Positions 1 to 64,000 of a stretch of DNA of 64,000 bases are shown here, piece by piece. Position numbers and translations under genes: made by a program. The number at the start of each line of letters is the position of its first letter. Position 1 is the stretch's first letter. Location of the stretch: contig NZ_CP027806.1 of the NCBI RefSeq assembly GCF_003353065.1, positions 2,562,501 through 2,626,500 on the forward strand. Direction: 5' to 3'. Source of the DNA: Cyclonatronum proteinivorum. Its GTDB lineage: Bacteria > Bacteroidota > Rhodothermia > Balneolales > Cyclonatronaceae. The notes beneath the pieces were generated by a model. It was given only the letters and a program-made list of their open reading frames with translations. It was not told the origin of the DNA and ran no database searches.

Positions 1-763
1 CGTTGTCGCGGGCGTAATCAAGGGAAATAACGTGCGCTTTAGCCAGGTCAACAACATGAATGAAATCCCGGATGCAGGTGCCGTCGGGGGTGTTGTAGTC
101 CTGACCGAAGATGCTGAGCTGTTCGCGCCAGCCGGCGGCGGTTTGTGTGATGAAGGGCATCAGGTTGCTTGGTACCCCACGAGGCAGTTCGCCAATAAGG
201 GCCGATTCGTGCGCACCGACCGGATTGAAGTAGCGCAACAGCACCGATTTCACGTGCGGGGTGAGCTTGGTGAATTCGGTGATCATCAGCTCGGCCCAAA
301 GTTTGGAGTTGCCGTAGGGCGTTGGTGAACTTGTGGTCGGGGTTGATTCCGTAACAGGCACGTTATCAGGCTCACCATACACCGTGCAGGACGACGAAAA
401 CACAAAGTAGGGCACCTTGTAATCTTCGACCATACGCATCACGTTGATCAGGCCCTTGATGTTGTTTTCATAGTACATCACCGGAAAATCGAGCGATTCA
501 GATACGGATTTTTTGGCAGCAAAATGGATGATGCCGTCAATCCCGCTTTCTTTTTCGAAGACCTCCCGCAGTCCCTTGTCGTCCATGATGTCGGCCTCGT
601 AAAAAGGCAGGCTGCGTCCGCAGATTTTTTCAAGCACCTGATGCACGTTGATCATGCTGTTGGAGAGGTTGTCGAGAATCACGATGTCGTGACCTGCAAG
701 ATGCAGCTCAACAACGGTGTGCGAGCCGATGTAGCCGAGGCCGCCGGTTACTAATATTTTCAT
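1..763 (-). CDS. galE: UDP-glucose 4-epimerase, 3' part cut by window edge
   Basis: Interconverts UDP-glucose and UDP-galactose in the cytoplasm, supplying galactose for the Leloir pathway and envelope sugars. The first 254 codons are visible; the C-terminus lies outside the window. Translation from the ATG at 763 begins MKILVTGGLGYIGSHTV, the Rossmann GxxGxxG NAD site. It continues with the SSSCTVYG segment, the catalytic YxxxK motif (YGNSK) and the family signature NPVGAHESALIGE. The reading frame is intact throughout. It is an extended short-chain dehydrogenase and no partner gene is visible here. Confidence 0.93.
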   Translation of the reverse strand, partial: MKILVTGGLGYIGSHTVVELHLAGHDIVILDNLSNSMINVHQVLEKICGRSLPFYEADIMDDKGLREVFEKESGIDGIIHFAAKKSVSESLDFPVMYYENNIKGLINVMRMVEDYKVPYFVFSSSCTVYGEPDNVPVTESTPTTSSPTPYGNSKLWAELMITEFTKLTPHVKSVLLRYFNPVGAHESALIGELPRGVPSNLMPFITQTAAGWREQLSIFGQDYNTPDGTCIRDFIHVVDLAKAHVISLDYARDN

Positions 764-880
764 TCGATTGAAGGCTTTGTTGGGGTTTGAAGAATGATCG
801 CGACTGCTCCGGAAGTCAGCCGCGCGAAGTGCAATGTTGGGGGAAGATACACGCTGTACCGCTTTCCGCTGCAACTCATT

Positions 881-2065
881 TTACAAGGTAAGGAATCGCG
901 CATAACTCTGCTTCAGCAATCCCTGAAAATGGTGCAGGGCGGTCTCCATTTTCGGAGAAAAGCGTCCGCGGTCGTAAGCTTTGGAGCGCAGGCCGAGCTG
1001 CACTGCCTCGCAGATATCCATATCCTCCTGCTGCACCTTGTCGCTGTAGGCCATGTCCTGCTGATGCTTGGTTTTTCCGGCTTCGGAGGTCACATCATCA
1101 TAATAGTACTCAAAATGCACGCGGCAATGACCCGCATCAACAGGCTCAACCCGGTTGAGCTGCACCCGGCCCGGCAGGATGTTGAGCATGGTGTTCGGGT
1201 ACACAAAATAGTAGTAGGCCTCCCCGCTGCCGTCGCTGTAGATGCTTTCGGCCTGCCGGAACGGACTGTACTGCAGCGAATGCCATTTGGCACACTCGGT
1301 TTTGTAGTCCTGAAAGCTCAGCAGATCGCACAGCTCCGGATGCACGTGCGGGATGTGATAGCCTTCCAGGTAATTATCGATATAGACTTTCCAGTTGCAG
1401 GCGACTTCATAGACGACCTCCCCGGCAAACTGCAGGGTTTCGGTGTTGAGATGACCGGTCCGGTCCTGAATGCCGTGCAGGAGTTCATCCAGGAGCGGGT
1501 GCGGCTCTGCTCCGTCCTCCTGCAGGGAAATCCAGATGAAGCCCTGCCTGATTTCGCAGCGCAGGGGCGTGAGGCCGAAGGCGTCCTTGTCGAAAAGCTC
1601 GGCCCGGTCGAAATGCGGTACCCCGCGCAGGGAGCCGTCGAGGCGGTAGGTCCAGCCGTGATACAGGCACTTGAGGAAGCGCGCCGAACCCGGCTCTTTC
1701 AGCAGCGGCCCGCCCCGGTGCCGGCATACGTTGTAAAACGCCCGCAGCTCCCCTTCGCTGTCGCGCAGGATGAGCACGGGATTCCCCCCCGCAAGCAGCG
1801 GATAGGCATCGCCCGCCTCCGGAATCCGGCTGATGTGCCCCGCACACTGCCAGCCGGTTCCAAGCACGGCCTCGAGGTCCAGCGGGTGAAATTCGGGGGA
1901 GGTGTACCAGTGCGAAGGAATGGTCTCGGCCCGCTCAACCGGCGGATGTTCCAGCTCGGCAGGCTGAATGTCGGGGATGGAGAAGTTTTCCAAGGAGGAT
2001 GGGTTTGGGGTTGTCCGCAATTTTGGGTCAAAATACGAAGGCCAGCGATACACTGAATGCAACAA
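881..2065 (-). CDS. Rieske [2Fe-2S] non-heme iron oxygenase, alpha-subunit type
   Basis: Probable ring-hydroxylating or quaternary-amine-type monooxygenase, cytoplasmic. The N-terminal Rieske domain has CRHRGG and, 17 residues on, CLYHGW, the Cys-x-His / Cys-x-x-His cluster ligands. The C-terminal SRPBCC domain has NWKVYIDNYLEGYHIPHVHP, which supplies the bridging acid and two iron His ligands. About 394 aa is normal for the family. The start is uncertain: no ATG occurs before the Rieske motif. The longest frame starts at TTG (2065) and overlaps the end of the upstream symporter by 38 bp. A second TTG lies at about 1993. No reductase or ferredoxin partner is in view. The substrate is unknown; the adjoining Na+ symporter may import it (inference). 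Confidence 0.85.
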   Translation of the reverse strand: MLHSVYRWPSYFDPKLRTTPNPSSLENFSIPDIQPAELEHPPVERAETIPSHWYTSPEFHPLDLEAVLGTGWQCAGHISRIPEAGDAYPLLAGGNPVLILRDSEGELRAFYNVCRHRGGPLLKEPGSARFLKCLYHGWTYRLDGSLRGVPHFDRAELFDKDAFGLTPLRCEIRQGFIWISLQEDGAEPHPLLDELLHGIQDRTGHLNTETLQFAGEVVYEVACNWKVYIDNYLEGYHIPHVHPELCDLLSFQDYKTECAKWHSLQYSPFRQAESIYSDGSGEAYYYFVYPNTMLNILPGRVQLNRVEPVDAGHCRVHFEYYYDDVTSEAGKTKHQQDMAYSDKVQQEDMDICEAVQLGLRSKAYDRGRFSPKMETALHHFQGLLKQSYARFLTL

Positions 2066-3608
2066 TCAGCACAAAATACAGGCCGAGGATGAGGGTCTCG
2101 ATCGGACGTTTTTCAATCGCGCTGAGGTCAACGAGCACTTCCGGGGTAACGGTGCCGGGCTGTATGCGGCTGAGGATGAATGCGACCCCGACCGTGACGG
2201 CAAAGCCGGTGAAGTTCCACCAGAACCAGAAAATGAAGCCGTCGAAAAAGAGCCAGAGTACCATGTTGAAGAGCACACCGGCTATGATTCCAAAATTTAC
2301 AGCACGGCCGGTGATGCTTGTCGTGAGCATACCTAACACGAAAGTCGCGATAATTGGGCCGTAGAACAGTGAACCGATTTTGTTGATGGCTTCAATTACG
2401 GTCGGGGCGATGTTTCCGGCGGCAAAGGCGAGCAGCACGCAGATCACGCCCCAGAAAATGGTGTACTTTTTGGAGAGGCTGAACTGCTCGTCGGTGGAAG
2501 GTCGCGCCTCAGCCCGCGCAGGAATCACGAAATCCTCGACGGTTGCGGCACTGAGGGAGTTGAGGGCGGAGTCGAGTGAGGACATGGCAGCGGCCATGAT
2601 GGCGGCGACAAGCAGGCCGATGAGTCCGTGCGGAAGGTAGGTGACGATAAAGTAGGGCACCATGTAATCGGGCCGGTCGGCGGGGATGAGGCTGAGAAAT
2701 TCGGGCGTCATCAGAGCGAAGGTGCCGATGAGCAGGCCCATCACGCAGTAGAGCAGCACGGTCGGGAAGCGCGCCAAACCATTGAATACCAGCGCTTTGC
2801 GGACTTCCTTCATGTTCATGCTCGCGAGGATGCGCTGCGCCTGACTTTGGTCGCAGCCGTAGTAGGCCGCGTACAGGAAGAAGCCGCCGAGCAGCATGGG
2901 CCAGAAGCCAAACTCGGATCCATCCCCTACCCCGAACCCGCTGAAGTCAACCGCAGTGAGCCGGTCGCGGTCGAGGTTTTCGATAAAAATCTCCCAGCCG
3001 CCTAAAAGCTGCCACGCAAACCAGCTGCACATCAGGAAGCCCAGAAAGAGGATGCCCATCTGAATCACATCCGAAATCACGACGGCTTTCATGCCGCCGA
3101 GGTAGTCGTAGAGCAGGGCGATAATGCCGACGGCCACGATGTTGATCCACAGCGGAATCTGAAACACGGCTTCGAGCACGATGGCGACCGCGTACACGGT
3201 GATGCCCGCCGCGAAGGCCCGGCTGAACTGAAAGACGCCGCTCAGGAGCTGACGCGTGAGTTTGTTGAAGCGTTTTTCGAGGTAGGTGTAGATGCTGATG
3301 ACGCCGCTGCGGTAGAGCGGCGGGAAGATGACAATCACCAGCAGAATCATGGCGAGGGGGACGGCGAACTCGTAGGTGAGCCATTGCAGGCCGCCGTTTT
3401 CGCGCAGCCCGACAAAAGCCGGCGCCGAAATGAAGCTGACCGCGCCCAATTGCGTTGCCATGGTCGACAGGCCGACCTGCCACCATTTGAAGGTCTTGCC
3501 GCCGAGGTAGTAGTCCTCGGTCGTTGTTTGGCCTTTGCTCAGGTGCCAGCTCAGCCAGATCAGGCCGGCGGCATAGATACTGATGACGATCCAGTCAATG
3601 TAATTCAT
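2028..3608 (-). CDS. Sodium:solute symporter (SSS family)
   Basis: Integral membrane Na+-coupled transporter of about 526 aa, with roughly 13-14 hydrophobic segments. The N-terminal region reads MNYIDWIVISIYAAGLIWLS, followed by DYYLGGKTFKWWQVGLSTMATQLGAVSF, typical of the first helices of the SSS/SGLT fold around the Na+ site. An ATG start at 3608 gives this standard N-terminus. It is probably co-transcribed with the downstream Rieske oxygenase, whose frame overlaps its 3' end. The substrate cannot be read from sequence; sugars, amino acids, iodide-like anions and amines all occur in this family. Confidence 0.88.
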   Translation of the reverse strand: MNYIDWIVISIYAAGLIWLSWHLSKGQTTTEDYYLGGKTFKWWQVGLSTMATQLGAVSFISAPAFVGLRENGGLQWLTYEFAVPLAMILLVIVIFPPLYRSGVISIYTYLEKRFNKLTRQLLSGVFQFSRAFAAGITVYAVAIVLEAVFQIPLWINIVAVGIIALLYDYLGGMKAVVISDVIQMGILFLGFLMCSWFAWQLLGGWEIFIENLDRDRLTAVDFSGFGVGDGSEFGFWPMLLGGFFLYAAYYGCDQSQAQRILASMNMKEVRKALVFNGLARFPTVLLYCVMGLLIGTFALMTPEFLSLIPADRPDYMVPYFIVTYLPHGLIGLLVAAIMAAAMSSLDSALNSLSAATVEDFVIPARAEARPSTDEQFSLSKKYTIFWGVICVLLAFAAGNIAPTVIEAINKIGSLFYGPIIATFVLGMLTTSITGRAVNFGIIAGVLFNMVLWLFFDGFIFWFWWNFTGFAVTVGVAFILSRIQPGTVTPEVLVDLSAIEKRPIETLILGLYFVLIVAFSVSLAFVF

Positions 3609-3860
3609 ACCCGCTCTTGGTTGGTTTTCCGGTTGATGCCGGCGCGCGGCGGCGCAAGAATGCTGATGCCGGTTCCGGCACGGGTTCAGGCCCGGAAGCC
3701 CATCCCCCTAAAAAAGAAAACCACCGGAGACGTTTCAATCCTTTGGGGGAAGAATTGCTGACCGCATCCGGCGGTTTCTGTTCACTTCATCCTCTTTATT
3801 TGGGAAAGAGGTTCAGATGCGGACGGTCCCGGGGGAGGTCCGCAAGTTTCGGTTCATGGC
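3609..3860 (-). other. Intergenic spacer without recognised features
   Basis: About 250 bp between the symporter start and the stop of the gluconate-dehydrogenase-like gene, both on the minus strand. It probably holds the symporter promoter and the end of the upstream operon. I see no convincing hairpin terminator or conserved small gene. Confidence 0.5.
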
Positions 3861-4442
3861 TCAGAAGTGAGCCCAGGCACGGCCGACTTCCTCGAGCGGA
3901 ACGCACCCGCGGTAGGGACCAAAGTTCTGCATGTAGCGAAAGTGCTCGGTCATGCCCGCCTCGGAGTTGCAGTAGCCGATGAGGGTCATTTCCTTGAATT
4001 TCAGAAAAAACGGCATTTCTTCGGCCTCGCTTTCGACGGCTTCCCGGTTAGCTACGGTGATGTAAGCGAGTTTTTGGTCGTTGCTGAGCTCGTGAAACGG
4101 GCGCCCGGTTGCCTGCCGCACTTCATCGGCGAAGGCGTCAAGACCGGCGATGAAGCCGTCCCGGTCGCTTTCGCTGAGGAATTCTGCCGCCATGCGGTCG
4201 ATGAAGGCGGGTACGCCGGCATCGAGGGCGCCGGGGGTGTCGGTTCGTGGCAGGATGGCCTCGGCGAGGTGCTCGGTGAGGGTAGCCTGCGCGTGATTGA
4301 GAAAAACGGGCGTCCAATCACCGGGGGTTACGCTGCACCCTTTGAGTACAGCCGAAATGGCAGGCAAAAAGGCGATGCCGCCCAGCATCAGCGCGGCCCG
4401 CTTAAGGGCTTCGCGGCGGTCAATGAGTTCTTTTTCTTCCAT
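3861..4442 (-). CDS. Gluconate 2-dehydrogenase subunit 3-like protein (small subunit of a GMC dehydrogenase)
   Basis: A 193-aa protein of the gluconate 2-dehydrogenase subunit 3 family, which partners a GMC flavoprotein and is needed for its export and function. The N-terminus carries RREALKRAALMLGG, a twin-arginine-like motif, then a hydrophobic stretch ending in a cysteine (LKGC), so Tat export and possibly lipid anchoring are likely. The start overlaps the stop of the GMC gene in a TAATG arrangement, implying coupled translation. With the GMC subunit it would form a periplasmic glycoside or polyol dehydrogenase passing electrons to the respiratory chain; glucoside 3-dehydrogenases have this architecture (known for the family). 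Confidence 0.85.
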   Translation of the reverse strand: MEEKELIDRREALKRAALMLGGIAFLPAISAVLKGCSVTPGDWTPVFLNHAQATLTEHLAEAILPRTDTPGALDAGVPAFIDRMAAEFLSESDRDGFIAGLDAFADEVRQATGRPFHELSNDQKLAYITVANREAVESEAEEMPFFLKFKEMTLIGYCNSEAGMTEHFRYMQNFGPYRGCVPLEEVGRAWAHF

Positions 4443-6139
4443 TAGAGATTTCCTTTTCTGAGTTCACTTGCGGCATAATCTGCTGCGCGGGCGGCGAGCG
4501 CCATGTAGGTGAGGGAGGGATTCTGACACGCACCGGAAGTCATGCAGGCGCCGTCGGTCACAAACACATTTTTACAGGCGTGCACCTGATTCCACTTGTT
4601 CAGCACCGAGGTACGCGGGTCGCGGCCCATGCGCGCGGTGCCCATTTCGTGAATCCCAAGGCCCATCCCGCCGGGATCGTCGAAGGTGTGAATGTTTTTG
4701 AAGCCTGCTGCTTCGAGCATCTCGGCGGCATCGTTCTTCATATCGACGCGCATTTTATGCTCGTTTTCGCCAAAGTCAGCATCCATCACAAAAGTCGGCA
4801 TCCCCCATTTATCGCGCTTCTCGAAGTTGAGGTGCACCTTGTTTTCGTGCACCGGTACAACTTCCCCGAAAGCGGTGAGGCCCATGGTCCAGTCGCCGGG
4901 CTGCTGAATGAGGCCCTTGAGTTCAGGCCCGACGCTCAGCTCCTGCACGGCACGGCGCCAGTTGTCGCGGCTTGCCCCGCCCTGATAACCGAAGCCCCGC
5001 ACATAGTCGCGGCGGTCGTTGCCGATGTTTCGGTAGCGGGGAATGTAAATTCCGTTGGGACGGCGGCCCCAGAAGTAGCGGTCTTTGAAGCCTTCGTACA
5101 CACCATTGGCCCCGACGCGGAAGTGATGGTCCATCACATTGTGCCCAAGCTCGCCGGAGTCGTTGCCGAGTCCGTCAGGGAAACGGTCGCTGCGGGAGTT
5201 CATCATGATGAGGGTAGAGTTAAGGCATCCCGCATTCAGGAAAATGACTTTGGCATAGAACTCGGATGTTTCGAGGGTTTCGGCATCAATCACACGGACG
5301 CCTTTGGCTCGGCCGGATTCCACATCATAAATCACGGACTCCACAATGGAGTTGGGCCGCAGACGCATGTTGCCGGTACGCTCGGCAGCAGGCAGGGTCG
5401 AAGCCTGACTGCTGAAATAGGCGCCGTACGGACAGCCGCGCCAGCACAGGTTCCGGCTCTGACAGCTTCCGCGGTCGCCGATCGGGCGCGTGAGGTTTGC
5501 AGCCCGCCCCACCATGAGATGCCGCCCAAAGTTGGCCATCATGGATTCACGGAGATGTGTCTCCACACAGTTAAGGTCCATAGCCGGCTGCAGCTTCTGA
5601 TCGGGCAGCTGCGGCAGACCGAGGTTTTCCCCGCTGATCCCCACGTATCCCTCCACGTAATCGTACCAGGGCTCGATGTCGCTGTAGCGGATGGGCCAGT
5701 CCACGCCGTACCCGTCGCGGGCGTTAGCTTCGAAGTCAATGTCACCCATACGATAGGACTGCCGCCCCCACATGATGGATTTCCCGCCCACGTGATAGCC
5801 GCGAATCCAGTCGAAGCGGCGCTTTTCTTCGTAGGGCTGATCGGCATCTTCCACCCACCAGTGCATGACCGAAGGACGAATGGTGTAGCCGGTCCGGCTT
5901 TGCACGGGATAGCGTTCCAGCTCTTTGGCCGTCGCGCGGTCGCCGTGCGGCAGCTCCCAGGGATGCTTATTCATCGTGGGATAGTCGAGGATGTGCCGGA
6001 CATTGCGTCCGCGCTCGAGTACCAGCGTTTTAAGTCCGCGCTCGGTCAGCTCCTTGGCCGCAACCCCGCCGCTGATGCCCGTTCCCACCACGATGGCATC
6101 GTAGGTGTGCTGCTCTTCTGCCTTTACATTGAGATTCAT
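4442..6139 (-). CDS. GMC family FAD-dependent oxidoreductase (probable glucoside 3-dehydrogenase large subunit)
   Basis: A 565-aa flavoenzyme. The FAD-binding motif is near residue 15 (AIVVGTGISGGVAAKEL), and a Cys-containing stretch (NLCWRGCPYGAYF) is typical of the gluconate/glucoside dehydrogenase branch. The C-terminal GMC catalytic region has HEMGTARMG followed by NVFVTDGACMTSGACQNPSLT, supplying the catalytic His/Asn pair. There is no signal of its own; it probably travels with the Tat-tagged small subunit downstream. It lies 3 bp after a DUF1080 hydrolase and overlaps the small subunit, so all three genes form one operon. Oxidation of the C3 hydroxyl of glucosides is inferred from this gene set; the exact substrate is not known. 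Confidence 0.88.
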   Translation of the reverse strand: MNLNVKAEEQHTYDAIVVGTGISGGVAAKELTERGLKTLVLERGRNVRHILDYPTMNKHPWELPHGDRATAKELERYPVQSRTGYTIRPSVMHWWVEDADQPYEEKRRFDWIRGYHVGGKSIMWGRQSYRMGDIDFEANARDGYGVDWPIRYSDIEPWYDYVEGYVGISGENLGLPQLPDQKLQPAMDLNCVETHLRESMMANFGRHLMVGRAANLTRPIGDRGSCQSRNLCWRGCPYGAYFSSQASTLPAAERTGNMRLRPNSIVESVIYDVESGRAKGVRVIDAETLETSEFYAKVIFLNAGCLNSTLIMMNSRSDRFPDGLGNDSGELGHNVMDHHFRVGANGVYEGFKDRYFWGRRPNGIYIPRYRNIGNDRRDYVRGFGYQGGASRDNWRRAVQELSVGPELKGLIQQPGDWTMGLTAFGEVVPVHENKVHLNFEKRDKWGMPTFVMDADFGENEHKMRVDMKNDAAEMLEAAGFKNIHTFDDPGGMGLGIHEMGTARMGRDPRTSVLNKWNQVHACKNVFVTDGACMTSGACQNPSLTYMALAARAADYAASELRKGNL

Positions 6140-6142
6140 GAA

Positions 6143-6880
6143 CTAAAGCTCCCGTATTCTGATGTTTCTGAATTTGACCACATCTCCGTGATCCTGAAGG
6201 CCGATGTGCCCTTCCCGCATGGCACCAAACTCGTTATGTCCGCGGAATTTGCTGTTGCGCAGCATCTCGAACCACTCCACGGTGAAGCGCTCGAAGGAAA
6301 CGACCATCTCCCCGTTCTGCCAGTGTTCGATGCTGTTGCCGTTGCTGATGATGCGCACCTGATTCCACTCGCCGTGCGGGTTCGCATTTTGCGGTACCGC
6401 CGGGATGAGGTCGTACAGCGAACCTGCCTGACGGTTGCCGTCCACGCCCTGATTGGCGTCCGGATGGTTTTCATTGTCGAGAATCTGCATCTCGAGCCCT
6501 GACCAGAAAATGGCTTCGGTCGGCTGCTCAAGTACAAAGTAGAAGATGCCGGAATTGCCGCCTTCCTCAATCATCCACTCCAGCTCCAGCTCAAAATCAC
6601 TGAACGTTTGTCGGGTGATGATGTCAAGACCGGAGGTCCAGTCGTCGCGCTGAAAGGGTCGGAACACGAGCATATCATCCTCAATATGCCAACCGCGTTC
6701 GGGGAAGCCCTCCATATTGTAGCCCTTCCAGTGATCGGTTGACGAGCCATCGAAGAGGTGGATCCACTCCCCCGGAGCGGAAGCTGAACTACGGTCAGCC
6801 GAATCAGACTGCGCACAGGCGGTAAGCCAGGCTGCTGATAACAAAACCGTTATCCCTACGGAAAAGATTGATTTCATCAT
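6143..6880 (-). CDS. DUF1080 (3-keto-disaccharide hydrolase-like) lipoprotein
   Basis: A 245-aa exported protein with the signal peptide MKSIFSVGITVLLSAAWLTAC ending in a lipobox-like cysteine. The rest is a concanavalin-like beta-sandwich of the DUF1080 family: WIHLFDGSSTDHWKGYN at the start, GGNSGIFYFVLE in the middle and HIGLQDHGDVVKFRNIRIREL at the end. Family members cleave 3-keto-glycosides, including 3-keto-trehalose in gut Bacteroides (known from the family). It is the first gene of the operon with the GMC dehydrogenase and its small subunit, suggesting oxidation at C3 followed by hydrolysis in the periplasm. Divergent from a trehalose transporter/trehalase pair. Confidence 0.88.
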   Translation of the reverse strand: MMKSIFSVGITVLLSAAWLTACAQSDSADRSSASAPGEWIHLFDGSSTDHWKGYNMEGFPERGWHIEDDMLVFRPFQRDDWTSGLDIITRQTFSDFELELEWMIEEGGNSGIFYFVLEQPTEAIFWSGLEMQILDNENHPDANQGVDGNRQAGSLYDLIPAVPQNANPHGEWNQVRIISNGNSIEHWQNGEMVVSFERFTVEWFEMLRNSKFRGHNEFGAMREGHIGLQDHGDVVKFRNIRIREL

Positions 6881-7326
6881 ATATTAAACTAATGTTAGTA
6901 TTGAAGTTATAATCACATAAAAAGGACAGCATGCAAACAAGAACAGTTTCATCATAATCCCGGGCATCCGTCCGGACAGTCGGATCAAAAAAGGCAGATT
7001 CCGCAGATCAGGCGTATGACCCTGCATAATCACGCAAGAATCCAATTTTACAGAAGAAGGCTGCAACAGACTGCATCAAACAACCCATATCCGGCAGCGG
7101 GCATAAGAAACCGCTTACAAAGGGGGATGATACTAAAGTTGGAGGATTAAATCACACCCAATTCAAGGGTATTTGCAAACGATTGCGGCATGAACCCGAT
7201 AAAGTCTGTTCAAAAAACCGCTTTTATTTTAGGTCTCTTTCGGATATGTTTGAGCCGGTTGAAAAAGCCTGTATGAGCCTGAACGGCTTTTACCTAAAGT
7301 CCACATCCTTCACCTATCCTCCTTGT
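6881..7326. promoter_or_regulatory. Divergent control region between 3-keto-glycoside and trehalose operons
   Basis: About 450 bp separating the DUF1080 start (minus) from the MFS ATG at 7327 (plus). Two sites match the LacI-family core AANCGNTT: AACCGCTT at 7109-7116 and AAACGATT at 7177-7184. The second lies within the palindrome GCAAACGATTGC (7175-7186). The arms ACTAA/TTAGT near 6888-6899 lie just upstream of the DUF1080 start. No regulator gene is present in the window. Dual control of both operons is inferred. Confidence 0.5.
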
Positions 7327-8571
7327 ATGAAGAACTGGAAAATCAAGCTCTCGCTGATTTGCAACTACATCATTTTTGCCATTTTGCTCAACAGTGTGGG
7401 CGTTGTGGTGCTGCAGGTGATCAACGAGTACGGCATCACCCCCGAACGGGCGAGCGTGCTCGAGGCCTGGAAAGATCTTTCGATTGCTGCCGCTTCCTTT
7501 TTGATTGCTTCGTGGATTCCGCGCTTCGGCTACAAACTCTCCATGCTGTTCTCCCTCGCGTTTGTGGTAACCGCAAGCCTGCTGATGGCTACCATCGGCG
7601 GCTTCGGCATCTCACAGCTTTTGTTTGCGACCGTTGGGGTGAGCTTTGCAATTGTGAAAGTTTCGGCCTACTCCACGCTTAGCCTGATTACGGAGGACAG
7701 CAGTGAGCACGCGAGTTTTCTGAGCACCATGGAGGGCTTTTTCATGGTTGGCGTGCTGGGTGGTTTCTGGATTTTCGGCACATTTATCGCGATAGCCAAC
7801 AACAGCGATACCATTTTGTGGACGCACACCTATTACGTACTTGCAGCCATAGGCGCGCTCGCCTTCCTGCTGCTGCTCACCACGCCGCTTGATGAAAGCT
7901 CGGTAGAAATCAGTGAAGAAGGTCCGGCGAAGGACTTCGTAGAGATGATCAGCCTGGTGAAATATCCGCTCATCATTTTCTTCATCATGGGTGCTTTTTT
8001 GTATGTGTACATCGAGCAGGCGATCAACACCTGGCTGCCTTCCTTCAACTTTAATGTGCTGCACCTTCCGGACAGCATCAGCGTGCAGATTGCAAGCATT
8101 TACGCGGGTTCTCTTGCTGCGGGGCGTCTGCTTGCCGGGTACGTGATGAAGCACATCAACTGGTACTATGTGCTGCAAAGCTGTATCGTGATGGCCGTTG
8201 TGCTGGTGCTGCTGGTTTTGCCGCTCACGATCGGCATCGAGCCGGGCACCGTCACAGGATGGAGCACCGTACCCGTCGCGGCCTATCTTCTGCCGGCCAT
8301 CGGCTTCTTTCTGGCGCCGATTTATCCGACGCTGAGCTCTTCCATCCTCAGTGCGCTGCCCAAAAACCGGCAGAGCGGCATGACCGGCCTTATCGTGATT
8401 TTCTCAGCCCTCGGCGGCACGACCGGCTCTATCATCACCGGATTCCTTTTCGGACGACTCGACGGGCAAACCGCCTTTTATTTCACCCTTGTGCCGCTCG
8501 TGCTGCTTTTCCTGCTCATCATCCCCTACCGTCGCAAGCGCGAACAGTTCGAGATCGGCTCTATCAAATAA
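7327..8571 (+). CDS. MFS transporter, probable trehalose or sugar importer
   Basis: Twelve-helix major facilitator protein, 414 aa from the ATG at 7327 (MKNWKIKLSLICNY). The frame is open further upstream to a TTG at 7183, but that stretch is not transporter-like and would cover the operator-like palindrome, so I prefer 7327. The start is followed by ILLNSVGVVVLQVINEYGIT and GYKLSMLFSLAFVV, typical of the TsgA/FucP-like branch. It ends 61 bp before a cytoplasmic trehalase in the same direction, so the natural inference is that it brings in trehalose. No sugar-specific signature proves this. Confidence 0.82.
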   Translation: MKNWKIKLSLICNYIIFAILLNSVGVVVLQVINEYGITPERASVLEAWKDLSIAAASFLIASWIPRFGYKLSMLFSLAFVVTASLLMATIGGFGISQLLFATVGVSFAIVKVSAYSTLSLITEDSSEHASFLSTMEGFFMVGVLGGFWIFGTFIAIANNSDTILWTHTYYVLAAIGALAFLLLLTTPLDESSVEISEEGPAKDFVEMISLVKYPLIIFFIMGAFLYVYIEQAINTWLPSFNFNVLHLPDSISVQIASIYAGSLAAGRLLAGYVMKHINWYYVLQSCIVMAVVLVLLVLPLTIGIEPGTVTGWSTVPVAAYLLPAIGFFLAPIYPTLSSSILSALPKNRQSGMTGLIVIFSALGGTTGSIITGFLFGRLDGQTAFYFTLVPLVLLFLLIIPYRRKREQFEIGSIK

Positions 8572-8632
8572 GCTGATCGGGGAACTTCAGCCATCCTCCT
8601 GAACCGAAAAGAATCAGAAACAAAACCGACCT

Positions 8633-10132
8633 ATGAAAGCTCCGAAACTGCCGCAAACCTCCGGTGCCCTTTTTGAAGCCGTCCAAAAAAACCGCGTCTT
8701 TCCGGACTCCAAATACTTTGTGGATTGTACGCCTAAGTCCGGTCCGGCAGAGATTCAGGCTGCCTGGGAGCGGGAGAAGGACGCGCCTGACTTCGACCTG
8801 AAAACCTTTGTGGAACAGCATTTTGAAGCGCCTGACGCAGGGGAAGACACCGAGATACCCGCTTCCCAAAGCTGTCGCGAGCATGTACGCAAACTGTGGC
8901 CGCTACTGTTCCGCCGTTCCGATGGCCAAAAAAACGCGCACAGCTCCCTGCTTCCGCTGCCGCATCCTTATGTCGTGCCCGGCGGGCGTTTTCGCGAAAT
9001 TTATTACTGGGACAGCTACTTCACCGCCCTGGGCCTTGCAGCGGATGGGCACGCGGAAATGACGCTGAATATGACCCGCAACTTCGCGCATCTCATCGAA
9101 ACCGTCGGTCACGTGCCCAACGGCAACCGCACCTACTACCTCAGCCGCTCACAACCCCCTTTCTTCGCCTTTATGGTGGATTTGTGCGTGAGTCTTTCTG
9201 ATGATGGGTCCCCGGCTGAATTTCTGCCTGCATTGCTGAAAGAGCATGCGTTTTGGATGGATGAAACGGGGGATGACAACCGCCGGACCGTGAAACTGCC
9301 TTCAGGTGAAATCCTGAATCGTTACTGGGATGACCATCCGGCACCGCGCGAAGAATCCTGGTTTGAAGATGACGAACTCGCGCACGAACTTGATTCCGAA
9401 GCCCGGCAAAAGTTGTTCCGCAACATACGGGCGGCCTGTGAGTCCGGCTGGGATTTTACGAGCCGCTGGTTTGCCAACGGCAAGAGCCTTTCGACGATTG
9501 AAACGACCGATATTTTGCCCGCCGACCTGAACGCCCTCCTTTGGTTCATGGAGCACAAGCTCGCCGAATGGCTTCGGGATTATCCGGTTGATGGTACGCC
9601 GCCGGCATCCCATTTTGCAAAGCTGGCGGAACAGCGCAAAGCCACAATGAACCGGCTTATGTGGGATGCAAAGACCGGCATGTTCCGGGACTACAATTTT
9701 GTTAAAGCTGCACAGACCGGCGTGATTTCCCTGGCGGCGGTATATCCGCTCTTTACAGGCCTGGCAACCGAAGCGCAGGCAAAGTCAACCGCAGAAGGGC
9801 TCGAAGCCCATTTTCTGATGGAAGGTGGCCTGGCAACGACGCCCGTGGTCACGGGTCAGCAATGGGACGCACCCAACGGCTGGGCTCCGCTGCAGTGGAT
9901 GGCGATTCAGGGGCTGCACCGCTACGGGCACGACGAACTGGCCGATACCGTAACCCGCCGCTGGCTGGAAGCCAATGAGCGTATTTTTGAGCGGGCGGGC
10001 AAAATGGTTGAAAAATACAACGTAGCGGACAGCTCGGGACAGGCCGGCGGCGGTGAATACCCGCTTCAGGACGGCTTCGGCTGGTCCAATGGCGTCTTCG
10101 CGGCTCTCTATGACGCGCTGAATCGCGGCTGA
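8633..10132 (+). CDS. treF: Alpha,alpha-trehalase, cytoplasmic (GH37)
   Basis: Hydrolyses trehalose to two glucose molecules. The 499-aa sequence carries both trehalase signatures: PGGRFREIYYWDSYF near residue 115 and QWDAPNGWAPLQW near residue 415. The GGGEYPLQDGFGWSNGV segment near the C-terminus is also typical of GH37. The N-terminus, with VFPDSKYFVDCTPKSGP, matches the start of the catalytic fold and has no signal peptide, so the enzyme should be cytoplasmic. Together with the preceding MFS gene it forms a minimal trehalose uptake and hydrolysis operon. Confidence 0.93.
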   Translation: MKAPKLPQTSGALFEAVQKNRVFPDSKYFVDCTPKSGPAEIQAAWEREKDAPDFDLKTFVEQHFEAPDAGEDTEIPASQSCREHVRKLWPLLFRRSDGQKNAHSSLLPLPHPYVVPGGRFREIYYWDSYFTALGLAADGHAEMTLNMTRNFAHLIETVGHVPNGNRTYYLSRSQPPFFAFMVDLCVSLSDDGSPAEFLPALLKEHAFWMDETGDDNRRTVKLPSGEILNRYWDDHPAPREESWFEDDELAHELDSEARQKLFRNIRAACESGWDFTSRWFANGKSLSTIETTDILPADLNALLWFMEHKLAEWLRDYPVDGTPPASHFAKLAEQRKATMNRLMWDAKTGMFRDYNFVKAAQTGVISLAAVYPLFTGLATEAQAKSTAEGLEAHFLMEGGLATTPVVTGQQWDAPNGWAPLQWMAIQGLHRYGHDELADTVTRRWLEANERIFERAGKMVEKYNVADSSGQAGGGEYPLQDGFGWSNGVFAALYDALNRG

Positions 10133-10512
10133 CACCTTTGGCTGCATTAGACGAGGCTGAATGGTGAAAATCTTCCCAGTGGCATTTATGACAAGAGGTT
10201 GATCTTTTGTTTGAAGCGTTTTATTCCGGTTGTTGGCAGCTGCAGTACTTTCTTCACAATAGATACAAAAGGTAGCGCGCCTGCCGTAAACAGGTCTGCA
10301 GGTGATAATAATTGAACGCCACTGTGTTTAATTCAAGCTGAAAAATCATCCCAAGCAGGTTGCTGGCACCTCCCGCCACGCTCAACGAAGAGCGCGTGAA
10401 TACTGTCCAAAATAAAATCAGGCCCGAAAGTATTCCTTCCGGACCTGATCAACCTTAACCTTAACCTAACTATAATATTTGTTGCTTACGGTGCTTTGCC
10501 GTTATTGTGGAC
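10133..10512. other. Convergent intergenic region; no gene recognised
   Basis: About 380 bp between the trehalase stop and the fadE stop. Apart from the hairpin at 10417-10449 I see no supported feature. On the minus strand a short open stretch ending at 10186 could be a decayed coding remnant, but nothing in it is recognisable. Confidence 0.5.
10417..10449 (-). terminator. Hairpin terminator after the beta-oxidation operon
   Basis: Inverted repeat ATCAGGCCCGAAAG / CTTCCGGACCTGAT with two mismatches (G-U pairs possible in RNA). Read on the minus strand it is followed by TTTTATTTTGG. This is a reasonable intrinsic terminator for the fadN-fadA-fadE transcript. Confidence 0.7.
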
Positions 10513-13041
10513 TTAGTTGAGCACCTTCTCAACGTCTTTAAGGTCGCTGTTTCCGTTTTGTGGTTTTTGGGCAGCGCGGACATTAAGCGTTGGCTGCGGA
10601 TTTTTGGCCGTTTTCTTGTACTCTTCCAGGGTAAAAGAATCCACGCGAACGGCTTCAGCACGCTCTTTTTCAGCCAGTTTCACTAGATCAAAGTCTGCCT
10701 GCGTGATGATTCCTTTTTCGAGGGCAGCATCAAGCAAGAGAGCCGGTTTCATGCGTGGCAGTTTTTTAGCTCTGATGGCGTCTTTGATCTTACGCGCTAC
10801 GTCTTCACTCTGAACAGAAAGACGGAAGGCGCGCTCGAGCTGTGTTAGTGGCTCGCTCTCGGGCTTCGGCATAAACATGCCTTCGGTGAAGCGGTCGCGC
10901 TGCTGACCCGGAATCTGTACGGCTTTGGCAAGGCGCTGCGCGATTTTATCGCTTGGGCCGCTGCTCATGGTGTTGGTACGTGACCAAAGCGCAACAGGAC
11001 CTTTGAAGAGCCAACCGAGGCCGGGCACGTCGAGGTGACGGAAAATGCCGTCGAAGGCCTGCTGAATGTTGGCGAAGCTGAGCTGCATGGCGTAGTGCAG
11101 GAAGGCTTCGTCTTCCTTGCGGCGGCCTTCCGCTTCGAAGCGGCGGAGTACGGAGGTACCGAGGTACATCCAGATCAGAACGTCGGCAAAGCGTCCGGTG
11201 AGTTTTTCACGGATTTTGAGGGCACCGCCTAACGAGCCCATCGCAAGGTCAGCAATGAAGGCGAAGGTTGCAGATGCCCACGACATTTTCTTGTAGTACG
11301 GAGCGGCAACGCCGTTCACGGGCGAACCGGCAAGACGTCCGCGGGTGACGCTCAGCAATACCGAACGGAAGAAATTGTGACCCACATGACCGATGTGCTT
11401 CCAAAAGGCGTCATCGAAGGCTTTGAGATCGTTGTTGGTCAGGGCCTGAATTTCTTTCAAGGCATAGGGGTGACAACGGATGGCGCCCTGACCGAAGATC
11501 ATGAGCGTGCGGGTGAGAATGTTGGCACCTTCCACCGTGATGGAAACCGGTACCGAATAGTAGCCGTGCGCGATCATGTTTTTAGGGCCTTTGGAGATGG
11601 CCGCGCCACCGAGCACATCCATCGAATCGTTGACCACTTCGCGGAAAGATTCCGTGAAACTGTACTTGGCAATCGCGGTAACGACGGCGGGTTTGGCACC
11701 ATCCATCAGCGCACCGCAGGTGAAGCGGCGGGCGGCTTCAAAAATGTAGGTGTAGCCTGCGATGCGGCTGACCGGCTCTTCGATGCCTTCGAACTTGCCA
11801 ATCGGCAGGCCGAACTGCTTGCGAACGGCGGCGTACGCACTTGTTACGCGCAGCATGGCCTTCATACCGCCTGCGCTTGAGGCCGGCAGCGAAATACCGC
11901 GTCCCGCAGCAAGGCACTCCATGAGCATTTTCCAGCCAAGTCCCGCACCTTCGGGTCCGCCGATAATTGCGTTGACCGGTACGACCACATCCTTGCCGGA
12001 AGTCGGGCAGTTGTAGAAGGGCACGCCCAGCGGATCGTGACGCTCACCCAGCTTGATACCGGACAGATCGGTCGGGATCAGCGCACAGGTAATGCCAAGG
12101 TCTTCGCCTTTGCCTAACAGGTTTTCCGGATCACGCAGCTTGAACGCAAGACCGAGCACGGTCGCGATGGCAGCAAGGGTGATGTAGCGCTTGTCCCAGT
12201 TCAGGCGGACATACAGTTTGCCGTCTTCTCCTTTAAATACAACCCCATTGGAGCTGATTGCGCCGGCGTCGGAGCCTGCGTTTGGCTCGGTGAGGGCGAA
12301 GCAGGGAATTTCATCCCCTACGGCGAGGCGCGGCAGGTAGTAGTCTTTCTGCTCTTTGGTTCCGTAGTGAATCAGCAGCTCAGCCGGACCCAGTGAGTTA
12401 GGCACCATCACGGTAGTAGCGAGCGGTCCGCAGCGGGAAGTGAGCTTGGCCACAATCGCACTGTTGGCGAGGGCCGAGAAGCCGAGTCCGCCGTATTCTT
12501 CCGGAATAATGAGGCCGAAGAACCGCTGTTTCAGCACGTAGTCCCACACCTCGGGCGGCATGTCGCGGTTTTGGAAAACTTCCCAATCGTTGGTCATGGC
12601 ACAAAGCTCTTCGACCTGATTGTCGAGGAAGGCCTGCTCCCGCTCGTTCAGCTCGGGATAGGATTCGTTGAGGATGCGGTTGAAATCCGGCTTCCCTGAA
12701 AACAGCTCGCCGTCGATCCAGACCGTACCGGCGTCAATCGCCGTTTGTTCGGTCTTTGAGATTACGGGGAGAAAATTGAAGGCTTTCATTCCCTTCATAA
12801 TGCCGTTGGAAAGGGTAGCGCGGCGAACCGGCTTCACGGCAAAAAACAGGGCGATGACACCGAGCGTGACCCACGCCCAGGTTGGAGCGGCATAGCCCCA
12901 GAGGAGCAGGCCGGAACCCAGCAGCCAAAGCATGAGGGGTGCACCGGTAAAACCGAGAATCAGCACCGCCGCAACGGCACCGACCCAAACAGGCCAGCTG
13001 GCCTCAAGACCGGATAAAAATCCAAAAAATAAAGCTTCCAT
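10513..13041 (-). CDS. fadE: Acyl-CoA dehydrogenase, long FadE type
   Basis: Catalyses the first step of fatty-acid beta-oxidation, acyl-CoA to trans-2-enoyl-CoA with FAD. At 842 aa it matches the large E. coli FadE class (about 814 aa), not ordinary 380-aa dehydrogenases. Two hydrophobic N-terminal segments (residues about 10-65) probably anchor it to the inner membrane. The acyl-CoA dehydrogenase core follows, with CFALTEPNAGSDAGAI and GLGWKMLMECLAAGRGISLPA, and then the FadE-specific C-terminal region. The ATG at 13041 gives the hydrophobic start. Third gene of the operon after the thiolase, with a 110-bp gap. Confidence 0.93.
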   Translation of the reverse strand: MEALFFGFLSGLEASWPVWVGAVAAVLILGFTGAPLMLWLLGSGLLLWGYAAPTWAWVTLGVIALFFAVKPVRRATLSNGIMKGMKAFNFLPVISKTEQTAIDAGTVWIDGELFSGKPDFNRILNESYPELNEREQAFLDNQVEELCAMTNDWEVFQNRDMPPEVWDYVLKQRFFGLIIPEEYGGLGFSALANSAIVAKLTSRCGPLATTVMVPNSLGPAELLIHYGTKEQKDYYLPRLAVGDEIPCFALTEPNAGSDAGAISSNGVVFKGEDGKLYVRLNWDKRYITLAAIATVLGLAFKLRDPENLLGKGEDLGITCALIPTDLSGIKLGERHDPLGVPFYNCPTSGKDVVVPVNAIIGGPEGAGLGWKMLMECLAAGRGISLPASSAGGMKAMLRVTSAYAAVRKQFGLPIGKFEGIEEPVSRIAGYTYIFEAARRFTCGALMDGAKPAVVTAIAKYSFTESFREVVNDSMDVLGGAAISKGPKNMIAHGYYSVPVSITVEGANILTRTLMIFGQGAIRCHPYALKEIQALTNNDLKAFDDAFWKHIGHVGHNFFRSVLLSVTRGRLAGSPVNGVAAPYYKKMSWASATFAFIADLAMGSLGGALKIREKLTGRFADVLIWMYLGTSVLRRFEAEGRRKEDEAFLHYAMQLSFANIQQAFDGIFRHLDVPGLGWLFKGPVALWSRTNTMSSGPSDKIAQRLAKAVQIPGQQRDRFTEGMFMPKPESEPLTQLERAFRLSVQSEDVARKIKDAIRAKKLPRMKPALLLDAALEKGIITQADFDLVKLAEKERAEAVRVDSFTLEEYKKTAKNPQPTLNVRAAQKPQNGNSDLKDVEKVLN

Positions 13042-13151
13042 AATAGTGTAGCTGTTGTTGGTGAGTAGATTGATGCGTAGTTGAGATTCAGATGTGCCGG
13101 GAAGTACGGCTGATCGTCCGGGTTGAACAACCAGCCCAAAGCGCTTCCCTT

Positions 13152-14336
13152 TTAATCAATTAGTTCGAAGATGCCGGCAGCACCCATGCCGCCGCCGATG
13201 CACATGGTGCACATGCCGTAGCGCACCTTTTTCCGCTTCATGGCATGAAGCAGGGTCGCGGTCAGCTTCGCACCGGTACATCCCAGGGGATGCCCGAGCG
13301 CAATCGCGCCGCCGTACACGTTGACGATTTCCGGATCAATGCCGAGCTCCCGAACTATGGCAAGTGACTGCGAGGCAAACGCTTCGTTCAGTTCAATCAG
13401 ACCGATGTCGGAGAGTTTGAGTCCGGCCTGTTTCAGCGCCTTGGGGATGGCTTCAATCGGGCCAATGCCCATGATTTCGGGGGCAACTCCGGCGACTGCG
13501 TAGGCGGCAAGCCGCGCTATGGGTTTGGCACCGATGGCTGCCGCCTTTTCTGCGCTCATCACAACCGTTGCCGCGGCGCCGTCCGACATCTGACTCGCGT
13601 TACCCGCAGTGACTGTGCCGCGCGGATTGAACGCGGGTCTGAGTTTGGCAAGCGCCTCGGGAGAAGTGTCGGCGCGGGGACCTTCATCCGTATCAAATAC
13701 GATGGACTGAGACGCGGGTCTGCCGTCTTTCATGCCGGAGAGGCTTGTTTCAACCGGAATGATTTCATCCTTAAACACACCGTCTGCGAGGGCCTGTGTC
13801 GCTTTGCGATGCGAGTGATAGGCAAATTCATCCTGATCTTCGCGGCTTATTTTGTACTTCAGCGCCACATTTTCAGCGGTGATGCCCATCCCGACGTAAA
13901 TGTTAGGATGATGCTCGGCCATGTACGGGTCGGGCGAAAAATGGTAGCCGCTCATGGGTACGAGCGTCATGGATTCCGCGCCGCCGGCAATCACGACTTC
14001 GGCGTGCCCGGCCATCACGGCCTGAACGCCCTGCGCAATAGTCTGCAGGCCGGAAGAGCAAAAGCGGTTGATGGTCGCCGCCGGAACCGACTGCGGGAGT
14101 CCGGCACGGAGTGCAATTACCCGCGCCATGTTCAGCCCCTGCTCGCCTTCGGGCATGGCACAGCCGATGAGGACGTCATCGACTTCAGCGGGATCAAGCC
14201 CCGCGATTTTATCCAGCGAGCCTTTTACCGCGGCAGCACCAAGGGCCTCCGGACGCGTATGCCGCAGGCTTCCTTTTTTGGCTTTCCCGACGGCCGTGCG
14301 GACAGAACTTACAAGTACAGCTTCTTTAGTCATCAT
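13152..14336 (-). CDS. fadA: Acetyl-CoA C-acyltransferase (3-ketoacyl-CoA thiolase)
   Basis: Thiolytic cleavage of 3-ketoacyl-CoA, the last step of beta-oxidation. The 394-aa length is normal. The nucleophile cysteine lies in [12 protein letters not shown] (near residue 90), the catalytic His in [10 protein letters not shown] (near residue 348) and the second Cys in [14 protein letters not shown] at the C-terminus. It starts with [24 protein letters not shown], the standard thiolase N-terminus. It lies 33 bp downstream of the multifunctional dehydrogenase/hydratase, and the order matches the fadN-fadA-fadE operon of Bacillus subtilis. Confidence 0.95.
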
Positions 14337-14369
14337 AACTTTCTGAAATTCTTTGATTTTGACCGTGGG

Positions 14370-16736
14370 TTAATTGCGCAGCGGCTTGTTGGTTTTGAGG
14401 ATGCTTTCGATACGTGCTCTCGTCTTTTCCTGACCGAGCAGTGAAAGGAAGACTTCACGCTCGAGATCGATGAGGTAATCTTCCTGCACGTACTCGGGGC
14501 CGAGCAGCTCGCCGCCACACATCACGTGCGCGAGCCGGGTTGCGAGATAGGCGTCGTACTCTGAAATCCAGCCGGCTTGCTGCATTTGCCAGGCCGCATT
14601 CTGAAGCGGCGCAAATCCGGGCTTACCGGGCACAAACACGCGGTGCCGTACCGGCGGCGCGATGTAGCCCTGATTGGAGAGCCGGATGACTTCCTCCTTC
14701 GCCATATAAATACGTCGTGCGTCATTCATGGCAATGCGGGTTTGCTCCTGTGTGAGGTATCCGAAGTCAACGGCTTGCTGACCGCTTGTGGCAACCTTGG
14801 CCATCGCGATGGTTTCAAACACTTTCTGCAGGAAAGGCTGAATGTGGGACGGATGCTGTGTCGGGGCAGTTTCCCCGGCACGGGCGACCATCGTCATGGT
14901 GCCGCTGCCAGCAGGGATGAGTCCCACGCCCAGCTCCACGAGCCCCATGTAGGTTTCCGTAGCGGCTACAACCGAAGCCGCGCCCATGGTCAGCTCTACG
15001 CCACCTCCCAGGACTTTTCCGCGGATGGCATTCACGACCGGCTTCTGCGCGTACCGAATCGCAAGCGCTGCCTTTTGGAAATTGTGGACGGCTTTTTCAA
15101 TCATGTCAAACTGACCGCTGAGTGCCGCATGCGCGAGTTCACCAAGATTGGCACCGACAGAGAAATTCTCCCCGTCATTGGCAATCACCAAACCGCGCCA
15201 GTCACCTTTCTCCGTGAATTCCAGCGCTTCAAAAACGCCATTTATCACATTGAAACCCAGCGTGTTTGCTTTGGAGCGGAACTCGTAGATTAGTACGCCA
15301 TCACCGGCATCAATCAGCGCAGCTTCGGGATTGCTCCAGACTTCCTTGTCCTTGCCGGATGCTTTGATGGCTGCAAGGCTGAGTTCGTCAGCCTGTGCTT
15401 CAATAGGCTTGTATCCGCTTCCTGGCACGTAGTGCAGATCGAGGCCTTTTTCCTTTTGTTTGTAGAATAGATAGTCGCCGTCGGCCAGCATTTTGCGGAA
15501 CCAAAGCGGGAGATCAAGACCGCGTTTGCCGGCTTCCTGCGAAAAGCGAACCGGGCCAATGGCGTCGCAAATGGCGAAGGGTCCCATCTGCCAGCCAAAG
15601 CCCCACTGAATGGCGAGGTCCACATCCCGCGGGAAATCCGAAATTTCGGGTATGCGGTTCATCGCGTAGGCAATCATCCGGGTCGTGTGTTCGCGGATGA
15701 AATCTCCGGCACGGCCCTCTTCCCCGAACAGCGCCTCCCAGCGTTTGGCAAGAGATTGTTTTTGGATGGCGCTCAAGTCGCCCAAATTCAGCTCAGCAGG
15801 AGCTTTATAGCTGAGTGTTTTGGGATTGAGGGATTTGATGACTTTTCCATCCTTGAAATAGAAGCCGCGACCTGTTTTCGCGCCGAGGGCTTTTTGCTCT
15901 ACAAGTTTGAGCAGAAGATCAGGAACCCGGAAAACTCCCCGGTCGGGGTCGTTCGGGATGGCTTTGTAAAGATTTTTGGAGACGTAGGTGAGGGTGTCGA
16001 GTCCGACGACATCGGCTGTGCGGAAGGTAGCCGATTTGGGACGCCCGGTAAGCTGACCGGTGAGCAGGTCGATTTCCTCAATAGAGTAGCCTTTCTCCAG
16101 GAAACCGAAGGTGAGCATCATTGAATAAGTGCCGACCCGGTTTGCGATAAAGTTCGGGGTGTCTTTAGCGTGAACAATCCCCTTACCGAGGTGCACACGA
16201 CCGAAGTGCGAAACGCGATTCGTGATTTCCGGATCGGTGTCGGGGGTGGGAATAATTTCAAGCAGCTTCAGATAGCGGGGCGGATTGAAGAAATGCGTGC
16301 CTAAAAAGCGCTTCCTGAAACCGGCTGAACAATCGGCTGCGATCTCCTGAATAGGCAATCCGCTTGTATTGGAAGAAATAACGGCATCGGGGCGGGCGTG
16401 CTGCTCGATACGGGCCATCATGGACTTCTTTGCGTCCATCTGTTCAATGATCACCTCGATGATCCAATCGGCTTTGCCGAGTACATCAAGATTTTCTTCA
16501 AAGTTGCCGGTAAAGATGCGCGATGCAACCGCATCGGTGACTACCGGAGAAGGCTTCATCTTGAGCATCTTGCCGAAAGCCTGTTGAACAAGAGCGCTTT
16601 TCGGACACTGCGGTGCCGGCATATCAAGCAGCCATACCGTAAGACCAGCGTTGGCGAGATGTGCCGCTATTTGGGAGCCCATCACTCCTGCTCCAAGAAC
16701 AGCAGCGGTTCTGAAATTTGCGTAGTTAGTTGACAT
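14370..16736 (-). CDS. fadN: 3-hydroxyacyl-CoA dehydrogenase / enoyl-CoA hydratase fusion, FadN type
   Basis: Bifunctional beta-oxidation enzyme of 788 aa. The dehydrogenase half comes first: NAD motif GAGVMGSQIAAHLANAG at residues 14-30, and THFFNPPRYLKLLEIIP with the catalytic His. The enoyl-CoA hydratase half follows at about 480-700, with the oxyanion-hole segments NFSVGANLGEL and KVLGGGVELTMGA. This dehydrogenase-then-hydratase order and the length match Bacillus FadN and are opposite to E. coli FadB. First gene of the operon, behind a clear promoter with a palindromic operator. Confidence 0.93.
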   Translation of the reverse strand: MSTNYANFRTAAVLGAGVMGSQIAAHLANAGLTVWLLDMPAPQCPKSALVQQAFGKMLKMKPSPVVTDAVASRIFTGNFEENLDVLGKADWIIEVIIEQMDAKKSMMARIEQHARPDAVISSNTSGLPIQEIAADCSAGFRKRFLGTHFFNPPRYLKLLEIIPTPDTDPEITNRVSHFGRVHLGKGIVHAKDTPNFIANRVGTYSMMLTFGFLEKGYSIEEIDLLTGQLTGRPKSATFRTADVVGLDTLTYVSKNLYKAIPNDPDRGVFRVPDLLLKLVEQKALGAKTGRGFYFKDGKVIKSLNPKTLSYKAPAELNLGDLSAIQKQSLAKRWEALFGEEGRAGDFIREHTTRMIAYAMNRIPEISDFPRDVDLAIQWGFGWQMGPFAICDAIGPVRFSQEAGKRGLDLPLWFRKMLADGDYLFYKQKEKGLDLHYVPGSGYKPIEAQADELSLAAIKASGKDKEVWSNPEAALIDAGDGVLIYEFRSKANTLGFNVINGVFEALEFTEKGDWRGLVIANDGENFSVGANLGELAHAALSGQFDMIEKAVHNFQKAALAIRYAQKPVVNAIRGKVLGGGVELTMGAASVVAATETYMGLVELGVGLIPAGSGTMTMVARAGETAPTQHPSHIQPFLQKVFETIAMAKVATSGQQAVDFGYLTQEQTRIAMNDARRIYMAKEEVIRLSNQGYIAPPVRHRVFVPGKPGFAPLQNAAWQMQQAGWISEYDAYLATRLAHVMCGGELLGPEYVQEDYLIDLEREVFLSLLGQEKTRARIESILKTNKPLRN

Positions 16737-16767
16737 GGAAGGAATAGTTCTTTGCCGTGAAAGAATA

Positions 16768-16825
16768 GTTAACAGCGTTAACCGCTTAACACTGTTAACA
16801 TAGCAAAGCAGCGTGGTGATGTCAA
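16768..16825 (-). promoter_or_regulatory. Promoter with double palindromic operator for the fad operon
   Basis: On the minus strand TTGACA (16825-16820), a 17-nt spacer and TATGTT (16802-16797) resemble a -35/-10 pair. Covering the -10 and the likely start site is the near-perfect inverted repeat GTTAACAGCGTTAA-CCGC-TTAACACTGTTAAC. Each arm is itself a TTAAC-N3-GTTAA palindrome, giving two operator units. The same unit recurs once, at the acyl-CoA synthetase/thioesterase locus (47969-47981). A TetR-type fatty-acid repressor binding here is inferred; no such gene is in the window. Confidence 0.7.
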
Positions 16826-16989
16826 CAGCTTCCGGAATTTTTTTTTAATTCATAATGCAGCAGTACATCAAATCAAATATCTAAGGATTAAGGGTATATA
16901 CTATTTTGCTATTAGTGTTTTTTGCTTTATAATTGACACTAATTTTACGAAGGCACCCATCCTTTAGATTTAAACCACTCATTACTTAT

Positions 16990-18012
16990 ATGGAAATCCA
17001 GTCAGTCGTATTCCCCAGTGTTATAGAGGCATACAGCGCGCAGCTCAAAGGCGTGACACGGTATGAACTTAACGGTCTCAAAATCCAGGAGGGCAATACG
17101 GATTATTTAATTGGTAATCTTGCACTTACAGAAGGCAAAAACCCACATAAAGCTATCAATAGCTATGTTAATGAAGCTGATTATGGCCTTTTAATCAAAG
17201 CTGCTTTATTGGTCGCAACAAAATTTATTCACGATCCCCTTATTGTCACTACCGGTTTCCCTCTTTCTACAATCAATATTAACAAACGTCAGGCTATAGA
17301 GTACATCTCTGGTATTGATAACATTGTCTTCGATTCAAGCCCGGCAGGCGGAGACGGTTACAAAACCCGACAGCTGGATGTTGCAGATGTAAGTATCCTT
17401 GGTGAAATTGAGGCAGCCAATAAAGCAGTACGCGATATACCCGAAAAAAAGCTGAGCAAATTTTTCATTGTTAGCCTTGGCTATGGAACAGTAGAGGTTG
17501 CCTTGAGTACGCCAGACGGTATGGTAAAAAGAACCATGTCATCTGGTAGCGGACTCAGATATGCCATAAACCGCGCCATGGATCAGCTTAATGAATCCCA
17601 CTATTTAGGCCTCAGAACAGAGCATCAGTTCGACATTGCTTTCCAAAAAGGTAAAATTGTAGTTAACAGAAGGCCACTTGACCTCACCGAGATCCGGTCG
17701 CGCACCTTAAAGAATTACTACAATGAAGTGATCTCATCGCTGATCAGAAACCACTGGTCAGATGAAGACTTCAATACGGCTGAATCTCTCGTACTTGTTG
17801 GTGGTGGTGCACATTACAAAGACCTTGTGAATTGCTTCAAAGAGGAATTTGATTCAATCCTTGAAGTATTTATTCCTGAGCGTCCAGCCTTTCAGGCGAG
17901 TATCGGATACTGCCTAAATTCTCTCGAATTAGCGGAAGGTAACAAGTCCGTCTGCGTAGGGATTGACATTGGCAATGCTCAAACGGTAATTAGCTTGTTT
18001 AAAGACAGCTGA
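16990..18012 (+). CDS. Actin-like (ParM/Alp-type) ATPase, apparently circularly permuted
   Basis: A 340-aa protein of the actin/HSP70 ATPase fold, ParM/Alp branch. Residues 1-100 match the Alp N-terminal domain after its first strand: VVFPSVIEAYSA, YLIGNLALTEGKNPHKA and LIVTTGFPLSTI. Phosphate-2 is IVSLGYGTVEVALS at 160-173, and the adenosine motif is LVLVGGGAHY at 267-276. The phosphate-1 motif, normally at the extreme N-terminus, is missing there and appears at the C-terminus as VGIDIGNAQTVISLF (323-337). Joined end to end, the C-terminus runs naturally into the N-terminus. The ATG at 16990 is preferred over an upstream TTG (16933). It could build a filament for plasmid-like segregation or cell organisation; that role is inferred. 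Confidence 0.8.
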   Translation: MEIQSVVFPSVIEAYSAQLKGVTRYELNGLKIQEGNTDYLIGNLALTEGKNPHKAINSYVNEADYGLLIKAALLVATKFIHDPLIVTTGFPLSTININKRQAIEYISGIDNIVFDSSPAGGDGYKTRQLDVADVSILGEIEAANKAVRDIPEKKLSKFFIVSLGYGTVEVALSTPDGMVKRTMSSGSGLRYAINRAMDQLNESHYLGLRTEHQFDIAFQKGKIVVNRRPLDLTEIRSRTLKNYYNEVISSLIRNHWSDEDFNTAESLVLVGGGAHYKDLVNCFKEEFDSILEVFIPERPAFQASIGYCLNSLELAEGNKSVCVGIDIGNAQTVISLFKDS

Positions 18013-18030
18013 TTCAGATCGGTTTAAAAA

Positions 18031-18058
18031 AAACCTCATGTTACCCGACATGAGGTTT
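18031..18058 (+). terminator. Intrinsic terminator after the actin-like gene
   Basis: Perfect 11-bp inverted repeat AAACCTCATGT / ACATGAGGTTT with a 6-nt loop, followed by a run of T. It lies 18 bp after the stop, so the actin-like gene ends its own transcript and is not simply co-transcribed with the bactofilin. Confidence 0.9.
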
Positions 18059-18263
18059 TTTTTTGCACCCGAAATGCCCTAAATTGATTAATCAGACGGA
18101 GGCAATTTTGATTATTTTGAAGTTTTGATACAACCATCAAAGCATGTAAATAGTTAATAAACAAACAGTCTGAATAATATTGTGATTCAATCATCCTTTT
18201 GGGTTTGTCAAAAACCCGAACGTATCAGAACAGGCGAATTATTAAAAAAGAGAACTGAGAACA

Positions 18264-18875
18264 ATGCTTAAAAACAAAAAAACAAACGTCGATGATAAGG
18301 ATTTTTCAGACTTTGAAAACGTATGCATGCTTGGCCGAAACTCACTGATCAGAGACAACCGGCTCATAGCATATGCCAATTCGAAAATTTCGGGTTCTCT
18401 CATGCTGGATATATACTGTCAGCAAAGTCTGATTATTTCGGAAGAGGCAGTTGTCGTCGGCGATATTTACGCCGATACCGTTCATGTTCACGGTAAAGTT
18501 GCCGGTAATATTCACGCTACACAAAAAGTGCACATCCATGAGAAGGCTCAGATCTGTGGTATGGTACAATGTAAGGTTATCAAAATTGATGAGGGTGCCT
18601 TTTGTAAAATTGACGGAAGCGTTGGAAGCACGGAAAAGCTAACGGAACCTTATCGTACGGCCAATGATCCGTTTTACACCGAAAATATTGACCTGATCCG
18701 CAAAACCTTTGACGAATTGATCTCAACAGATTCTGATATACAGACAAAAGCTGAAGCGCAAAAGCAAAAGGCCACACGCTTCCGACTGAAAACCGAAGAG
18801 AAAGCATCAGAAACAACCGATTCGACCAGCAAAGAAAATGATGCAAAGAAATCCGGTAACTCATTGATTTTTTAA
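18264..18875 (+). CDS. Bactofilin-type polymer-forming cytoskeletal protein
   Basis: A 203-aa cytoplasmic protein. Residues about 30-125 form the bactofilin beta-helix, seen as regular short repeats: ISGSLMLDIYCQQSLIISEEAVVVGDIYADTV and HVHGKVAGNIHATQKVHIHEKAQICGMV (written here in two pieces). The C-terminal tail (about 140-203) is charged and low in complexity, rich in Lys, Glu, Thr and Ser, as in many bactofilins. ATG at 18264. These proteins polymerise without nucleotide and organise cell shape, wall synthesis or chromosome anchoring. Its neighbour is an actin-like filament gene, which makes a shared cytoskeletal role plausible though unproven. Confidence 0.85.
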   Translation: MLKNKKTNVDDKDFSDFENVCMLGRNSLIRDNRLIAYANSKISGSLMLDIYCQQSLIISEEAVVVGDIYADTVHVHGKVAGNIHATQKVHIHEKAQICGMVQCKVIKIDEGAFCKIDGSVGSTEKLTEPYRTANDPFYTENIDLIRKTFDELISTDSDIQTKAEAQKQKATRFRLKTEEKASETTDSTSKENDAKKSGNSLIF

Positions 18876-18913
18876 AATTTAATTTTACGCTTTCTTTTCA
18901 TTCCTTAAAAGTC

Positions 18914-18958
18914 AGCCCGAATCATTCCAAGCTACATGGCGATGATTCGGGCTTTTTT
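18914..18958 (+). terminator. Intrinsic terminator after the bactofilin gene
   Basis: Perfect 12-bp inverted repeat AGCCCGAATCAT / ATGATTCGGGCT (18914-18925 and 18942-18953) followed by six T. Confidence 0.9.
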
Positions 18959-19022
18959 ATGTTGTAAACTTCGAAGCCGGGCCAAACTTTCATTTTTTTT
19001 TGAAAGTTATTTTTTTTGTTCC

Positions 19023-19048
19023 ATAATCTAACCCGTATATTAGATTAT
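19023..19048 (+). promoter_or_regulatory. Operator-like inverted repeat upstream of the aldehyde/alcohol dehydrogenase operon
   Basis: Perfect 9-bp arms ATAATCTAA / TTAGATTAT separated by 8 nt, about 110 bp before the ATG. Further down the leader, CTCAGA (from 19081) can pair with TCTGAG (19131-19136) and ACACA with TGTGT, so the transcript may also fold into a stem before the gene. No known consensus, such as Rex, is recognisable. Confidence 0.5.
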
Positions 19049-19158
19049 ACTCTGCAAGTATAACTGTCACATTTCATTATCTCAGACGGAATAGTCATTC
19101 GCCCGCTAACACAGGTGCAGATTGTTTGTGTCTGAGTTAATAGTCTAAATACGGAACC

Positions 19159-20571
19159 ATGGAATTAAAAGAGTTAGACAAGCAGGAACAGATAGAATTT
19201 GTTCTCGAAAGAGCACATAAAGCCCTTAAAGACCTTGAGTCTTTTTCTCAGCTGGATGTAGACCGCATTGTTAAAGAAATTGCTAAGGTCGTTCACGAAC
19301 ATGCTGAATCGCTTGCTGAGGATGCTGTCCTTGAAACAGGTATGGGTAACATTCAGGATAAGATTATTAAAAACAAGACCAAGAGTGAGCTTATATATCA
19401 CAGCCTGAGATACGAAAAAACCGTTGGCATCATTGAAGACAACCCTGTGCAGGGTCTACTCACGATTGCAGAACCTGTAGGAATAGTAGCTGCCATAATT
19501 CCATGCACCAATCCTACAGTTACCGCGATGAGTAACGCCATGTTCTGTATTAAAACAAGAAATCCCATCATCATCGCACCCCATCCGCGGGCTAAGCAGG
19601 TAACTGCGCGCACGGTAAAACTCATCAAAGAAGCCTGCAAACCTCTCGGCTTGCCTTCGGGTGCCATACAGGTGCTCATGGATTCCTCCAAAGAGGATAT
19701 TCAGACGCTTATGCACAACTCAAACTATATTCTCGCAACAGGCGGCTCAGGCATGGTTAAAGCGGCCTACAGCAGCGGCAAGCCTTCTTTAGGCGTAGGT
19801 GCAGGAAATGTCCCTTGCGTGATTCATTCCAGCGCCAATATTGAGCAGTCGGTAGCTGATATCATCAAAAGCAAGACTTTTGATAACGGGCTGATCTGCG
19901 CAAGCGAGCAGGCAGTAATTGTTACACAGGATATCTCCGGAAAAGTTTGGGATGCGTTCAAAAAGCAGGGTGCTTTTGTTACCAATGTGCGCGAAAAACT
20001 GATGCTTCAAAAAGCTGCCTTTGGGGATGACGGTCACGTTCTGCCTAACGTCATTGGTCAGACCGCCGAAAAAATTGCCCGTTTCGCAGAGATTACGCTT
20101 CCGGAGAATACGGACATCAAGCTGTTTTTGGTTCCTACGGAAGGCATTGGACCGGAATATCCGTTTTCATCTGAAAAGATGAGCCCGATTCTGGCTTTCT
20201 ACATCACGCCTGACTTTGAGCGCTCCATTGCATTTGCCAGCCGCCTGCTGCACTTTCAGGGAGCCGGACACACGGCAAGCATTCATACCAACGACCGGGA
20301 ATCGGCGCTTCAGTTTGCGCATCAAATGAAAGCAAGCCGGGTGCTTGTAAATCAGCCGGCAGCTACAAGCAGCGGCGGCGCCCGCCATAACCGCTTAACA
20401 CCGACCACTACACTGGGCTGTGGCAGCTGGGGCGGCAATATTACATCAGACAATATTACCGCACATCACCTGATCAATAAAAAGCGGGTAGCATTCAGAG
20501 TACGGGTTCCGCTCGAGACCGAGCACATTTTCAGTGATGATGTCTCCGATACACAACCCACCTACGCTTAA
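19159..20571 (+). CDS. Acylating (CoA-dependent) aldehyde dehydrogenase, EutE/AdhE-N type
   Basis: Converts acetaldehyde (or another aldehyde) and CoA to acyl-CoA with NAD, or the reverse during fermentation. The 470-aa sequence aligns in pattern with EutE and the N-terminal half of AdhE: GIVAAIIPCTNPTVTAMSNA near 110, ATGGSGMVKAAYSSGKPSLGVGAGN near 195-220 in two adjoining motifs, and the catalytic Cys in NGLICASEQ near 247. There is no encapsulation-type N-terminal helix and no shell gene nearby, so a microcompartment is unlikely. It lies 12 bp before an iron-dependent alcohol dehydrogenase; the pair is a split equivalent of AdhE. Confidence 0.9.
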   Translation: MELKELDKQEQIEFVLERAHKALKDLESFSQLDVDRIVKEIAKVVHEHAESLAEDAVLETGMGNIQDKIIKNKTKSELIYHSLRYEKTVGIIEDNPVQGLLTIAEPVGIVAAIIPCTNPTVTAMSNAMFCIKTRNPIIIAPHPRAKQVTARTVKLIKEACKPLGLPSGAIQVLMDSSKEDIQTLMHNSNYILATGGSGMVKAAYSSGKPSLGVGAGNVPCVIHSSANIEQSVADIIKSKTFDNGLICASEQAVIVTQDISGKVWDAFKKQGAFVTNVREKLMLQKAAFGDDGHVLPNVIGQTAEKIARFAEITLPENTDIKLFLVPTEGIGPEYPFSSEKMSPILAFYITPDFERSIAFASRLLHFQGAGHTASIHTNDRESALQFAHQMKASRVLVNQPAATSSGGARHNRLTPTTTLGCGSWGGNITSDNITAHHLINKKRVAFRVRVPLETEHIFSDDVSDTQPTYA

Positions 20572-20583
20572 TTCCTTACTCTT

Positions 20584-21756
20584 ATGCGACCCATTCAGAC
20601 GTACCAAATACCGGAAGTCTATGCCCGTCCCGGCGCCCTCAGCGAACTTTCAAAACTCATCAAAAGATTCAATGCGCAGCGCGTATTAATCGTCACTGAT
20701 ACCGGCATTGTACAGTCGGGCATACTGGACGTGACGGTCAAAGCGCTTAAAGGAAGCCACTTTGAGCTGCTGATCGAATCCGGCATACAGTCAGAACCCT
20801 CAACATCACTTGTTGATGCGCTCTTCGCCCGTGTGCAGGATTTTAACCCTGATGTTGTGATTGCACTTGGCGGAGGCAGCCCGATGGATGTTGCCAAATT
20901 ACTCGCCGTGATGATTCGCCAGGGCGGTGATGCGGTGAGTTACCTGTTTCCGGATGCCGTTAAAACCAAAGGCGTACCGGTAATAGCGATACCGACTACT
21001 GCCGGCACCGGTAGCGAAGTAACGCCTATATCGGTGCTCACAGATGACAACGATGGCATAAAAAAAGCTGTCGTTGCCCGGGAACTGATTCCGGAAATTG
21101 CGCTGCTTGACGCCCATCTGTCGCTTCGGTTGCCCGCGCATGTAACAGCTTACAGTGGGATGGATGCCCTGACACACGCCATCGAAGCCTTTACCTCTAC
21201 CCGTGCACATGCGTTTTCGGACAGTTTTGCCAGGGAAGCGGTTCGGCTTATCATCGGCAATCTGCGGGATGCGGTGCACAGCGGTATGCAGGAAGAATCA
21301 AGACATCTGATGCTGTTGGGTAGTTTTTATGCTGGTATCGCTTTCACCAATGCTGGTGTTGCGGCCGTGCATGCACTTGCTTATCCGCTCGGTGGTTTGT
21401 ACGACGTTCCGCACGGGCTCGCCAACAGCCTGCTTCTCCCCTATGTGATGGCCTTCAACAAACCCGCCTGTGCAGCAAAATACCACGAACTTGCACGGGT
21501 CGCAGGTATTACCAACGGGCAGGACAACAGCTCCGGAGCCGAAGTACTTATCCGGTTTGTAAAGAACCTGTCAAGGGAAATTGGCGTGCCGGAGGGTCTC
21601 CATAAATTAAAAATTCCCGGTGTCGCACTGCCGGGTATGGCGCAGTCTGCTGCCGGAATAAAGCGGCTTATGAACAATAACCCCAGGCCGGTTTCCGCAG
21701 CGGATGCCGAACAGATTTACAGACACGCATACGGAAGTGCGCTTGCAACGACCTGA
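20584..21756 (+). CDS. Iron-containing (group III) alcohol dehydrogenase
   Basis: NAD(P)-dependent alcohol/aldehyde interconversion in the cytoplasm, 390 aa. Motifs: nucleotide-binding VVIALGGGSPMDVAKL near 97, AIPTTAGTGSEVTPISVLTD near 138, and metal ligands in SGMDALTHAIEAFTS, AVHALAYPLGGLYDVPHG and the following LANSLLLPYVMAFN. ATG at 20584. Second gene of the operon after the acylating aldehyde dehydrogenase, so the pair probably interconverts acyl-CoA and alcohol. It could instead act on butyraldehyde or longer chains; the 3-hydroxybutyryl-CoA dehydrogenase at 28.7 kb is compatible but not linked. Confidence 0.92.
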   Translation: MRPIQTYQIPEVYARPGALSELSKLIKRFNAQRVLIVTDTGIVQSGILDVTVKALKGSHFELLIESGIQSEPSTSLVDALFARVQDFNPDVVIALGGGSPMDVAKLLAVMIRQGGDAVSYLFPDAVKTKGVPVIAIPTTAGTGSEVTPISVLTDDNDGIKKAVVARELIPEIALLDAHLSLRLPAHVTAYSGMDALTHAIEAFTSTRAHAFSDSFAREAVRLIIGNLRDAVHSGMQEESRHLMLLGSFYAGIAFTNAGVAAVHALAYPLGGLYDVPHGLANSLLLPYVMAFNKPACAAKYHELARVAGITNGQDNSSGAEVLIRFVKNLSREIGVPEGLHKLKIPGVALPGMAQSAAGIKRLMNNNPRPVSAADAEQIYRHAYGSALATT

Positions 21757-21785
21757 TTTGCTACAATAAGCTTTTGGCTCTCAGC

Positions 21786-21835
21786 AAAAAAAGCCCGGTT
21801 CTGCTCCCATTCGGAAGCCGTTCCGGGCTTTTTTT
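21786..21835. terminator. Bidirectional intrinsic terminator
   Basis: Arms AAAAAAAGCCCGG (21786-21798) and CCGGGCTTTTTTT (21823-21835) lie between the convergent alcohol dehydrogenase and FIST genes. The A-run and T-run allow termination from both sides. Confidence 0.85.
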
Positions 21836-21854
21836 ATAAAGGATTACGCCGGCT

Positions 21855-22970
21855 TTACCAGTTGCAGACGACTGCGGTCTTGTTGTAAATCTCCAGGAAT
21901 AGCTCACCGCTGTTTGCTATTTCGCCTATGGTGAGCGCGCCAAAGACTGTATCATCACCGGCAATAATCTGCAGCTCTTTATCAAACTCATCCCCCATAA
22001 ACAAAGAGCGCGAAATGCAGTCAATGCTGAATCTGAACGGTTTACGGCCCTGATCTTTTCCGGCCGATTCCTCCACCGACTTGTCGCGGGCTGCGCGAGC
22101 GCCCTCCAGCAGTGAGTCCATATTTCCGTGCATCAGACTTACGTACTCGCCTTCGGGCACTTCATCAACAACGTGAATATGCTTTCCGGCAATCTGAATG
22201 GGATCTCTGATTACCATTTCGGAGTCAATTTTGACCATGCCGAACGGATAGGATTTTGCGATATCGAAAAAATTATCATCGGTGAATTTCTCTCCGGAAT
22301 GCTGCTCAACAAGTTCCCGGTAAACTTCAAATGCCGGTTTCCACTCCAGCTCCTCAAGCATGTTGCCCGTGGCTTTGGTTACTTTCATGGGTTCCGAAAT
22401 GGGCTTCCACCCGTGCTCAACACCTATGGAAAGCGGCAGACTTGTCAGGCCTAACAGTGCTGCATTGCTGTACATCCCATCCTGATTAAACAGACAGGGA
22501 AACGATTCGAAGCTGAGAGATCCTGCTCCCCCGCCAATATAGTTCACCCCAATTCCAAAGTAGTTATATAAGTAAGCTATGCTATCCGGTTTCCCGCTTC
22601 CCATCGCATCAACAAAATAAAACACAGACTGAATCTCCGTACCTGCCCTTTCGGACATTTTGTCAATCATCTCATCATATTCCGATTCAGTGATACCAAA
22701 CGGCACAACACTGGTGTAAACGTCCTGATCTATTGGAATGACGATGAACCCCTGTTCCCTGCGCGATGCATCCGCGATGAGACCCGGGAAAAAACCTCCA
22801 AAAAAGGGCTTTTCGATTACATCAAAAAAAGCCTGAAACTGATCTTTCTCATTACGATGGGCGTCTGATATCAATATCAGGGCACATTTGCTTGTTTGAT
22901 CTGAGTTAATAAGTTCGGCAGCTTTCTGAGATTCAGACCAATTGGGAAAATAAGTGGCTTGCATATTCAT
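21855..22970 (-). CDS. FIST domain sensory protein
   Basis: A 371-aa soluble protein of the FIST_N/FIST_C family, proposed to bind small ligands, possibly amino acids, for signalling. Typical stretches are CALILISDAHRNEKDQFQAF, FGGFFPGLIADASRREQGFI, VNYIGGGAGSLSFE and GRKPFRFSIDCISRSLFMGDEFDKEL (the last spans the FIST_C core; two motifs run together). ATG at 22970. It lies 84 bp after the large hybrid kinase on the same strand; FIST genes often sit beside such kinases, so it is probably the ligand-sensing partner (inference). Confidence 0.88.
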   Translation of the reverse strand: MNMQATYFPNWSESQKAAELINSDQTSKCALILISDAHRNEKDQFQAFFDVIEKPFFGGFFPGLIADASRREQGFIVIPIDQDVYTSVVPFGITESEYDEMIDKMSERAGTEIQSVFYFVDAMGSGKPDSIAYLYNYFGIGVNYIGGGAGSLSFESFPCLFNQDGMYSNAALLGLTSLPLSIGVEHGWKPISEPMKVTKATGNMLEELEWKPAFEVYRELVEQHSGEKFTDDNFFDIAKSYPFGMVKIDSEMVIRDPIQIAGKHIHVVDEVPEGEYVSLMHGNMDSLLEGARAARDKSVEESAGKDQGRKPFRFSIDCISRSLFMGDEFDKELQIIAGDDTVFGALTIGEIANSGELFLEIYNKTAVVCNW

Positions 22971-23054
22971 TAATTTAGAGTCGTTATTTGTACTGCAATA
23001 ATAGAGATATTTATCCCCAACACAAACCTTTTACTGCTTCTGCAGGGGCGGCTT

Positions 23055-26000
23055 TCAAGGTTCAGGCAAAAAATGATACTGAACCAGCACATCTTTTAGC
23101 AGATCAGACTTAAGCGGTTTTGAAAGAAAGGCCGTCATCCCGCTCTCCATACAGCGCTGCCTTTCATCCGTTGCTACGCCGGCAGTAAGTGCGAAAATGG
23201 GAACTTCAGCTAAATACCCACCCATCATCCGGATGTTTTTTGTTGCGTCTATACCGCTCATAACCGGCATGTGCACATCCATAATGATAAAATCCGGCTT
23301 GTGCTCAGCGGAAAGACTTACAGCCAGCTCCCCATTCACGGCTTCAAGAATATGTATATCCCCCAACAACTTAGCAAGTACAATTTTAATAAGGGAAAGA
23401 TTCATAGGTACATCTTCAGCAATCAGCACCTTAAGTTTATCAGCGCGCTGCTTGTTCATGCCGGGTTTATCAGTTTGCGGAACACTGGCTCCGGCTTTGT
23501 TTTGGACTGATTTGGGCACTTGCAAAGGCTTTGGGATATCGGCCAGCAGATCTCTCATCTGTTTTAGCTTTACCGGCTTATACAGACTTGAATAGTTCAG
23601 CCCTTTAAGTGTATCGAAAAAGCTGCGCAGCACAGATTCATGTAATGTATTATACAAGAAGATGACCTTACGGTCACGGGCTTCAGCCTTAAGAAAATCC
23701 CCAAGCGTTTGCTGAAAATATTTATCTCCGGGCACGAGTGAAATTAACAGGGGATACATCGGATTTTCTTTGCAGGCTTCCATGAAGGCTTCAATACGGT
23801 CGAAACCAAGAGCCGATGCTCCAAGTGACTTAATCATTTTCCGGTGTTGCTCCAACAGAGATGGAACAGGCTCCAGCATGAGAATCGGTGGCAGACTTCT
23901 GACTTTGTTTTCGGCCAGCTGATCCTGCTTCAATTTGGTTAGCCCTTCGCCATTAAGCTGCGGAACGACCTGACTCACAAGAGAAAAACTAAACACGCTA
24001 CCCTTCCCGGGTTTGCTGCGCAGGTTAATTTTAGAGCCCATTTTATTAATAATGGACGACGAAATTGCAAGCCCGAGTCCCGTTCCTCCATATTTGCGCG
24101 TATCTGAAGCATCAGCCTGTGAAAACGCCTTAAATAATACGTGCTGCCTTTCGGGATGAATGCCAATACCGGTATCTCGCACTTCAAAATAAAATCTGCT
24201 GCGCTCAGGGCTTAGAGACTGCTCTTTCAGGCGCATGGTAACCGTGCCCTGATCGGTGAACTTCACAGCGTTATTCATCAGATTCAGGAGCACCTGCTTC
24301 AGACGGATCGGGTCTGTCAGTATGATTTCTGAGATGTGCGTATCTATATCAAGGATAATTTCAAGTTGCTTGGCCGCAGCCTGATGGCTCACAATATCCG
24401 CGGTTTCTTCAATCAGCTGCCGGATGTTGGTTTCGGTATATTCGATCTCCAGTTTGCCGGCTTCAATCTTGGAGAAATCGAGAATATCATTAATGATACT
24501 TGTCAGGGATTTAGCCGACTTGAGTACGTAATCGAGATACTGCTCTTGCTGTGCATTCAGCTCGGTCGAAGTAAGTAGCTCAGAAAATCCGATTACACCG
24601 TTGAGCGGTGTGCGTATCTCGTGACTCATATTTGCCAGGAACATGGATTTTGCTTTCGATGCTTCCTCGGCCTTGGTTCGGGCGTCATCAAGTACGCCTT
24701 CCATCAGCAGGCGCTGTTTCAGGTTAACCAGAATACCCGCAAAAACCTGAAGCAGCTCTTTTGCGTTGGCGGAAAATCGTCTCCGGCTTCCAATGCTTTC
24801 AAAGCCTGCAAACCCGATGACCTTCCCTTCATCTATCATAGGCGTGCAGAAAATACTCTTTACCCCGTCAAACTGCAGCAGCTTTTTATAGCTGCCTTCT
24901 TCCATCCGTGCCACATCAAAAATATCAACACTTTGCTTGTTTGTAATTTTATCAGCTATTTCAGGCACATTCGAGATATCATAAGCTTTATCGAGCTCAA
25001 CAGTCGTACTAACGCCCGGCTTGCACCATTCATAGCGCATGGACATGCTGGTATGGGTGCCGTCAAACTCAAAGATGTAAATATGATCTGCCTGAACAAG
25101 CTCTGCAATTGATTTAAGCGCACGACCGATGGCTCCTTCAACCTGTTTGCGCTCAACACTAATGAAGATCTGCACAATATCAATCAGCGTTTTAAGCATG
25201 CTTGAGTATTCGGCAACTTCCAGCTCGGCCCGCTTTTGTTTGGTGATGTCAATCATCAAGCCGTCCAGACGCTTCTTATTTCCGGCCTCGTCATAAACGA
25301 CTCTGGTGCGGTTCCGAATCCATTTTTCAGTACCACTCGCATCTCTGATACAGTATTCCAGCGCGACATCTTCTCCGTTTAAGATGGCGCGTTCAATCCT
25401 TTTTCGGTGTTCTCGATCTTCCGTCTTCGTAAACTTTTGCCATACGGCCGCGTCTTTCATCCATTCTTCCTGAGGTATACCGTATAGATGTTCTACCGAT
25501 GGCGTAATAAAAATCAGGCTTCGTTTCATCAAATCGAAGCTGTATACCACGTCAGACATATCAGCCAGAATCCCGGACAGCTGTGTTCGGGTTTTGTGTA
25601 GTTCATCCCTGTTTCGCTTCCGCTCATCTATATCCTGAATAGAGCCAATAAGCCTTACGATTTTTCCCTGCTGCATTTCAGCACGTGCAATCATTCTGAC
25701 CCAAATACTGCGCCCTTTGGCTGTTATGATTTTTACCTCAATATCAAAGGGTCTGCCTTCATGAAGCAGTTTATCAAATGCCTGTTGATAGAACTGACGA
25801 AAGTCCGGATGGATGAAACTACCTGCGTCTGATAGGGAGAAGTCTGTGTTTTGCCTCGGTTCAAGATCGTGAATCAGATAGCAAACATCTGTCCATACAA
25901 GCTTGTCCGTCGGGGCAACGTACTGCCAGCTGCCAACCCGAACGAGATGGCTGGTTTCTTCCAGAATTTGCTTGAGAAAAAGAAGATCTCTTTCGGATTT

Positions 26001-27473
26001 CTTACGACCTGTAATGTCTGCATTAGAGCCGGCTATGCGCACAGCCCGACCTGATTTATCCCTTATTGCAGCAGCTCTGCCGTTAATCCACCGAATGCTA
26101 CCATCTTTGTGGTACATTCTAAAGTCGAAGTCAAATACAGATTTTTCTCCGCTCACAAAAGCCTGCAGGTATTCAACAACCTGATCACGGTCCTCAGAAT
26201 GGAGATGATCAACAAATGTATCGATAGTAGACGGCAAGCCTCCGGCCTGATACCCAAGCTGCTCCATCCACCTGTCTGAGAAAAACATGCGGCCTGAGTT
26301 CAACTCCCAGTCCCAGACGCCGTCTTTAGTACCTTTAAGGGCAAGATCGTATTGAATGGTTTTTTCTTTAAGCCCGATCTCTGCCTGCTTAAGATTGGTC
26401 ACATTGGTTGAAATACCCAGTATGCCCGTTTCTTTCAGGCCGGGGTGCTGATACGGAATTTTCACCGTCTGAAACCAGCCAGCTTCACCGGTTTCACGGT
26501 TCATCTCATACATCTCCGGCAATATTTCCCGCTTCCCTGATTTGATTACCTGAATATCATAAGCCTCGAATTTACGGCTCAGCTTTGGTTCAACCCCTAA
26601 ATCTACATCTGTCTTGCCTACGATCTCCTCAGGTGTGCAGCCATACCAGTTTGCGAATTGCGAATTGGCCATTAAATACCGACCCCGCTGATCTTTCGCA
26701 AAAATATAGTTTGGCATGGCGTCAAGAATACTGCGCAACTGCTTGTACAGCAGCTCGATCTCTTCCCCTTTTCTTACCTCTGAAGTTACATCACGGACTG
26801 CACAATATATCCGGTTGTTTTGGTGCGTAGCTTTCCATTCGAAATGGCGGACTTCCCCTGCTTTGGTCAAAATCCGGTTTCGAATAATGAGCGTATTGAC
26901 CTTAGTTAGCCCGGTCATTTGCCGAAGGGTATCCCGCTTGTCCTCCGGATGTATCAGTTGCCGGAAGGGGTCGTAAAACAGTTCAGACCTTTTATATCCC
27001 GTGAATTGCTCCCACTGATTGTTGAGGTACACCATCTGCATTTTTTCATCGAAAATACAGAGCATATCCAAGCTTGCTTCAAACAGAGATTCAATCTCTT
27101 CAAGGCGGTTTTTCTCATAAGCCGTATCAAAAACCATCACCCCGTAGGTATCCTCTTCCGTTTCATTCTTAAACAAGAAGAGCCTTACCCAATCATCGAG
27201 ACTAACAAAATACGTTTCGATTTCCAGACAGCTTTCACCGCTTTCAACGAAACCAACGATTTGCGCCCACTCTCTCTCCTGTTTGTTAAATCCCGGGAAC
27301 AAAGCACCAATCCTGTTTTCACTAAGCTCAACACGGATATTGGCCAGCAGTTCTGCAAGCTTCGGGTTATGGCTGATGATTTCAAAATCCAGAACATGAT
27401 TATCCGCATCACGAATCGGGCGACACTCGAGAAACCCAAACGGGCTTTTATGTAGGATGTTCCGGGTTAACAA
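23055..27473 (-). CDS. Hybrid sensor histidine kinase with six PAS units, GAF and receiver domains
   Basis: A 1472-aa cytoplasmic sensor with no transmembrane segment seen. Order: PAS-like units at about 1-115, 125-235, 243-360, 368-490, 495-625 and 630-755; GAF at about 765-915; dimerisation domain with the phosphorylated His in MSHEIRTPLNG near 950; ATPase with NLMNNAVKF, DTGIGI and GGTGLGLAIS. Next come a degenerate receiver-like segment (about 1215-1330) without a clear phospho-Asp and a true receiver with AEDVPMN and IIMDVHMPVMSG near 1400. The start appears to be TTG at 27473. Partner of the FIST protein downstream; output unknown. Confidence 0.92.
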   Translation of the reverse strand: MLTRNILHKSPFGFLECRPIRDADNHVLDFEIISHNPKLAELLANIRVELSENRIGALFPGFNKQEREWAQIVGFVESGESCLEIETYFVSLDDWVRLFLFKNETEEDTYGVMVFDTAYEKNRLEEIESLFEASLDMLCIFDEKMQMVYLNNQWEQFTGYKRSELFYDPFRQLIHPEDKRDTLRQMTGLTKVNTLIIRNRILTKAGEVRHFEWKATHQNNRIYCAVRDVTSEVRKGEEIELLYKQLRSILDAMPNYIFAKDQRGRYLMANSQFANWYGCTPEEIVGKTDVDLGVEPKLSRKFEAYDIQVIKSGKREILPEMYEMNRETGEAGWFQTVKIPYQHPGLKETGILGISTNVTNLKQAEIGLKEKTIQYDLALKGTKDGVWDWELNSGRMFFSDRWMEQLGYQAGGLPSTIDTFVDHLHSEDRDQVVEYLQAFVSGEKSVFDFDFRMYHKDGSIRWINGRAAAIRDKSGRAVRIAGSNADITGRKKSERDLLFLKQILEETSHLVRVGSWQYVAPTDKLVWTDVCYLIHDLEPRQNTDFSLSDAGSFIHPDFRQFYQQAFDKLLHEGRPFDIEVKIITAKGRSIWVRMIARAEMQQGKIVRLIGSIQDIDERKRNRDELHKTRTQLSGILADMSDVVYSFDLMKRSLIFITPSVEHLYGIPQEEWMKDAAVWQKFTKTEDREHRKRIERAILNGEDVALEYCIRDASGTEKWIRNRTRVVYDEAGNKKRLDGLMIDITKQKRAELEVAEYSSMLKTLIDIVQIFISVERKQVEGAIGRALKSIAELVQADHIYIFEFDGTHTSMSMRYEWCKPGVSTTVELDKAYDISNVPEIADKITNKQSVDIFDVARMEEGSYKKLLQFDGVKSIFCTPMIDEGKVIGFAGFESIGSRRRFSANAKELLQVFAGILVNLKQRLLMEGVLDDARTKAEEASKAKSMFLANMSHEIRTPLNGVIGFSELLTSTELNAQQEQYLDYVLKSAKSLTSIINDILDFSKIEAGKLEIEYTETNIRQLIEETADIVSHQAAAKQLEIILDIDTHISEIILTDPIRLKQVLLNLMNNAVKFTDQGTVTMRLKEQSLSPERSRFYFEVRDTGIGIHPERQHVLFKAFSQADASDTRKYGGTGLGLAISSSIINKMGSKINLRSKPGKGSVFSFSLVSQVVPQLNGEGLTKLKQDQLAENKVRSLPPILMLEPVPSLLEQHRKMIKSLGASALGFDRIEAFMEACKENPMYPLLISLVPGDKYFQQTLGDFLKAEARDRKVIFLYNTLHESVLRSFFDTLKGLNYSSLYKPVKLKQMRDLLADIPKPLQVPKSVQNKAGASVPQTDKPGMNKQRADKLKVLIAEDVPMNLSLIKIVLAKLLGDIHILEAVNGELAVSLSAEHKPDFIIMDVHMPVMSGIDATKNIRMMGGYLAEVPIFALTAGVATDERQRCMESGMTAFLSKPLKSDLLKDVLVQYHFLPEP

Positions 27474-27566
27474 TTGAATGGTAAATTTAGAGTAGGTTAG
27501 GTCTGCGCCGTCAGGATATCAGTATGCACCATTTCTAAGTAGTTCTTACTGCGTTAAAATACGCTT

Positions 27567-28577
27567 TCATTCAAAAAAAGCACACACATTCCGGTAGTCT
27601 TCGCTGCTTATCTGAAAATGAAACACCGCCCGAATGGTTTTCGGCCCAAAGGCGGACATCAGAATGCCCTGTGCCTTCAGCTCAGACAGCGTTTCTTCCG
27701 CAGGACCCGGCGTATCAAAGAGCAGGATGTTGGTAAAAACCTGCGTCGGATCAACCTGAAAGCGCCCTTTTTGATGAATAATCCGGGCCAGTTCGCGGGC
27801 GCGGGCATTGTCGGTTTTGAGAAGCCCGAAGTGATTTTCCAGCGCATAATCGGCCGCAGCAGCGAGCAGGCCAATCTGACGCATGCCGCCACCGAGCATT
27901 TTCCGGGTACGGCGGGCCGACCGGATCCGCGCCTTTGTGGAAAGGATCATCGAGCCTACCGGCGCCCCCAGTCCCTTGCTGAAGCAGACCGAGATGGTAT
28001 CAAAAAGCGACCCGATTTCTTTCGGGGAATAATCACCCTCCGCCAGCGCATTCCAGATACGGGCGCCGTCAAGGTGAAAGTACACCCCGTGCTTGTCAGC
28101 AATGTCCCGCAGCTGTTTGAGCGTCTCAAGCGGATACACCGCCCCCCCGCCCTTGTTCGTCGTGTTTTCGACCGCAATCACGCGGGTGTGCGGGTCCCAG
28201 TCATTTTTCGTGCGGATGGCCGCCTCAACTGCATCCGTATCAAGCAAGCCGTTTTTGCCCTTCAGCGGGTTAAGCTGAACCGACGACAGCCATGCCGCGG
28301 AGGAAGCCTCATAGTTGAAAATATGCGCCTTGTCATCCAAAATCACCTCATCACCGGGTCGTGTGAGTTCGTACAGACAAATCTGATTGCTCATCACCCC
28401 GCTTGGCACAAACAGTCCGGCCTCCTGACCAAACAAGGCCGCGACTTTTTCCTCGAAAGCGTTCACGGTTGGGTCTTCGCCGAAAACGTCGTCACCTACC
28501 GGCACGCTGATCATCGCCTGAAGCATTTCCGGTGTTGGACGGGTGACGGTATCGCTACGTAAATCAATCATTTGCAC
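27567..28577 (-). CDS. ltaE: Low-specificity L-threonine aldolase
   Basis: PLP enzyme splitting L-threonine or allo-threonine to glycine and acetaldehyde. 336 aa, normal for the family. It starts MIDLRSDTVTRPTPEMLQAM, the family signature. Other motifs are VENTTNKGGGAVYPLETL, HLDGARIWNA with the PLP-binding Asp, and SVCFSKGLGAPVGS with the PLP lysine. The ATG at 28577 gives two extra residues before MIDLRSD; the second Met is equally possible. It is probably a single-gene unit. Confidence 0.93.
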   Translation of the reverse strand: MQMIDLRSDTVTRPTPEMLQAMISVPVGDDVFGEDPTVNAFEEKVAALFGQEAGLFVPSGVMSNQICLYELTRPGDEVILDDKAHIFNYEASSAAWLSSVQLNPLKGKNGLLDTDAVEAAIRTKNDWDPHTRVIAVENTTNKGGGAVYPLETLKQLRDIADKHGVYFHLDGARIWNALAEGDYSPKEIGSLFDTISVCFSKGLGAPVGSMILSTKARIRSARRTRKMLGGGMRQIGLLAAAADYALENHFGLLKTDNARARELARIIHQKGRFQVDPTQVFTNILLFDTPGPAEETLSELKAQGILMSAFGPKTIRAVFHFQISSEDYRNVCAFFE

Positions 28578-28627
28578 TGTTTTTTTTTGATGGGTGAGTT
28601 TTTTGTAGGATGATGGGTTTCCAAACC

Positions 28628-28662
28628 AAAACCGCCGCTTCCGGGTTGAAAGCGGCGGTTTT
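28628..28662. terminator. Intrinsic terminator between ltaE and hbd
   Basis: Perfect 13-bp arms AAAACCGCCGCTT / AAGCGGCGGTTTT with a 9-nt loop. On the minus strand it follows the hbd stop and ends in T-rich sequence. Confidence 0.85.
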
Positions 28663-28682
28663 GTCAGGATGAATGAAAGCCG

Positions 28683-29540
28683 TTATTTGGCGTAATCGTA
28701 GAAACCGGAACCGGATTTGTCCCCGAGTTTACCGGCGTCAACCATCTTCACAAGAAGCGGACACGGACGGTATTTCGGGTCGCGGAAACCTTCGTAGAGT
28801 ACATTCAGGATGTCGAGACACACATCCAATCCGATGAAATCAGCGAGTCTCAGCGGGCCCATCGGATGTGCCATGCCCAGCTTCATCACTTCATCGACAT
28901 GCTCCGGCGTGCCGACGCCTTCATACACGCAGAAAATCGCCTCATTAATCATCGGCATCAGCACCCGGTTGGATACGAACCCGGGCGAGTCATTGACCGG
29001 CACGGGCACCTTTTTGAAATCCCGCGAAAGCTGCTCGATGGCCGCATACACTTCGTCGCTCGTCTCCAGTCCGCGCACGATCTCGACCAGCTTCATCACC
29101 GGAACAGGGTTGAAGAAGTGCATCCCGATAACTTTGTCAGGGCGCTTGGTCACGCCCGCAAGTTTGGTGATCGAAATGGATGATGTATTCGAAGCCAGAA
29201 TCGTCTCCGGACGCGCAGCCGCATCAAGGGTCTGAAAAATTTTCTTTTTCAGCTCAAAGTTTTCATTCACCGCCTCAATGATCAGATCGGCTTCCGGCGC
29301 AATCGCTTCAAGACTTGTTGAGGTCGTTAGCCGACCGAGGGTCGCCTCTTTGTCGGCCTCTGTGATTTTTTCCTTGCTCACCATTCGGGTGAGATTTTTG
29401 GTGATGGTGCCCAGCGCCCGCTCAAGGGCTGCATCGCTGATATCAACCAGCGTGACCGAAAAGCCAGCCATCGCGGCTACGTGCGCAATGCCATTCCCCA
29501 TGGTTCCGCCGCCAATGACGGCAATTTTTTGAATGCTCAT
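28683..29540 (-). CDS. hbd: 3-hydroxybutyryl-CoA dehydrogenase
   Basis: NAD(P)-dependent interconversion of 3-hydroxybutyryl-CoA and acetoacetyl-CoA. From the ATG at 29540 the protein is 285 aa, the usual length, and begins MSIQKIAVIGGGTMGNGIAH with the GxGxxG motif. The frame is open to 29648, but that extension runs into lysA and is not family-like. Catalytic region: GMHFFNPVPVMKLVEIV; substrate region: DSPGFVSNRVLMPMINEA. It may serve short-chain beta-oxidation or butanoate metabolism. It is not next to the main fad operon. Confidence 0.93.
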   Translation of the reverse strand: MSIQKIAVIGGGTMGNGIAHVAAMAGFSVTLVDISDAALERALGTITKNLTRMVSKEKITEADKEATLGRLTTSTSLEAIAPEADLIIEAVNENFELKKKIFQTLDAAARPETILASNTSSISITKLAGVTKRPDKVIGMHFFNPVPVMKLVEIVRGLETSDEVYAAIEQLSRDFKKVPVPVNDSPGFVSNRVLMPMINEAIFCVYEGVGTPEHVDEVMKLGMAHPMGPLRLADFIGLDVCLDILNVLYEGFRDPKYRPCPLLVKMVDAGKLGDKSGSGFYDYAK

Positions 29541-29616
29541 TTTTTGAATGTTTTGGATGATTATGGATGATATAACAGATGTCGAATCGCCTCCGGTTCT
29601 TCGGAGGGCTTTGCAT

Positions 29617-30876
29617 TTATTTTTTCTGATGATGGGTTTCCGTCTCAAACCCGCATTTTGCCAGAAATTCAGCTACGGTCTCCTCAGCGGTTTGGGCAGG
29701 ACGGATGACCTGATAGCTTCCGTCGCTTTTCAGCAATACTTCAGCAGGTAGTGCGCGGCGGTTGTACTGTGAGGCCATTGTCATGCCGTACGCCCCGGCA
29801 TCGCAAAACGCAAGGATGTCGTCCATTTCTGCCTCGGGCAGCAACCGGTCGAAGGCCAGAATATCGCCGCTTTCGCAGATGTTGCCGGAAATGGTGTAGA
29901 GCTGATCGGCAGCTTCACCGAATTTGCTGAGATTGACCACATCGTGCCAGGCATCATAAATAATAGGGCGCATCAGGTGATGCATGCCCGTATCGGTGCC
30001 CAGATAGCGGGTCTCGAGCTGATCTTTGATGGTCTGCACTTTGGTGAGCAGGAAGCCCGCTTCAGCCACAAACCACCTGCCCGGCTCAAACAGGTAGTGA
30101 AATCCATCGGGCCTGTTTTTCAGGTCGGTATCAAACAGCTTAATGGCAAGTTCTGCAAAACGGGCCATATCGAACGGTTTTTCAGAGCTCCGGTAGGGCG
30201 TCGGCATCCCTCCCCCGAAATTAATAAACTGTAAATCCGGAAATTCCCGCGAAAGCTCGAGCAGCACTTTCATGGCTGCAATCAGGTTTTCAGGCTCTTT
30301 GATACCGCTGCCAATATGGGCATGCAGGCCGATAATACGCTTGCCGCTTTTTTGCGCTACCGCAACGGCTTCTTCAATTTGACCGATACGAATGCCGAAC
30401 TTGCTCTCCGAATCGCCGGTATTGACCCGCGCGTGATGTCCGTCGCCAATGGCAGGGTTGATCCTCACACAGCATTCATGGGCTTCAGGATGATCGCAAA
30501 AGCGTTCCAATCGCTTGAGTGAGCCAATATTCAGCGTTACACCGAGCCGGATAGCTGCATCCATCTCGGCATCGCTCATGCTGTTTTCGGTATAGAAAAT
30601 TTGTCGGGGATCATCAGTAAAGTGCTGGCACAGAAGCACTTCTTCAAAACTAACGGTGTCAAATCCAATCCCTGCCCGCTGAATCAGTTTCAAAATGTGC
30701 GGATTGTCGTTGGCCTTGATGGCATAGAGCCATTTCACCGGATGATGTTTGAAAGCTTCAAGCACGAGCCTGCTTTGCCTCAGAATAGTCGTCTCATTAT
30801 ACACGTAACAGGGGGTGCCTGTCTGATTTGCTACCCGGAGCAGCGTCTGTGCACTTGTTTCTCTAATTTTTGTCAA
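29617..30876 (-). CDS. lysA: Diaminopimelate decarboxylase
   Basis: Last step of lysine synthesis: meso-diaminopimelate to lysine, PLP-dependent, group IV decarboxylase fold. 419 aa. The PLP lysine is in KWLYAIKANDNPHIL near 55; other motifs are GFDTVSFEEV, GLHAHIGSGI, NFGGGMPTPY, FEPGRWFVAEAGFLL, ICESGDIL and CDAGAYGMTMASQYNRR. No ATG is available; the start is TTG at 30876, which gives a short N-terminus of normal position. It stands alone, 76 bp upstream of hbd on the same strand. Confidence 0.92.
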   Translation of the reverse strand: MTKIRETSAQTLLRVANQTGTPCYVYNETTILRQSRLVLEAFKHHPVKWLYAIKANDNPHILKLIQRAGIGFDTVSFEEVLLCQHFTDDPRQIFYTENSMSDAEMDAAIRLGVTLNIGSLKRLERFCDHPEAHECCVRINPAIGDGHHARVNTGDSESKFGIRIGQIEEAVAVAQKSGKRIIGLHAHIGSGIKEPENLIAAMKVLLELSREFPDLQFINFGGGMPTPYRSSEKPFDMARFAELAIKLFDTDLKNRPDGFHYLFEPGRWFVAEAGFLLTKVQTIKDQLETRYLGTDTGMHHLMRPIIYDAWHDVVNLSKFGEAADQLYTISGNICESGDILAFDRLLPEAEMDDILAFCDAGAYGMTMASQYNRRALPAEVLLKSDGSYQVIRPAQTAEETVAEFLAKCGFETETHHQKK

Positions 30877-31199
30877 ATCTGCGTTGTCTTATTCAATATC
30901 TTAAGGGCCGTGCATCGCACAACCAACTCTTGTTTTGAACCGGAGGCTGATCCGGATTAATTAATTCGAAAATAAGCGCTCCATAGCTTATAAGTGCATC
31001 AGCAGACAAAGATTTTTAAAAAAACAGTTCCCCGCTTACTTTGATTAATCTGTTACAAAATTGTGTAAATTAAACCCTTCCAATGAGTGTTGAACTTACC
31101 CTGTTTTCCCATCGCCCCCTTCAAACATTATTCTGAGTTCATATTTCTATATTCTACCCCTCTAACAACAGCCAAACAAATTGATTTTTTTAGAATTAC
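30877..31199. promoter_or_regulatory. Divergent intergenic region, lysA / acylase-like gene
   Basis: About 320 bp, distinctly A+T-rich, presumably holding both promoters. A weak inverted repeat TTACA-N6-TGTAA lies at 31053-31068. I see no small gene or riboswitch. Confidence 0.4.
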
Positions 31200-33356
31200 A
31201 TGACCTTTAAGTCACCTGCGCTGCTTCTTTTATTTCTTATTTGCTTAACCGCAACTATACTGTTCACTTTACGCAGCGTGTTGTTCAGTAGCAGTGTATT
31301 CGATAGTGGCAGTGTTACTTTAAGCGCCCTTAACGAACCAGTTCAGTTAGATCGATTAGAAAATGGAATGGTTCGTATCATTTTAGAAAACACTGAGGAC
31401 CTTGAAACGGCATTAGGTTATGTCCATGCAAGGGATCGGTTGTGGCAGCTTGAGAAAATGCACATGGCGGTAAACGGCAAGCTGTCTCAGCATTTTGGGG
31501 AAAATTTTATGCGTGCCGACTTGCTCACACGTGTACTCCTGCACCCTTCCGGTTCCGTTGGGGATGATGGATTAGCAGGATTTTCAGACGAGCAAATTCA
31601 GTTTTTTGACCGTTATGCACAGGGAATTAATGCTTTCATAGTTGAAGCTGGTCGTAATATACCGATGCAATTTACCATTAACGGATCAGTTCCTACCCGC
31701 TGGACCGTAAAAGATGTTGCTGCTGCATTTATCATTCAGCTTTGGTTGCTCGAAAACGGCTGGCAGCAGGAAATGGTCAACCTGAAAGTATCCAATCTCA
31801 TCCCACCGGGTCTCATTCCGGTGCTTTTTGGCCGGGAAGCTGCGGCGGTATTTCAACGGTTTGAGCCTAATTCTTCTTTTCTTGAGCAGGTTAGGGAACT
31901 GCTGATTGCCGATCATCAGCTCAGGCAGTTGTTAAATGCACCCGCACAAATTGAACCGGTACGGTCTGTTGCTGAAATCCGCGCAGATGGTAGTTCCGAT
32001 GTGCTGCTTACTTTTCAGTCAGGCCCCCAAACGCCTTCCTTTTGGTACGACACTGAAATACAAAGCAAATTAACTGAAGCATCCAAAATTCATAGCTTCA
32101 CCCTTCCGGGTACTCCTGTACTTTGGGCAGGATCGGATGACTACGTGAGCTGGCATCCTGTGCATACAAAGGGATTTACAGACATGCTTGTACCTGTTCC
32201 CGACAATATGGTGATGGAGCGTATTGCCCTGAACACAGCAACAGGTGGCAGCAGCTTGTTCAGACTCATAATTGGTCAGGAAACCTTCAGCCTTTTACCC
32301 GATCAGCGGAGCGCTTACCTTTTCAGCCGCCCACATACACGACCTGATCAGCTGCTCGCCGCTTTTCCGAATGTTCACCGATTTGGCAAAGACCATCCTT
32401 TCGATATTTATGCCAATCACCTGAATATTATTGAAAACTATGCCACAGAGATCGTGCAAAACGATCCTTATATTCGCACAAACGGCTTCAAAAAAGGAAT
32501 CGAAGCAGGTCTTTCACGACAGTCTTTTTTTGAAGAAGGCAGAATCTTAGGGTTTGAAAATCCTGAACTGCTTGTAACCCACGAAGGAAGACTGCAATTC
32601 GCCCAAAACCTCAGCGATATTTTTGCTGCCTACCGCTCGGTCGCTTCCCTCTCGATGGCTGCAGAATACCTTTCGAACTGGGACGGTCAGTACAACCGGT
32701 ACCTGACAGCGGCAACCCTCACAGAGCTCAGCCTGCTCAAAACAGCTGAAAATGCCCTGGCAAGTTACATTGATGAAGATGTTGTGGATGTACTGCGAGA
32801 AATCAATCTTGTCGATCCGGAGATCGGTGTCTTTTTACTCCAAGCCCATCTTGCTGCTCAGGGAAGTGCATCTCCGGTAAGCGATCAGTTTTTTGCCCGC
32901 AGGGTTCAGGAAGCGCTGAACGAGCTTGAAGCCATATTCGGACCGGAGCCGTACGAATGGCGTTGGGGCAATGTGAACCGAAACACCTTTAGTGACGCAG
33001 CTTTGTGCGGAAATCAAACCCACACTGCATTTATTCGAAACCGAGCCTGCTCAACCCTTGAATCTATTAGCGATATAACTATTTTGGGTCAGCGTGATCT
33101 GGTAAATGCAGCTGTGATTTACATACATGAAGGCAACGTACAGTCCCGCTCCTTCACTTCAGGTGTGCTGCAAAGCAGGCGGGCAGCAGGCGAACAAGCG
33201 CGCCATGTATCGCTTCTTTCGCCCGGATATTCTGAAAACCCCTTTTCCCGCTGGTTTGCAACAGGTATGAACTACTGGCCTTACTTTGAACAGTTTAGCC
33301 TTATACCCAATACCAATGTGCATTCCACGCTTCGGGTAAATCCCATTGAACTTTAG
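31200..33356 (+). CDS. Penicillin-acylase (Ntn-hydrolase) family protein, probably without the usual catalytic site
   Basis: A 718-aa protein with an N-terminal hydrophobic signal or anchor (residues 5-25). The alpha-chain hallmark ALGYVHARDRLWQLEKMH is near residue 70, and LSPGYSENPFSRWF near the end matches the beta-chain C-terminal signature. Ordinary members have a strongly conserved block at the chain junction (Ser-Asn-x-W followed by KPLLANDPHL), whose Ser becomes the N-terminal nucleophile. Here that place reads ADGSSDVLLTFQSGPQTPSFWYD, with the KPLLANDPHL part absent. The usual WG-x-TN segment is SWHPVH. I infer a degenerate or altered active site. First gene of a run leading into a wall-sugar salvage set. 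Confidence 0.75.
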   Translation: MTFKSPALLLLFLICLTATILFTLRSVLFSSSVFDSGSVTLSALNEPVQLDRLENGMVRIILENTEDLETALGYVHARDRLWQLEKMHMAVNGKLSQHFGENFMRADLLTRVLLHPSGSVGDDGLAGFSDEQIQFFDRYAQGINAFIVEAGRNIPMQFTINGSVPTRWTVKDVAAAFIIQLWLLENGWQQEMVNLKVSNLIPPGLIPVLFGREAAAVFQRFEPNSSFLEQVRELLIADHQLRQLLNAPAQIEPVRSVAEIRADGSSDVLLTFQSGPQTPSFWYDTEIQSKLTEASKIHSFTLPGTPVLWAGSDDYVSWHPVHTKGFTDMLVPVPDNMVMERIALNTATGGSSLFRLIIGQETFSLLPDQRSAYLFSRPHTRPDQLLAAFPNVHRFGKDHPFDIYANHLNIIENYATEIVQNDPYIRTNGFKKGIEAGLSRQSFFEEGRILGFENPELLVTHEGRLQFAQNLSDIFAAYRSVASLSMAAEYLSNWDGQYNRYLTAATLTELSLLKTAENALASYIDEDVVDVLREINLVDPEIGVFLLQAHLAAQGSASPVSDQFFARRVQEALNELEAIFGPEPYEWRWGNVNRNTFSDAALCGNQTHTAFIRNRACSTLESISDITILGQRDLVNAAVIYIHEGNVQSRSFTSGVLQSRRAAGEQARHVSLLSPGYSENPFSRWFATGMNYWPYFEQFSLIPNTNVHSTLRVNPIEL

Positions 33357-33394
33357 AATTTAGACATTAGATATTAGCAACAACTTTAACATTT

Positions 33395-34312
33395 ATGACC
33401 AATAACGAAGGATTATCCGTAGGTATAGACGGTGGCGGCAGCGGTTCCAGGTTCGTTTTCTGGTACAAAAACAAGGCCTATGATACCATCGGACCAATAT
33501 TACAGGCCCGCCTCAAACCAATAGATGAAACCGCTGCGCTGATTGCCCAGATAATTGCTCATTTTAGTGATCGGCATCAGCTCCCTCAACCTGCGCGAAT
33601 AACTGCCGGAATAGCTGGTGCCGCAGCACCTGATGTTAGCGAAGCGCTTCAAACCGCGCTTCAGAATATTTTTGCTCTCGAAGGGGTGCGGGTGATGTCT
33701 GATATAGCAGCTTGTTTCGCCAGCAATTTTAGAGATGAGACGGATGGCTGTGCTGTGGTCATTTGCGGAACAGGTTCCGTTCTTGTTTATTGCAGAGAGG
33801 GCGTGCTAAAGGTTGCCGGGGGCTTTGGCCCGGCACTTAATGAATATGGCAGCGGCCGACAGCTTGGCCGCGATTTCATGACCTGCCTGATGAGTTGTAT
33901 GGAGAAAGAGCAGGTAAGTCCTGAAGTAAAACTGATTCTTGAGAAAGAAGGACTGTTTCTGAACACCAGAATCGACGCGCTTAAACTGCTGTACAGCTCT
34001 AATTTCAACCCTGCCTCTCTGGCGCCGGTTTGTCTGCAGCTTGCAAGTACCGGACACACAAGCTGCCGGAAAATTGCAGAATATCACATTGAGTCGCTGA
34101 TGAGCCTGTTTGAAGCCGCATTTAAAGCAAAAAACACTTTCCGGCAGGTCGCTCTGCATGGCGGACTGTTTAAAAATGAGTGGTTTCAGGAACGGCTTAA
34201 ACTTGAAGTCTCAATGCAATATCCTTCTATTACCATCAAAAACAGCTATCAGGATACGGCCCGCTTCCTGGCTATGGAAAAGGGTTTTAAGGTTCCCGTT
34301 GTTTGCCTTTAG
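33395..34312 (+). CDS. BadF/BcrA-family kinase, N-acetylglucosamine (or MurNAc) kinase-like
   Basis: A 305-aa ASKHA-fold ATPase. Phosphate-1 is LSVGIDGGGSGSRFVFW at residues 7-23; SDIAACFAS and VVICGTGSVLVYCR form the central ATP site; EYGSGRQLGRDF is the sugar-kinase segment; VALHGGLFKNEWF is the C-terminal adenosine motif. The family phosphorylates GlcNAc, GlcN or MurNAc. It stands directly upstream of a GH3 enzyme of the N-acetylhexosaminidase type, supporting a role in recycling peptidoglycan or chitin sugars. Confidence 0.85.
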   Translation: MTNNEGLSVGIDGGGSGSRFVFWYKNKAYDTIGPILQARLKPIDETAALIAQIIAHFSDRHQLPQPARITAGIAGAAAPDVSEALQTALQNIFALEGVRVMSDIAACFASNFRDETDGCAVVICGTGSVLVYCREGVLKVAGGFGPALNEYGSGRQLGRDFMTCLMSCMEKEQVSPEVKLILEKEGLFLNTRIDALKLLYSSNFNPASLAPVCLQLASTGHTSCRKIAEYHIESLMSLFEAAFKAKNTFRQVALHGGLFKNEWFQERLKLEVSMQYPSITIKNSYQDTARFLAMEKGFKVPVVCL

Positions 34313-34393
34313 GCCATATTAGCATTAACCTAACTCCATTATCAGCTTTTAAAACGATTCATCATCAACCGGTTCCACTTCTCCGCTCAGCTT

Positions 34394-37285
34394 ATGTTCA
34401 GCATCAGGCAATCTCTTTTCATTCTGCTTCTAATCGTTTCAGTCTCTGTCCTTACAGCAGCTTCGTTTTCTTCATCTTCGCAAAAAACTGACCCTCTTTC
34501 CGGGGATGATGTGCGTACGCACATACAGCAGCAGGCCGCCCATATCATGTCCGAAATGAGTTTACGTGAAAAAATAGCGCAACTCGTCGTCATCAGAGCA
34601 CAGGGGGAATATCTTGCTCAGGATTCAGACGCCTTTCTGCATCTGAGCCGAATGGTCGAAGAGCATCAGATAGGGGGCATTATTTTCTTCCGGGGTGAGA
34701 TTTACAATCAGGCGATGCTGTATAACAAGCTGCAGCGACGTTCCCGGGTTCCGCTTTGGATCAGTCAGGATATGGAGTTTGGGGCAGCCATGCGCATTTC
34801 GGGCACAACACGTTTCACGCCTGCGATGGGGATAGCCGCGACCGGGAATCCGCGCAATGCGTTTGAAAAGGGACGAATTACAGCGCTTGAAGCCCGTGCG
34901 ATTGGCGTGCATCAGATTTATGCCCCCGTTGTGGACGTCAACAACAATCCCGATAACCCCGTAATCAATGTGAGGTCTTTTTCTGAAGACCCGGAAACCG
35001 TAAGCATGTTTGCCGAAGCTTTTATCAAAGGCGTTCAAAGTCAGGGACTGGTGGCTACGGCCAAGCACTTCCCGGGGCACGGCGATACGGATGTTGATTC
35101 TCACATCGGTTTACCCGTTGTTAGTCATACCCGTGAACGCCTCGATCAGCTTGAGCTCATCCCCTTTCGCCGCGTTATTGATGCCGGCGTTGGCAGCGTG
35201 ATGTCGGCCCACATTGCCTTTCCCAATATCACCGAAGGCAGCCGAAGACCGGCAACGCTGGAACCCGGCCTAATGGGTGAACTATTACGAGACGAGCTGG
35301 GCTTTGACGGTCTCATTGTTACGGATGGCCTTGAAATGCAGGGCATTGCCTCGCATTACGCACCGGGGGAAGCGGCAGTACTTGCGCTCAACGCGGGTGC
35401 TGACATGCTGCTGCTTTCACCGGATGAACTCACCGCCATTTATCAGGTTGAAGAAGCCGTGCAGCGGGGCGAAATAACCGTTGCCCGAATCGAAGAATCT
35501 GTTTTGCGCGTGCTTTCCGCAAAAATTGATCACGGCCTTATGCGCAACGCCGAGGTCAACATCAACCGCATTCCGCGGATGGTAAACACCCGATCCAATC
35601 AGCTCACGGCAGATCGCATCGCGCGGGAATCTATCACGGTTCTGCGTAACAACCGCAACATCCTGCCCATCCGCCCGGATCGCTTTCCGAAGGTCACCGT
35701 GATTGCCATTGCTGCCGGCAGAACCGGTAATGTAGGTGCAGCTTTCAGAAGTGAAGTTGAAAATTATCACCCTGATATCTCCTTCCATCTTTATGATGAG
35801 CGCACTTCGGAACAGGAGCTCAACGCAGCCATTGCATCGGCAAGGCAGGCCAACCTTGTAATTATCGGATCATTCCTGCCGCTTACAACCGGGCGTTCGA
35901 TTACTTTCAACCGGCAGCAGCAACAGTTTGTGAGGCAGATCGAGCGGCTCAGCAAACCGACCGTCCTTATCTCCTTTTCAAGCCCTTATGTGGTGCGTGA
36001 AGTAGCCTCGGCAGATGTACACATGCAGGCCTGGACTTCTTTGGGAAGTCATTCTGCCGCAGCTGCCTCAGCCCTGTTTGGAGCGAGTGAAGTCTCTGGC
36101 CGCCTCCCTATTTCGGTTCCCGGCATGTACGGCCGGGGCGAGGGCATCAGCATCCCCAAAACCATCCTAAGACAGGACAGGCCGGAAACGGCCGGACTTT
36201 CCACAGAAAAACTGTTTGAGGTCAACCGGGTTATGAACCGGGCCATACAGGATTCTGTCTTTCCGGGCGGCACTGTGGCCGTAGTCAGAAATGGTATTTT
36301 AGCTTTTCATGAAGCCTTTGGTTACCATCATTACAGCAAAAGACGGCCTGTCCGAAGAACCGATATTTTCGACCTGGCTTCTCTTACCAAGCCCGTTGCC
36401 ACTACTACGGCAGTGATGATGCTGATTGATGAGGGCAAAGTGAGCCTTGATGATAAAGTCCAGTCTTATTTCCCCGGCTTCACATCTGGCATGAAAGGCG
36501 ACATCACCATTGAACATCTGCTCAATCATACCTCCGGACTCCCGGCATACCGCACCTATGTTGATCAGTTTCAAAGTCGTGAAAGCATTCTTCGTGCTGT
36601 GATTAACGAGCCCTTGCTGCAACCACCCGGGGAAGGTATCATCTATAGTGACTTAGGGTTCATCCTGCTGGGTGAAATTGTGGCACAGGTGGCAGGTATG
36701 TCTCTCGACCGATTCCTCAATACCTCATTTTTCTATCCGATGGGTATGACCGATACGATATTTAACCCTGCCCGCCGTGGAGCCCGAACGGTGAGCCGGA
36801 TACCTCCTACGGAATTTGACAGGCAGTGGCGCCAAAAAATGATCCGCGGAGAAGTACATGATGAACGTGCGTATTACATGGGAGGGATTGCTGGGCATGC
36901 CGGATTATTCTCCACAAGCGACAATCTTGCAGCCTACGCACAGTTTCTGCTCAATGAAGGGCACTATGGGGGACGCGAGTTTGTTTCGCAGGAGCTGTTC
37001 AGAAATTTCAGAACGCGTGAAGATTCCCGGATGGGTCGCGCACTTGGATTCGACTTAAAAAGCATAAACGGCTTCACAACAGCGGGACAGTTCAGCAGTG
37101 ATCAGACGTTTGGTCACCTCGGATTTACCGGGACGAGTATTTGGGCTGATCCGGAAAACGATCTGGCGGTCATCATCCTTACAAACAGAACGTATCCGGA
37201 ACGGGGCACTGCAGCCGCCATTAATCAGCTCAGGGCCGCGATAATGGATGCCGTGATGGAAGCTATTACAGAATCATCGGACTAA
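34394..37285 (+). CDS. GH3 beta-N-acetylhexosaminidase fused to a serine beta-lactamase-like domain
   Basis: A 963-aa exported protein; the signal is at residues 1-25. The GH3 domain (about 50-380) has the NagZ motif KHFPGHGDTDVDSHIGLP near 225 with the catalytic His-Asp pair, and the nucleophile region FDGLIVTDGLEMQGI near 310. A GH3 C-terminal domain follows (about 410-590). The class-C beta-lactamase/esterase domain starts near 600: SLTKP supplies Ser-x-x-Lys, and YSDLGF the Tyr site. It would release GlcNAc outside the cytoplasm, with a second peptide or ester hydrolase activity. Such GH3-beta-lactamase fusions occur in Bacteroidota. Its stop is 2 bp before the deaminase ATG, so translation is tightly coupled. 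Confidence 0.9.
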   Translation: MFSIRQSLFILLLIVSVSVLTAASFSSSSQKTDPLSGDDVRTHIQQQAAHIMSEMSLREKIAQLVVIRAQGEYLAQDSDAFLHLSRMVEEHQIGGIIFFRGEIYNQAMLYNKLQRRSRVPLWISQDMEFGAAMRISGTTRFTPAMGIAATGNPRNAFEKGRITALEARAIGVHQIYAPVVDVNNNPDNPVINVRSFSEDPETVSMFAEAFIKGVQSQGLVATAKHFPGHGDTDVDSHIGLPVVSHTRERLDQLELIPFRRVIDAGVGSVMSAHIAFPNITEGSRRPATLEPGLMGELLRDELGFDGLIVTDGLEMQGIASHYAPGEAAVLALNAGADMLLLSPDELTAIYQVEEAVQRGEITVARIEESVLRVLSAKIDHGLMRNAEVNINRIPRMVNTRSNQLTADRIARESITVLRNNRNILPIRPDRFPKVTVIAIAAGRTGNVGAAFRSEVENYHPDISFHLYDERTSEQELNAAIASARQANLVIIGSFLPLTTGRSITFNRQQQQFVRQIERLSKPTVLISFSSPYVVREVASADVHMQAWTSLGSHSAAAASALFGASEVSGRLPISVPGMYGRGEGISIPKTILRQDRPETAGLSTEKLFEVNRVMNRAIQDSVFPGGTVAVVRNGILAFHEAFGYHHYSKRRPVRRTDIFDLASLTKPVATTTAVMMLIDEGKVSLDDKVQSYFPGFTSGMKGDITIEHLLNHTSGLPAYRTYVDQFQSRESILRAVINEPLLQPPGEGIIYSDLGFILLGEIVAQVAGMSLDRFLNTSFFYPMGMTDTIFNPARRGARTVSRIPPTEFDRQWRQKMIRGEVHDERAYYMGGIAGHAGLFSTSDNLAAYAQFLLNEGHYGGREFVSQELFRNFRTREDSRMGRALGFDLKSINGFTTAGQFSSDQTFGHLGFTGTSIWADPENDLAVIILTNRTYPERGTAAAINQLRAAIMDAVMEAITESSD

Positions 37286-37287
37286 CT

Positions 37288-38022
37288 ATGGATTTCCAGA
37301 AACTTACCCAATTCAGCTATGCTCCCTATTCCGGGAAACGGCAGGCTTGTGTTGTAGCCTCGGACACCGGGGCATATTATCCGGGCGTTCGGATTGAAAA
37401 CATCTCCTTTCCGCTCACCATCGGTCGCATTCAGGCAGCGGTATTTTCCTGTCTTGCGGATCAGGAAACGCCGAAAACGCTCTATCTCCCCGACCAGGCT
37501 GATACAGGCGAGCTGCTCTCCTTCTGGCAGTCTGCTTTTGATCTGAAAGTTATTACTGATCCCGATTTTACATTCGAGTCCAAAAGCCTGGCTGTCCCTA
37601 AATCCGAAACAGGTCAGAGTATAACCTACAGCTATTTGATAGAGCTGTGCGGGAAAGCGGTCATCCCCAATTCCTCCTTCCCGGTTGCTGCCATGCTTGA
37701 AGCGGGCGAATATTTCATGCCGGGTGTTAATATGGAAACATCAGCCTGGGAACTGGGTTTGTGTGCAGAACGGATCGCACTGAGCCGGGCAATTGCAGCC
37801 GGATTTAGTCAGCATGAGCTCGGAAAAATGTTTATAGCTGCCCCCAAGGGAGATTATGTAAGTCCTTGCGGGGCCTGCCGGCAGCTGCTAATGGAACACA
37901 TACCTGCAAAGCCTGTCATTCTTTTTCAAAATGCAACGGAGACGCTGACCATCGCCTCCGATCATCTGATGCCCTATCATTTCGCAACTGACAAACTGGG
38001 TTCAACTCCGGATAAGCCCTGA
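37288..38022 (+). CDS. cdd: Two-domain cytidine deaminase with the catalytic domain at the C-terminus
   Basis: Deaminates cytidine or deoxycytidine. 244 aa, against about 135 for single-domain enzymes. Residues 9-60 copy the start of a deaminase fold (FSYAPYSGKRQACVV), but the zinc/Glu motif is replaced by TIGR (44-47) and no PCxxC follows. The second half is complete: NSSFPVAA at 128-135, the catalytic motif CAE at 159-161 and zinc ligands PCGAC at 193-197. E. coli Cdd is also two-domain but has its live domain first; here the order is reversed. It is coupled to the GH3 gene upstream (2-bp gap). Confidence 0.88.
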   Translation: MDFQKLTQFSYAPYSGKRQACVVASDTGAYYPGVRIENISFPLTIGRIQAAVFSCLADQETPKTLYLPDQADTGELLSFWQSAFDLKVITDPDFTFESKSLAVPKSETGQSITYSYLIELCGKAVIPNSSFPVAAMLEAGEYFMPGVNMETSAWELGLCAERIALSRAIAAGFSQHELGKMFIAAPKGDYVSPCGACRQLLMEHIPAKPVILFQNATETLTIASDHLMPYHFATDKLGSTPDKP

Positions 38023-38100
38023 TAGCGGCAGCGCTTAGCTACAGCAATTGAAACACTTTGTAAATGACATCAAACCGTAACTGCGATACGCACATTTTCC

Positions 38101-38724
38101 ATGAAATACCTATTCATACTTGATTACGCGCGCCTGGATCAGGGGGCTTTTCTGAAACATTTTGCCCGTTCCCTTGCAGGCTTAAAACTTGAATCTTTTA
38201 TGATGATTCACGCCGACAGTGCTTATACAACAAGAATCACAGAAACAGGCGTGCTAACCGAAACAGCGCGAATCAGGGCGGTGAAGGAGCTGAATCACCG
38301 GCTTACAGCCCTTTTTGCAGATGAAGGCATTCCGCTCATTGCCATCAACGGATATCAGCGCGACACCATCGTGCAGTCCGGTCAGGAGTTAACCCTTAAC
38401 AGCTCTTACCTGCTTGATTTGGGCAGCAAAACGAATGTGCTCATCTCCAACCTGATTGCTGATGGTGAAGGCAAAACGATACAGCTGCCTTTAGCCAAAC
38501 TTGCTAAAGCCCTTCATGCACAGCTTCATTTTGAACACATCATCGCTTTTGACGCCAATGACAAGCCCGAGTCCCTGATTATGACCGGTGAAACAGATGA
38601 AGCTGCAGAGAATGTGCTTCCTGACGAGCTTAAAGACCATCAGCTGCCGCTTTTACTTATCAGGCCCTCCCAAATGGCCTCGGGAAAAGCCTTTCAAAAA
38701 GCCATAAATACAGGAAAACCATAG
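38101..38724 (+). CDS. Hypothetical protein resembling a truncated amino-acid-kinase fold
   Basis: A 207-aa cytoplasmic protein that I cannot assign with confidence. The middle resembles acetylglutamate-kinase-type proteins: TRITETGVLTETARIRAVKE followed by LNHRLTALFADEGIPLIAING, where real kinases have an R-x-T-D then N-x-x-L-V then G-I-x-A-x-G-L-x-G pattern. Later ADGEGKTIQLPLAKLAKALH fits the strand-turn that holds the second substrate. The glycine-rich GGGxxxGK start of active kinases is missing. It may be a regulatory or dead paralogue. It lies 78 bp after the deaminase in the same direction, perhaps the last gene of that run. Confidence 0.5.
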   Translation: MKYLFILDYARLDQGAFLKHFARSLAGLKLESFMMIHADSAYTTRITETGVLTETARIRAVKELNHRLTALFADEGIPLIAINGYQRDTIVQSGQELTLNSSYLLDLGSKTNVLISNLIADGEGKTIQLPLAKLAKALHAQLHFEHIIAFDANDKPESLIMTGETDEAAENVLPDELKDHQLPLLLIRPSQMASGKAFQKAINTGKP

Positions 38725-38822
38725 CGGTCTTTAACGGATACACGGATAAACCAATTAAATTCATGCAGATATAAGAAACTATTGTAAAAAATACGCAACC
38801 CCCTTTTTTTGGCTGTGAGGCT

Positions 38823-38838
38823 TGATTCACGTGAATCA
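38823..38838. promoter_or_regulatory. 16-bp perfect palindrome upstream of the histone gene
   Basis: TGATTCACGTGAATCA is followed at once by TATATTTA, close to the Bacteroidota -7 box TAnnTTTG. It is a plausible operator overlapping the promoter of the Hc1 gene 70 bp downstream. I find no second copy in the window. Confidence 0.5.
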
Positions 38839-38907
38839 TATATTTAGATTCATAAGCACTCAACAATGTTTCTTTCATCATAATTAACGCATAAACGGAG
38901 TTTAATA

Positions 38908-39084
38908 ATGAGTCGTTTTCACGAAGTCAAAGCCCTTGTAGATTCACTGGAAGAAGACATGGATAAGTTCTATGACAAGGGGAATAAAACAGCTGGTACC
39001 CGTGCACGCAAAACACTTCAGGATCTGAAGAAGCTTGCTCAGGAAATCCGCATTGATATCCAGGATAAGAAAAACGAAGAGTAA
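38908..39084 (+). CDS. Histone H1-like DNA-binding protein (Hc1 family)
   Basis: A 58-aa basic/acidic helical protein. It reads MSRFHEVKALVDSLEEDMDK, then FYDKGNKTAGTRARKTLQDL, then KKLAQEIRIDIQDKKNEE. This matches the short Hc1-like proteins found throughout Bacteroidota, in which the KGNKxAGTRxRKxxQ motif is conserved. It is expected to bind and compact DNA. A GGAG ribosome site lies 10 bp before the ATG, and a hairpin terminator follows, so it is a single-gene unit. Likely highly expressed (inference). Confidence 0.92.
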   Translation: MSRFHEVKALVDSLEEDMDKFYDKGNKTAGTRARKTLQDLKKLAQEIRIDIQDKKNEE

Positions 39085-39117
39085 TTAAGCTACAATTGGT
39101 ATCTTAGCTTTTCAATC

Positions 39118-39149
39118 AAGCCACTGCTCAGCACGTGGCTTTTTTTTTG
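39118..39149 (+). terminator. Intrinsic terminator after the Hc1 gene
   Basis: AAGCCAC (39118-39124) and GTGGCTT (39135-39141) followed by a nine-T run. Confidence 0.88.
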
Positions 39150-39177
39150 CGTTCAACACCTACCTGATTTAATTCCT

Positions 39178-40815
39178 ATGCGGCTTTTTCTTAGTCTATT
39201 TACCCTGTTTTTGGTTTCACTTTCATCATGTACACATAAAGATGAACCAACTAAACTCGTGCTGCTCTCCACAGCCGACGTACACGGACATATCTATCCC
39301 TGGAATTATTATGCAGACGAAGCTGACGAAAGACACAGTCTACTGAAGGCGGCGACGCTCATTGATTCCGTGCGCAGTCAACAACCGCATACCCTTGTTT
39401 TTGATGCAGGCGACTGGCTTCAGGGCAACCCATTTGCCGAGTACTTTGCCCGCACAGATACCACGCAGCCTTTCGCTTTCATAGGTGTTACGCAGGCCAT
39501 GAATTTCGACGGTATCGTAGTTGGAAATCATGAATTCAACTTTGGGCTACCCCATCTTCATTACAGAATTTCTGAGTCCGATGTCCCCTTTATGGCTGCA
39601 AATGCTGTGGATTACGAAACGGGTGAGCCGGCCTACACGCCGTGGCTGCTTCAAGAAAAAGACGGCTTCAGTATTGGAATCATCGGCCTTACCACCCCGG
39701 GCTCTGCAGTATGGGACCGTCCCCGGCTGGAAGGAAGAATCCGGTTTGAGGACGGTGCAAAAACCGCAGCGCGCTATGTAACCAAACTCCAGGAAAAAGG
39801 GGCTGAAGTAATTGTGATTGTGATGCACGCAGGCTTTGAAGGTACAACCAGCTATACATCTGATGAGCTTGGAGAAGAGCATTTTGGGCAAACGATCGCT
39901 GAAACCGTACCGGGCGTACATGCCATCATTGCTTCCCACACGCACCGCGTTATTGACGACCTCACCTATTTTTCGGAAGCCAACCCGCAGGGTGTCGCCG
40001 TCACCCAGCCGGGTCGCTGGGCTTCTCATCTGGGATACACGGAACTGCTCCTTAGCCGCGACAGCGAAGGCAACGCGATTGTTAATTTCGGACTGAACCG
40101 CGCCTTGCCGGTTGAAGCCGCCGAACCTCACCCGGAACTCTACGCACGTTACCTGTCGCAGCATGAACGCGTACGGGCACACGTGCAGGCACCCATCGCA
40201 CGAACCGATTCCGTCTGGACCAGCACCCGTGCACGCCTGGAGGACAGCCCCATCACAGATCTTGTTCAATACGTGCAGCGCAAGGCCACCGGTGCTGATT
40301 TATCAGGAAGCGCCATCTTCAATACCGATGCTACTTTTGCCGATGGTGTCATCACGCGGGGAAATCTCGCAAGGCTCTATCCTTTTGAGAATACGCTGTT
40401 CAAACTGCGTATTTCCGGAGCTGAACTGCGCGAGTACCTTGAATTTTCAGCACGCTATTTTGCGACCTATGAGGGAGATGGCTCCGAAGCACCCGTATCT
40501 TCCGGCGTCACGCCGGGTTTTAACTTCGATGTCGTGTACGGGGCGAGCTACCAGATTGATGTGCGTCAGCCCGCAGGCGACCGCATTCGCAATCTTGAGG
40601 TCAACGGACGACCGGTGCAGGATTCCGACCATTTCACCATAGCCCTGAACTCATACAGGGCCGTTGGCGGAGGTGATTTTCACATGATCGCCAATGCAGA
40701 GGTCGTAAAGAAGATTGATACCTCTGTACGCCTGCTCATCGAGGCTTATCTGCTTGAAAAGGGCCATATCAATCCGCAGGATGTTGCCCGCAACTATTGG
40801 GAGCTTGTTTACTGA
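39178..40815 (+). CDS. 5'-nucleotidase / UshA-like metallophosphoesterase lipoprotein
   Basis: A 545-aa envelope enzyme that dephosphorylates nucleotides and sugar nucleotides. The signal peptide ends in VSLSSC, a lipobox. The calcineurin-like domain has LLSTADVHGHIYPW near 27, DAGDWLQGN near 80, GNHEFNFG near 115 and VIVMHAGFEG plus ASHTHR near 220-260, giving the two-metal ligands. The C-terminal 5'-nucleotidase domain (about 350-520) has NTDATFADGVITRGNLARLYPF and ALNSYRAVGGGDF (two separate motifs) for base stacking. It would feed nucleosides to salvage enzymes such as the nearby cytidine deaminase (inference). Confidence 0.92.
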   Translation: MRLFLSLFTLFLVSLSSCTHKDEPTKLVLLSTADVHGHIYPWNYYADEADERHSLLKAATLIDSVRSQQPHTLVFDAGDWLQGNPFAEYFARTDTTQPFAFIGVTQAMNFDGIVVGNHEFNFGLPHLHYRISESDVPFMAANAVDYETGEPAYTPWLLQEKDGFSIGIIGLTTPGSAVWDRPRLEGRIRFEDGAKTAARYVTKLQEKGAEVIVIVMHAGFEGTTSYTSDELGEEHFGQTIAETVPGVHAIIASHTHRVIDDLTYFSEANPQGVAVTQPGRWASHLGYTELLLSRDSEGNAIVNFGLNRALPVEAAEPHPELYARYLSQHERVRAHVQAPIARTDSVWTSTRARLEDSPITDLVQYVQRKATGADLSGSAIFNTDATFADGVITRGNLARLYPFENTLFKLRISGAELREYLEFSARYFATYEGDGSEAPVSSGVTPGFNFDVVYGASYQIDVRQPAGDRIRNLEVNGRPVQDSDHFTIALNSYRAVGGGDFHMIANAEVVKKIDTSVRLLIEAYLLEKGHINPQDVARNYWELVY

Positions 40816-40827
40816 CCCATCACAGCC

Positions 40828-41256
40828 ATGTCACTTGACCTCACTACGCCCGCTTTATTGTTTCCGGCCATTTCACTGCTCCTGCTGGCCTATACCAACC
40901 GTTTCCTTACGATTTCGGGGCTCATCCGAGGGCTGGCTCAAAAGTACCGCGAAAACCCCGATGATGTGATTTACGGACAAATCGTCAATCTTCGCAAAAG
41001 GGTTAATCTGATTAAGTCCATGCAGCTCCACGGTGTACTGAGCCTGTTTCTGTGCGTGTTTTGCATGTTTCTGCTGTTTGCCAATTACGTACTGCCCAGC
41101 ATCTATGTATTTGGGGCGGCACTGCTTTTTCTGCTGTACTCCCTCGCCATTTCCATGCGGGAAATCTATATCTCCGTTGAAGCGCTCAATTTGCAGCTCA
41201 GCCTGATTGAAAGTAATCCGGTCATCAAAAAAGAAAAGCCCCAAAAGAAGCAATAG
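40828..41256 (+). CDS. DUF2721 family membrane protein
   Basis: A 142-aa protein with three hydrophobic segments (about 8-28, 68-90, 92-112). The conserved pattern is PALLFPAISLLLLAYTNRFL at the start and then RGLAQKYRENP, with a basic tail rich in Lys and Gln. It matches DUF2721, a family of unknown function. It starts 12 bp after the 5'-nucleotidase stop, so the two are probably co-transcribed. Confidence 0.8.
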   Translation: MSLDLTTPALLFPAISLLLLAYTNRFLTISGLIRGLAQKYRENPDDVIYGQIVNLRKRVNLIKSMQLHGVLSLFLCVFCMFLLFANYVLPSIYVFGAALLFLLYSLAISMREIYISVEALNLQLSLIESNPVIKKEKPQKKQ

Positions 41257-41313
41257 TCGCTTCATTCAGGGCTCAGAAAATTCCGCTGGGTTTAGGTTGC
41301 TTTGGCGAAGCCG

Positions 41314-42009
41314 TTAATCGAGTGATTCTTCGGAGATTTCGTCGTCTCCGCTGCTTACTACAATGTCGTCCTGAATCGGATCATCGTCGTCGTCGTCGTC
41401 ATCATCGTCAGATACAACAGGTGCGACCGGCTTTTTCTTTTCTTTTTCTTCTACAGCACCGGCGCGTCTGAGATACGCCGCAACCTCCGGATGGTCGTTG
41501 TCTATGGCGAGACGTAAGGCTGTTTTCCCGCCCTTGTCTTTAAATCCGACATTTGCACCTTGACGCACAAGATAGGTGCAAACCGCAAAATGCCCTTCCC
41601 GCGCGGCAAGCATGATCGCAGTCTGCCCCCATGACTGACGCGCATTAATGTCGGCACCTTCTTTTAGCAAGAGCTTCACCGCTTCCAGCTGACCTTCCCG
41701 CGCGGCTATGATGAGCGCAAGCGGTCCGACAACAGCGCCGTTTTCCAGAAGGAACTTCATCATATCGGTATTACCGTTTTCAGCGGCCCGGTTGAGCGCT
41801 GTCCCGCCCATTTTGTTGGAAATATTCGGGTCAGCACCGGCCTTAATCAAGGCTTCAACAGCATTCATGTGGTTGTTCTGCGCCGCATAAATAAGCGGTG
41901 ATGAACCATTCTTAGCCTGCTCATTGATATCCGCACCCTCGCTCAAAATACGCGAAATCCCTTTGAGGTCGCCGGATGCAGCAAAGGAGTGTAGTTCTGG
42001 TAGACTCAT
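41314..42009 (-). CDS. Ankyrin-repeat protein with acidic tail
   Basis: 231 aa from the ATG at 42009 (MSLPELHSFAASGD). An in-frame extension to 42129 is unlikely. Five to six ankyrin repeats run from about residue 5 to 180, with motifs such as NGSSPLIYAAQNNHMNAVEAL, KMGGTALNRAAENGNTDMMK and WGQTAIMLAAREGHFAVCTY (each written within one repeat). The C-terminus is strongly acidic, with a run of about ten Asp after a Lys-rich segment. It has no signal peptide. It is a protein-protein interaction scaffold with no evident partner. Confidence 0.85.
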   Translation of the reverse strand: MSLPELHSFAASGDLKGISRILSEGADINEQAKNGSSPLIYAAQNNHMNAVEALIKAGADPNISNKMGGTALNRAAENGNTDMMKFLLENGAVVGPLALIIAAREGQLEAVKLLLKEGADINARQSWGQTAIMLAAREGHFAVCTYLVRQGANVGFKDKGGKTALRLAIDNDHPEVAAYLRRAGAVEEKEKKKPVAPVVSDDDDDDDDDDPIQDDIVVSSGDDEISEESLD

Positions 42010-42633
42010 AAATAAAAATCGTTTGTAGTAGAGGGTGGGTTGAGTGATGTGGTCGATGTGGTGGACGTGGGCTGAAACTACTACCATTTCACTAAAATTC
42101 CATACCCTTTCACTAATATTAACCCGCAATTCTACAAAGGATTCTTGCAGCGGAAATGATAGCCCGCATTATTCACCAAGAAATTTTCTTGCTGGCAATG
42201 CGAAGCTGAAAACTCAGCGGAGGGGTACCTAAGTACCCTGAGCATGAGTTTTCAGCTTCAACGTAGCCAGCGGGGAAATTTCGCAGCTTTTTATCGCACC
42301 CAAATTTGAGTAACCGTAGCTTTTCACTAAGCTTAATTTAAACTAACAGTTAGCCAATAAATTCTTTTCAATTGTGAATAATGTGGGATAGCACCCAAAT
42401 CCAACTGCGCCCCACTGTGCCGCTATCAGGATAAAGATAATCGCAGATAAATCCGCTTTCGAATAATGCGGTCTGGCCTGCGCTTTGTTTTTTTGCCCTG
42501 CTTTATCTTCTTATCTTCTGCCAGCAAATGCAGCCTGTTTTTTCGCAATCATTTGCGGCTTAAGATGACCTGCCTGTTTTGGGCTGAGCGTTGTTTTTGC
42601 TTATTGTTTTCCTATTTCATCAAAATTAAATTT
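42010..42633. other. Intergenic region carrying mobile element copy 1
   Basis: About 620 bp between divergent genes. It holds the small element at 42163-42387. The rest is the ankyrin-gene promoter side and the FKBP upstream side. An in-frame open stretch from 42466 precedes the FKBP start but is not lipoprotein-like and is not counted as coding. Confidence 0.6.
42163..42387. mobile_element. Non-autonomous mini-transposon (MITE-like), copy 1
   Basis: A 225-bp element. The left end CCCGCATTATTCAC and right end GTGAATAATGTGGG are 14-bp terminal inverted repeats with one mismatch. Flanking ATAG at 42159-42162 and 42388-42391 is a perfect 4-bp target duplication. Inside is a strong stem-loop: GAAGCTGAAAACTCA / TGAGTTTTCAGCTTC around GGGTACCTAAGTACCC. 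No coding capacity. It shares the ends, the hairpin and about 125 bp of near-identical sequence with the copy at 44776-45029. The 4-bp duplication and the CCCG start recall IS1380-type elements (inference). Confidence 0.8.
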
Positions 42634-43446
42634 ATGCGCTATTTCAGTTTGAACGCTGTTTTTTCGGTACTTCTTTTATTGGCTGTCCTCACAGCCTGTC
42701 AGTCAGAAGAACCCGTAACCGAAGTAACCCCTGATTTCCCCGAAGGTCTTGTGGTAGAAGATGTTGTTATTGGCGACGGTGAAGTCGTTCAGGCCGATGA
42801 TATCCTGAGTGTTCATTACACCGGTTTCCTGGAAGACGGTTCTGTATTCGACAGTAGTGAAGGCCGTGATCCCTTCAACTTTCAGCTGGGTGCCGGTCAG
42901 GTTATTCCGGGCTGGGACAACGGTCTTGAAGGTATGCGTGTGGGCGGTAAGCGCAATCTTACCATTCCGCCGGACCTTGCTTACGGTGAAGCCGGTGCAG
43001 GAGGCGTTATTCCTCCCAATGCAACCATTTCTTTCGAAGTAGAACTGCTTGAAGTATTCCGCATGCCGGAAGCCGTTTGGGAATACGACGAAGCCGATGT
43101 GGTAACCACCGAGAGCGGACTGCAGTACGTGATTATTGAAGAAGGAAGCGGCAGTCAGGTCGAAACCAACGACCGTGTTTTTGTTCATTACGACGGCTTT
43201 CTTACCGATGGCACCCTGTTCGATTCTTCCGCCATGCGCGGTCAGCCGCTCAGTATTGTGGTTGGTGTAGGCATGGTTATCCGCGGGTGGGATGAAGGTC
43301 TTCAGGGCATGCAGGTTGGTGAGAAACGCGTTCTTATCATTCCCGCTGAGCTCGGGTATGGTGATCAGGCAAGAGGCGACCTGATTCCTGCAAATTCTAC
43401 CCTTGTGTTTAATGTCAATCTTGTTGACAAACAGCCCGGCAGCTAA
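42634..43446 (+). CDS. Double-domain FKBP-type peptidyl-prolyl isomerase lipoprotein
   Basis: 270 aa from the ATG at 42634: [22 protein letters not shown], a lipoprotein signal with the lipidated Cys near 22. Two FKBP domains follow, about 45-145 and 160-268. Each has the family core: [16 protein letters not shown] with [18 protein letters not shown] in the first, and [16 protein letters not shown] with [18 protein letters not shown] in the second. It would fold proline-containing proteins in the periplasm or at the outer membrane. Tandem FKBP lipoproteins are common in Bacteroidota. It ends in its own terminator. Confidence 0.93.
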
Positions 43447-43463
43447 GACCTCCGTTTAGATTA

Positions 43464-43495
43464 AAAGGCTGCGTCCCAATGCGGACGCAGCCTTT
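43464..43495. terminator. Intrinsic terminator after the FKBP gene
   Basis: Perfect 13-bp arms AAAGGCTGCGTCC / GGACGCAGCCTTT with a 6-nt loop. The T-run is short. Confidence 0.82.
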
Positions 43496-43578
43496 ACATT
43501 TCAGCCTGGTGTTTCTCATGCTGCGCTTTCCTGAATTAGAATTCATTATATCACTTTTATTACCCGACGGTTGGACTT

Positions 43579-44508
43579 ATGAGTAGCATTCCCATTAAGC
43601 AAATTGACGCCTTCACCAGAAAACCTTTTGCCGGAAACCCGGCTGGCGTTGTAACCCGCGCTGATCAGCTGTCGGCAACTGACATGCAGCGGATTGCCAA
43701 TGAAATGGCTGTTTCTGAAACAGCTTTTGTTCTCAAACCTGAAAGTGAAAGCTGTGATTTACGCCTGCGCTGGTTCACACCTTCGCGGGAAGTTGACCTT
43801 TGCGGACACGCTACCATTGCCGCTTTTCACGCACTTGCCGAAGAAGGACTGTACGGCCTAAGTGTAGATGAACCCCAAAGTTTCCGGGTCGAGACACGCT
43901 CGGGTATTCTCACGGTTGATGTCGAGTGGAAAGACATGCAGCCGTACATCAAAATGGGGCTGCCTGTTCCTAAATTCTTTCCCTTTCCGGACGACTACTC
44001 CCTGCTGTGCGCAGCTATCGGCATTTCGGAAATTGAGCTCAGCAAAAAAGTTAAGCCGCAAATCACGCAGGATGGCTACTGCTTCATCCCCCTTGCTTCC
44101 TACGAAAGCCTCAAAACCATTGAGCCCAACCTAATGCTCATGCGCAAAATCAACGAACGCCACGACATCACCGGTTTCGCGGTCGTCACAACGGATACCG
44201 GGGATTACGACATCGACTGGCACATGCGGTTTTTTGCGCCCACCCTTGGCGTTCAGGAAGATCCGGTCACCGGTTCCGCAAACGGACCTATGGCGGTATT
44301 TTTGTGGCACAACAACATGGTTGACCGCAGCAAAAAGTTTTTTTCCTTTAAAGGATATCAGGGATATCTGCTGAACCGGCCGGGTCACGTCACTGTCAAT
44401 ATGGCGGTAAAAGACGGCGAAGTAAACCTGCTGCAAATTGCAGGTCAGGCCGTAACCGTACTCGAAGGTTCCATTCGTACACACCTGAATATATCGGAGA
44501 AGCTGTAA
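43579..44508 (+). CDS. PhzF family isomerase-like protein
   Basis: A 309-aa protein with the diaminopimelate-epimerase-like double fold. Motifs: PIKQIDAFTRKPFAGNPAGVV at the start, NEMAVSETAFVL with the catalytic Glu near 48, DLCGHATIAAFHAL near 74 and QEDPVTGSANGPMAVFLWHN near 230. It is probably an isomerase of small metabolites; the name derives from phenazine synthesis, but no other phenazine gene is here, and most family members act elsewhere. It is a monocistronic unit. Confidence 0.9.
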   Translation: MSSIPIKQIDAFTRKPFAGNPAGVVTRADQLSATDMQRIANEMAVSETAFVLKPESESCDLRLRWFTPSREVDLCGHATIAAFHALAEEGLYGLSVDEPQSFRVETRSGILTVDVEWKDMQPYIKMGLPVPKFFPFPDDYSLLCAAIGISEIELSKKVKPQITQDGYCFIPLASYESLKTIEPNLMLMRKINERHDITGFAVVTTDTGDYDIDWHMRFFAPTLGVQEDPVTGSANGPMAVFLWHNNMVDRSKKFFSFKGYQGYLLNRPGHVTVNMAVKDGEVNLLQIAGQAVTVLEGSIRTHLNISEKL

Positions 44509-44771
44509 AGCGGCAGACCTTCGACAGCTTTCAGGATTCAACATCATTGTTCCCTTTCAAACTGTTGCCCTTTTGCGGTTCAGCATAAAACCGTACTCTT
44601 CAATTCATGGGGAGTAAAACAGCGGCTTGAGTTTAGAGAATGATGTGCTTCGGTGTGAGTCTCACCCCGCGTCAAAGAATATTACCTAATCCGCCACGAG
44701 AACTTACCCAATTTGATAAAGCTTTTAAGCTGAACCGGTTTCATTGCTTTATTCCGGCTTGATCCGCAAAA
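44509..44771. other. Intergenic sequence before mobile element copy 2
   Basis: About 260 bp after phzF. No gene, hairpin terminator or repeat recognised apart from the adjoining element. Confidence 0.4.
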
Positions 44772-44775
44772 TTAA

Positions 44776-45029
44776 CCCGCATTATTCACCAAGAAATTTT
44801 CTTGCTGGCAAGGCGAAGCTGAAAACTCAGCGGAAGGGTACCTAAGTACCCTGAGCATGAGTTTTCAGCTTCAACGTAGCCAGCGGGGAAATTTCGCAGC
44901 GCGGGAATCGCTTCGCTCGGTACGCAGTGTATATGCTTCACTCAAATTTGGGCTTCCGTTGTTTTTCACTAACCCAAATTTAAAACAACTCTTGGCAAAT
45001 AAATTCTGTTTAATCGTGAATAATGCGGG
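44776..45029. mobile_element. Non-autonomous mini-transposon (MITE-like), copy 2
   Basis: A 254-bp element with perfect 14-bp terminal inverted repeats CCCGCATTATTCAC / GTGAATAATGCGGG, flanked by TTAA at 44772-44775 and 45030-45033. It has the same internal hairpin (GAAGCTGAAAACTCA / TGAGTTTTCAGCTTC around a GGGTAC palindrome) as copy 1. About 30 bp longer than copy 1, from a divergent segment after the hairpin. It inserted next to the terminator of the SDR gene. No transposase is present in the window. Confidence 0.85.
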
Positions 45030-45031
45030 TT

Positions 45032-45081
45032 AAAAAAAGTCCGCGCCGACGGTTAAAACCAGTCAGCGCGGACTTTTTTTT
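45032..45081 (-). terminator. Intrinsic terminator after the acyl-CoA synthetase/SDR operon
   Basis: Perfect arms AAAAAAAGTCCGCGC (45032-45046) and GCGCGGACTTTTTTT (45066-45080). It works in both directions and overlaps the TTAA flank of the mobile element by 2 bp. Confidence 0.88.
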
Positions 45082-45105
45082 GAAGCTATAAATTGCGTCG
45101 GGCGT

Positions 45106-45966
45106 TTAGTTTTTGGAAGGCTTCATCATCCCAAAAAACTGTTTCAGCTGATCCCGGGGGGCAGCCTGCGTGATAAAGTTGAACTGACCAGATTTGAGTC
45201 GCTCACCGCCATCAATGGTCACACACTCACCGGTGATGTAGCCTGCAAGGTCGGAAATCAGGAAACAGGCAAGATTGGCGAGCTCTTCATGCTTGCCGTA
45301 GCGGCCTGCCGGAATTTGCTTCAGGTAGGCCTTTTCCATTTTCGGATCAGGCATCAGCCGCGTCCAGGCGCCCTCTGTTGGGAAGGGACCCGGCGCAATG
45401 CTGTTGACCCGAATGCCGTAGGTTGCCCACTCGTAAGCAAGCGTGTTGGTCATGGCGTACACACCGGCCTTGGCACAGGCCGATGGCAACACAAAAGCCG
45501 AACCGGTTTCTGTGTAAGTCGTCACGATGTTCAGAATGCTGCCCTCTTTTTTGGCATCAATCAGACGTTTGCCAAACTGTTGCGTGCAGTTAAAGGTGCC
45601 GTTCAGCACAATATCCACCACAGCACGAAACGCATTCGGACTCAGGTCTTCGGAAGCCGAAAGAAAATTTCCTGCGGCATTGTTAACGAGCACGTCACAG
45701 CCGCCATAGCTTTCCGCAATTTCATCCATCATTGCGCCAACGGCATCGTAATCGCGCACATCAACGGAATAAAAACCGGTTGCTTTGCCGGAAGCTGCCG
45801 CTTCATCAATTTCTTTGGCAGCGGCTTCAAGCTTCTCCATGCGTCGGCCACAAATGAGTACCTGCGCCCCAAGGGCTGCGAAGCTTTTACTCATGGCAAG
45901 CCCGAGCCCCGAACCGCCACCGGTAACAAGTACCGTTTTGCTACTTAGGGTATCCTCCTTAAACAT
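45106..45966 (-). CDS. Short-chain dehydrogenase, 2,4-dienoyl-CoA / enoyl-CoA reductase-like
   Basis: A 286-aa SDR. NADP motif: VLVTGGGSGLGLAMSKSF near 11. NNAAGNF is near 95, and the active-site region has the pattern typical of peroxisomal-type enoyl reductases, with Ser/Ala-rich PSACAKAGVYAM in place of the usual YxxxK Tyr position. The C-terminus has FLISDLAGYITGECVTIDGG, the SDR ending. It lies 2 bp after the long-chain acyl-CoA synthetase, so a role in unsaturated fatty-acid breakdown is likely. The replaced catalytic Tyr is as expected for 2,4-dienoyl-CoA reductases (family knowledge). Confidence 0.85.
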   Translation of the reverse strand: MFKEDTLSSKTVLVTGGGSGLGLAMSKSFAALGAQVLICGRRMEKLEAAAKEIDEAAASGKATGFYSVDVRDYDAVGAMMDEIAESYGGCDVLVNNAAGNFLSASEDLSPNAFRAVVDIVLNGTFNCTQQFGKRLIDAKKEGSILNIVTTYTETGSAFVLPSACAKAGVYAMTNTLAYEWATYGIRVNSIAPGPFPTEGAWTRLMPDPKMEKAYLKQIPAGRYGKHEELANLACFLISDLAGYITGECVTIDGGERLKSGQFNFITQAAPRDQLKQFFGMMKPSKN

Positions 45967-45968
45967 GC

Positions 45969-47744
45969 TTACTGCTCCTCGTAAATGCGTTCAATTTCCA
46001 GTTTGTACTTATCATGGATTACGCGGCGCTTCGTCTTCATGGTCGGTGTAAGTTCACCGCCATCAATACTAAGCAAGGAGTCAAGCAACGCAAACTTCTT
46101 AATCTGCTCCCAAGCCGGTAATTTCTCATTCAGGAGATCCACTTCGGCCTGAATCAGTTTTTCAACGCGTGCAGCATAATCCGGATCATCCTCCGAAACA
46201 GCTCCCATTTTTGCTTTGATGGCTTCCGCATTGGGAACAATTAGCGCTGAACAGAACTTGCGGCTTGCACCAAGCACTACGATCTGTTCAATAAGTCCGC
46301 TGTTCATTAAGGTATTTTCTACGTGCTGCGGCGCGACATACTTTCCGGTGGAAAGCTTGAAGATATCTTTCTTACGATCGGTAATATACAGGAAGCCCTC
46401 CGCATCAATCTTGCCGACATCACCGGTCATGAACCAGCCGTCTTTGTCGATGACTTCCGCTGTAGCCTCCGGATTTTTGTAGTAGCCTTTCATGATGTTC
46501 GGTCCGCGGGCAAGAATTTCGCCATCGTCAGCAATTTTCAGCTCAACACAGCGAATGGCGCGACCTGATGATCCTTCCCGAATGCCGCCCGTTGTAGTTA
46601 CCGTCAGTACCGGTGAAGTCTCCGTAAGCCCGTACCCCTGATGACAGCGGAAACCCAGGGCTGTAAAGAAGTTCATCATGGTAGGTGAAAGCGCGGCGCC
46701 ACCGCTGATGAAGCCGAGAAGATTACCGCCAAAGCCCGCGCGGATTTTACTAAACACCAGCTTGTCCGCCATCCGCAGCTTAAAGGCCGCGAAACCGGTT
46801 GGCGGCGTGTTGATTTTATACGCCTTAGCCTGTTCCATCGCCCACATTCCGATTTTTAACGCAAGCCCTTCACCCGAAGCCACTTTATTCAGAATGCCGG
46901 AATAAATTTTTTCAAGAAGCCTTGGTACCGTTGCAAAAAACATCGGCTTCACATGACCAATATCATCCTTGATTTCCTCAACCACTTCGATGTAGTAAAT
47001 CGGGTAGCCGATATGCATATACAGGTAATTGAGCATGCGCTCAAAAATATGCGAGAGCGGCAAATAGCTGAGAATGCGTCCGCCCCTTTCACCTTCAATA
47101 TCAAATGGAATCCGCTCAATGGAATACTGCACATTAGACGCAATATTCTGATGGGTAAGCATAACCCCTTTGGGTAAACCTGTGGTACCGGACGTATAAA
47201 TAAAGGAAGCCAGATCATCGGGCTTCACATCACTTCTGAGTTTCTCAAACAGACCGGGATTTTCCTTTTCAAAGGCTTCCCCTTCCTTCAGCATATCATC
47301 GAACATCCGGAAACCTTTTTCCGCTGTGCTAACCAAACAAACTATCTCAAGCCCTTTAACATCCTTATAGTAAGGCTTAAAATTGCTGAAAAGCTTATCC
47401 TGCGAAAACATATAAATCTTGGCTTCCGAGTTTTCCAGGATGTATTTAATCTGATCGCCGGGCTGTGTGGTATAAATCGGTACATTGATGGCCCCGATGG
47501 AAAGAATTGCGGCATCCGCCAGAATCCATCTGACCGAATTTTCTGAATGAAGGGCAACCCGATCCCCTTTTCGGATTCCCATTTTGTGCAGTGCAAGCGC
47601 AAGATGACGCTTCATGCGGTCAAAATCGTCCAAAGTAGTTTGAATCCAGGTACCGTTTCGTTTGGTAGCCCCTATGATTCCGGTGTTATTCTTTTGCCTG
47701 CCGGCTTCGGCAATTTCGAATATAGTCTGAGGCTGAAATTCCAT
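45969..47744 (-). CDS. fadD: Long-chain acyl-CoA synthetase
   Basis: Activates fatty acids to acyl-CoA using ATP. 591 aa from the ATG at 47744 (MEFQPQTIFEIAEAGRQ); the frame is open to 47945, but that piece is not family-like. AMP-binding motifs: YTSGTTGLPKGVMLTHQN near 180, GYGLTETSPV near 345, and GDVGKIDAEGFLYITDRKKD near 445 for the hinge. It resembles the FAA1-like branch. Two-gene operon with the SDR. The shared TTAAC-N3-GTTAA site lies about 225 bp upstream. Confidence 0.93.
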   Translation of the reverse strand: MEFQPQTIFEIAEAGRQKNNTGIIGATKRNGTWIQTTLDDFDRMKRHLALALHKMGIRKGDRVALHSENSVRWILADAAILSIGAINVPIYTTQPGDQIKYILENSEAKIYMFSQDKLFSNFKPYYKDVKGLEIVCLVSTAEKGFRMFDDMLKEGEAFEKENPGLFEKLRSDVKPDDLASFIYTSGTTGLPKGVMLTHQNIASNVQYSIERIPFDIEGERGGRILSYLPLSHIFERMLNYLYMHIGYPIYYIEVVEEIKDDIGHVKPMFFATVPRLLEKIYSGILNKVASGEGLALKIGMWAMEQAKAYKINTPPTGFAAFKLRMADKLVFSKIRAGFGGNLLGFISGGAALSPTMMNFFTALGFRCHQGYGLTETSPVLTVTTTGGIREGSSGRAIRCVELKIADDGEILARGPNIMKGYYKNPEATAEVIDKDGWFMTGDVGKIDAEGFLYITDRKKDIFKLSTGKYVAPQHVENTLMNSGLIEQIVVLGASRKFCSALIVPNAEAIKAKMGAVSEDDPDYAARVEKLIQAEVDLLNEKLPAWEQIKKFALLDSLLSIDGGELTPTMKTKRRVIHDKYKLEIERIYEEQ

Positions 47745-47968
47745 AGTGTGCGTCGTTTTGATTAGATTGAGTATTACAGGAAGGATAAAACAAAGTTCAG
47801 CATGGATTAGCAAGGCAAAGGTAATGCATTTTAAAATACCAAAGCGAACCGATACAGGTACCGTCCCTTTTCTGAAAAAATGCAGTGCGAAGTCCCTTCC
47901 GCAGGATTTATTACACCTAAAACCCTGTTGGTTTGAGACAAGCATTTAGGGTACCTTAGCCCTAAGCA

Positions 47969-47994
47969 CTAACAGTGTTAATATGCTATATTTG
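47969..47994. promoter_or_regulatory. Fatty-acid operator and -7 box between fadD and thioesterase
   Basis: CTAACAGTGTTAA at 47969-47981 matches 12 of 13 positions of the TTAAC-N3-GTTAA unit found twice at the fadN promoter. Five bases on is TATATTTG (47987-47994), a Bacteroidota-type -7 box, placing the thioesterase start site near 48000. The operator would overlap this promoter. Its effect on fadD, in the other direction, is less certain. Confidence 0.6.
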
Positions 47995-48015
47995 CCCGTC
48001 CTTTCAAAGCCAAAT

Positions 48016-48459
48016 ATGAAGATACAGAACGAATTAAAAGAAATTGTAACCGCTTTTTTCAGTCAAAAAGAGCGAAATATGGGCCATGCACTCGGTATAG
48101 AGTTCAACTCCCTGTTTAAAGATGAAGTCCGTGCCACCATGCCGGTTAATGAAAACACCCGTCAGCCTTTCGGCTTGCTGCATGGCGGCGCTTCCGTTGC
48201 CCTCGGCGAAACCATTTGCTCGGTAGGCGCATGGCTGAATGTGGATCACCAAACACAGTCGGCTGTAGGTCTTGAAATCAATGCCAATCACCTGCGCGCA
48301 GCACGCAGCGGTACAGTCACCGGAGTGGCTAAACCAATTCACCGCGGTACTTCAACCCAAATATGGCAGTATGATGTGTACACCGAATCCGGCAAACATC
48401 TGTGTACCGGCCGGTGTACGCTCGCCATCATTTCAAACCGTACCGTGCGAAAAGGCTAA
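48016..48459 (+). CDS. PaaI-type hotdog thioesterase
   Basis: A 147-aa acyl-CoA thioesterase. The hotdog signature is QPFGLLHGGASVALGETICS near 50, with the catalytic Gly/Glu positions, followed by GLEINANHLRAARSGTV and the C-terminal strands. It starts at the ATG at 48016 (MKIQNELKEIV). An ATG at 47983 is in frame, but the -7 box lies inside that extension. Divergent from the fadD operon and sharing its operator. It may hydrolyse long- or medium-chain acyl-CoA, or aryl-acetyl-CoA. Confidence 0.88.
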   Translation: MKIQNELKEIVTAFFSQKERNMGHALGIEFNSLFKDEVRATMPVNENTRQPFGLLHGGASVALGETICSVGAWLNVDHQTQSAVGLEINANHLRAARSGTVTGVAKPIHRGTSTQIWQYDVYTESGKHLCTGRCTLAIISNRTVRKG

Positions 48460-48471
48460 ACGACACATCCC

Positions 48472-49206
48472 TTAAACCCGGTTCGGCTTCTCATTCAAAA
48501 TCCGGATAAGCCGGCGTCGGGCGACCGGAAACAGTGTCTTCTGAAAATCAAACGCTATCGGACTGTGAAAGGCGTAAGTCGCAGGGTTCGGCAGATCACG
48601 GTATTCCCGAATCAGACGGAGTTTTATGCTCGAAGGATCTTCCTGCGCGGCAAGTCCCTGTCCCAGTTTTTTAATGAGCGTAGTCTTCAGCGTACGATAG
48701 CGTTCGCGGGCATTTGAAAAGATGGAAAGTTCATAGCGATACAGATTAAGTCCGCCGGTGTCAAAATCGGGCATGAAAAAATAGCCTTCATCCGTGTAGG
48801 CGGGCTGAATGCCGACCTGATCGACACTCAGGTTCTCATCCACAAACTCATAAATGCTGATTCCCTCCTGAATGGCCTCATGGATCAGCGGCTGTGCCCA
48901 TCGGATGAAATCCTTCACAGCGCTAAGATCAAGTTTTTCCGGCAGTACCGACTCAAACGCTATATGCTTTTCAGCCAGATTGATACTCCGGATACGCTTC
49001 GGACCGCTGTTATCCAGACTCGTGAAGCCATCCAGAATTTGCTGCAATTGCGCCCGCAGCTCAATAAGGCGGCCTAAATGCGGGTACAACAGGTTCCTCT
49101 GAAACGCCTGCCTCATTTTCTGCAAATTGCCGAGAAGTACATACTGCCGCTTCTCATAATCTTCATTCACCTGCGTGAAAAACTCGATAGATAAATCTGC
49201 CTGCAT
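48472..49206 (-). CDS. Conserved-looking hypothetical protein
   Basis: A 244-aa soluble protein that I do not recognise. It is rich in charged helices: residues 1-60 (FFTQVNEDYEKRQYVLLGNL), then KHIAFESVLPEKLDLSAVKD with a mixed alpha/beta middle (EGYFFMPDFDTGGLNLYRYE), and a basic C-terminus with RRRLIRILNEKPNR. No signal peptide, transmembrane segment or known motif. ATG at 49206. Convergent with the thioesterase, 12 bp from its stop. The lack of stop codons over 244 codons and a normal composition support a real gene. Confidence 0.65.
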   Translation of the reverse strand: MQADLSIEFFTQVNEDYEKRQYVLLGNLQKMRQAFQRNLLYPHLGRLIELRAQLQQILDGFTSLDNSGPKRIRSINLAEKHIAFESVLPEKLDLSAVKDFIRWAQPLIHEAIQEGISIYEFVDENLSVDQVGIQPAYTDEGYFFMPDFDTGGLNLYRYELSIFSNARERYRTLKTTLIKKLGQGLAAQEDPSSIKLRLIREYRDLPNPATYAFHSPIAFDFQKTLFPVARRRLIRILNEKPNRV

Positions 49207-49508
49207 GGTATCATCATAGCTAAGTGTTACAAAATAAGCCTGAAATGCAGCGGATACCCGGAAACCCTAACGACCAAAATTCCCTGCACTCCGACCCTAA
49301 ATCGGTACTTGTCATCAGGAGTGACAAGCACACCGCAGTAATTAAATGCATGCTTTCAAAAATATCAAGTCGGCACCCGTCTTTTACAAACAAAACCGAA
49401 GGTCCGATAAAAGCCGCTGTCAGTGACGCGTTTGGCGGTCAACCTCCTTATCTTACAGTCCTTTCCAGCTTTCAGTGGCGCTTCACCTCCACCTAATTTC
49501 TTCCGGGT
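49207..49508 (+). other. Intergenic region before the HD gene
   Basis: About 300 bp between divergent genes; presumably promoters. The short open frames here do not look coding. I see no clear operator or RNA gene. Confidence 0.4.
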
Positions 49509-50774
49509 TTGCTTTCAGACAACAAAAAAGATCAGCTTTACAAAGTTTTCACGGATCCCATCCACGGATTTGTGCACGTGCCCAAAGGCCAAACCCTGCG
49601 CTTGCTCGATCACCCGTATGTGCAGCGGCTGCGGCGGATACGGCAGCTCGGCCTCGCCTACACCGTGTTTCCCGGTGCGGAGCACTCCCGCTTTTCGCAC
49701 GCGCTGGGCGCTGTCGGGCTCATGCTCAAAATGCTCACCACCCTACGCGACAAAAACACCACCATCAACAATCAGGAAGTCGAAGGCGTACTTGCCGCCA
49801 TTTTGCTCCACGATATCGGCCACGGCCCCTTCTCACACACCCTTGAGCACACCCTCATTTCGGACTTCAACCACGAAATGATGACCCTCGCCCTCATGAA
49901 ACAGCTCAACGCTGAATTCGACGGGGGGCTTGAAACCGCCATACAAATCTTCACCGATCAGCACCCCAAAGCCTTCCTGCACCAGCTCATCTCATCACAG
50001 CTCGACGCCGACCGGCTCGACTACATCAAACGCGACAGCTTCTACACCGGCGTACTTGAAGGCTCCATCGGTATCGATCGCATCATCAAAACCCTGCGCG
50101 TGCACAACGGCAGCATAGTGATGGAAAAAAAAGGCATTTACGCAGTCGAAAACTACATCATGGCCCGCCGCTTCATGTACATGCAGGTGTACCTCCACAA
50201 AACCGTGCTATGCGCAGATATGCTCATCCGCTCCGTCTTCCGCCGCGCCACCGACCTCGTTGAAGAAGGCTATCAGCTGGCCTTCCCCTCCCCGGCCATC
50301 CGCTACTTCCTCGAAAAAAAACCAAGTGCCAAAAAAGGCATTTCCCGCGAACTCCTGCAACACTACGTCATGCTCGACGACGCCGACGTGCTCATGTGCC
50401 TCAAATTCTGGCAGTACGAAAAAGACCCCATCCTCGCCGACCTCTGCAGCCGCTTCCTCAACCGCCGCTTCTTCCGCGCCACGCCCCTCATCCATAAACC
50501 CAGCCCCGAAGACAAACACCGCTACCGCCTCGCCACCTCCAGAGTGCTCCGGGCCAAGCGCCTGCCCTTCGACGAAAAATCAGCCGGATACTACTTCGGC
50601 ACCACCGAAACCCGCAACGAAGCCTACCGCTTCGAACGCTCCGGCATCTACATCATGGAACAACCCGGCGTAGCCGTCGAATTCTCCAAAGCCGCCGACG
50701 CCCGCCACATCGAAGCCCTCAGCACCCCCATCGTAAAACACTACGCCATCCACCTCAAAGAACTCAACTCCTGA
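49509..50774 (+). CDS. HD-domain phosphohydrolase (dNTPase-like)
   Basis: A 421-aa cytoplasmic metal-dependent phosphohydrolase. HD motif: His in EHSRFSHALGAVGLM near 58-65, HDIGHGPFSHTLEH near 100 and DADRLDYIKRD near 175. These are the residues of the SAMHD1/dGTPase-like family, which hydrolyses dNTPs to nucleosides. No ATG exists near the N-terminus; TTG at 49509 is the likely start (LSDNKKDQLYKVFTDPIHGF). The gene is strikingly C-rich in the third codon position towards its 3' half, unlike its neighbours. Confidence 0.88.
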   Translation: MLSDNKKDQLYKVFTDPIHGFVHVPKGQTLRLLDHPYVQRLRRIRQLGLAYTVFPGAEHSRFSHALGAVGLMLKMLTTLRDKNTTINNQEVEGVLAAILLHDIGHGPFSHTLEHTLISDFNHEMMTLALMKQLNAEFDGGLETAIQIFTDQHPKAFLHQLISSQLDADRLDYIKRDSFYTGVLEGSIGIDRIIKTLRVHNGSIVMEKKGIYAVENYIMARRFMYMQVYLHKTVLCADMLIRSVFRRATDLVEEGYQLAFPSPAIRYFLEKKPSAKKGISRELLQHYVMLDDADVLMCLKFWQYEKDPILADLCSRFLNRRFFRATPLIHKPSPEDKHRYRLATSRVLRAKRLPFDEKSAGYYFGTTETRNEAYRFERSGIYIMEQPGVAVEFSKAADARHIEALSTPIVKHYAIHLKELNS

Positions 50775-51098
50775 AACTAGAGTGGTACCCCAAACCGCCA
50801 GTCCCCGCCCCCACAACGGAACCTATCATCCCCGGCCCCTACCCCCTGCAAGCTGCCCCTCAGCAATTCAGGTCTTTTTTATTTTTTGGGAAAACTCCGT
50901 GAACATCAGGAGCTCTGTCATAGATTGAAAAACCCCAAAACGAAGATGAATGCGTTGCTTTTTTTCATTGACGACAAAACCGGGCCCCCAAACCAGCCCA
51001 CGGTTTTGAACAGGATTTGTAAGATTCTCAGGATCAACAAGATGAGCTAAAACCAACTTCAAAAGCCAGAAATAAAACCGAAGCTACCCCATTTACGC
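50775..51098. other. Non-coding spacer leading into the repeat tract
   Basis: About 320 bp after the HD gene. Short open stretches exist on both strands but none has coding character. I see no known element. Confidence 0.4.
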
Positions 51099-51665
51099 CA
51101 CGAAGCCAAACTCCAATCTGCGAGATCGGTGGCCCCGGGAAAGATGTATTCAACGGCATTATGCCGAAAAATTAAAAAAGCCCAGATGGTGTCGGGCCGG
51201 GGTGTGACCACCACAATACCGGAATTCACCTCCTTACGCCACGGAAAAAACGCGCACAGAGATCAGGGCAAAATTATGTACCAAGACCCAACCAAGCCCT
51301 GAAAGGGCGACATACCAAAGCCCGGGGTGCCAACCCCGGGAACGCGGCCCATTACAAATGAAGCCCTGAAAGGGCGGCATACCATCGGGAGTGGATTCAG
51401 CCTACCATATTCGAACCCCGCACACTCATTACGGATAGAGCCTGTAATTTCCCCGCGAAGCCGCACCCGCACCGCTCCTTCCTTTCACAGCCAATCAGCT
51501 TACACTTAAACCCACGAGCTTCGACCACCACTCCCACACCCCGGCCCGCGGGCATCAGGGCGTTGAAATGGTTCAAAAACGATAAAGCCTCATCAACCCT
51601 ATCACTCTCATATAGGGGCCACCCCTCTCGAGATGGGAATTGCGAAGTCAAGTTTTAATAATACT
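51099..51665. repeat. Direct repeat copy A of a REP-rich non-coding unit
   Basis: First of two tandem copies. It begins CACGAAGCCAAACTCC and ends with the palindrome-like CCCCTCTCGAGATGGG stretch and TAATAATACTTTC. It contains GCCCT-GAA-AGGGC hairpin units twice (near 51297 and 51363), so a piece of about 66 bp with a CCCGGGG/CCCCGGG hairpin is duplicated inside this copy only. Similar hairpins are common in Bacteroidota intergenic DNA. No gene. Confidence 0.75.
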
Positions 51666-51715
51666 TTCGCAGCCTTATTTGCATTGTTTTTTTTGGCTTC
51701 ACAGTCCTGAAACAC

Positions 51716-52231
51716 CACGAAGCCAAACTCCCCTCTGCGAGAGGGCTGGCCCCGGGAAAGATGTAATCAGCGGCATAATGCCGAAAAATATCACAAAATT
51801 TAAAAAATCCCAGATGGTGTCGGGTCGGGGTGTGACCGCCGCAATACCGGAATTCACCTCCTTACGCCACCGAAAAAAACACCCCGCAAAGAGATCAGGG
51901 CAAAATTTTGTACCAAAACCCAACCCAGCCCTGAAAGGGCGACATACCATCGGGAGTAAATTCAGCCTACCATCTTCGAACCCTGCACACTCATTACGGA
52001 TAGAGCCCGTAATTTCCCCGCGAAGCCGCACCCGCACCGCTCCTTCCTTTCACAGCCAATCAGCTTACACTGAAACCCACGAGCTTCGACCACCACTCCC
52101 ACACCCCGGCCCGCGGGCATCAGGGCGTTGAAATGGTTCAAAAACGATAAAGCCTCATCAACCCTATCACTCTCATATAGGGGCCACCCCTCTCGAGAGG
52201 GGAATTGGGAAGTGCTGAGATAATAATACTT
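51716..52231. repeat. Direct repeat copy B of the same unit
   Basis: Second tandem copy, offset 617 bp at the left end. Same order of blocks: CACGAAGCCAAACTCC, the GCCCTGAAAGGGC hairpin (once), a long nearly identical block with TCATTACGGATAGAGCC, then CCCCTCTCGAGAGGGG, a perfect 16-bp palindrome. It lacks the extra 66-bp piece of copy A. Confidence 0.75.
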
Positions 52232-52256
52232 TCAAGATCAGAATAAAAATAAAAGC

Positions 52257-52289
52257 AAAAAGCCCGCTCCAAAGAGAACGGGCTTTTTT
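52257..52289 (-). terminator. Intrinsic terminator after the T9SS cargo gene
   Basis: AAAAAGCCCG / CGGGCTTTTT with a 12-nt loop and flanking A/T runs, just after the stop at 52314 on the minus strand. Confidence 0.8.
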
Positions 52290-52313
52290 TAATGCGAAAT
52301 ATAATTATCAAGG

Positions 52314-53825
52314 TTATTTGATGAGCGTTACACGGCTCGTTTTCATCAGGTCGCCGGACTGTAACCGTATCAGATAAACCCCGCTGGATAATGCAGCAGC
52401 ATCGAAAGGCACGGTGTAGCTTCCTGCGGGTTTGGCTTCATTCACCAGCACTGCGACTTGTCTGCCAAGCATATCGAAGACTTCAAGACTAACATGTCCG
52501 GTTTCTGATATTTCAAATGGAATGTTAGTTGTAGGGTTAAACGGGTTGGGGTAGGCATTACCCAGGGAAATACCTGCAGGAAGCTGATGTTCATCACCGC
52601 GTACATCAACATTGGTAAGATCCCATTCGAGCAGCAGGCGTGCTGTATCTATCATCTCACCTGCGAAAGGGTCAAAAGTCGAAAACTGCGCAAGATCAGG
52701 TACAAGCGAAGAGCTGTTATACTCAAAAACCTCCGTCCCAATCGGTATCCACTGTTCCTCAAAAATATCATATTCGGAAGCAGTGCCGTAGAGAATCTGT
52801 CCGAGCTCATTGAATGCGATTTCTATTCGGGTATCCGGTTGCCAGCCTTCTTCTTCATTAAAAAAGGCTGAAGTATAGATTACAGCGGAATCATAATCTT
52901 CCGTTGGCATATCCTCATCAACGCGGAGCATACGAAACTCATCAACCCATGCAGCACCATCCCATACCTGTTCAATAGTACCGGGCATGTCAAGCTGAAG
53001 CAGCATAAGCGTTTCGCTGCTGACCATCAGGACTTCGAGCTGCCTTGTGATCATCTCATAGAAGTCAGATGGTGATGTATCGACATAAATAATCCGGTAA
53101 TCGGGTATGAATTCGTCGCCGTCAAATACGCTGTATGTTTCGAACAAATCTTCGCCATTGTAGGTGAATTCCGAGCGGCCAACGGGTTGCATTTCTGTTC
53201 CGTCCGTAACGAATTCTTCGATCTTACTGATATCAGTTCCCTCATAACCCACGAAGATTTCCAGAAAAGGATCCCCAAATTCAGCGATACTAACTTCACT
53301 GATAAAGCTTTGGCCGTCAATTTGCGTGTAAGCAAATTCTTCTTTTACCTCTTCTTCCCATCCAATGCTTTCGACCCAGCTGAAATATACATTTTCACGG
53401 AGCAAATCATTTTCATATCCGAACGCCTGCTTTTCTTCATCAAACCAATCATTAGAAAAAAAACTTCTTTGTGTGATTATTTCAGAAATACGTCCATTTT
53501 CCCAGGTGTAGAGGTTTCTCATAAAATTTTGATAGTCATCCTCACCATCGCGGGGCTCTGCAACATTTAGCTGCAGGCGCGCTTCCGTCAGAAGCGGGTC
53601 GTTGTTAAGCAGCCCGGCGCCTGAACTTTGGCCTGGAAACAAATTCACCCAGCGCATAAGCCTTAGATTCGATAGCAAGGCTACATTTCGGAAGTCCTGC
53701 GTAATTTCTTCGGGCTCGGACTCAGCAATGTGACCAGCTTCCGAAGCTTGCTTCCCAAACAGAAGCGATGAAGGAGCCATGAGTAATACGGTTGTTAACA
53801 AAAAGGATAGGATCGGTTTAAGCAT
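52314..53825 (-). CDS. Secreted protein with type IX secretion C-terminal sorting domain
   Basis: A 503-aa exported protein. The signal peptide MLKPILSFLLTTVLLMAPSS is followed by an acidic body (about 40-415) that I cannot assign, rich in Asp, Glu, Trp and Tyr. Residues about 425-503 are the sorting domain: NAYPNPFNPTTNIPFEIS, LEVFDMLGRQVAVLVNE, SSGVYLIRLQSGDLMKTSRV. This domain directs transport across the outer membrane by the type IX system and is then removed or attached to the surface (family knowledge). It is monocistronic with its own terminator. Confidence 0.88.
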   Translation of the reverse strand: MLKPILSFLLTTVLLMAPSSLLFGKQASEAGHIAESEPEEITQDFRNVALLSNLRLMRWVNLFPGQSSGAGLLNNDPLLTEARLQLNVAEPRDGEDDYQNFMRNLYTWENGRISEIITQRSFFSNDWFDEEKQAFGYENDLLRENVYFSWVESIGWEEEVKEEFAYTQIDGQSFISEVSIAEFGDPFLEIFVGYEGTDISKIEEFVTDGTEMQPVGRSEFTYNGEDLFETYSVFDGDEFIPDYRIIYVDTSPSDFYEMITRQLEVLMVSSETLMLLQLDMPGTIEQVWDGAAWVDEFRMLRVDEDMPTEDYDSAVIYTSAFFNEEEGWQPDTRIEIAFNELGQILYGTASEYDIFEEQWIPIGTEVFEYNSSSLVPDLAQFSTFDPFAGEMIDTARLLLEWDLTNVDVRGDEHQLPAGISLGNAYPNPFNPTTNIPFEISETGHVSLEVFDMLGRQVAVLVNEAKPAGSYTVPFDAAALSSGVYLIRLQSGDLMKTSRVTLIK

Positions 53826-54224
53826 TCTATTTACCTCTGATCGTAGTTTTTGGTTGATGATGTACCTGCCGGTTACAGTTTGCTAAATGCAACATTTAAG
53901 GCATAATGGGTATATATTTAACAACAACAGACATGGAATTTCCCATCACATACACAAACTACGTAAAATTTATTGCTTATAAAAACGGTCCCTGAGTCTA
54001 AACCGATACGGTATAAATGCACCTATTAGCAATCTTTGATCTTTAACTCAGAATAAAAGCAGTATCAACTCACGGAAATCGCTGGAATCCGTGCGCAGCT
54101 ATTGACCTCCCCCAATCTCCGACAGCTATTCTATCCTAAACAAATCATAATCAACAATTTATACTCTAAAACCTACCCTGTTATGGGTGATGCGCCTTAA
54201 CTCTGCCAACTCCCTAAACCCGTT
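53826..54224. other. Intergenic region upstream of the T9SS cargo gene
   Basis: About 400 A+T-rich bp. Presumably holds the promoter for the secreted-protein gene. No gene or repeat seen. Confidence 0.4.
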
Positions 54225-54259
54225 AAGCTCCGCTTCAGGGTGTTCATGAAGCGGAGCTT
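54225..54259. terminator. Hairpin between the T9SS gene region and the sorting-domain remnant
   Basis: Perfect 13-bp arms AAGCTCCGCTTCA / TGAAGCGGAGCTT with a 9-nt loop. Read on the minus strand it follows the remnant's stop, so it may be the original terminator of the decayed gene. Confidence 0.75.
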
Positions 54260-54284
54260 TATTGCCTGCTTATTCGGTATCTAA

Positions 54285-54480
54285 CTATTGGTAGTAATAG
54301 CGGATGAGCGTAACGCGACGCATTTGCAACTGATCGCCGGACCGTAACCGTATCAGATAAACCCCGCTTGACAGGGAAGCTGCCCTCTTCAAGGCTCCCA
54401 TGGCCGGTTTGGGATATTTCAAACGGAATGTTTGTGGAGGGATTCAAAGGGAATCAAAAGATCATCACCACGAGGTAATG
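54285..54480 (-). pseudogene. Decayed remnant of a T9SS sorting-domain gene
   Basis: On the minus strand the pieces LPRGDDLL, NPSTNIPFEISQTGHGSLE and then, in another frame, AASLSSGVYLIRLRSGDQLQ followed by MRRVTLIRYYYQ and a stop match the C-terminal domain of the gene at 52314-53825. They have lost the NAYPN stretch and about 33 codons around FDMLGR. Two deletions and a frame change make it non-functional. It is the end of a former cargo gene whose body has gone. Confidence 0.8.
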
Positions 54481-54495
54481 TTCAGGCCGTTCTGC

Positions 54496-55413
54496 CTATT
54501 TCTCCAATGCTTTCTTCTTTCTTGCCAGAAATTCTATTCTTTTTTTCAGGCTGTCTAAGTCGCGACTCAGGTTTTCCAGTTCATCCACTTCGGTAGGCTC
54601 GAGGGAGCGGTCGCGCAGGGCAAAAGCTTCTTCGGAAGCATCGGTCTTGGCTTCATCCATGCTGTTCATGATTACCCCAATAAAGAGGTTTAATACGACC
54701 ATGGTACCAATCATCACAAAAGAAACAAAATAGGTCGTAGCCCATGCGCCGTGTGCGATGGGCGAAATACAACCTTCCGCTTCCGTGTAGCCCCAAATCG
54801 TATGGTCACAGCCATACATGTTGATATACATGATGTCGGTCCAGTCTTCAAGGGTCACAATCCTGAACAAACTTAACAGGCTGAGCTGCAGATTCCCGAA
54901 GTGAACGGGGTCATTGATACTGAACAGAAACACCCCCATGGTTGCGTAAATGTAGAAAATCACCATCAGGAGCACGCCCACATAGCCAATGGACGGAATC
55001 GATTTCAGGAGGGCGTTTACGAGTAGCTGCAGCTTGGGAATGGTCCGTACCACCCGGAATACGCGGAGCACCCGTGCAAGGCGCAGGACCGCATACATAA
55101 AGCCTTCGACATCCGGTAGCAACAGGGCCGCGTAACAGACAAACACAATGCTGAAATCGAAGATATTCCAGGGGTCATTGAAATATCGCAGCGGCCGGTT
55201 GCCATGCGCTGCCATCTTGAGTACGATTTCAACAAGGAAGATGAACAGGATAATCTGATCGAGCCAGAAAATCAGCGTGTAATGCTGCATGGCGAATTCC
55301 TTATAGGTCTGCACCCCAACCAAAACCCCCGCAAAAAGAATGACTATGAGGATGAAGTTGGTAAACCAGTTGGTTTCAACAATTTTTTTGCAGTATGCGG
55401 AAAAAGCGCTCAT
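54496..55413 (-). CDS. Single-domain voltage-gated cation channel (BacNav family)
   Basis: A 305-aa inner-membrane protein with six transmembrane segments, assembling as a tetramer. S1 is at about 17-35, S2 50-68, S3 82-100. S4 has Arg at 111, 114, 117, 120 and 123 (RLARVLRVFRVVR). The pore loop reads FRIVTLEDWTD, with the filter TLEDWTD at 187-193, and S6 is VVLNLFIGVIMNSM. Sodium-selective relatives have TLESWxx; the added Asp at 190 and 193 recall calcium-selective variants. A C-terminal coiled-coil-like acidic/basic segment follows. Roles elsewhere include motility and pH or sodium balance. Confidence 0.93.
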   Translation of the reverse strand: MSAFSAYCKKIVETNWFTNFILIVILFAGVLVGVQTYKEFAMQHYTLIFWLDQIILFIFLVEIVLKMAAHGNRPLRYFNDPWNIFDFSIVFVCYAALLLPDVEGFMYAVLRLARVLRVFRVVRTIPKLQLLVNALLKSIPSIGYVGVLLMVIFYIYATMGVFLFSINDPVHFGNLQLSLLSLFRIVTLEDWTDIMYINMYGCDHTIWGYTEAEGCISPIAHGAWATTYFVSFVMIGTMVVLNLFIGVIMNSMDEAKTDASEEAFALRDRSLEPTEVDELENLSRDLDSLKKRIEFLARKKKALEK

Positions 55414-55597
55414 TACAGCGGTTTACTCTTAATGACAGTATGGTTGAATTATAAGGAAGCCTAATTCTCAGCTTTCGGCTGACGATCAGCGGTTCAAAAA
55501 ACACGCAAAAATAGCAAAGAATGCCGGATTTTCCCGCATTAAGCTGCCGCCTATCTTTTATATTGCGCACCAAACAGATTTCCACTTCAGAACCAAT

Positions 55598-56989
55598 ATG
55601 GCAAAGTCAAAAACAAATTATGAATGCCGGGACTGCGGCTACACCACAAGCCGGTGGCTGGGAAACTGCCCGGGCTGTAAAAGCTGGAATTCCTTTGAGG
55701 AAGTCATAAAGCCTGAAGAAACAGCTGCATCCAAAAAACACCGTGCCCGGCTTATGCCTGCACAGCAAGCCGAAGGCAGCACCAAAGCCCGGCTGCTCGA
55801 TGAAATTGACGCACAGGAAGCAAGCCGAACTACCACCGGTATGGCCGAATTCGACCGCGTGCTTGGCGGTGGCATCGTAGCCGGTTCCTTTATCCTGGTC
55901 GGCGGCGATCCGGGCGTCGGGAAATCTACGCTCGCGCTGCAGCTTGCGGGCAGGCGGCCTGATCTTAGCATTTTGTACTGTTCCGGGGAAGAATCTGCCG
56001 GTCAAATCCGGCAGCGGGCAACCCGCATGAAGCTCCATGCCCCAAGGCTGCACCTGTTCACCGAAACGGATATCACGCTGATTCAGCAACAGGCTGAGCT
56101 GCTCAAACCTGACCTGCTGATTATTGACTCCATACAAACCGTGTTCCGGCCTGAAATCACGAGCATGCCGGGCAGCGTAGCGCAAATTCGTGAGTGTGCA
56201 GGCCTGCTGATGCGCCTTGCCAAGCTCACGGGGCTGACCACGATGGTGATCGGGCATGTCACCAAGGAGGGCGACCTGGCCGGGCCTCGGGTACTCGAGC
56301 ACATGGTTGATGTGGTGCTGCAGTTCGAGGGCGACAAGCAGCTCAACTACCGTTTGTTACGCACGCTAAAAAACCGCTTTGGGCGCACGCAGGAAGTCGG
56401 CGTTTTCGAAATGCGTGAGAACGGACTGCGGGACGTCGCGAATCCGTCGGAGCTGTTTCTTTCGGGCTTTACGGAAGGCATCAGCGGGAATGCGGCGGCC
56501 TGCATTCTGGAAGGCAACCGGGCGATCATTCTCGAAGTGCAGGCGCTGGTGACGCCTGCATCCTACGGAACGCCGCAGCGCACGGCCTCGGGCTACGATC
56601 AGCGACGGCTGCAGCTTTTGCTGGCTGTACTCGAAAAACGACTCGGCTACCGTTTCGGGGACAAAGATGTGTTCCTGAACATTGCGGGCGGCATCAGGCT
56701 GCAGGATACGGCTTCGGATCTCGCCCTTGTTTCGGCACTGGTCTCGAGCTATCTCGACCGGCCCGTACCTGAAAAGACGCTGCTTATCGGGGAAGTCGGT
56801 CTCGGCGCGGAAATCCGGCAGGTGAGCGGGCTTGAAACCCGGATCAGGGAAGCTGCCAAGTCGGGCTTCAAAATCATCTACGCCCCCGGCAGCATGAGTG
56901 ACGCCCTGCCGTCCCTGCCCGGCACCAAAGTGCACTTTGCGGGACAGCTGCATCAGGTCAATCAGCGGCTTTTCGGGCCTGGCGGGTGA
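55598..56989 (+). CDS. radA: DNA repair protein RadA (Sms)
   Basis: Branch-migration ATPase for recombination and fork repair, 463 aa. N-terminal zinc finger YECRDCGYTTSRWLGNCPGC with four Cys (residues 8-28); RecA-like ATPase with the Walker A motif GGDPGVGKST near 102; the RadA-specific KNRFG motif (LKNRFGRTQEVGVF near 258); and the C-terminal Lon-like domain with GGIRLQDTASDLALVSAL. The ATG at 55598 places the finger at the usual position. Divergent from the channel gene. Confidence 0.96.
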   Translation: MAKSKTNYECRDCGYTTSRWLGNCPGCKSWNSFEEVIKPEETAASKKHRARLMPAQQAEGSTKARLLDEIDAQEASRTTTGMAEFDRVLGGGIVAGSFILVGGDPGVGKSTLALQLAGRRPDLSILYCSGEESAGQIRQRATRMKLHAPRLHLFTETDITLIQQQAELLKPDLLIIDSIQTVFRPEITSMPGSVAQIRECAGLLMRLAKLTGLTTMVIGHVTKEGDLAGPRVLEHMVDVVLQFEGDKQLNYRLLRTLKNRFGRTQEVGVFEMRENGLRDVANPSELFLSGFTEGISGNAAACILEGNRAIILEVQALVTPASYGTPQRTASGYDQRRLQLLLAVLEKRLGYRFGDKDVFLNIAGGIRLQDTASDLALVSALVSSYLDRPVPEKTLLIGEVGLGAEIRQVSGLETRIREAAKSGFKIIYAPGSMSDALPSLPGTKVHFAGQLHQVNQRLFGPGG

Positions 56990-57015
56990 TGTTTTAGTTG
57001 TTTAGGATCTGTTTT

Positions 57016-57966
57016 CTAAGGTGTTCTTGACTTTCTATCTAAAATCTTGTTTCTCACGATATAGAGAGGACGATTTCGGGTTTGAAAGTAAATTCTTGTA
57101 ATGTATTCACCTAAAATACCAACTGACATCAACTGAATGCCACCAAACATTACAATCGAAAAAAGAAGTGCTGTAAATCCCTGTGGAACATTTCCATAAA
57201 AGAATCGCATATAAAGCACATGAATACTGTAAATTACTGATATGGAAAATGCAAAAAATCCGCTGTAAGTAATGAGCTTAACAGGAAATTCGCTAAAATT
57301 AAAGATACCATTGTATGCCAGCTTTGTTAGTGCGCTGATGGAGTATTTTGAGCTACCTGCATGCCTTTTTTCTCTTGTATAGGGGAGTCCGGTTTGACGG
57401 AAGCCTGCCCACGCCCGCATACCCCTAAGGTAACGGCTCTCTTCCGGCATACTATTGATAACATCTGCTACCCGACGACTTATGAGAGAGAAATCACCGC
57501 TGTCCAAGGGTAAATCTACAGGCGTAATTCGCGATAGCATTCTGTAAAACTGCTTGTATGCGATTTTTTTAAAAAAACCTTCCTTTCTTGATTTTCTGAT
57601 TCCGTAAACAACGTCGTATCCCTCATTCATTAATTCTAAGAACTGAGGCAGCAATTCCGGAGGGTCTTGCAAATCACCATCAATAATGAATACCGCCCGA
57701 CGGCCCCTCGCATGCTCCAAACCCGCAGATATAGCAATCTGATGCCCGAAATTACGCGACAGTTCTATAAGCTGAAACCGCTCATCCTCAAGCGCAATTG
57801 ATGTCAGATATGGCCCGGAACCATCCGTACTCCCATCATTAACAAGAACTGCTTCTGTCGGTAATGGACAGTTGTCCATTACTTGTTTCAATCTCCGGCA
57901 AAGCTCTTCAAGATTTTCAGCTTCATTAAAAAGCGGAACTACAACCGATAGTTCGGGCTCATTCAT
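57016..57966 (-). CDS. Family 2 glycosyltransferase, membrane-anchored (dolichyl/undecaprenyl-phosphate type)
   Basis: A 316-aa protein. GT2 start: LSVVVPLFNEAENLEELC; sugar-nucleotide Asp motif VFIIDGDLQDPP near 95; RYLRGMRAWAGFRQTGLPYTR and the acceptor region KYSISALTKLAYNGI; then two C-terminal transmembrane segments (about 235-255, 270-292). It matches enzymes that load glucose, mannose or arabinose-like sugars onto a polyprenyl-phosphate lipid. It is paired with a multi-pass mannosyltransferase-like protein 17 bp upstream, a usual donor/acceptor pair for envelope glycan decoration. The pair is more A+T-rich than its surroundings. Confidence 0.88.
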   Translation of the reverse strand: MNEPELSVVVPLFNEAENLEELCRRLKQVMDNCPLPTEAVLVNDGSTDGSGPYLTSIALEDERFQLIELSRNFGHQIAISAGLEHARGRRAVFIIDGDLQDPPELLPQFLELMNEGYDVVYGIRKSRKEGFFKKIAYKQFYRMLSRITPVDLPLDSGDFSLISRRVADVINSMPEESRYLRGMRAWAGFRQTGLPYTREKRHAGSSKYSISALTKLAYNGIFNFSEFPVKLITYSGFFAFSISVIYSIHVLYMRFFYGNVPQGFTALLFSIVMFGGIQLMSVGILGEYITRIYFQTRNRPLYIVRNKILDRKSRTP

Positions 57967-57982
57967 CTACAGATTGTTCTAT

Positions 57983-59494
57983 TTATAGGGATTGGTTCCA
58001 ATTTTCGGGTATATAAACGGGAATTAACCATTCGGTTTGATCCCTGTTTTCAAGCAGCTTATAAAGTGCCCGATTAACCGTCTCATGCTGATTAAGTCCA
58101 TCAATGTAACGTGTTTCAAAACGTTGAAGGAAAATAGCATGATCAGGATACATTTTTCGAATTCGGTAAAGAAAACCATCCCAGGTTTCTCCGGTTCGTC
58201 GGGTATTCCAGTGCGGGTGTGTCACGAATACATCTCTGCTATAATAATTAATAAGATGCTCACCCCATAAAATGATTGTCTTAGGCGGAACCCCTTTGTA
58301 TTTTTCAATTGTCATTTCCCTGAATTCCGGAAACATAAAAGAACTTCTTTGCGAATTAAGCAAAGCCTGTGTTGTTACAGAAACAAACAGAGATACAAAC
58401 ATTAAACTCATTAGTAATACTCTTGAATTTTTGCAAGTGCTCTGTCGGGAAGCCGTCCATGAAAATAGTAGTCCGGCAACGATTAAAAAAACACCGGGTG
58501 CTGTATAACGATAATGCAGATGCATGGTTTCTGTCGTGGCACGAATCGCTATAAGTGTTAACAAATATATCGCGCCAGTCGATAAAAAAAGCAGTGCAGG
58601 AATATTTTCCTTAGAGGGAAATAAAGCCTTCCATTGCCCATTTTTGAACACAAGCCAAAGCACAGTGATCTGCACCAAAAGAGAAGACCCAAACAAAATT
58701 AAGTGATTATGTCCGCCTACCATCATCAGGTTAATATCATCTCCAAATACACGAATTATTTGATAGGTGTACTCGAAAAACGTTTCGGGCGAACTGTACC
58801 GGGGACCTGTAATCATACCGGTAAGCTTAAAATTAAAATAGAGATACAGCCCCATCAGACCAGCTGAGACAGTAAGAAACAGCGCGGAATAAACAAATCT
58901 CCCAAAAGACAACCTTCTTTTTACGTAGAGCCAAAGCACAAACAAACCATTAACTGATAATATAAAAAAACCAATGTAACGGTTTAAAAACAAGAATAAA
59001 GCTGACAAGGCCATTAGCAAAACGAATCGCCTGCACCCTGTTTCATATAGCCTTACACAAGCGAGAAGGTTTAATGTAAGAATGGGCAGAAAGAGAATAT
59101 CAGAAAGAGAAAAAAAAGAAATCGTGATAACAGAAGCAGGAAAAACAGCCAGCATCACAAGCGGATCATGAGACGGACTAATTCGATACAAAAGCACGGC
59201 AGTAATCGCGAAACAGGCAACATTGAGAAATTTTGAAGCCCAAATGACATCCCCAATGCCAGCCTTGGCTACAATTCCGGTCAAGACTCCATATAAAGGG
59301 GGCCACCATGAGTTATGGCCACCATGCGGAAAAAAAGAAAGATCCTGAGACAAAGATCTTGCAAGTGCCATAAAGTAAATCGAATCCTCATTGCTTAGCC
59401 CCCTCTGATCAAAATAGCTGAGCAGAAAAATGGCCGCGGCAACACCTGCAAAGCCAAAACAGAGTACTATTTTTTCTGCATTTAGGGTTTTCAT
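57983..59494 (-). CDS. Multi-pass membrane protein, GT39/ArnT-like sugar transferase
   Basis: About 503 aa from the ATG at 59494 (MKTLNAEKIVLCFGF); a GTG at 59518 is also open. Ten or more hydrophobic segments; an early periplasmic loop has DQRGLSNEDSIYFMALARSL, the Asp-containing pattern of polyprenyl-sugar-dependent transferases; the C-terminal soluble part ends with YIPENWNQSL. It would transfer a lipid-linked sugar on the periplasmic face. The family has low sequence identity, so the substrate is unknown. Same operon as the GT2 gene. Confidence 0.7.
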   Translation of the reverse strand: MKTLNAEKIVLCFGFAGVAAAIFLLSYFDQRGLSNEDSIYFMALARSLSQDLSFFPHGGHNSWWPPLYGVLTGIVAKAGIGDVIWASKFLNVACFAITAVLLYRISPSHDPLVMLAVFPASVITISFFSLSDILFLPILTLNLLACVRLYETGCRRFVLLMALSALFLFLNRYIGFFILSVNGLFVLWLYVKRRLSFGRFVYSALFLTVSAGLMGLYLYFNFKLTGMITGPRYSSPETFFEYTYQIIRVFGDDINLMMVGGHNHLILFGSSLLVQITVLWLVFKNGQWKALFPSKENIPALLFLSTGAIYLLTLIAIRATTETMHLHYRYTAPGVFLIVAGLLFSWTASRQSTCKNSRVLLMSLMFVSLFVSVTTQALLNSQRSSFMFPEFREMTIEKYKGVPPKTIILWGEHLINYYSRDVFVTHPHWNTRRTGETWDGFLYRIRKMYPDHAIFLQRFETRYIDGLNQHETVNRALYKLLENRDQTEWLIPVYIPENWNQSL

Positions 59495-59576
59495 TGCTTT
59501 ACTTGTTGATTTAAGCACTTTCTGTTACCGCAGGGACTTTTCTGCCTTTGCTTTATCTCTGACAGCTTGACTGCCA

Positions 59577-61580
59577 TCAATAATCCAAAAGCTGCCGGAT
59601 TTTTGCGTCAAGGCGTTTGGTCGGGAGGAAGCCTTGTTCGAGGTTTCGGTTGAGCGGGATGGGGGTGTTGAGGGAGGAACAGCGCATGAGGGGCGCGTCG
59701 AGGTGCTCGAAACAGTGCTCGCTGAGCTGCGCGGCGACTTCCGCCATGGGGCCGAGCACTGCGGTTGCTTCTTCCAACAGAAGTACGCGGTTGGTTTTGG
59801 CTACGCTTTGGCGCACCGTCTCCGTATCAAGCGGCACGAGGCTGCGCAGATCTATGATTTCGGCTTCAATGCCTTCTTCGCCTGAGAGCTTTGCTGCGCG
59901 ATCCAGCGCCCAGTGTACGCCCATGCCGTAGGTCACGATGGTGAAGTCGCGGCCTTCCCGAACAAGCTTTGCCTTACCGAGCGGCTCATATGTTGGCGCC
60001 ATGCCAACTTCCCCCTTCAGGCTTCGGTACAGCATTTTGTGCTCGAAAAACAGCACGGGATTGGGATCCATAATGGCGCTGTAGAGCAAATTGTAGGCGT
60101 CTTCAACGGTGGAGGGCACCACAATTTTGAGGCCGGGGTGCTGCATGAACCAAGGCTCTGGGCTCTGCGAATGGAAAGGTCCGGCGCTCACTCCCGCGCC
60201 GTGCGGCATGCGGATGGTGATGTTGAGCGGCGGGGTCCAGCGGTAGTACGATTTGCCTACGTTGTTTACAATCTGATTGAAAGCGCAGGTGATGAAATCG
60301 CTGAACTGCATTTCCACAATCGGCTTGAAGCCGCTCAGGGTGAGTCCGATGGCCGCGCCTACGACGCCCGATTCGATGATGGGCGTGTTGCGGACCCGGG
60401 CATGCCCGAACTTATCCACAAAATCCTGTGTGACCTTAAATGCGCCGCCATATTCGGCAATATCCTGCCCCATGATGAGCGTGCTTTCGTCGTTTGTGAG
60501 AACGTAGTCGAGGCTTTCTTTGATGGCATCCACAAAACGAAGGGTGCGCTTTTGGCCATCGCTTTGGGTGTTTCCGTTGGACGGCAGCACGGGTTCGGTG
60601 ATGGAAAAAATGGCGGCCGTTTCGGATTCTTCGTCAAAAACAGGTTCCGGGGCTTCGAGGGCGCGGTTGAGGTCGTCGAGGAAAAACGCGTCGGCTTCGG
60701 CTTTCAGGCGCTCAAAATCGGCATCATCCATCAGTCCCTGTTCTTTCAGCAATTTTTCAAACTGAAGGATGGGATCTTTTTTGGCCCAGGTCTCAAAAAG
60801 TTCTTTGGGGATATAGGCCGTACCGGAAGCTTCTTCATGGCCCCGCATGCGGAAGGTGAGCGCTTCAATTAAAACGGGCTTTTGCTCCGCAAGGGCGAAG
60901 GCCCGGGCTTCGGCAACGGCTTCGATGACATCCGGGAGATGGTTGCCGTCAATAACCCGGCTTTCCATGCCGTAGCCCGCCGCTTTATCCGCAATTCGGG
61001 CGCAGCGGTACTGTTCGCGGGTTGGGGTTGACAAGGCGTAGCCGTTGTTTTCAATCATGAAAAGCACGGGTAAATCCCAGACGGCGGCGAGGTTCATTGC
61101 TTCATGGAAATCGCCTTCACTTGTGGAACCTTCCCCGCAGAATGCAAGCGCAACCCGCTGTTCCTGTTTAAGTTTGGCGGCAAGGGCAAAGCCGTCGGCA
61201 ACCGGAAGCATGGCCGCAAGGTGGCTGATCATGCCGCAGGTATTGTAGTCAGGCAGGCCAAAATGAAAGGAGCGGTCGCGTCCGTTGGTGAAGCCGTCTT
61301 TCTTGCCTAAAAGCTGACAGAAAAGGTTGTACAGCGGTACGCCGCGGGTGGTGAAAACGCCGAGGTTACGGTGCATGGTCATGATTACATCTTCAGCCTG
61401 CAGTGCGCTTGCTACCCCTACTGGAATCGCTTCCTGACCCATGCCCGAAAACCATTTGGAAATGCGGTTTTGGCGCAACAGGCGCAGCATTTTCTCTTCT
61501 ATACGCCGCGGCAGGATTAAATTCCGGTAATGCTGAACGGCCGTATCATCCCCGAGTGAAAAATATTTATAGGCTTGCAT
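59577..61580 (-). CDS. 2-oxoacid dehydrogenase E1, fused alpha and beta subunits
   Basis: A 667-aa TPP enzyme, first component of a branched-chain or related 2-oxoacid dehydrogenase complex. The alpha part (1-320) has the TPP motif AFCGEGSTSEGDFHEAMNLA followed by Asn in MIENNGYALS, and GQEAIPVGVASAL near 50. The beta part (about 345-667) has MGQDIAEYGGAFKVT, FKPIVEMQFSDFI and the C-terminal EEATAVLGPMAEV. Bacteroidota often fuse the two subunits. It lacks E2 and E3 neighbours, which must be elsewhere. ATG at 61580. Confidence 0.92.
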   Translation of the reverse strand: MQAYKYFSLGDDTAVQHYRNLILPRRIEEKMLRLLRQNRISKWFSGMGQEAIPVGVASALQAEDVIMTMHRNLGVFTTRGVPLYNLFCQLLGKKDGFTNGRDRSFHFGLPDYNTCGMISHLAAMLPVADGFALAAKLKQEQRVALAFCGEGSTSEGDFHEAMNLAAVWDLPVLFMIENNGYALSTPTREQYRCARIADKAAGYGMESRVIDGNHLPDVIEAVAEARAFALAEQKPVLIEALTFRMRGHEEASGTAYIPKELFETWAKKDPILQFEKLLKEQGLMDDADFERLKAEADAFFLDDLNRALEAPEPVFDEESETAAIFSITEPVLPSNGNTQSDGQKRTLRFVDAIKESLDYVLTNDESTLIMGQDIAEYGGAFKVTQDFVDKFGHARVRNTPIIESGVVGAAIGLTLSGFKPIVEMQFSDFITCAFNQIVNNVGKSYYRWTPPLNITIRMPHGAGVSAGPFHSQSPEPWFMQHPGLKIVVPSTVEDAYNLLYSAIMDPNPVLFFEHKMLYRSLKGEVGMAPTYEPLGKAKLVREGRDFTIVTYGMGVHWALDRAAKLSGEEGIEAEIIDLRSLVPLDTETVRQSVAKTNRVLLLEEATAVLGPMAEVAAQLSEHCFEHLDAPLMRCSSLNTPIPLNRNLEQGFLPTKRLDAKIRQLLDY

Positions 61581-62022
61581 TCAATTTAGATAGAAAAGTT
61601 TGTATTTTTGAAATTCTGTACTGCATGCTGATTGTATCAGGAAGCTTAAGATACTTATGATTGCATACAGATTGATACCCGTCGGGTATCAAAACCAAAA
61701 AACTTTTTATGGAAGATACTTCATAACAGATACCATCAAAAATCTCAAAAAAGGAAACCAAGGTACATTGACCAACTTTGTTTCTCAGGCTTCTGCGCAG
61801 GCCTTTTTTTCACGTTTATCTCCGGCATTATTTTCGCAGCACGCTGCATACACGGCTGATAAACCGCGCAAAACCGGTAGCGACCTTTTCTCACCCTCTA
61901 TCTCCGAAACCGCTGTTTCAGGAGTTCAGGGTGCCAAAATGGTTGCTTTTTCTGTTTATATGAGACCTGTAACCAAGCTGGGCTTTAATCTACCATCCAC
62001 CAAAATCCAGAGAGGTTAAACC
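61581..62022. other. Divergent region before speD, with a doubtful short frame
   Basis: About 440 bp. An open frame of 120 codons (61657-62019) ends 3 bp before speD. Its start lies beside the palindrome at 61672-61692, its composition is unremarkable and no motif is visible, so I do not call it a gene. AGAGAGG just before the speD ATG is the probable speD ribosome site and overlaps the frame's end. Confidence 0.5.
61672..61692. promoter_or_regulatory. Operator-like palindrome in the E1 / speD divergent region
   Basis: Perfect 9-bp arms TTGATACCC / GGGTATCAA around GTC. It lies 92 bp upstream of the E1 gene start and 330 bp before speD. Symmetric and unique in the window; regulator unknown. 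Confidence 0.55.
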
Positions 62023-62442
62023 ATGCAAATGCAAGCTTTAGGGCGCCAGATTCTGGTCGAATACTACGACTGTAACAGCGATATTATTAACGATGTGTCT
62101 CAGATTGAGTCCATTTTACTTGAAGCAACACGCAAGTCTCAGGCAAGCATTATCTCGCACAATTTCCACAAGTTTAGTCCGCACGGGGTAAGCGGCACCG
62201 TCGTAATTGCTGAATCGCATGTTGCCATACACACCTGGCCGGAATACGGCTATGCTGCGGTCGATATTTTTACCTGCGGTGAAACCATCGATCCCTGGAT
62301 TATTCAGGAACATATCAAGGAGCGATTCGAATCCAAAAATGTATCAAGTCTGGAAATGAAGCGCGGCATGTTCAGGGTAGCTGAAGGCGAAGAGCTTCTC
62401 TTCAAGCCCAAGGACAGCGCCAAATACAATTCCGTAAACTGA
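62023..62442 (+). CDS. speD: S-adenosylmethionine decarboxylase proenzyme
   Basis: Makes decarboxylated AdoMet, the aminopropyl donor for spermidine. 139 aa, the short prokaryotic form. The self-cleavage Ser is residue 65 in AESHVAIHTWPEYGYAAVD; His70 and Cys85 (FTCG) complete the site, matching the Thermotoga enzyme with an offset of two. The pyruvoyl cofactor is formed from Ser65. First gene of a polyamine set followed by pyruvoyl arginine decarboxylase and speE. AGAGAGG lies 7 bp before the ATG. Confidence 0.94.
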   Translation: MQMQALGRQILVEYYDCNSDIINDVSQIESILLEATRKSQASIISHNFHKFSPHGVSGTVVIAESHVAIHTWPEYGYAAVDIFTCGETIDPWIIQEHIKERFESKNVSSLEMKRGMFRVAEGEELLFKPKDSAKYNSVN

Positions 62443-62533
62443 TCCTACTTTTATTTTAACTTGCTGCGCAAGAACTGCAATTCGTACCCTTCTTGCCTGG
62501 CTGACCAATCAACCGATTATTATTTTTAGCCTT

Positions 62534-63004
62534 ATGATGGTTCAAAATCCCAATATTTTTTCACTGGTTAAAGGTGCTGCGGAAGGCAACACAACCCTGA
62601 ATGCCTTCGACCTTGCCTTGCTGAATGCCGGTGTGGGCGACACCAACCTTGTGCGCATGAGCAGCATCATTCCGCCCAACTGCGAGCTCGTGGATAAGAT
62701 CGTGCTGCCTAAAGGCGCACTCATCCCGATTGCTTACGCAGCCATTAACTCCACAAACCCCGGTGAAATCATTTCCGCCGCTATCGGCGTAGGCCTGCCT
62801 GAAAACGAAGGCGAACCCGGCCTTATCATGGAATTCGAAGACACCGCGCCGCTGAGCGAAGTGGAAGCCGTTGTGCGTCAGATGGTTGTTGACGGCTATG
62901 CTTACCGCAACCGCAAATACCGCGAAATTCTGACCCTTGGTATCGAACACAAAGTTGAAAAAGCGGGTGCTGTTTTTGCCGCTGCCGTACTTTGGTATAA
63001 ATAA
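62534..63004 (+). CDS. pdaD: Pyruvoyl-dependent arginine decarboxylase
   Basis: Converts arginine to agmatine. 156 aa. The sequence has the processing site NLVRMSSIIPPNC, cleaved between Ser43 and Ser44 to give the pyruvoyl group, and LPKGALIPIAYA and AAIGVGLP stretches of the family. It belongs to the archaeal/bacterial PvlArgDC group and needs no PLP. ATG at 62534; the next codon is also ATG. It lies 91 bp after speD, and its transcript can end in the hairpin at 63026. Confidence 0.93.
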   Translation: MMVQNPNIFSLVKGAAEGNTTLNAFDLALLNAGVGDTNLVRMSSIIPPNCELVDKIVLPKGALIPIAYAAINSTNPGEIISAAIGVGLPENEGEPGLIMEFEDTAPLSEVEAVVRQMVVDGYAYRNRKYREILTLGIEHKVEKAGAVFAAAVLWYK

Positions 63005-63025
63005 GATTTTCAAGTACTAAACCAG

Positions 63026-63060
63026 GCCGGCCCAGTCTGAAAAGGCGGGCCGGCTTTTTT
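63026..63060 (+). terminator. Intrinsic terminator between pdaD and speE
   Basis: GCCGGCCC / GGGCCGGC with a 13-nt loop and a long T-run. Full or partial termination would give speE its own promoter or reduced read-through. Confidence 0.85.
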
Positions 63061-63118
63061 TTCGCCTGAAACACACCGTTCTTTTTCCCCTTCACAACCT
63101 GACTTAACCGAAGCATCC

Positions 63119-63976
63119 ATGCCCATTCAGTACAACGAGTTTTACAACGAGCAAACCGGCCTTACCGTCGGCATCAAAAAGCAATTGTTCCATGAAGTTA
63201 CGCCTTACCAAACCGTCGAAGTTTTCGAAACCGATACCTGGGGCAATCTCATGACCATCGACGGCATGGTCATGCTCAGTGAAAAAGATGAGTTCGTCTA
63301 TCATGAGATGATGGCACACATGCCGCTACTTACCCATCCGAAGCCCGAGACCGTGCTCATCATCGGCGGCGGCGACGGCGGCACGGCCCGTGAAGTGCTC
63401 AAGCATCCAAGCGTGAAGCATGTGGATATGGTCGAAATCGACGAAGCGGTAGTGCGCGCAAGCAAGCTGCACATGCCTGCCGTGGGCGACTTCGATAACC
63501 CGAAACTGCACGTTAAATACGAAAACGGCCTCACCTTCGTGGACGGCCCCAGAGAAGTTTATGATGTCATCATCATTGATGGCAGCGATCCGGTCGGACC
63601 GGCAGTTGACCTCTTCAAGCGTGATTTCTACGAAAAATGCCACACCTGCCTCAAAGCCGACGGCGTATTGGTGAGTCAGACCGAGAGCCCCTTTGTGGAG
63701 CACTATCACGACAGCATCCGCAGCGTGCAGCGTGCCATCGACAGCCTTTTCCCCATTGCGAAACTCTTCCTCACCTGGATTCCGCTCTACCCAACCGGCA
63801 TGTGGTCGATGTCCATCGCAAGCAAGCAGCGCGACCCGCTGTCTGCGGAAGTGCTTGAAATCATCGACACCCGCATCGCGACCTTTGCGGATACCCTCAA
63901 ATACTACAACAAAGACGTACACGCGGCAGCCTATGCCCTGCCCGGCTTTGTAAAACAAATGCTGGAAAGCGAGTAG
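63119..63976 (+). CDS. speE: Spermidine synthase (polyamine aminopropyltransferase)
   Basis: Transfers the aminopropyl group from decarboxylated AdoMet to putrescine, or to agmatine in some thermophiles and cyanobacteria. 285 aa. SAM-binding region VLIIGGGDGGTAREVLKHP near 80, then VEIDEAVVRAS, and the catalytic-loop region IIIDGSDPVGPAVDLF near 155. A tetramer-type N-terminal domain is present (MPIQYNEFYNEQTGLTVGIK). The gene is complete, 24 bp before the window end; no ureohydrolase is visible yet. Confidence 0.95.
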   Translation: MPIQYNEFYNEQTGLTVGIKKQLFHEVTPYQTVEVFETDTWGNLMTIDGMVMLSEKDEFVYHEMMAHMPLLTHPKPETVLIIGGGDGGTAREVLKHPSVKHVDMVEIDEAVVRASKLHMPAVGDFDNPKLHVKYENGLTFVDGPREVYDVIIIDGSDPVGPAVDLFKRDFYEKCHTCLKADGVLVSQTESPFVEHYHDSIRSVQRAIDSLFPIAKLFLTWIPLYPTGMWSMSIASKQRDPLSAEVLEIIDTRIATFADTLKYYNKDVHAAAYALPGFVKQMLESE

Positions 63977-64000
63977 CCGCTATCCTGTCCTTTTGCGAAA

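Follow-up and report, generated by a model that had tools for sequence, protein, structure and literature searches.

A ParM/Alp-type actin-like protein with its phosphate-1 hairpin at the C-terminus is conserved across several families of one bacterial phylum and is often encoded beside a bactofilin

Polymers built on the actin fold form filaments of very varied architecture, and the order of their chain has hitherto been taken as fixed. The phosphate-1 (P1) motif comes first in MreB, MamK, Ta0583 and Hsp70, none of which is permuted, and in conventional ALP/ParM proteins it precedes the FPSVIE-type segment. Ordinary actin folds have both of their chain ends in subdomain IA. A second kind of bacterial system bears on what follows: clusters that pair a bactofilin with an M23 peptidase act in cell-wall morphogenesis and the control of cell shape (PMC10945521).

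Here, we analyze a 64,000-nucleotide stretch of the Cyclonatronum proteinivorum genome (the window), which is assembled as one contig of 4.29 Mb and whose nearest relatives are Balneolales assemblies. An initial annotation of the window had described an actin-like ATPase with the motif order phosphate-2 (P2), adenosine, P1, the last at the C-terminal end, and had held that permuted actins were not a described group. Searches of an open-access library returned no relevant report, subscription papers and preprints lying outside their scope. The product of the gene is, with near certainty, a circular permutation of a ParM/Alp-type actin-like protein, with the first beta-hairpin and its P1 loop moved to the C-terminus. 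The features of the locus are as follows.

16990..18012, + strand: permuted actin-like ATPase gene, 340 aa, in the order strand 3/FPSVIE, P2, adenosine, last helix, P1
17011..17028, + strand: FPSVIE, residues 8-13, with the Pfam ALP_N match running from profile position 16
17467..17496, + strand: phosphate-2 motif IVSLGYGTVE, residues 160-169, with Ser162 in place of the usual Asp
17788..17817, + strand: adenosine motif LVLVGGGAHY, residues 267-276, with G271-G272-G273 invariant in 22 members
17926..17949, + strand: linker, residues ~313-320, connecting what used to be the C-terminal helix with what used to be strand 1, as seen in the alignment of 22 members
17950..18000, + strand: phosphate-1 hairpin VCVGIDIGNAQTVISLF, residues 321-337, now C-terminal, with G324, D326, G328, N329 and T332 invariant across the 22 aligned rows
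18034..18064, + strand: terminator-like hairpin and T-run between the permuted actin and bactofilin genes, seen in the sequence
18264..18875, + strand: bactofilin gene, 203 aa, the downstream partner (Pfam PF04519, E=6.9e-18)

The translation of 16990-18012 begins MEIQSVVFPSVIEAYS..., has a P2-like stretch, FFIVSLGYGTVE, at residues 158-169, and carries P1, VGIDIGNAQTVISLF, at residues 323-337 of 340, so that three residues remain before the stop. Upstream of 16990 the frame stays open for just 19 codons more (to a TTG at 16933), and these contain no P1. Further upstream, a palindrome of 14 stem pairs, GTTAACAGTGTTAAGCGGTTAACGCTGTTAAC, occupies window positions 16768-16799 and is possibly an operator; the gene on its other flank is divergently oriented and encodes a fatty-acid-oxidation-like protein of 788 aa.

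An order of this kind could be an artefact of a truncated or mis-started gene, a frameshift, or a C-terminus that resembles P1 by chance. We regard this as scarcely conceivable, and we found no support for it. Homologues were present in 23 of the 147 genomes searched, that of the window included. Across a 22-row alignment, in which identity to the window protein ranges from 37 to 95%, every row has the FPSVxE segment first and P1 last; conservation to this extent puts the motif order well outside what chance would give. In a profile search of the phylum, 23 of 395 genomes, belonging to 11 of 171 genera, proved to encode this permuted protein; the matches include families outside the class of Balneolales, and in the class of one such family 6 of 294 had it. 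The permuted order is common to all 29 members examined, which come from independent genomes in several families of one phylum. The homologue search that the initial annotation had proposed as a check has therefore returned the permuted order in all relatives, distant ones included, and an N-terminal P1 in none. At 27 loci, the P1 pattern occurs exactly once per reading frame, near the C-terminus every time, and the 400 nt upstream hold no P1 pattern in any frame, as had been claimed for the window gene. Truncation, start error and frameshift are ruled out by this upstream scan and by the conservation of order.

Comparison of close relatives adds a further line of evidence. The window gene and its counterpart at locus L002 are 81% identical as DNA and 95% identical as protein, with a dN of 0.04 and a dS of 2.1, the latter only rough because it is saturated. 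Within the last 23 codons, 18 differ and 18 of 18 are synonymous, a pattern by which the P1 tail is judged to be under strong purifying selection. On these sequence data, conservation, the upstream scan and the silent tail changes already refute the artefact reading.

Two other possibilities were tried and rejected. A normal-order progenitor within the clade was not recovered, as an ALP_N search of 98 relatives returned permuted members only. A viral or phage origin was set aside because viral-contig scans and phage searches found no relative.

The initial annotation had also suggested aligning the protein to the Alp_N and ParM profiles with its C-terminal segment moved to the front. The window protein scores 36 bits against Pfam ALP_N (cut-off, 26.3). 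In its natural order, the match (E=1e-8) begins at profile position 16, as befits an N-terminal FPSVIE that normally follows P1; after the segment is moved to the front, the match improves to E=3e-11 and begins at position 1. The ParM match likewise improves and reaches the profile N-terminus. In a rotation scan, the 29-member alignment was cut at many points, and each version was set against a profile built from nine conventional plasmid ParMs. The natural order scored 187 over ParM columns 31-327 (profile-profile E ~1e-25), and the optimum, with residues from ~312-322 onward brought to the front, scored 213 (E ~1e-29) and covered ParM columns 6/7 to 326/327. The score drops on either side of this peak, which coincides with the predicted breakpoint. 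A PDB profile search with a nine-member alignment gave near-equal scores for the rotated and natural orders, both weak, and was uninformative. The conserved order, the rotation gain against ParM, and the purifying selection on the P1 tail bear out the earlier view that this is a real permutation, not a truncation.

Structure prediction was less informative. Two AF2 models, made from a three-sequence alignment (window, L002, and L003), have mean pLDDT values of 49 and 45, and the N-terminal 135 residues and the C-terminal tail fall below 50. Residues ~140-297 of the first model are reasonably confident, and Foldseek placed this model with ParM, Ta0583, and MreB (E 2.6e-7, ~180 aligned columns, TM ~0.4). 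The second model has a C-terminal hairpin (322-328, 331-337) at low confidence. With model confidence this low, it is inferred and not shown that P1 packs into the sheet. We propose that the new chain ends arose within the hairpin that had linked strands 2 and 3 of subdomain IA, and that a linker of roughly ten residues came to join the old C-terminal helix to the old strand 1. Since the old strand 1 now follows that helix, the P1 hairpin would be made last; it would then pack back into the same sheet and complete the ATP site, yielding an actin fold with P1 in place and ATP bound with Mg. Among the 22 aligned members, the linker (~313-320) is variable in sequence and differs only slightly in length.

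With P1 at a free C-terminal end behind this variable linker, the geometry could also permit exchange between subunits. The hairpin would then insert into the next subunit and not its own, completing the sheet and the ATP site there in the manner of a donor strand, and polymerization itself would build the active site. No measurement excludes such an arrangement. We nevertheless consider it improbable, because the linker is short and an ordinary actin fold has its two chain ends together in subdomain IA, which makes closure within one molecule the simpler solution.

We next consider the catalytic site, where the initial annotation can be extended: the P2 aspartate of the window protein is replaced by Ser162 (codon at 17473-17475). 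Over the 29 members of the chromosomal family, this column holds S in 27, N in one, G in one, and Asp in none (0/29). The aspartate is kept in those conventional ParMs of our comparison set that have a recognizable motif (e.g., IIDIGFNTVD), and the ParMs of Persephonella, Thermovibrio, and P. putida retain it. The P1 aspartate (D326) is invariant in the chromosomal family alignment. The D170A mutation in ParM reportedly abolishes filament dynamics and leaves static filaments (PMC5539076). For the permuted actin, on which there are no ATP-binding data, it is reasonable to infer that nucleotide is bound and is hydrolyzed slowly if at all; with the P2 aspartate gone, the inferred filaments would show slow turnover or none. 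Alternatively, the loss could mean that the protein makes no use of ATP whatsoever.

The genomic neighborhood provides a clue to function. A bactofilin gene lies downstream on the same strand at 20 of the 27 loci, at a distance of 0-272 nt in 16 of them, and the remaining flanking genes vary between clades and are otherwise unrelated. The permuted actin gene is thus coupled to a bactofilin gene, although no bactofilin is found nearby at 7 of the 27 loci. The genome of the window has only two bactofilins. At three loci from Bacteroidota (L087, L088, and L090), an M23 peptidase gene precedes that of the permuted actin, which is followed by genes for a TPR protein and then the bactofilin. Both the window and L066 have a hairpin of ~-14 kcal/mol between the permuted actin and bactofilin genes, and L065 has a comparable one; it is absent from most other relatives, and the one at 18034..18064 was not listed in the consensus scan. 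Where this terminator-like hairpin intervenes, as in the window and its closest relatives, the two genes need not share a transcript.

Several variations on this neighborhood were observed. One relative from the same class carries two permuted actins (L082 and L083), each with its own bactofilin downstream. L080 and L081 present a different context, with the permuted actin between genes for very large proteins (~1240 and ~1180 aa), short gaps to these flanking genes, and no bactofilin. At L087, L088, and L090, the genes after the bactofilin have sizes and an order like those of an ATP synthase operon, judged from sizes only.

Our preferred reading, to which we assign a probability of roughly 0.6, is that of a circularly permuted ParM/Alp actin that binds ATP and forms a slow or static filament, acting with the bactofilin as a scaffold. 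The permuted actin and the neighboring bactofilin polymer would together make a positional or morphogenetic scaffold and would not serve plasmid partition. This role as a bactofilin partner is inferred, and there are no data on filaments, ATP binding, or interaction with bactofilin. The gene coupling and the absence of the P2 aspartate from 29 of 29 members would also suit a monomeric switch, which would bind ATP and control either bactofilin assembly or an envelope enzyme but would not itself form filaments. Bactofilin polymerization needs no nucleotide, so that a regulator would be enough and a second filament unnecessary. We see such a switch as unlikely, though it deserves some weight: the nearest families by profile (ParM and the PHROG 691 partition protein) are filament formers, and ParM mutated at this aspartate still forms filaments (PMC5539076).

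A second, distant group of permuted proteins was found on plasmids. A match at 23% identity in Aeromonas plasmids is likewise permuted, starting MRTVHFKPDL and ending TGVNVGLDIGNAYLKGVFDV.

L059:783-1811 and 1804-2175 (CP071152.1): distant permuted ParM-like gene and small downstream gene, with further members at L091, L092, and L093

Both Aeromonas and Pigmentibacter ruber (Bdellovibrionota) have such relatives, which carry no annotation beyond hypothetical protein. In 4 of the 4 plasmid loci examined, a small gene follows closely downstream, where ParR would lie, with an overlap of 8 bp in Aeromonas. On the A. caviae plasmid, three 57-nt direct repeats, ~106 nt apart, lie downstream; no direct repeats occur in the stretches searched of the flanks on two A. 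media plasmids and the Pigmentibacter plasmid. The plasmid-borne group probably serves plasmid partition, as inferred from this arrangement, and together with the small gene (and the repeats in A. caviae) it is a probable undescribed partition system. At the P2 aspartate position these proteins have Gln; loss of the aspartate coincides with permutation in both groups.

In natural order, the plasmid group and the chromosomal family align over their full length, including P1 (hhalign probability, 98%). When the P1 segment is left out, a tree separates the two permuted groups together from the nine conventional ParMs (branch support, 94/88), with the caveat of long branches and a midpoint root. 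Such a tree fits a single origin of both groups but is not proof of it. It is possible, and we suggest only tentatively, that one ancient permutation founded an actin clade with two jobs, namely, bactofilin-linked cell organization on Bacteroidota chromosomes and plasmid partition in proteobacteria and Bdellovibrionota. On this view, every member would have lost the P2 aspartate, the filaments would be static, and the moved hairpin would be the center of a rebuilt contact between subunits.

The plasmid relatives also raise the question as to whether the chromosomal protein descends from a plasmid partition (ParM) system and still segregates DNA. The overlapping or adjacent small gene in the ParR position in Aeromonas and Pigmentibacter would be consistent with this, as would the A. 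caviae repeats. However, the recurring chromosomal neighbor is a bactofilin, no ParR-like gene was seen among the neighbors of the chromosomal family at 27 loci, and the searches turned up no close relative of that family on a plasmid or in a virus. We therefore hold continued DNA segregation to be very improbable.

A permutation conserved in nature would demonstrate that strand 1 can be moved and that both the nucleotide site and the filament contacts can accommodate this, and the new chain ends inside subdomain IA would be of use for comparison and tagging. Little is known of what regulates bactofilins, and the scaffold reading, if it holds, would link actin-type filaments to them. Because the P2 aspartate has been lost naturally, the family offers a direct test case for a static, ATP-locked actin filament.

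Several described systems share part of this picture. Model residues ~140-297 share the fold of the actin-fold ATPases MreB, MamK, Ta0583, and Hsp70. Residues 5-27 of a mitochondrial Hsp70 chain weakly match family-profile positions 317-339; that is, the N-terminal strand of Hsp70 resembles the C-terminal P1 segment of the window family. With the bactofilin/M23 peptidase modules, such as BacA-LmdC of Hyphomonas, the bactofilin neighbor is shared, and the M23 peptidase is present in three relatives. A text search of the Hyphomonas BacA-LmdC paper for "actin" gives only general references to the actin cytoskeleton and no actin-like gene in the cluster (PMC10945521). The closest comparison is with the ParM/Alp proteins (Pfam ALP_N PF17989, PHROG 691, and plasmid ParM/StbA), to which the window family is homologous over ~300 residues, with the FPSVIE-type segment, the P2 region, the adenosine GGG motif, and the C-terminal helix collinear in both. 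The window family differs in having its P1 hairpin at the C-terminus (motif at 323-332 of 340 in the window protein) instead of the N-terminus, in having Ser, Asn, or Gly instead of the P2 Asp (ParM D170), and in being chromosomal with a bactofilin. Because two defining ParM/Alp features, motif order and the P2 aspartate, are not met, we consider this family a variant of the actin-like kind and not a ParM.
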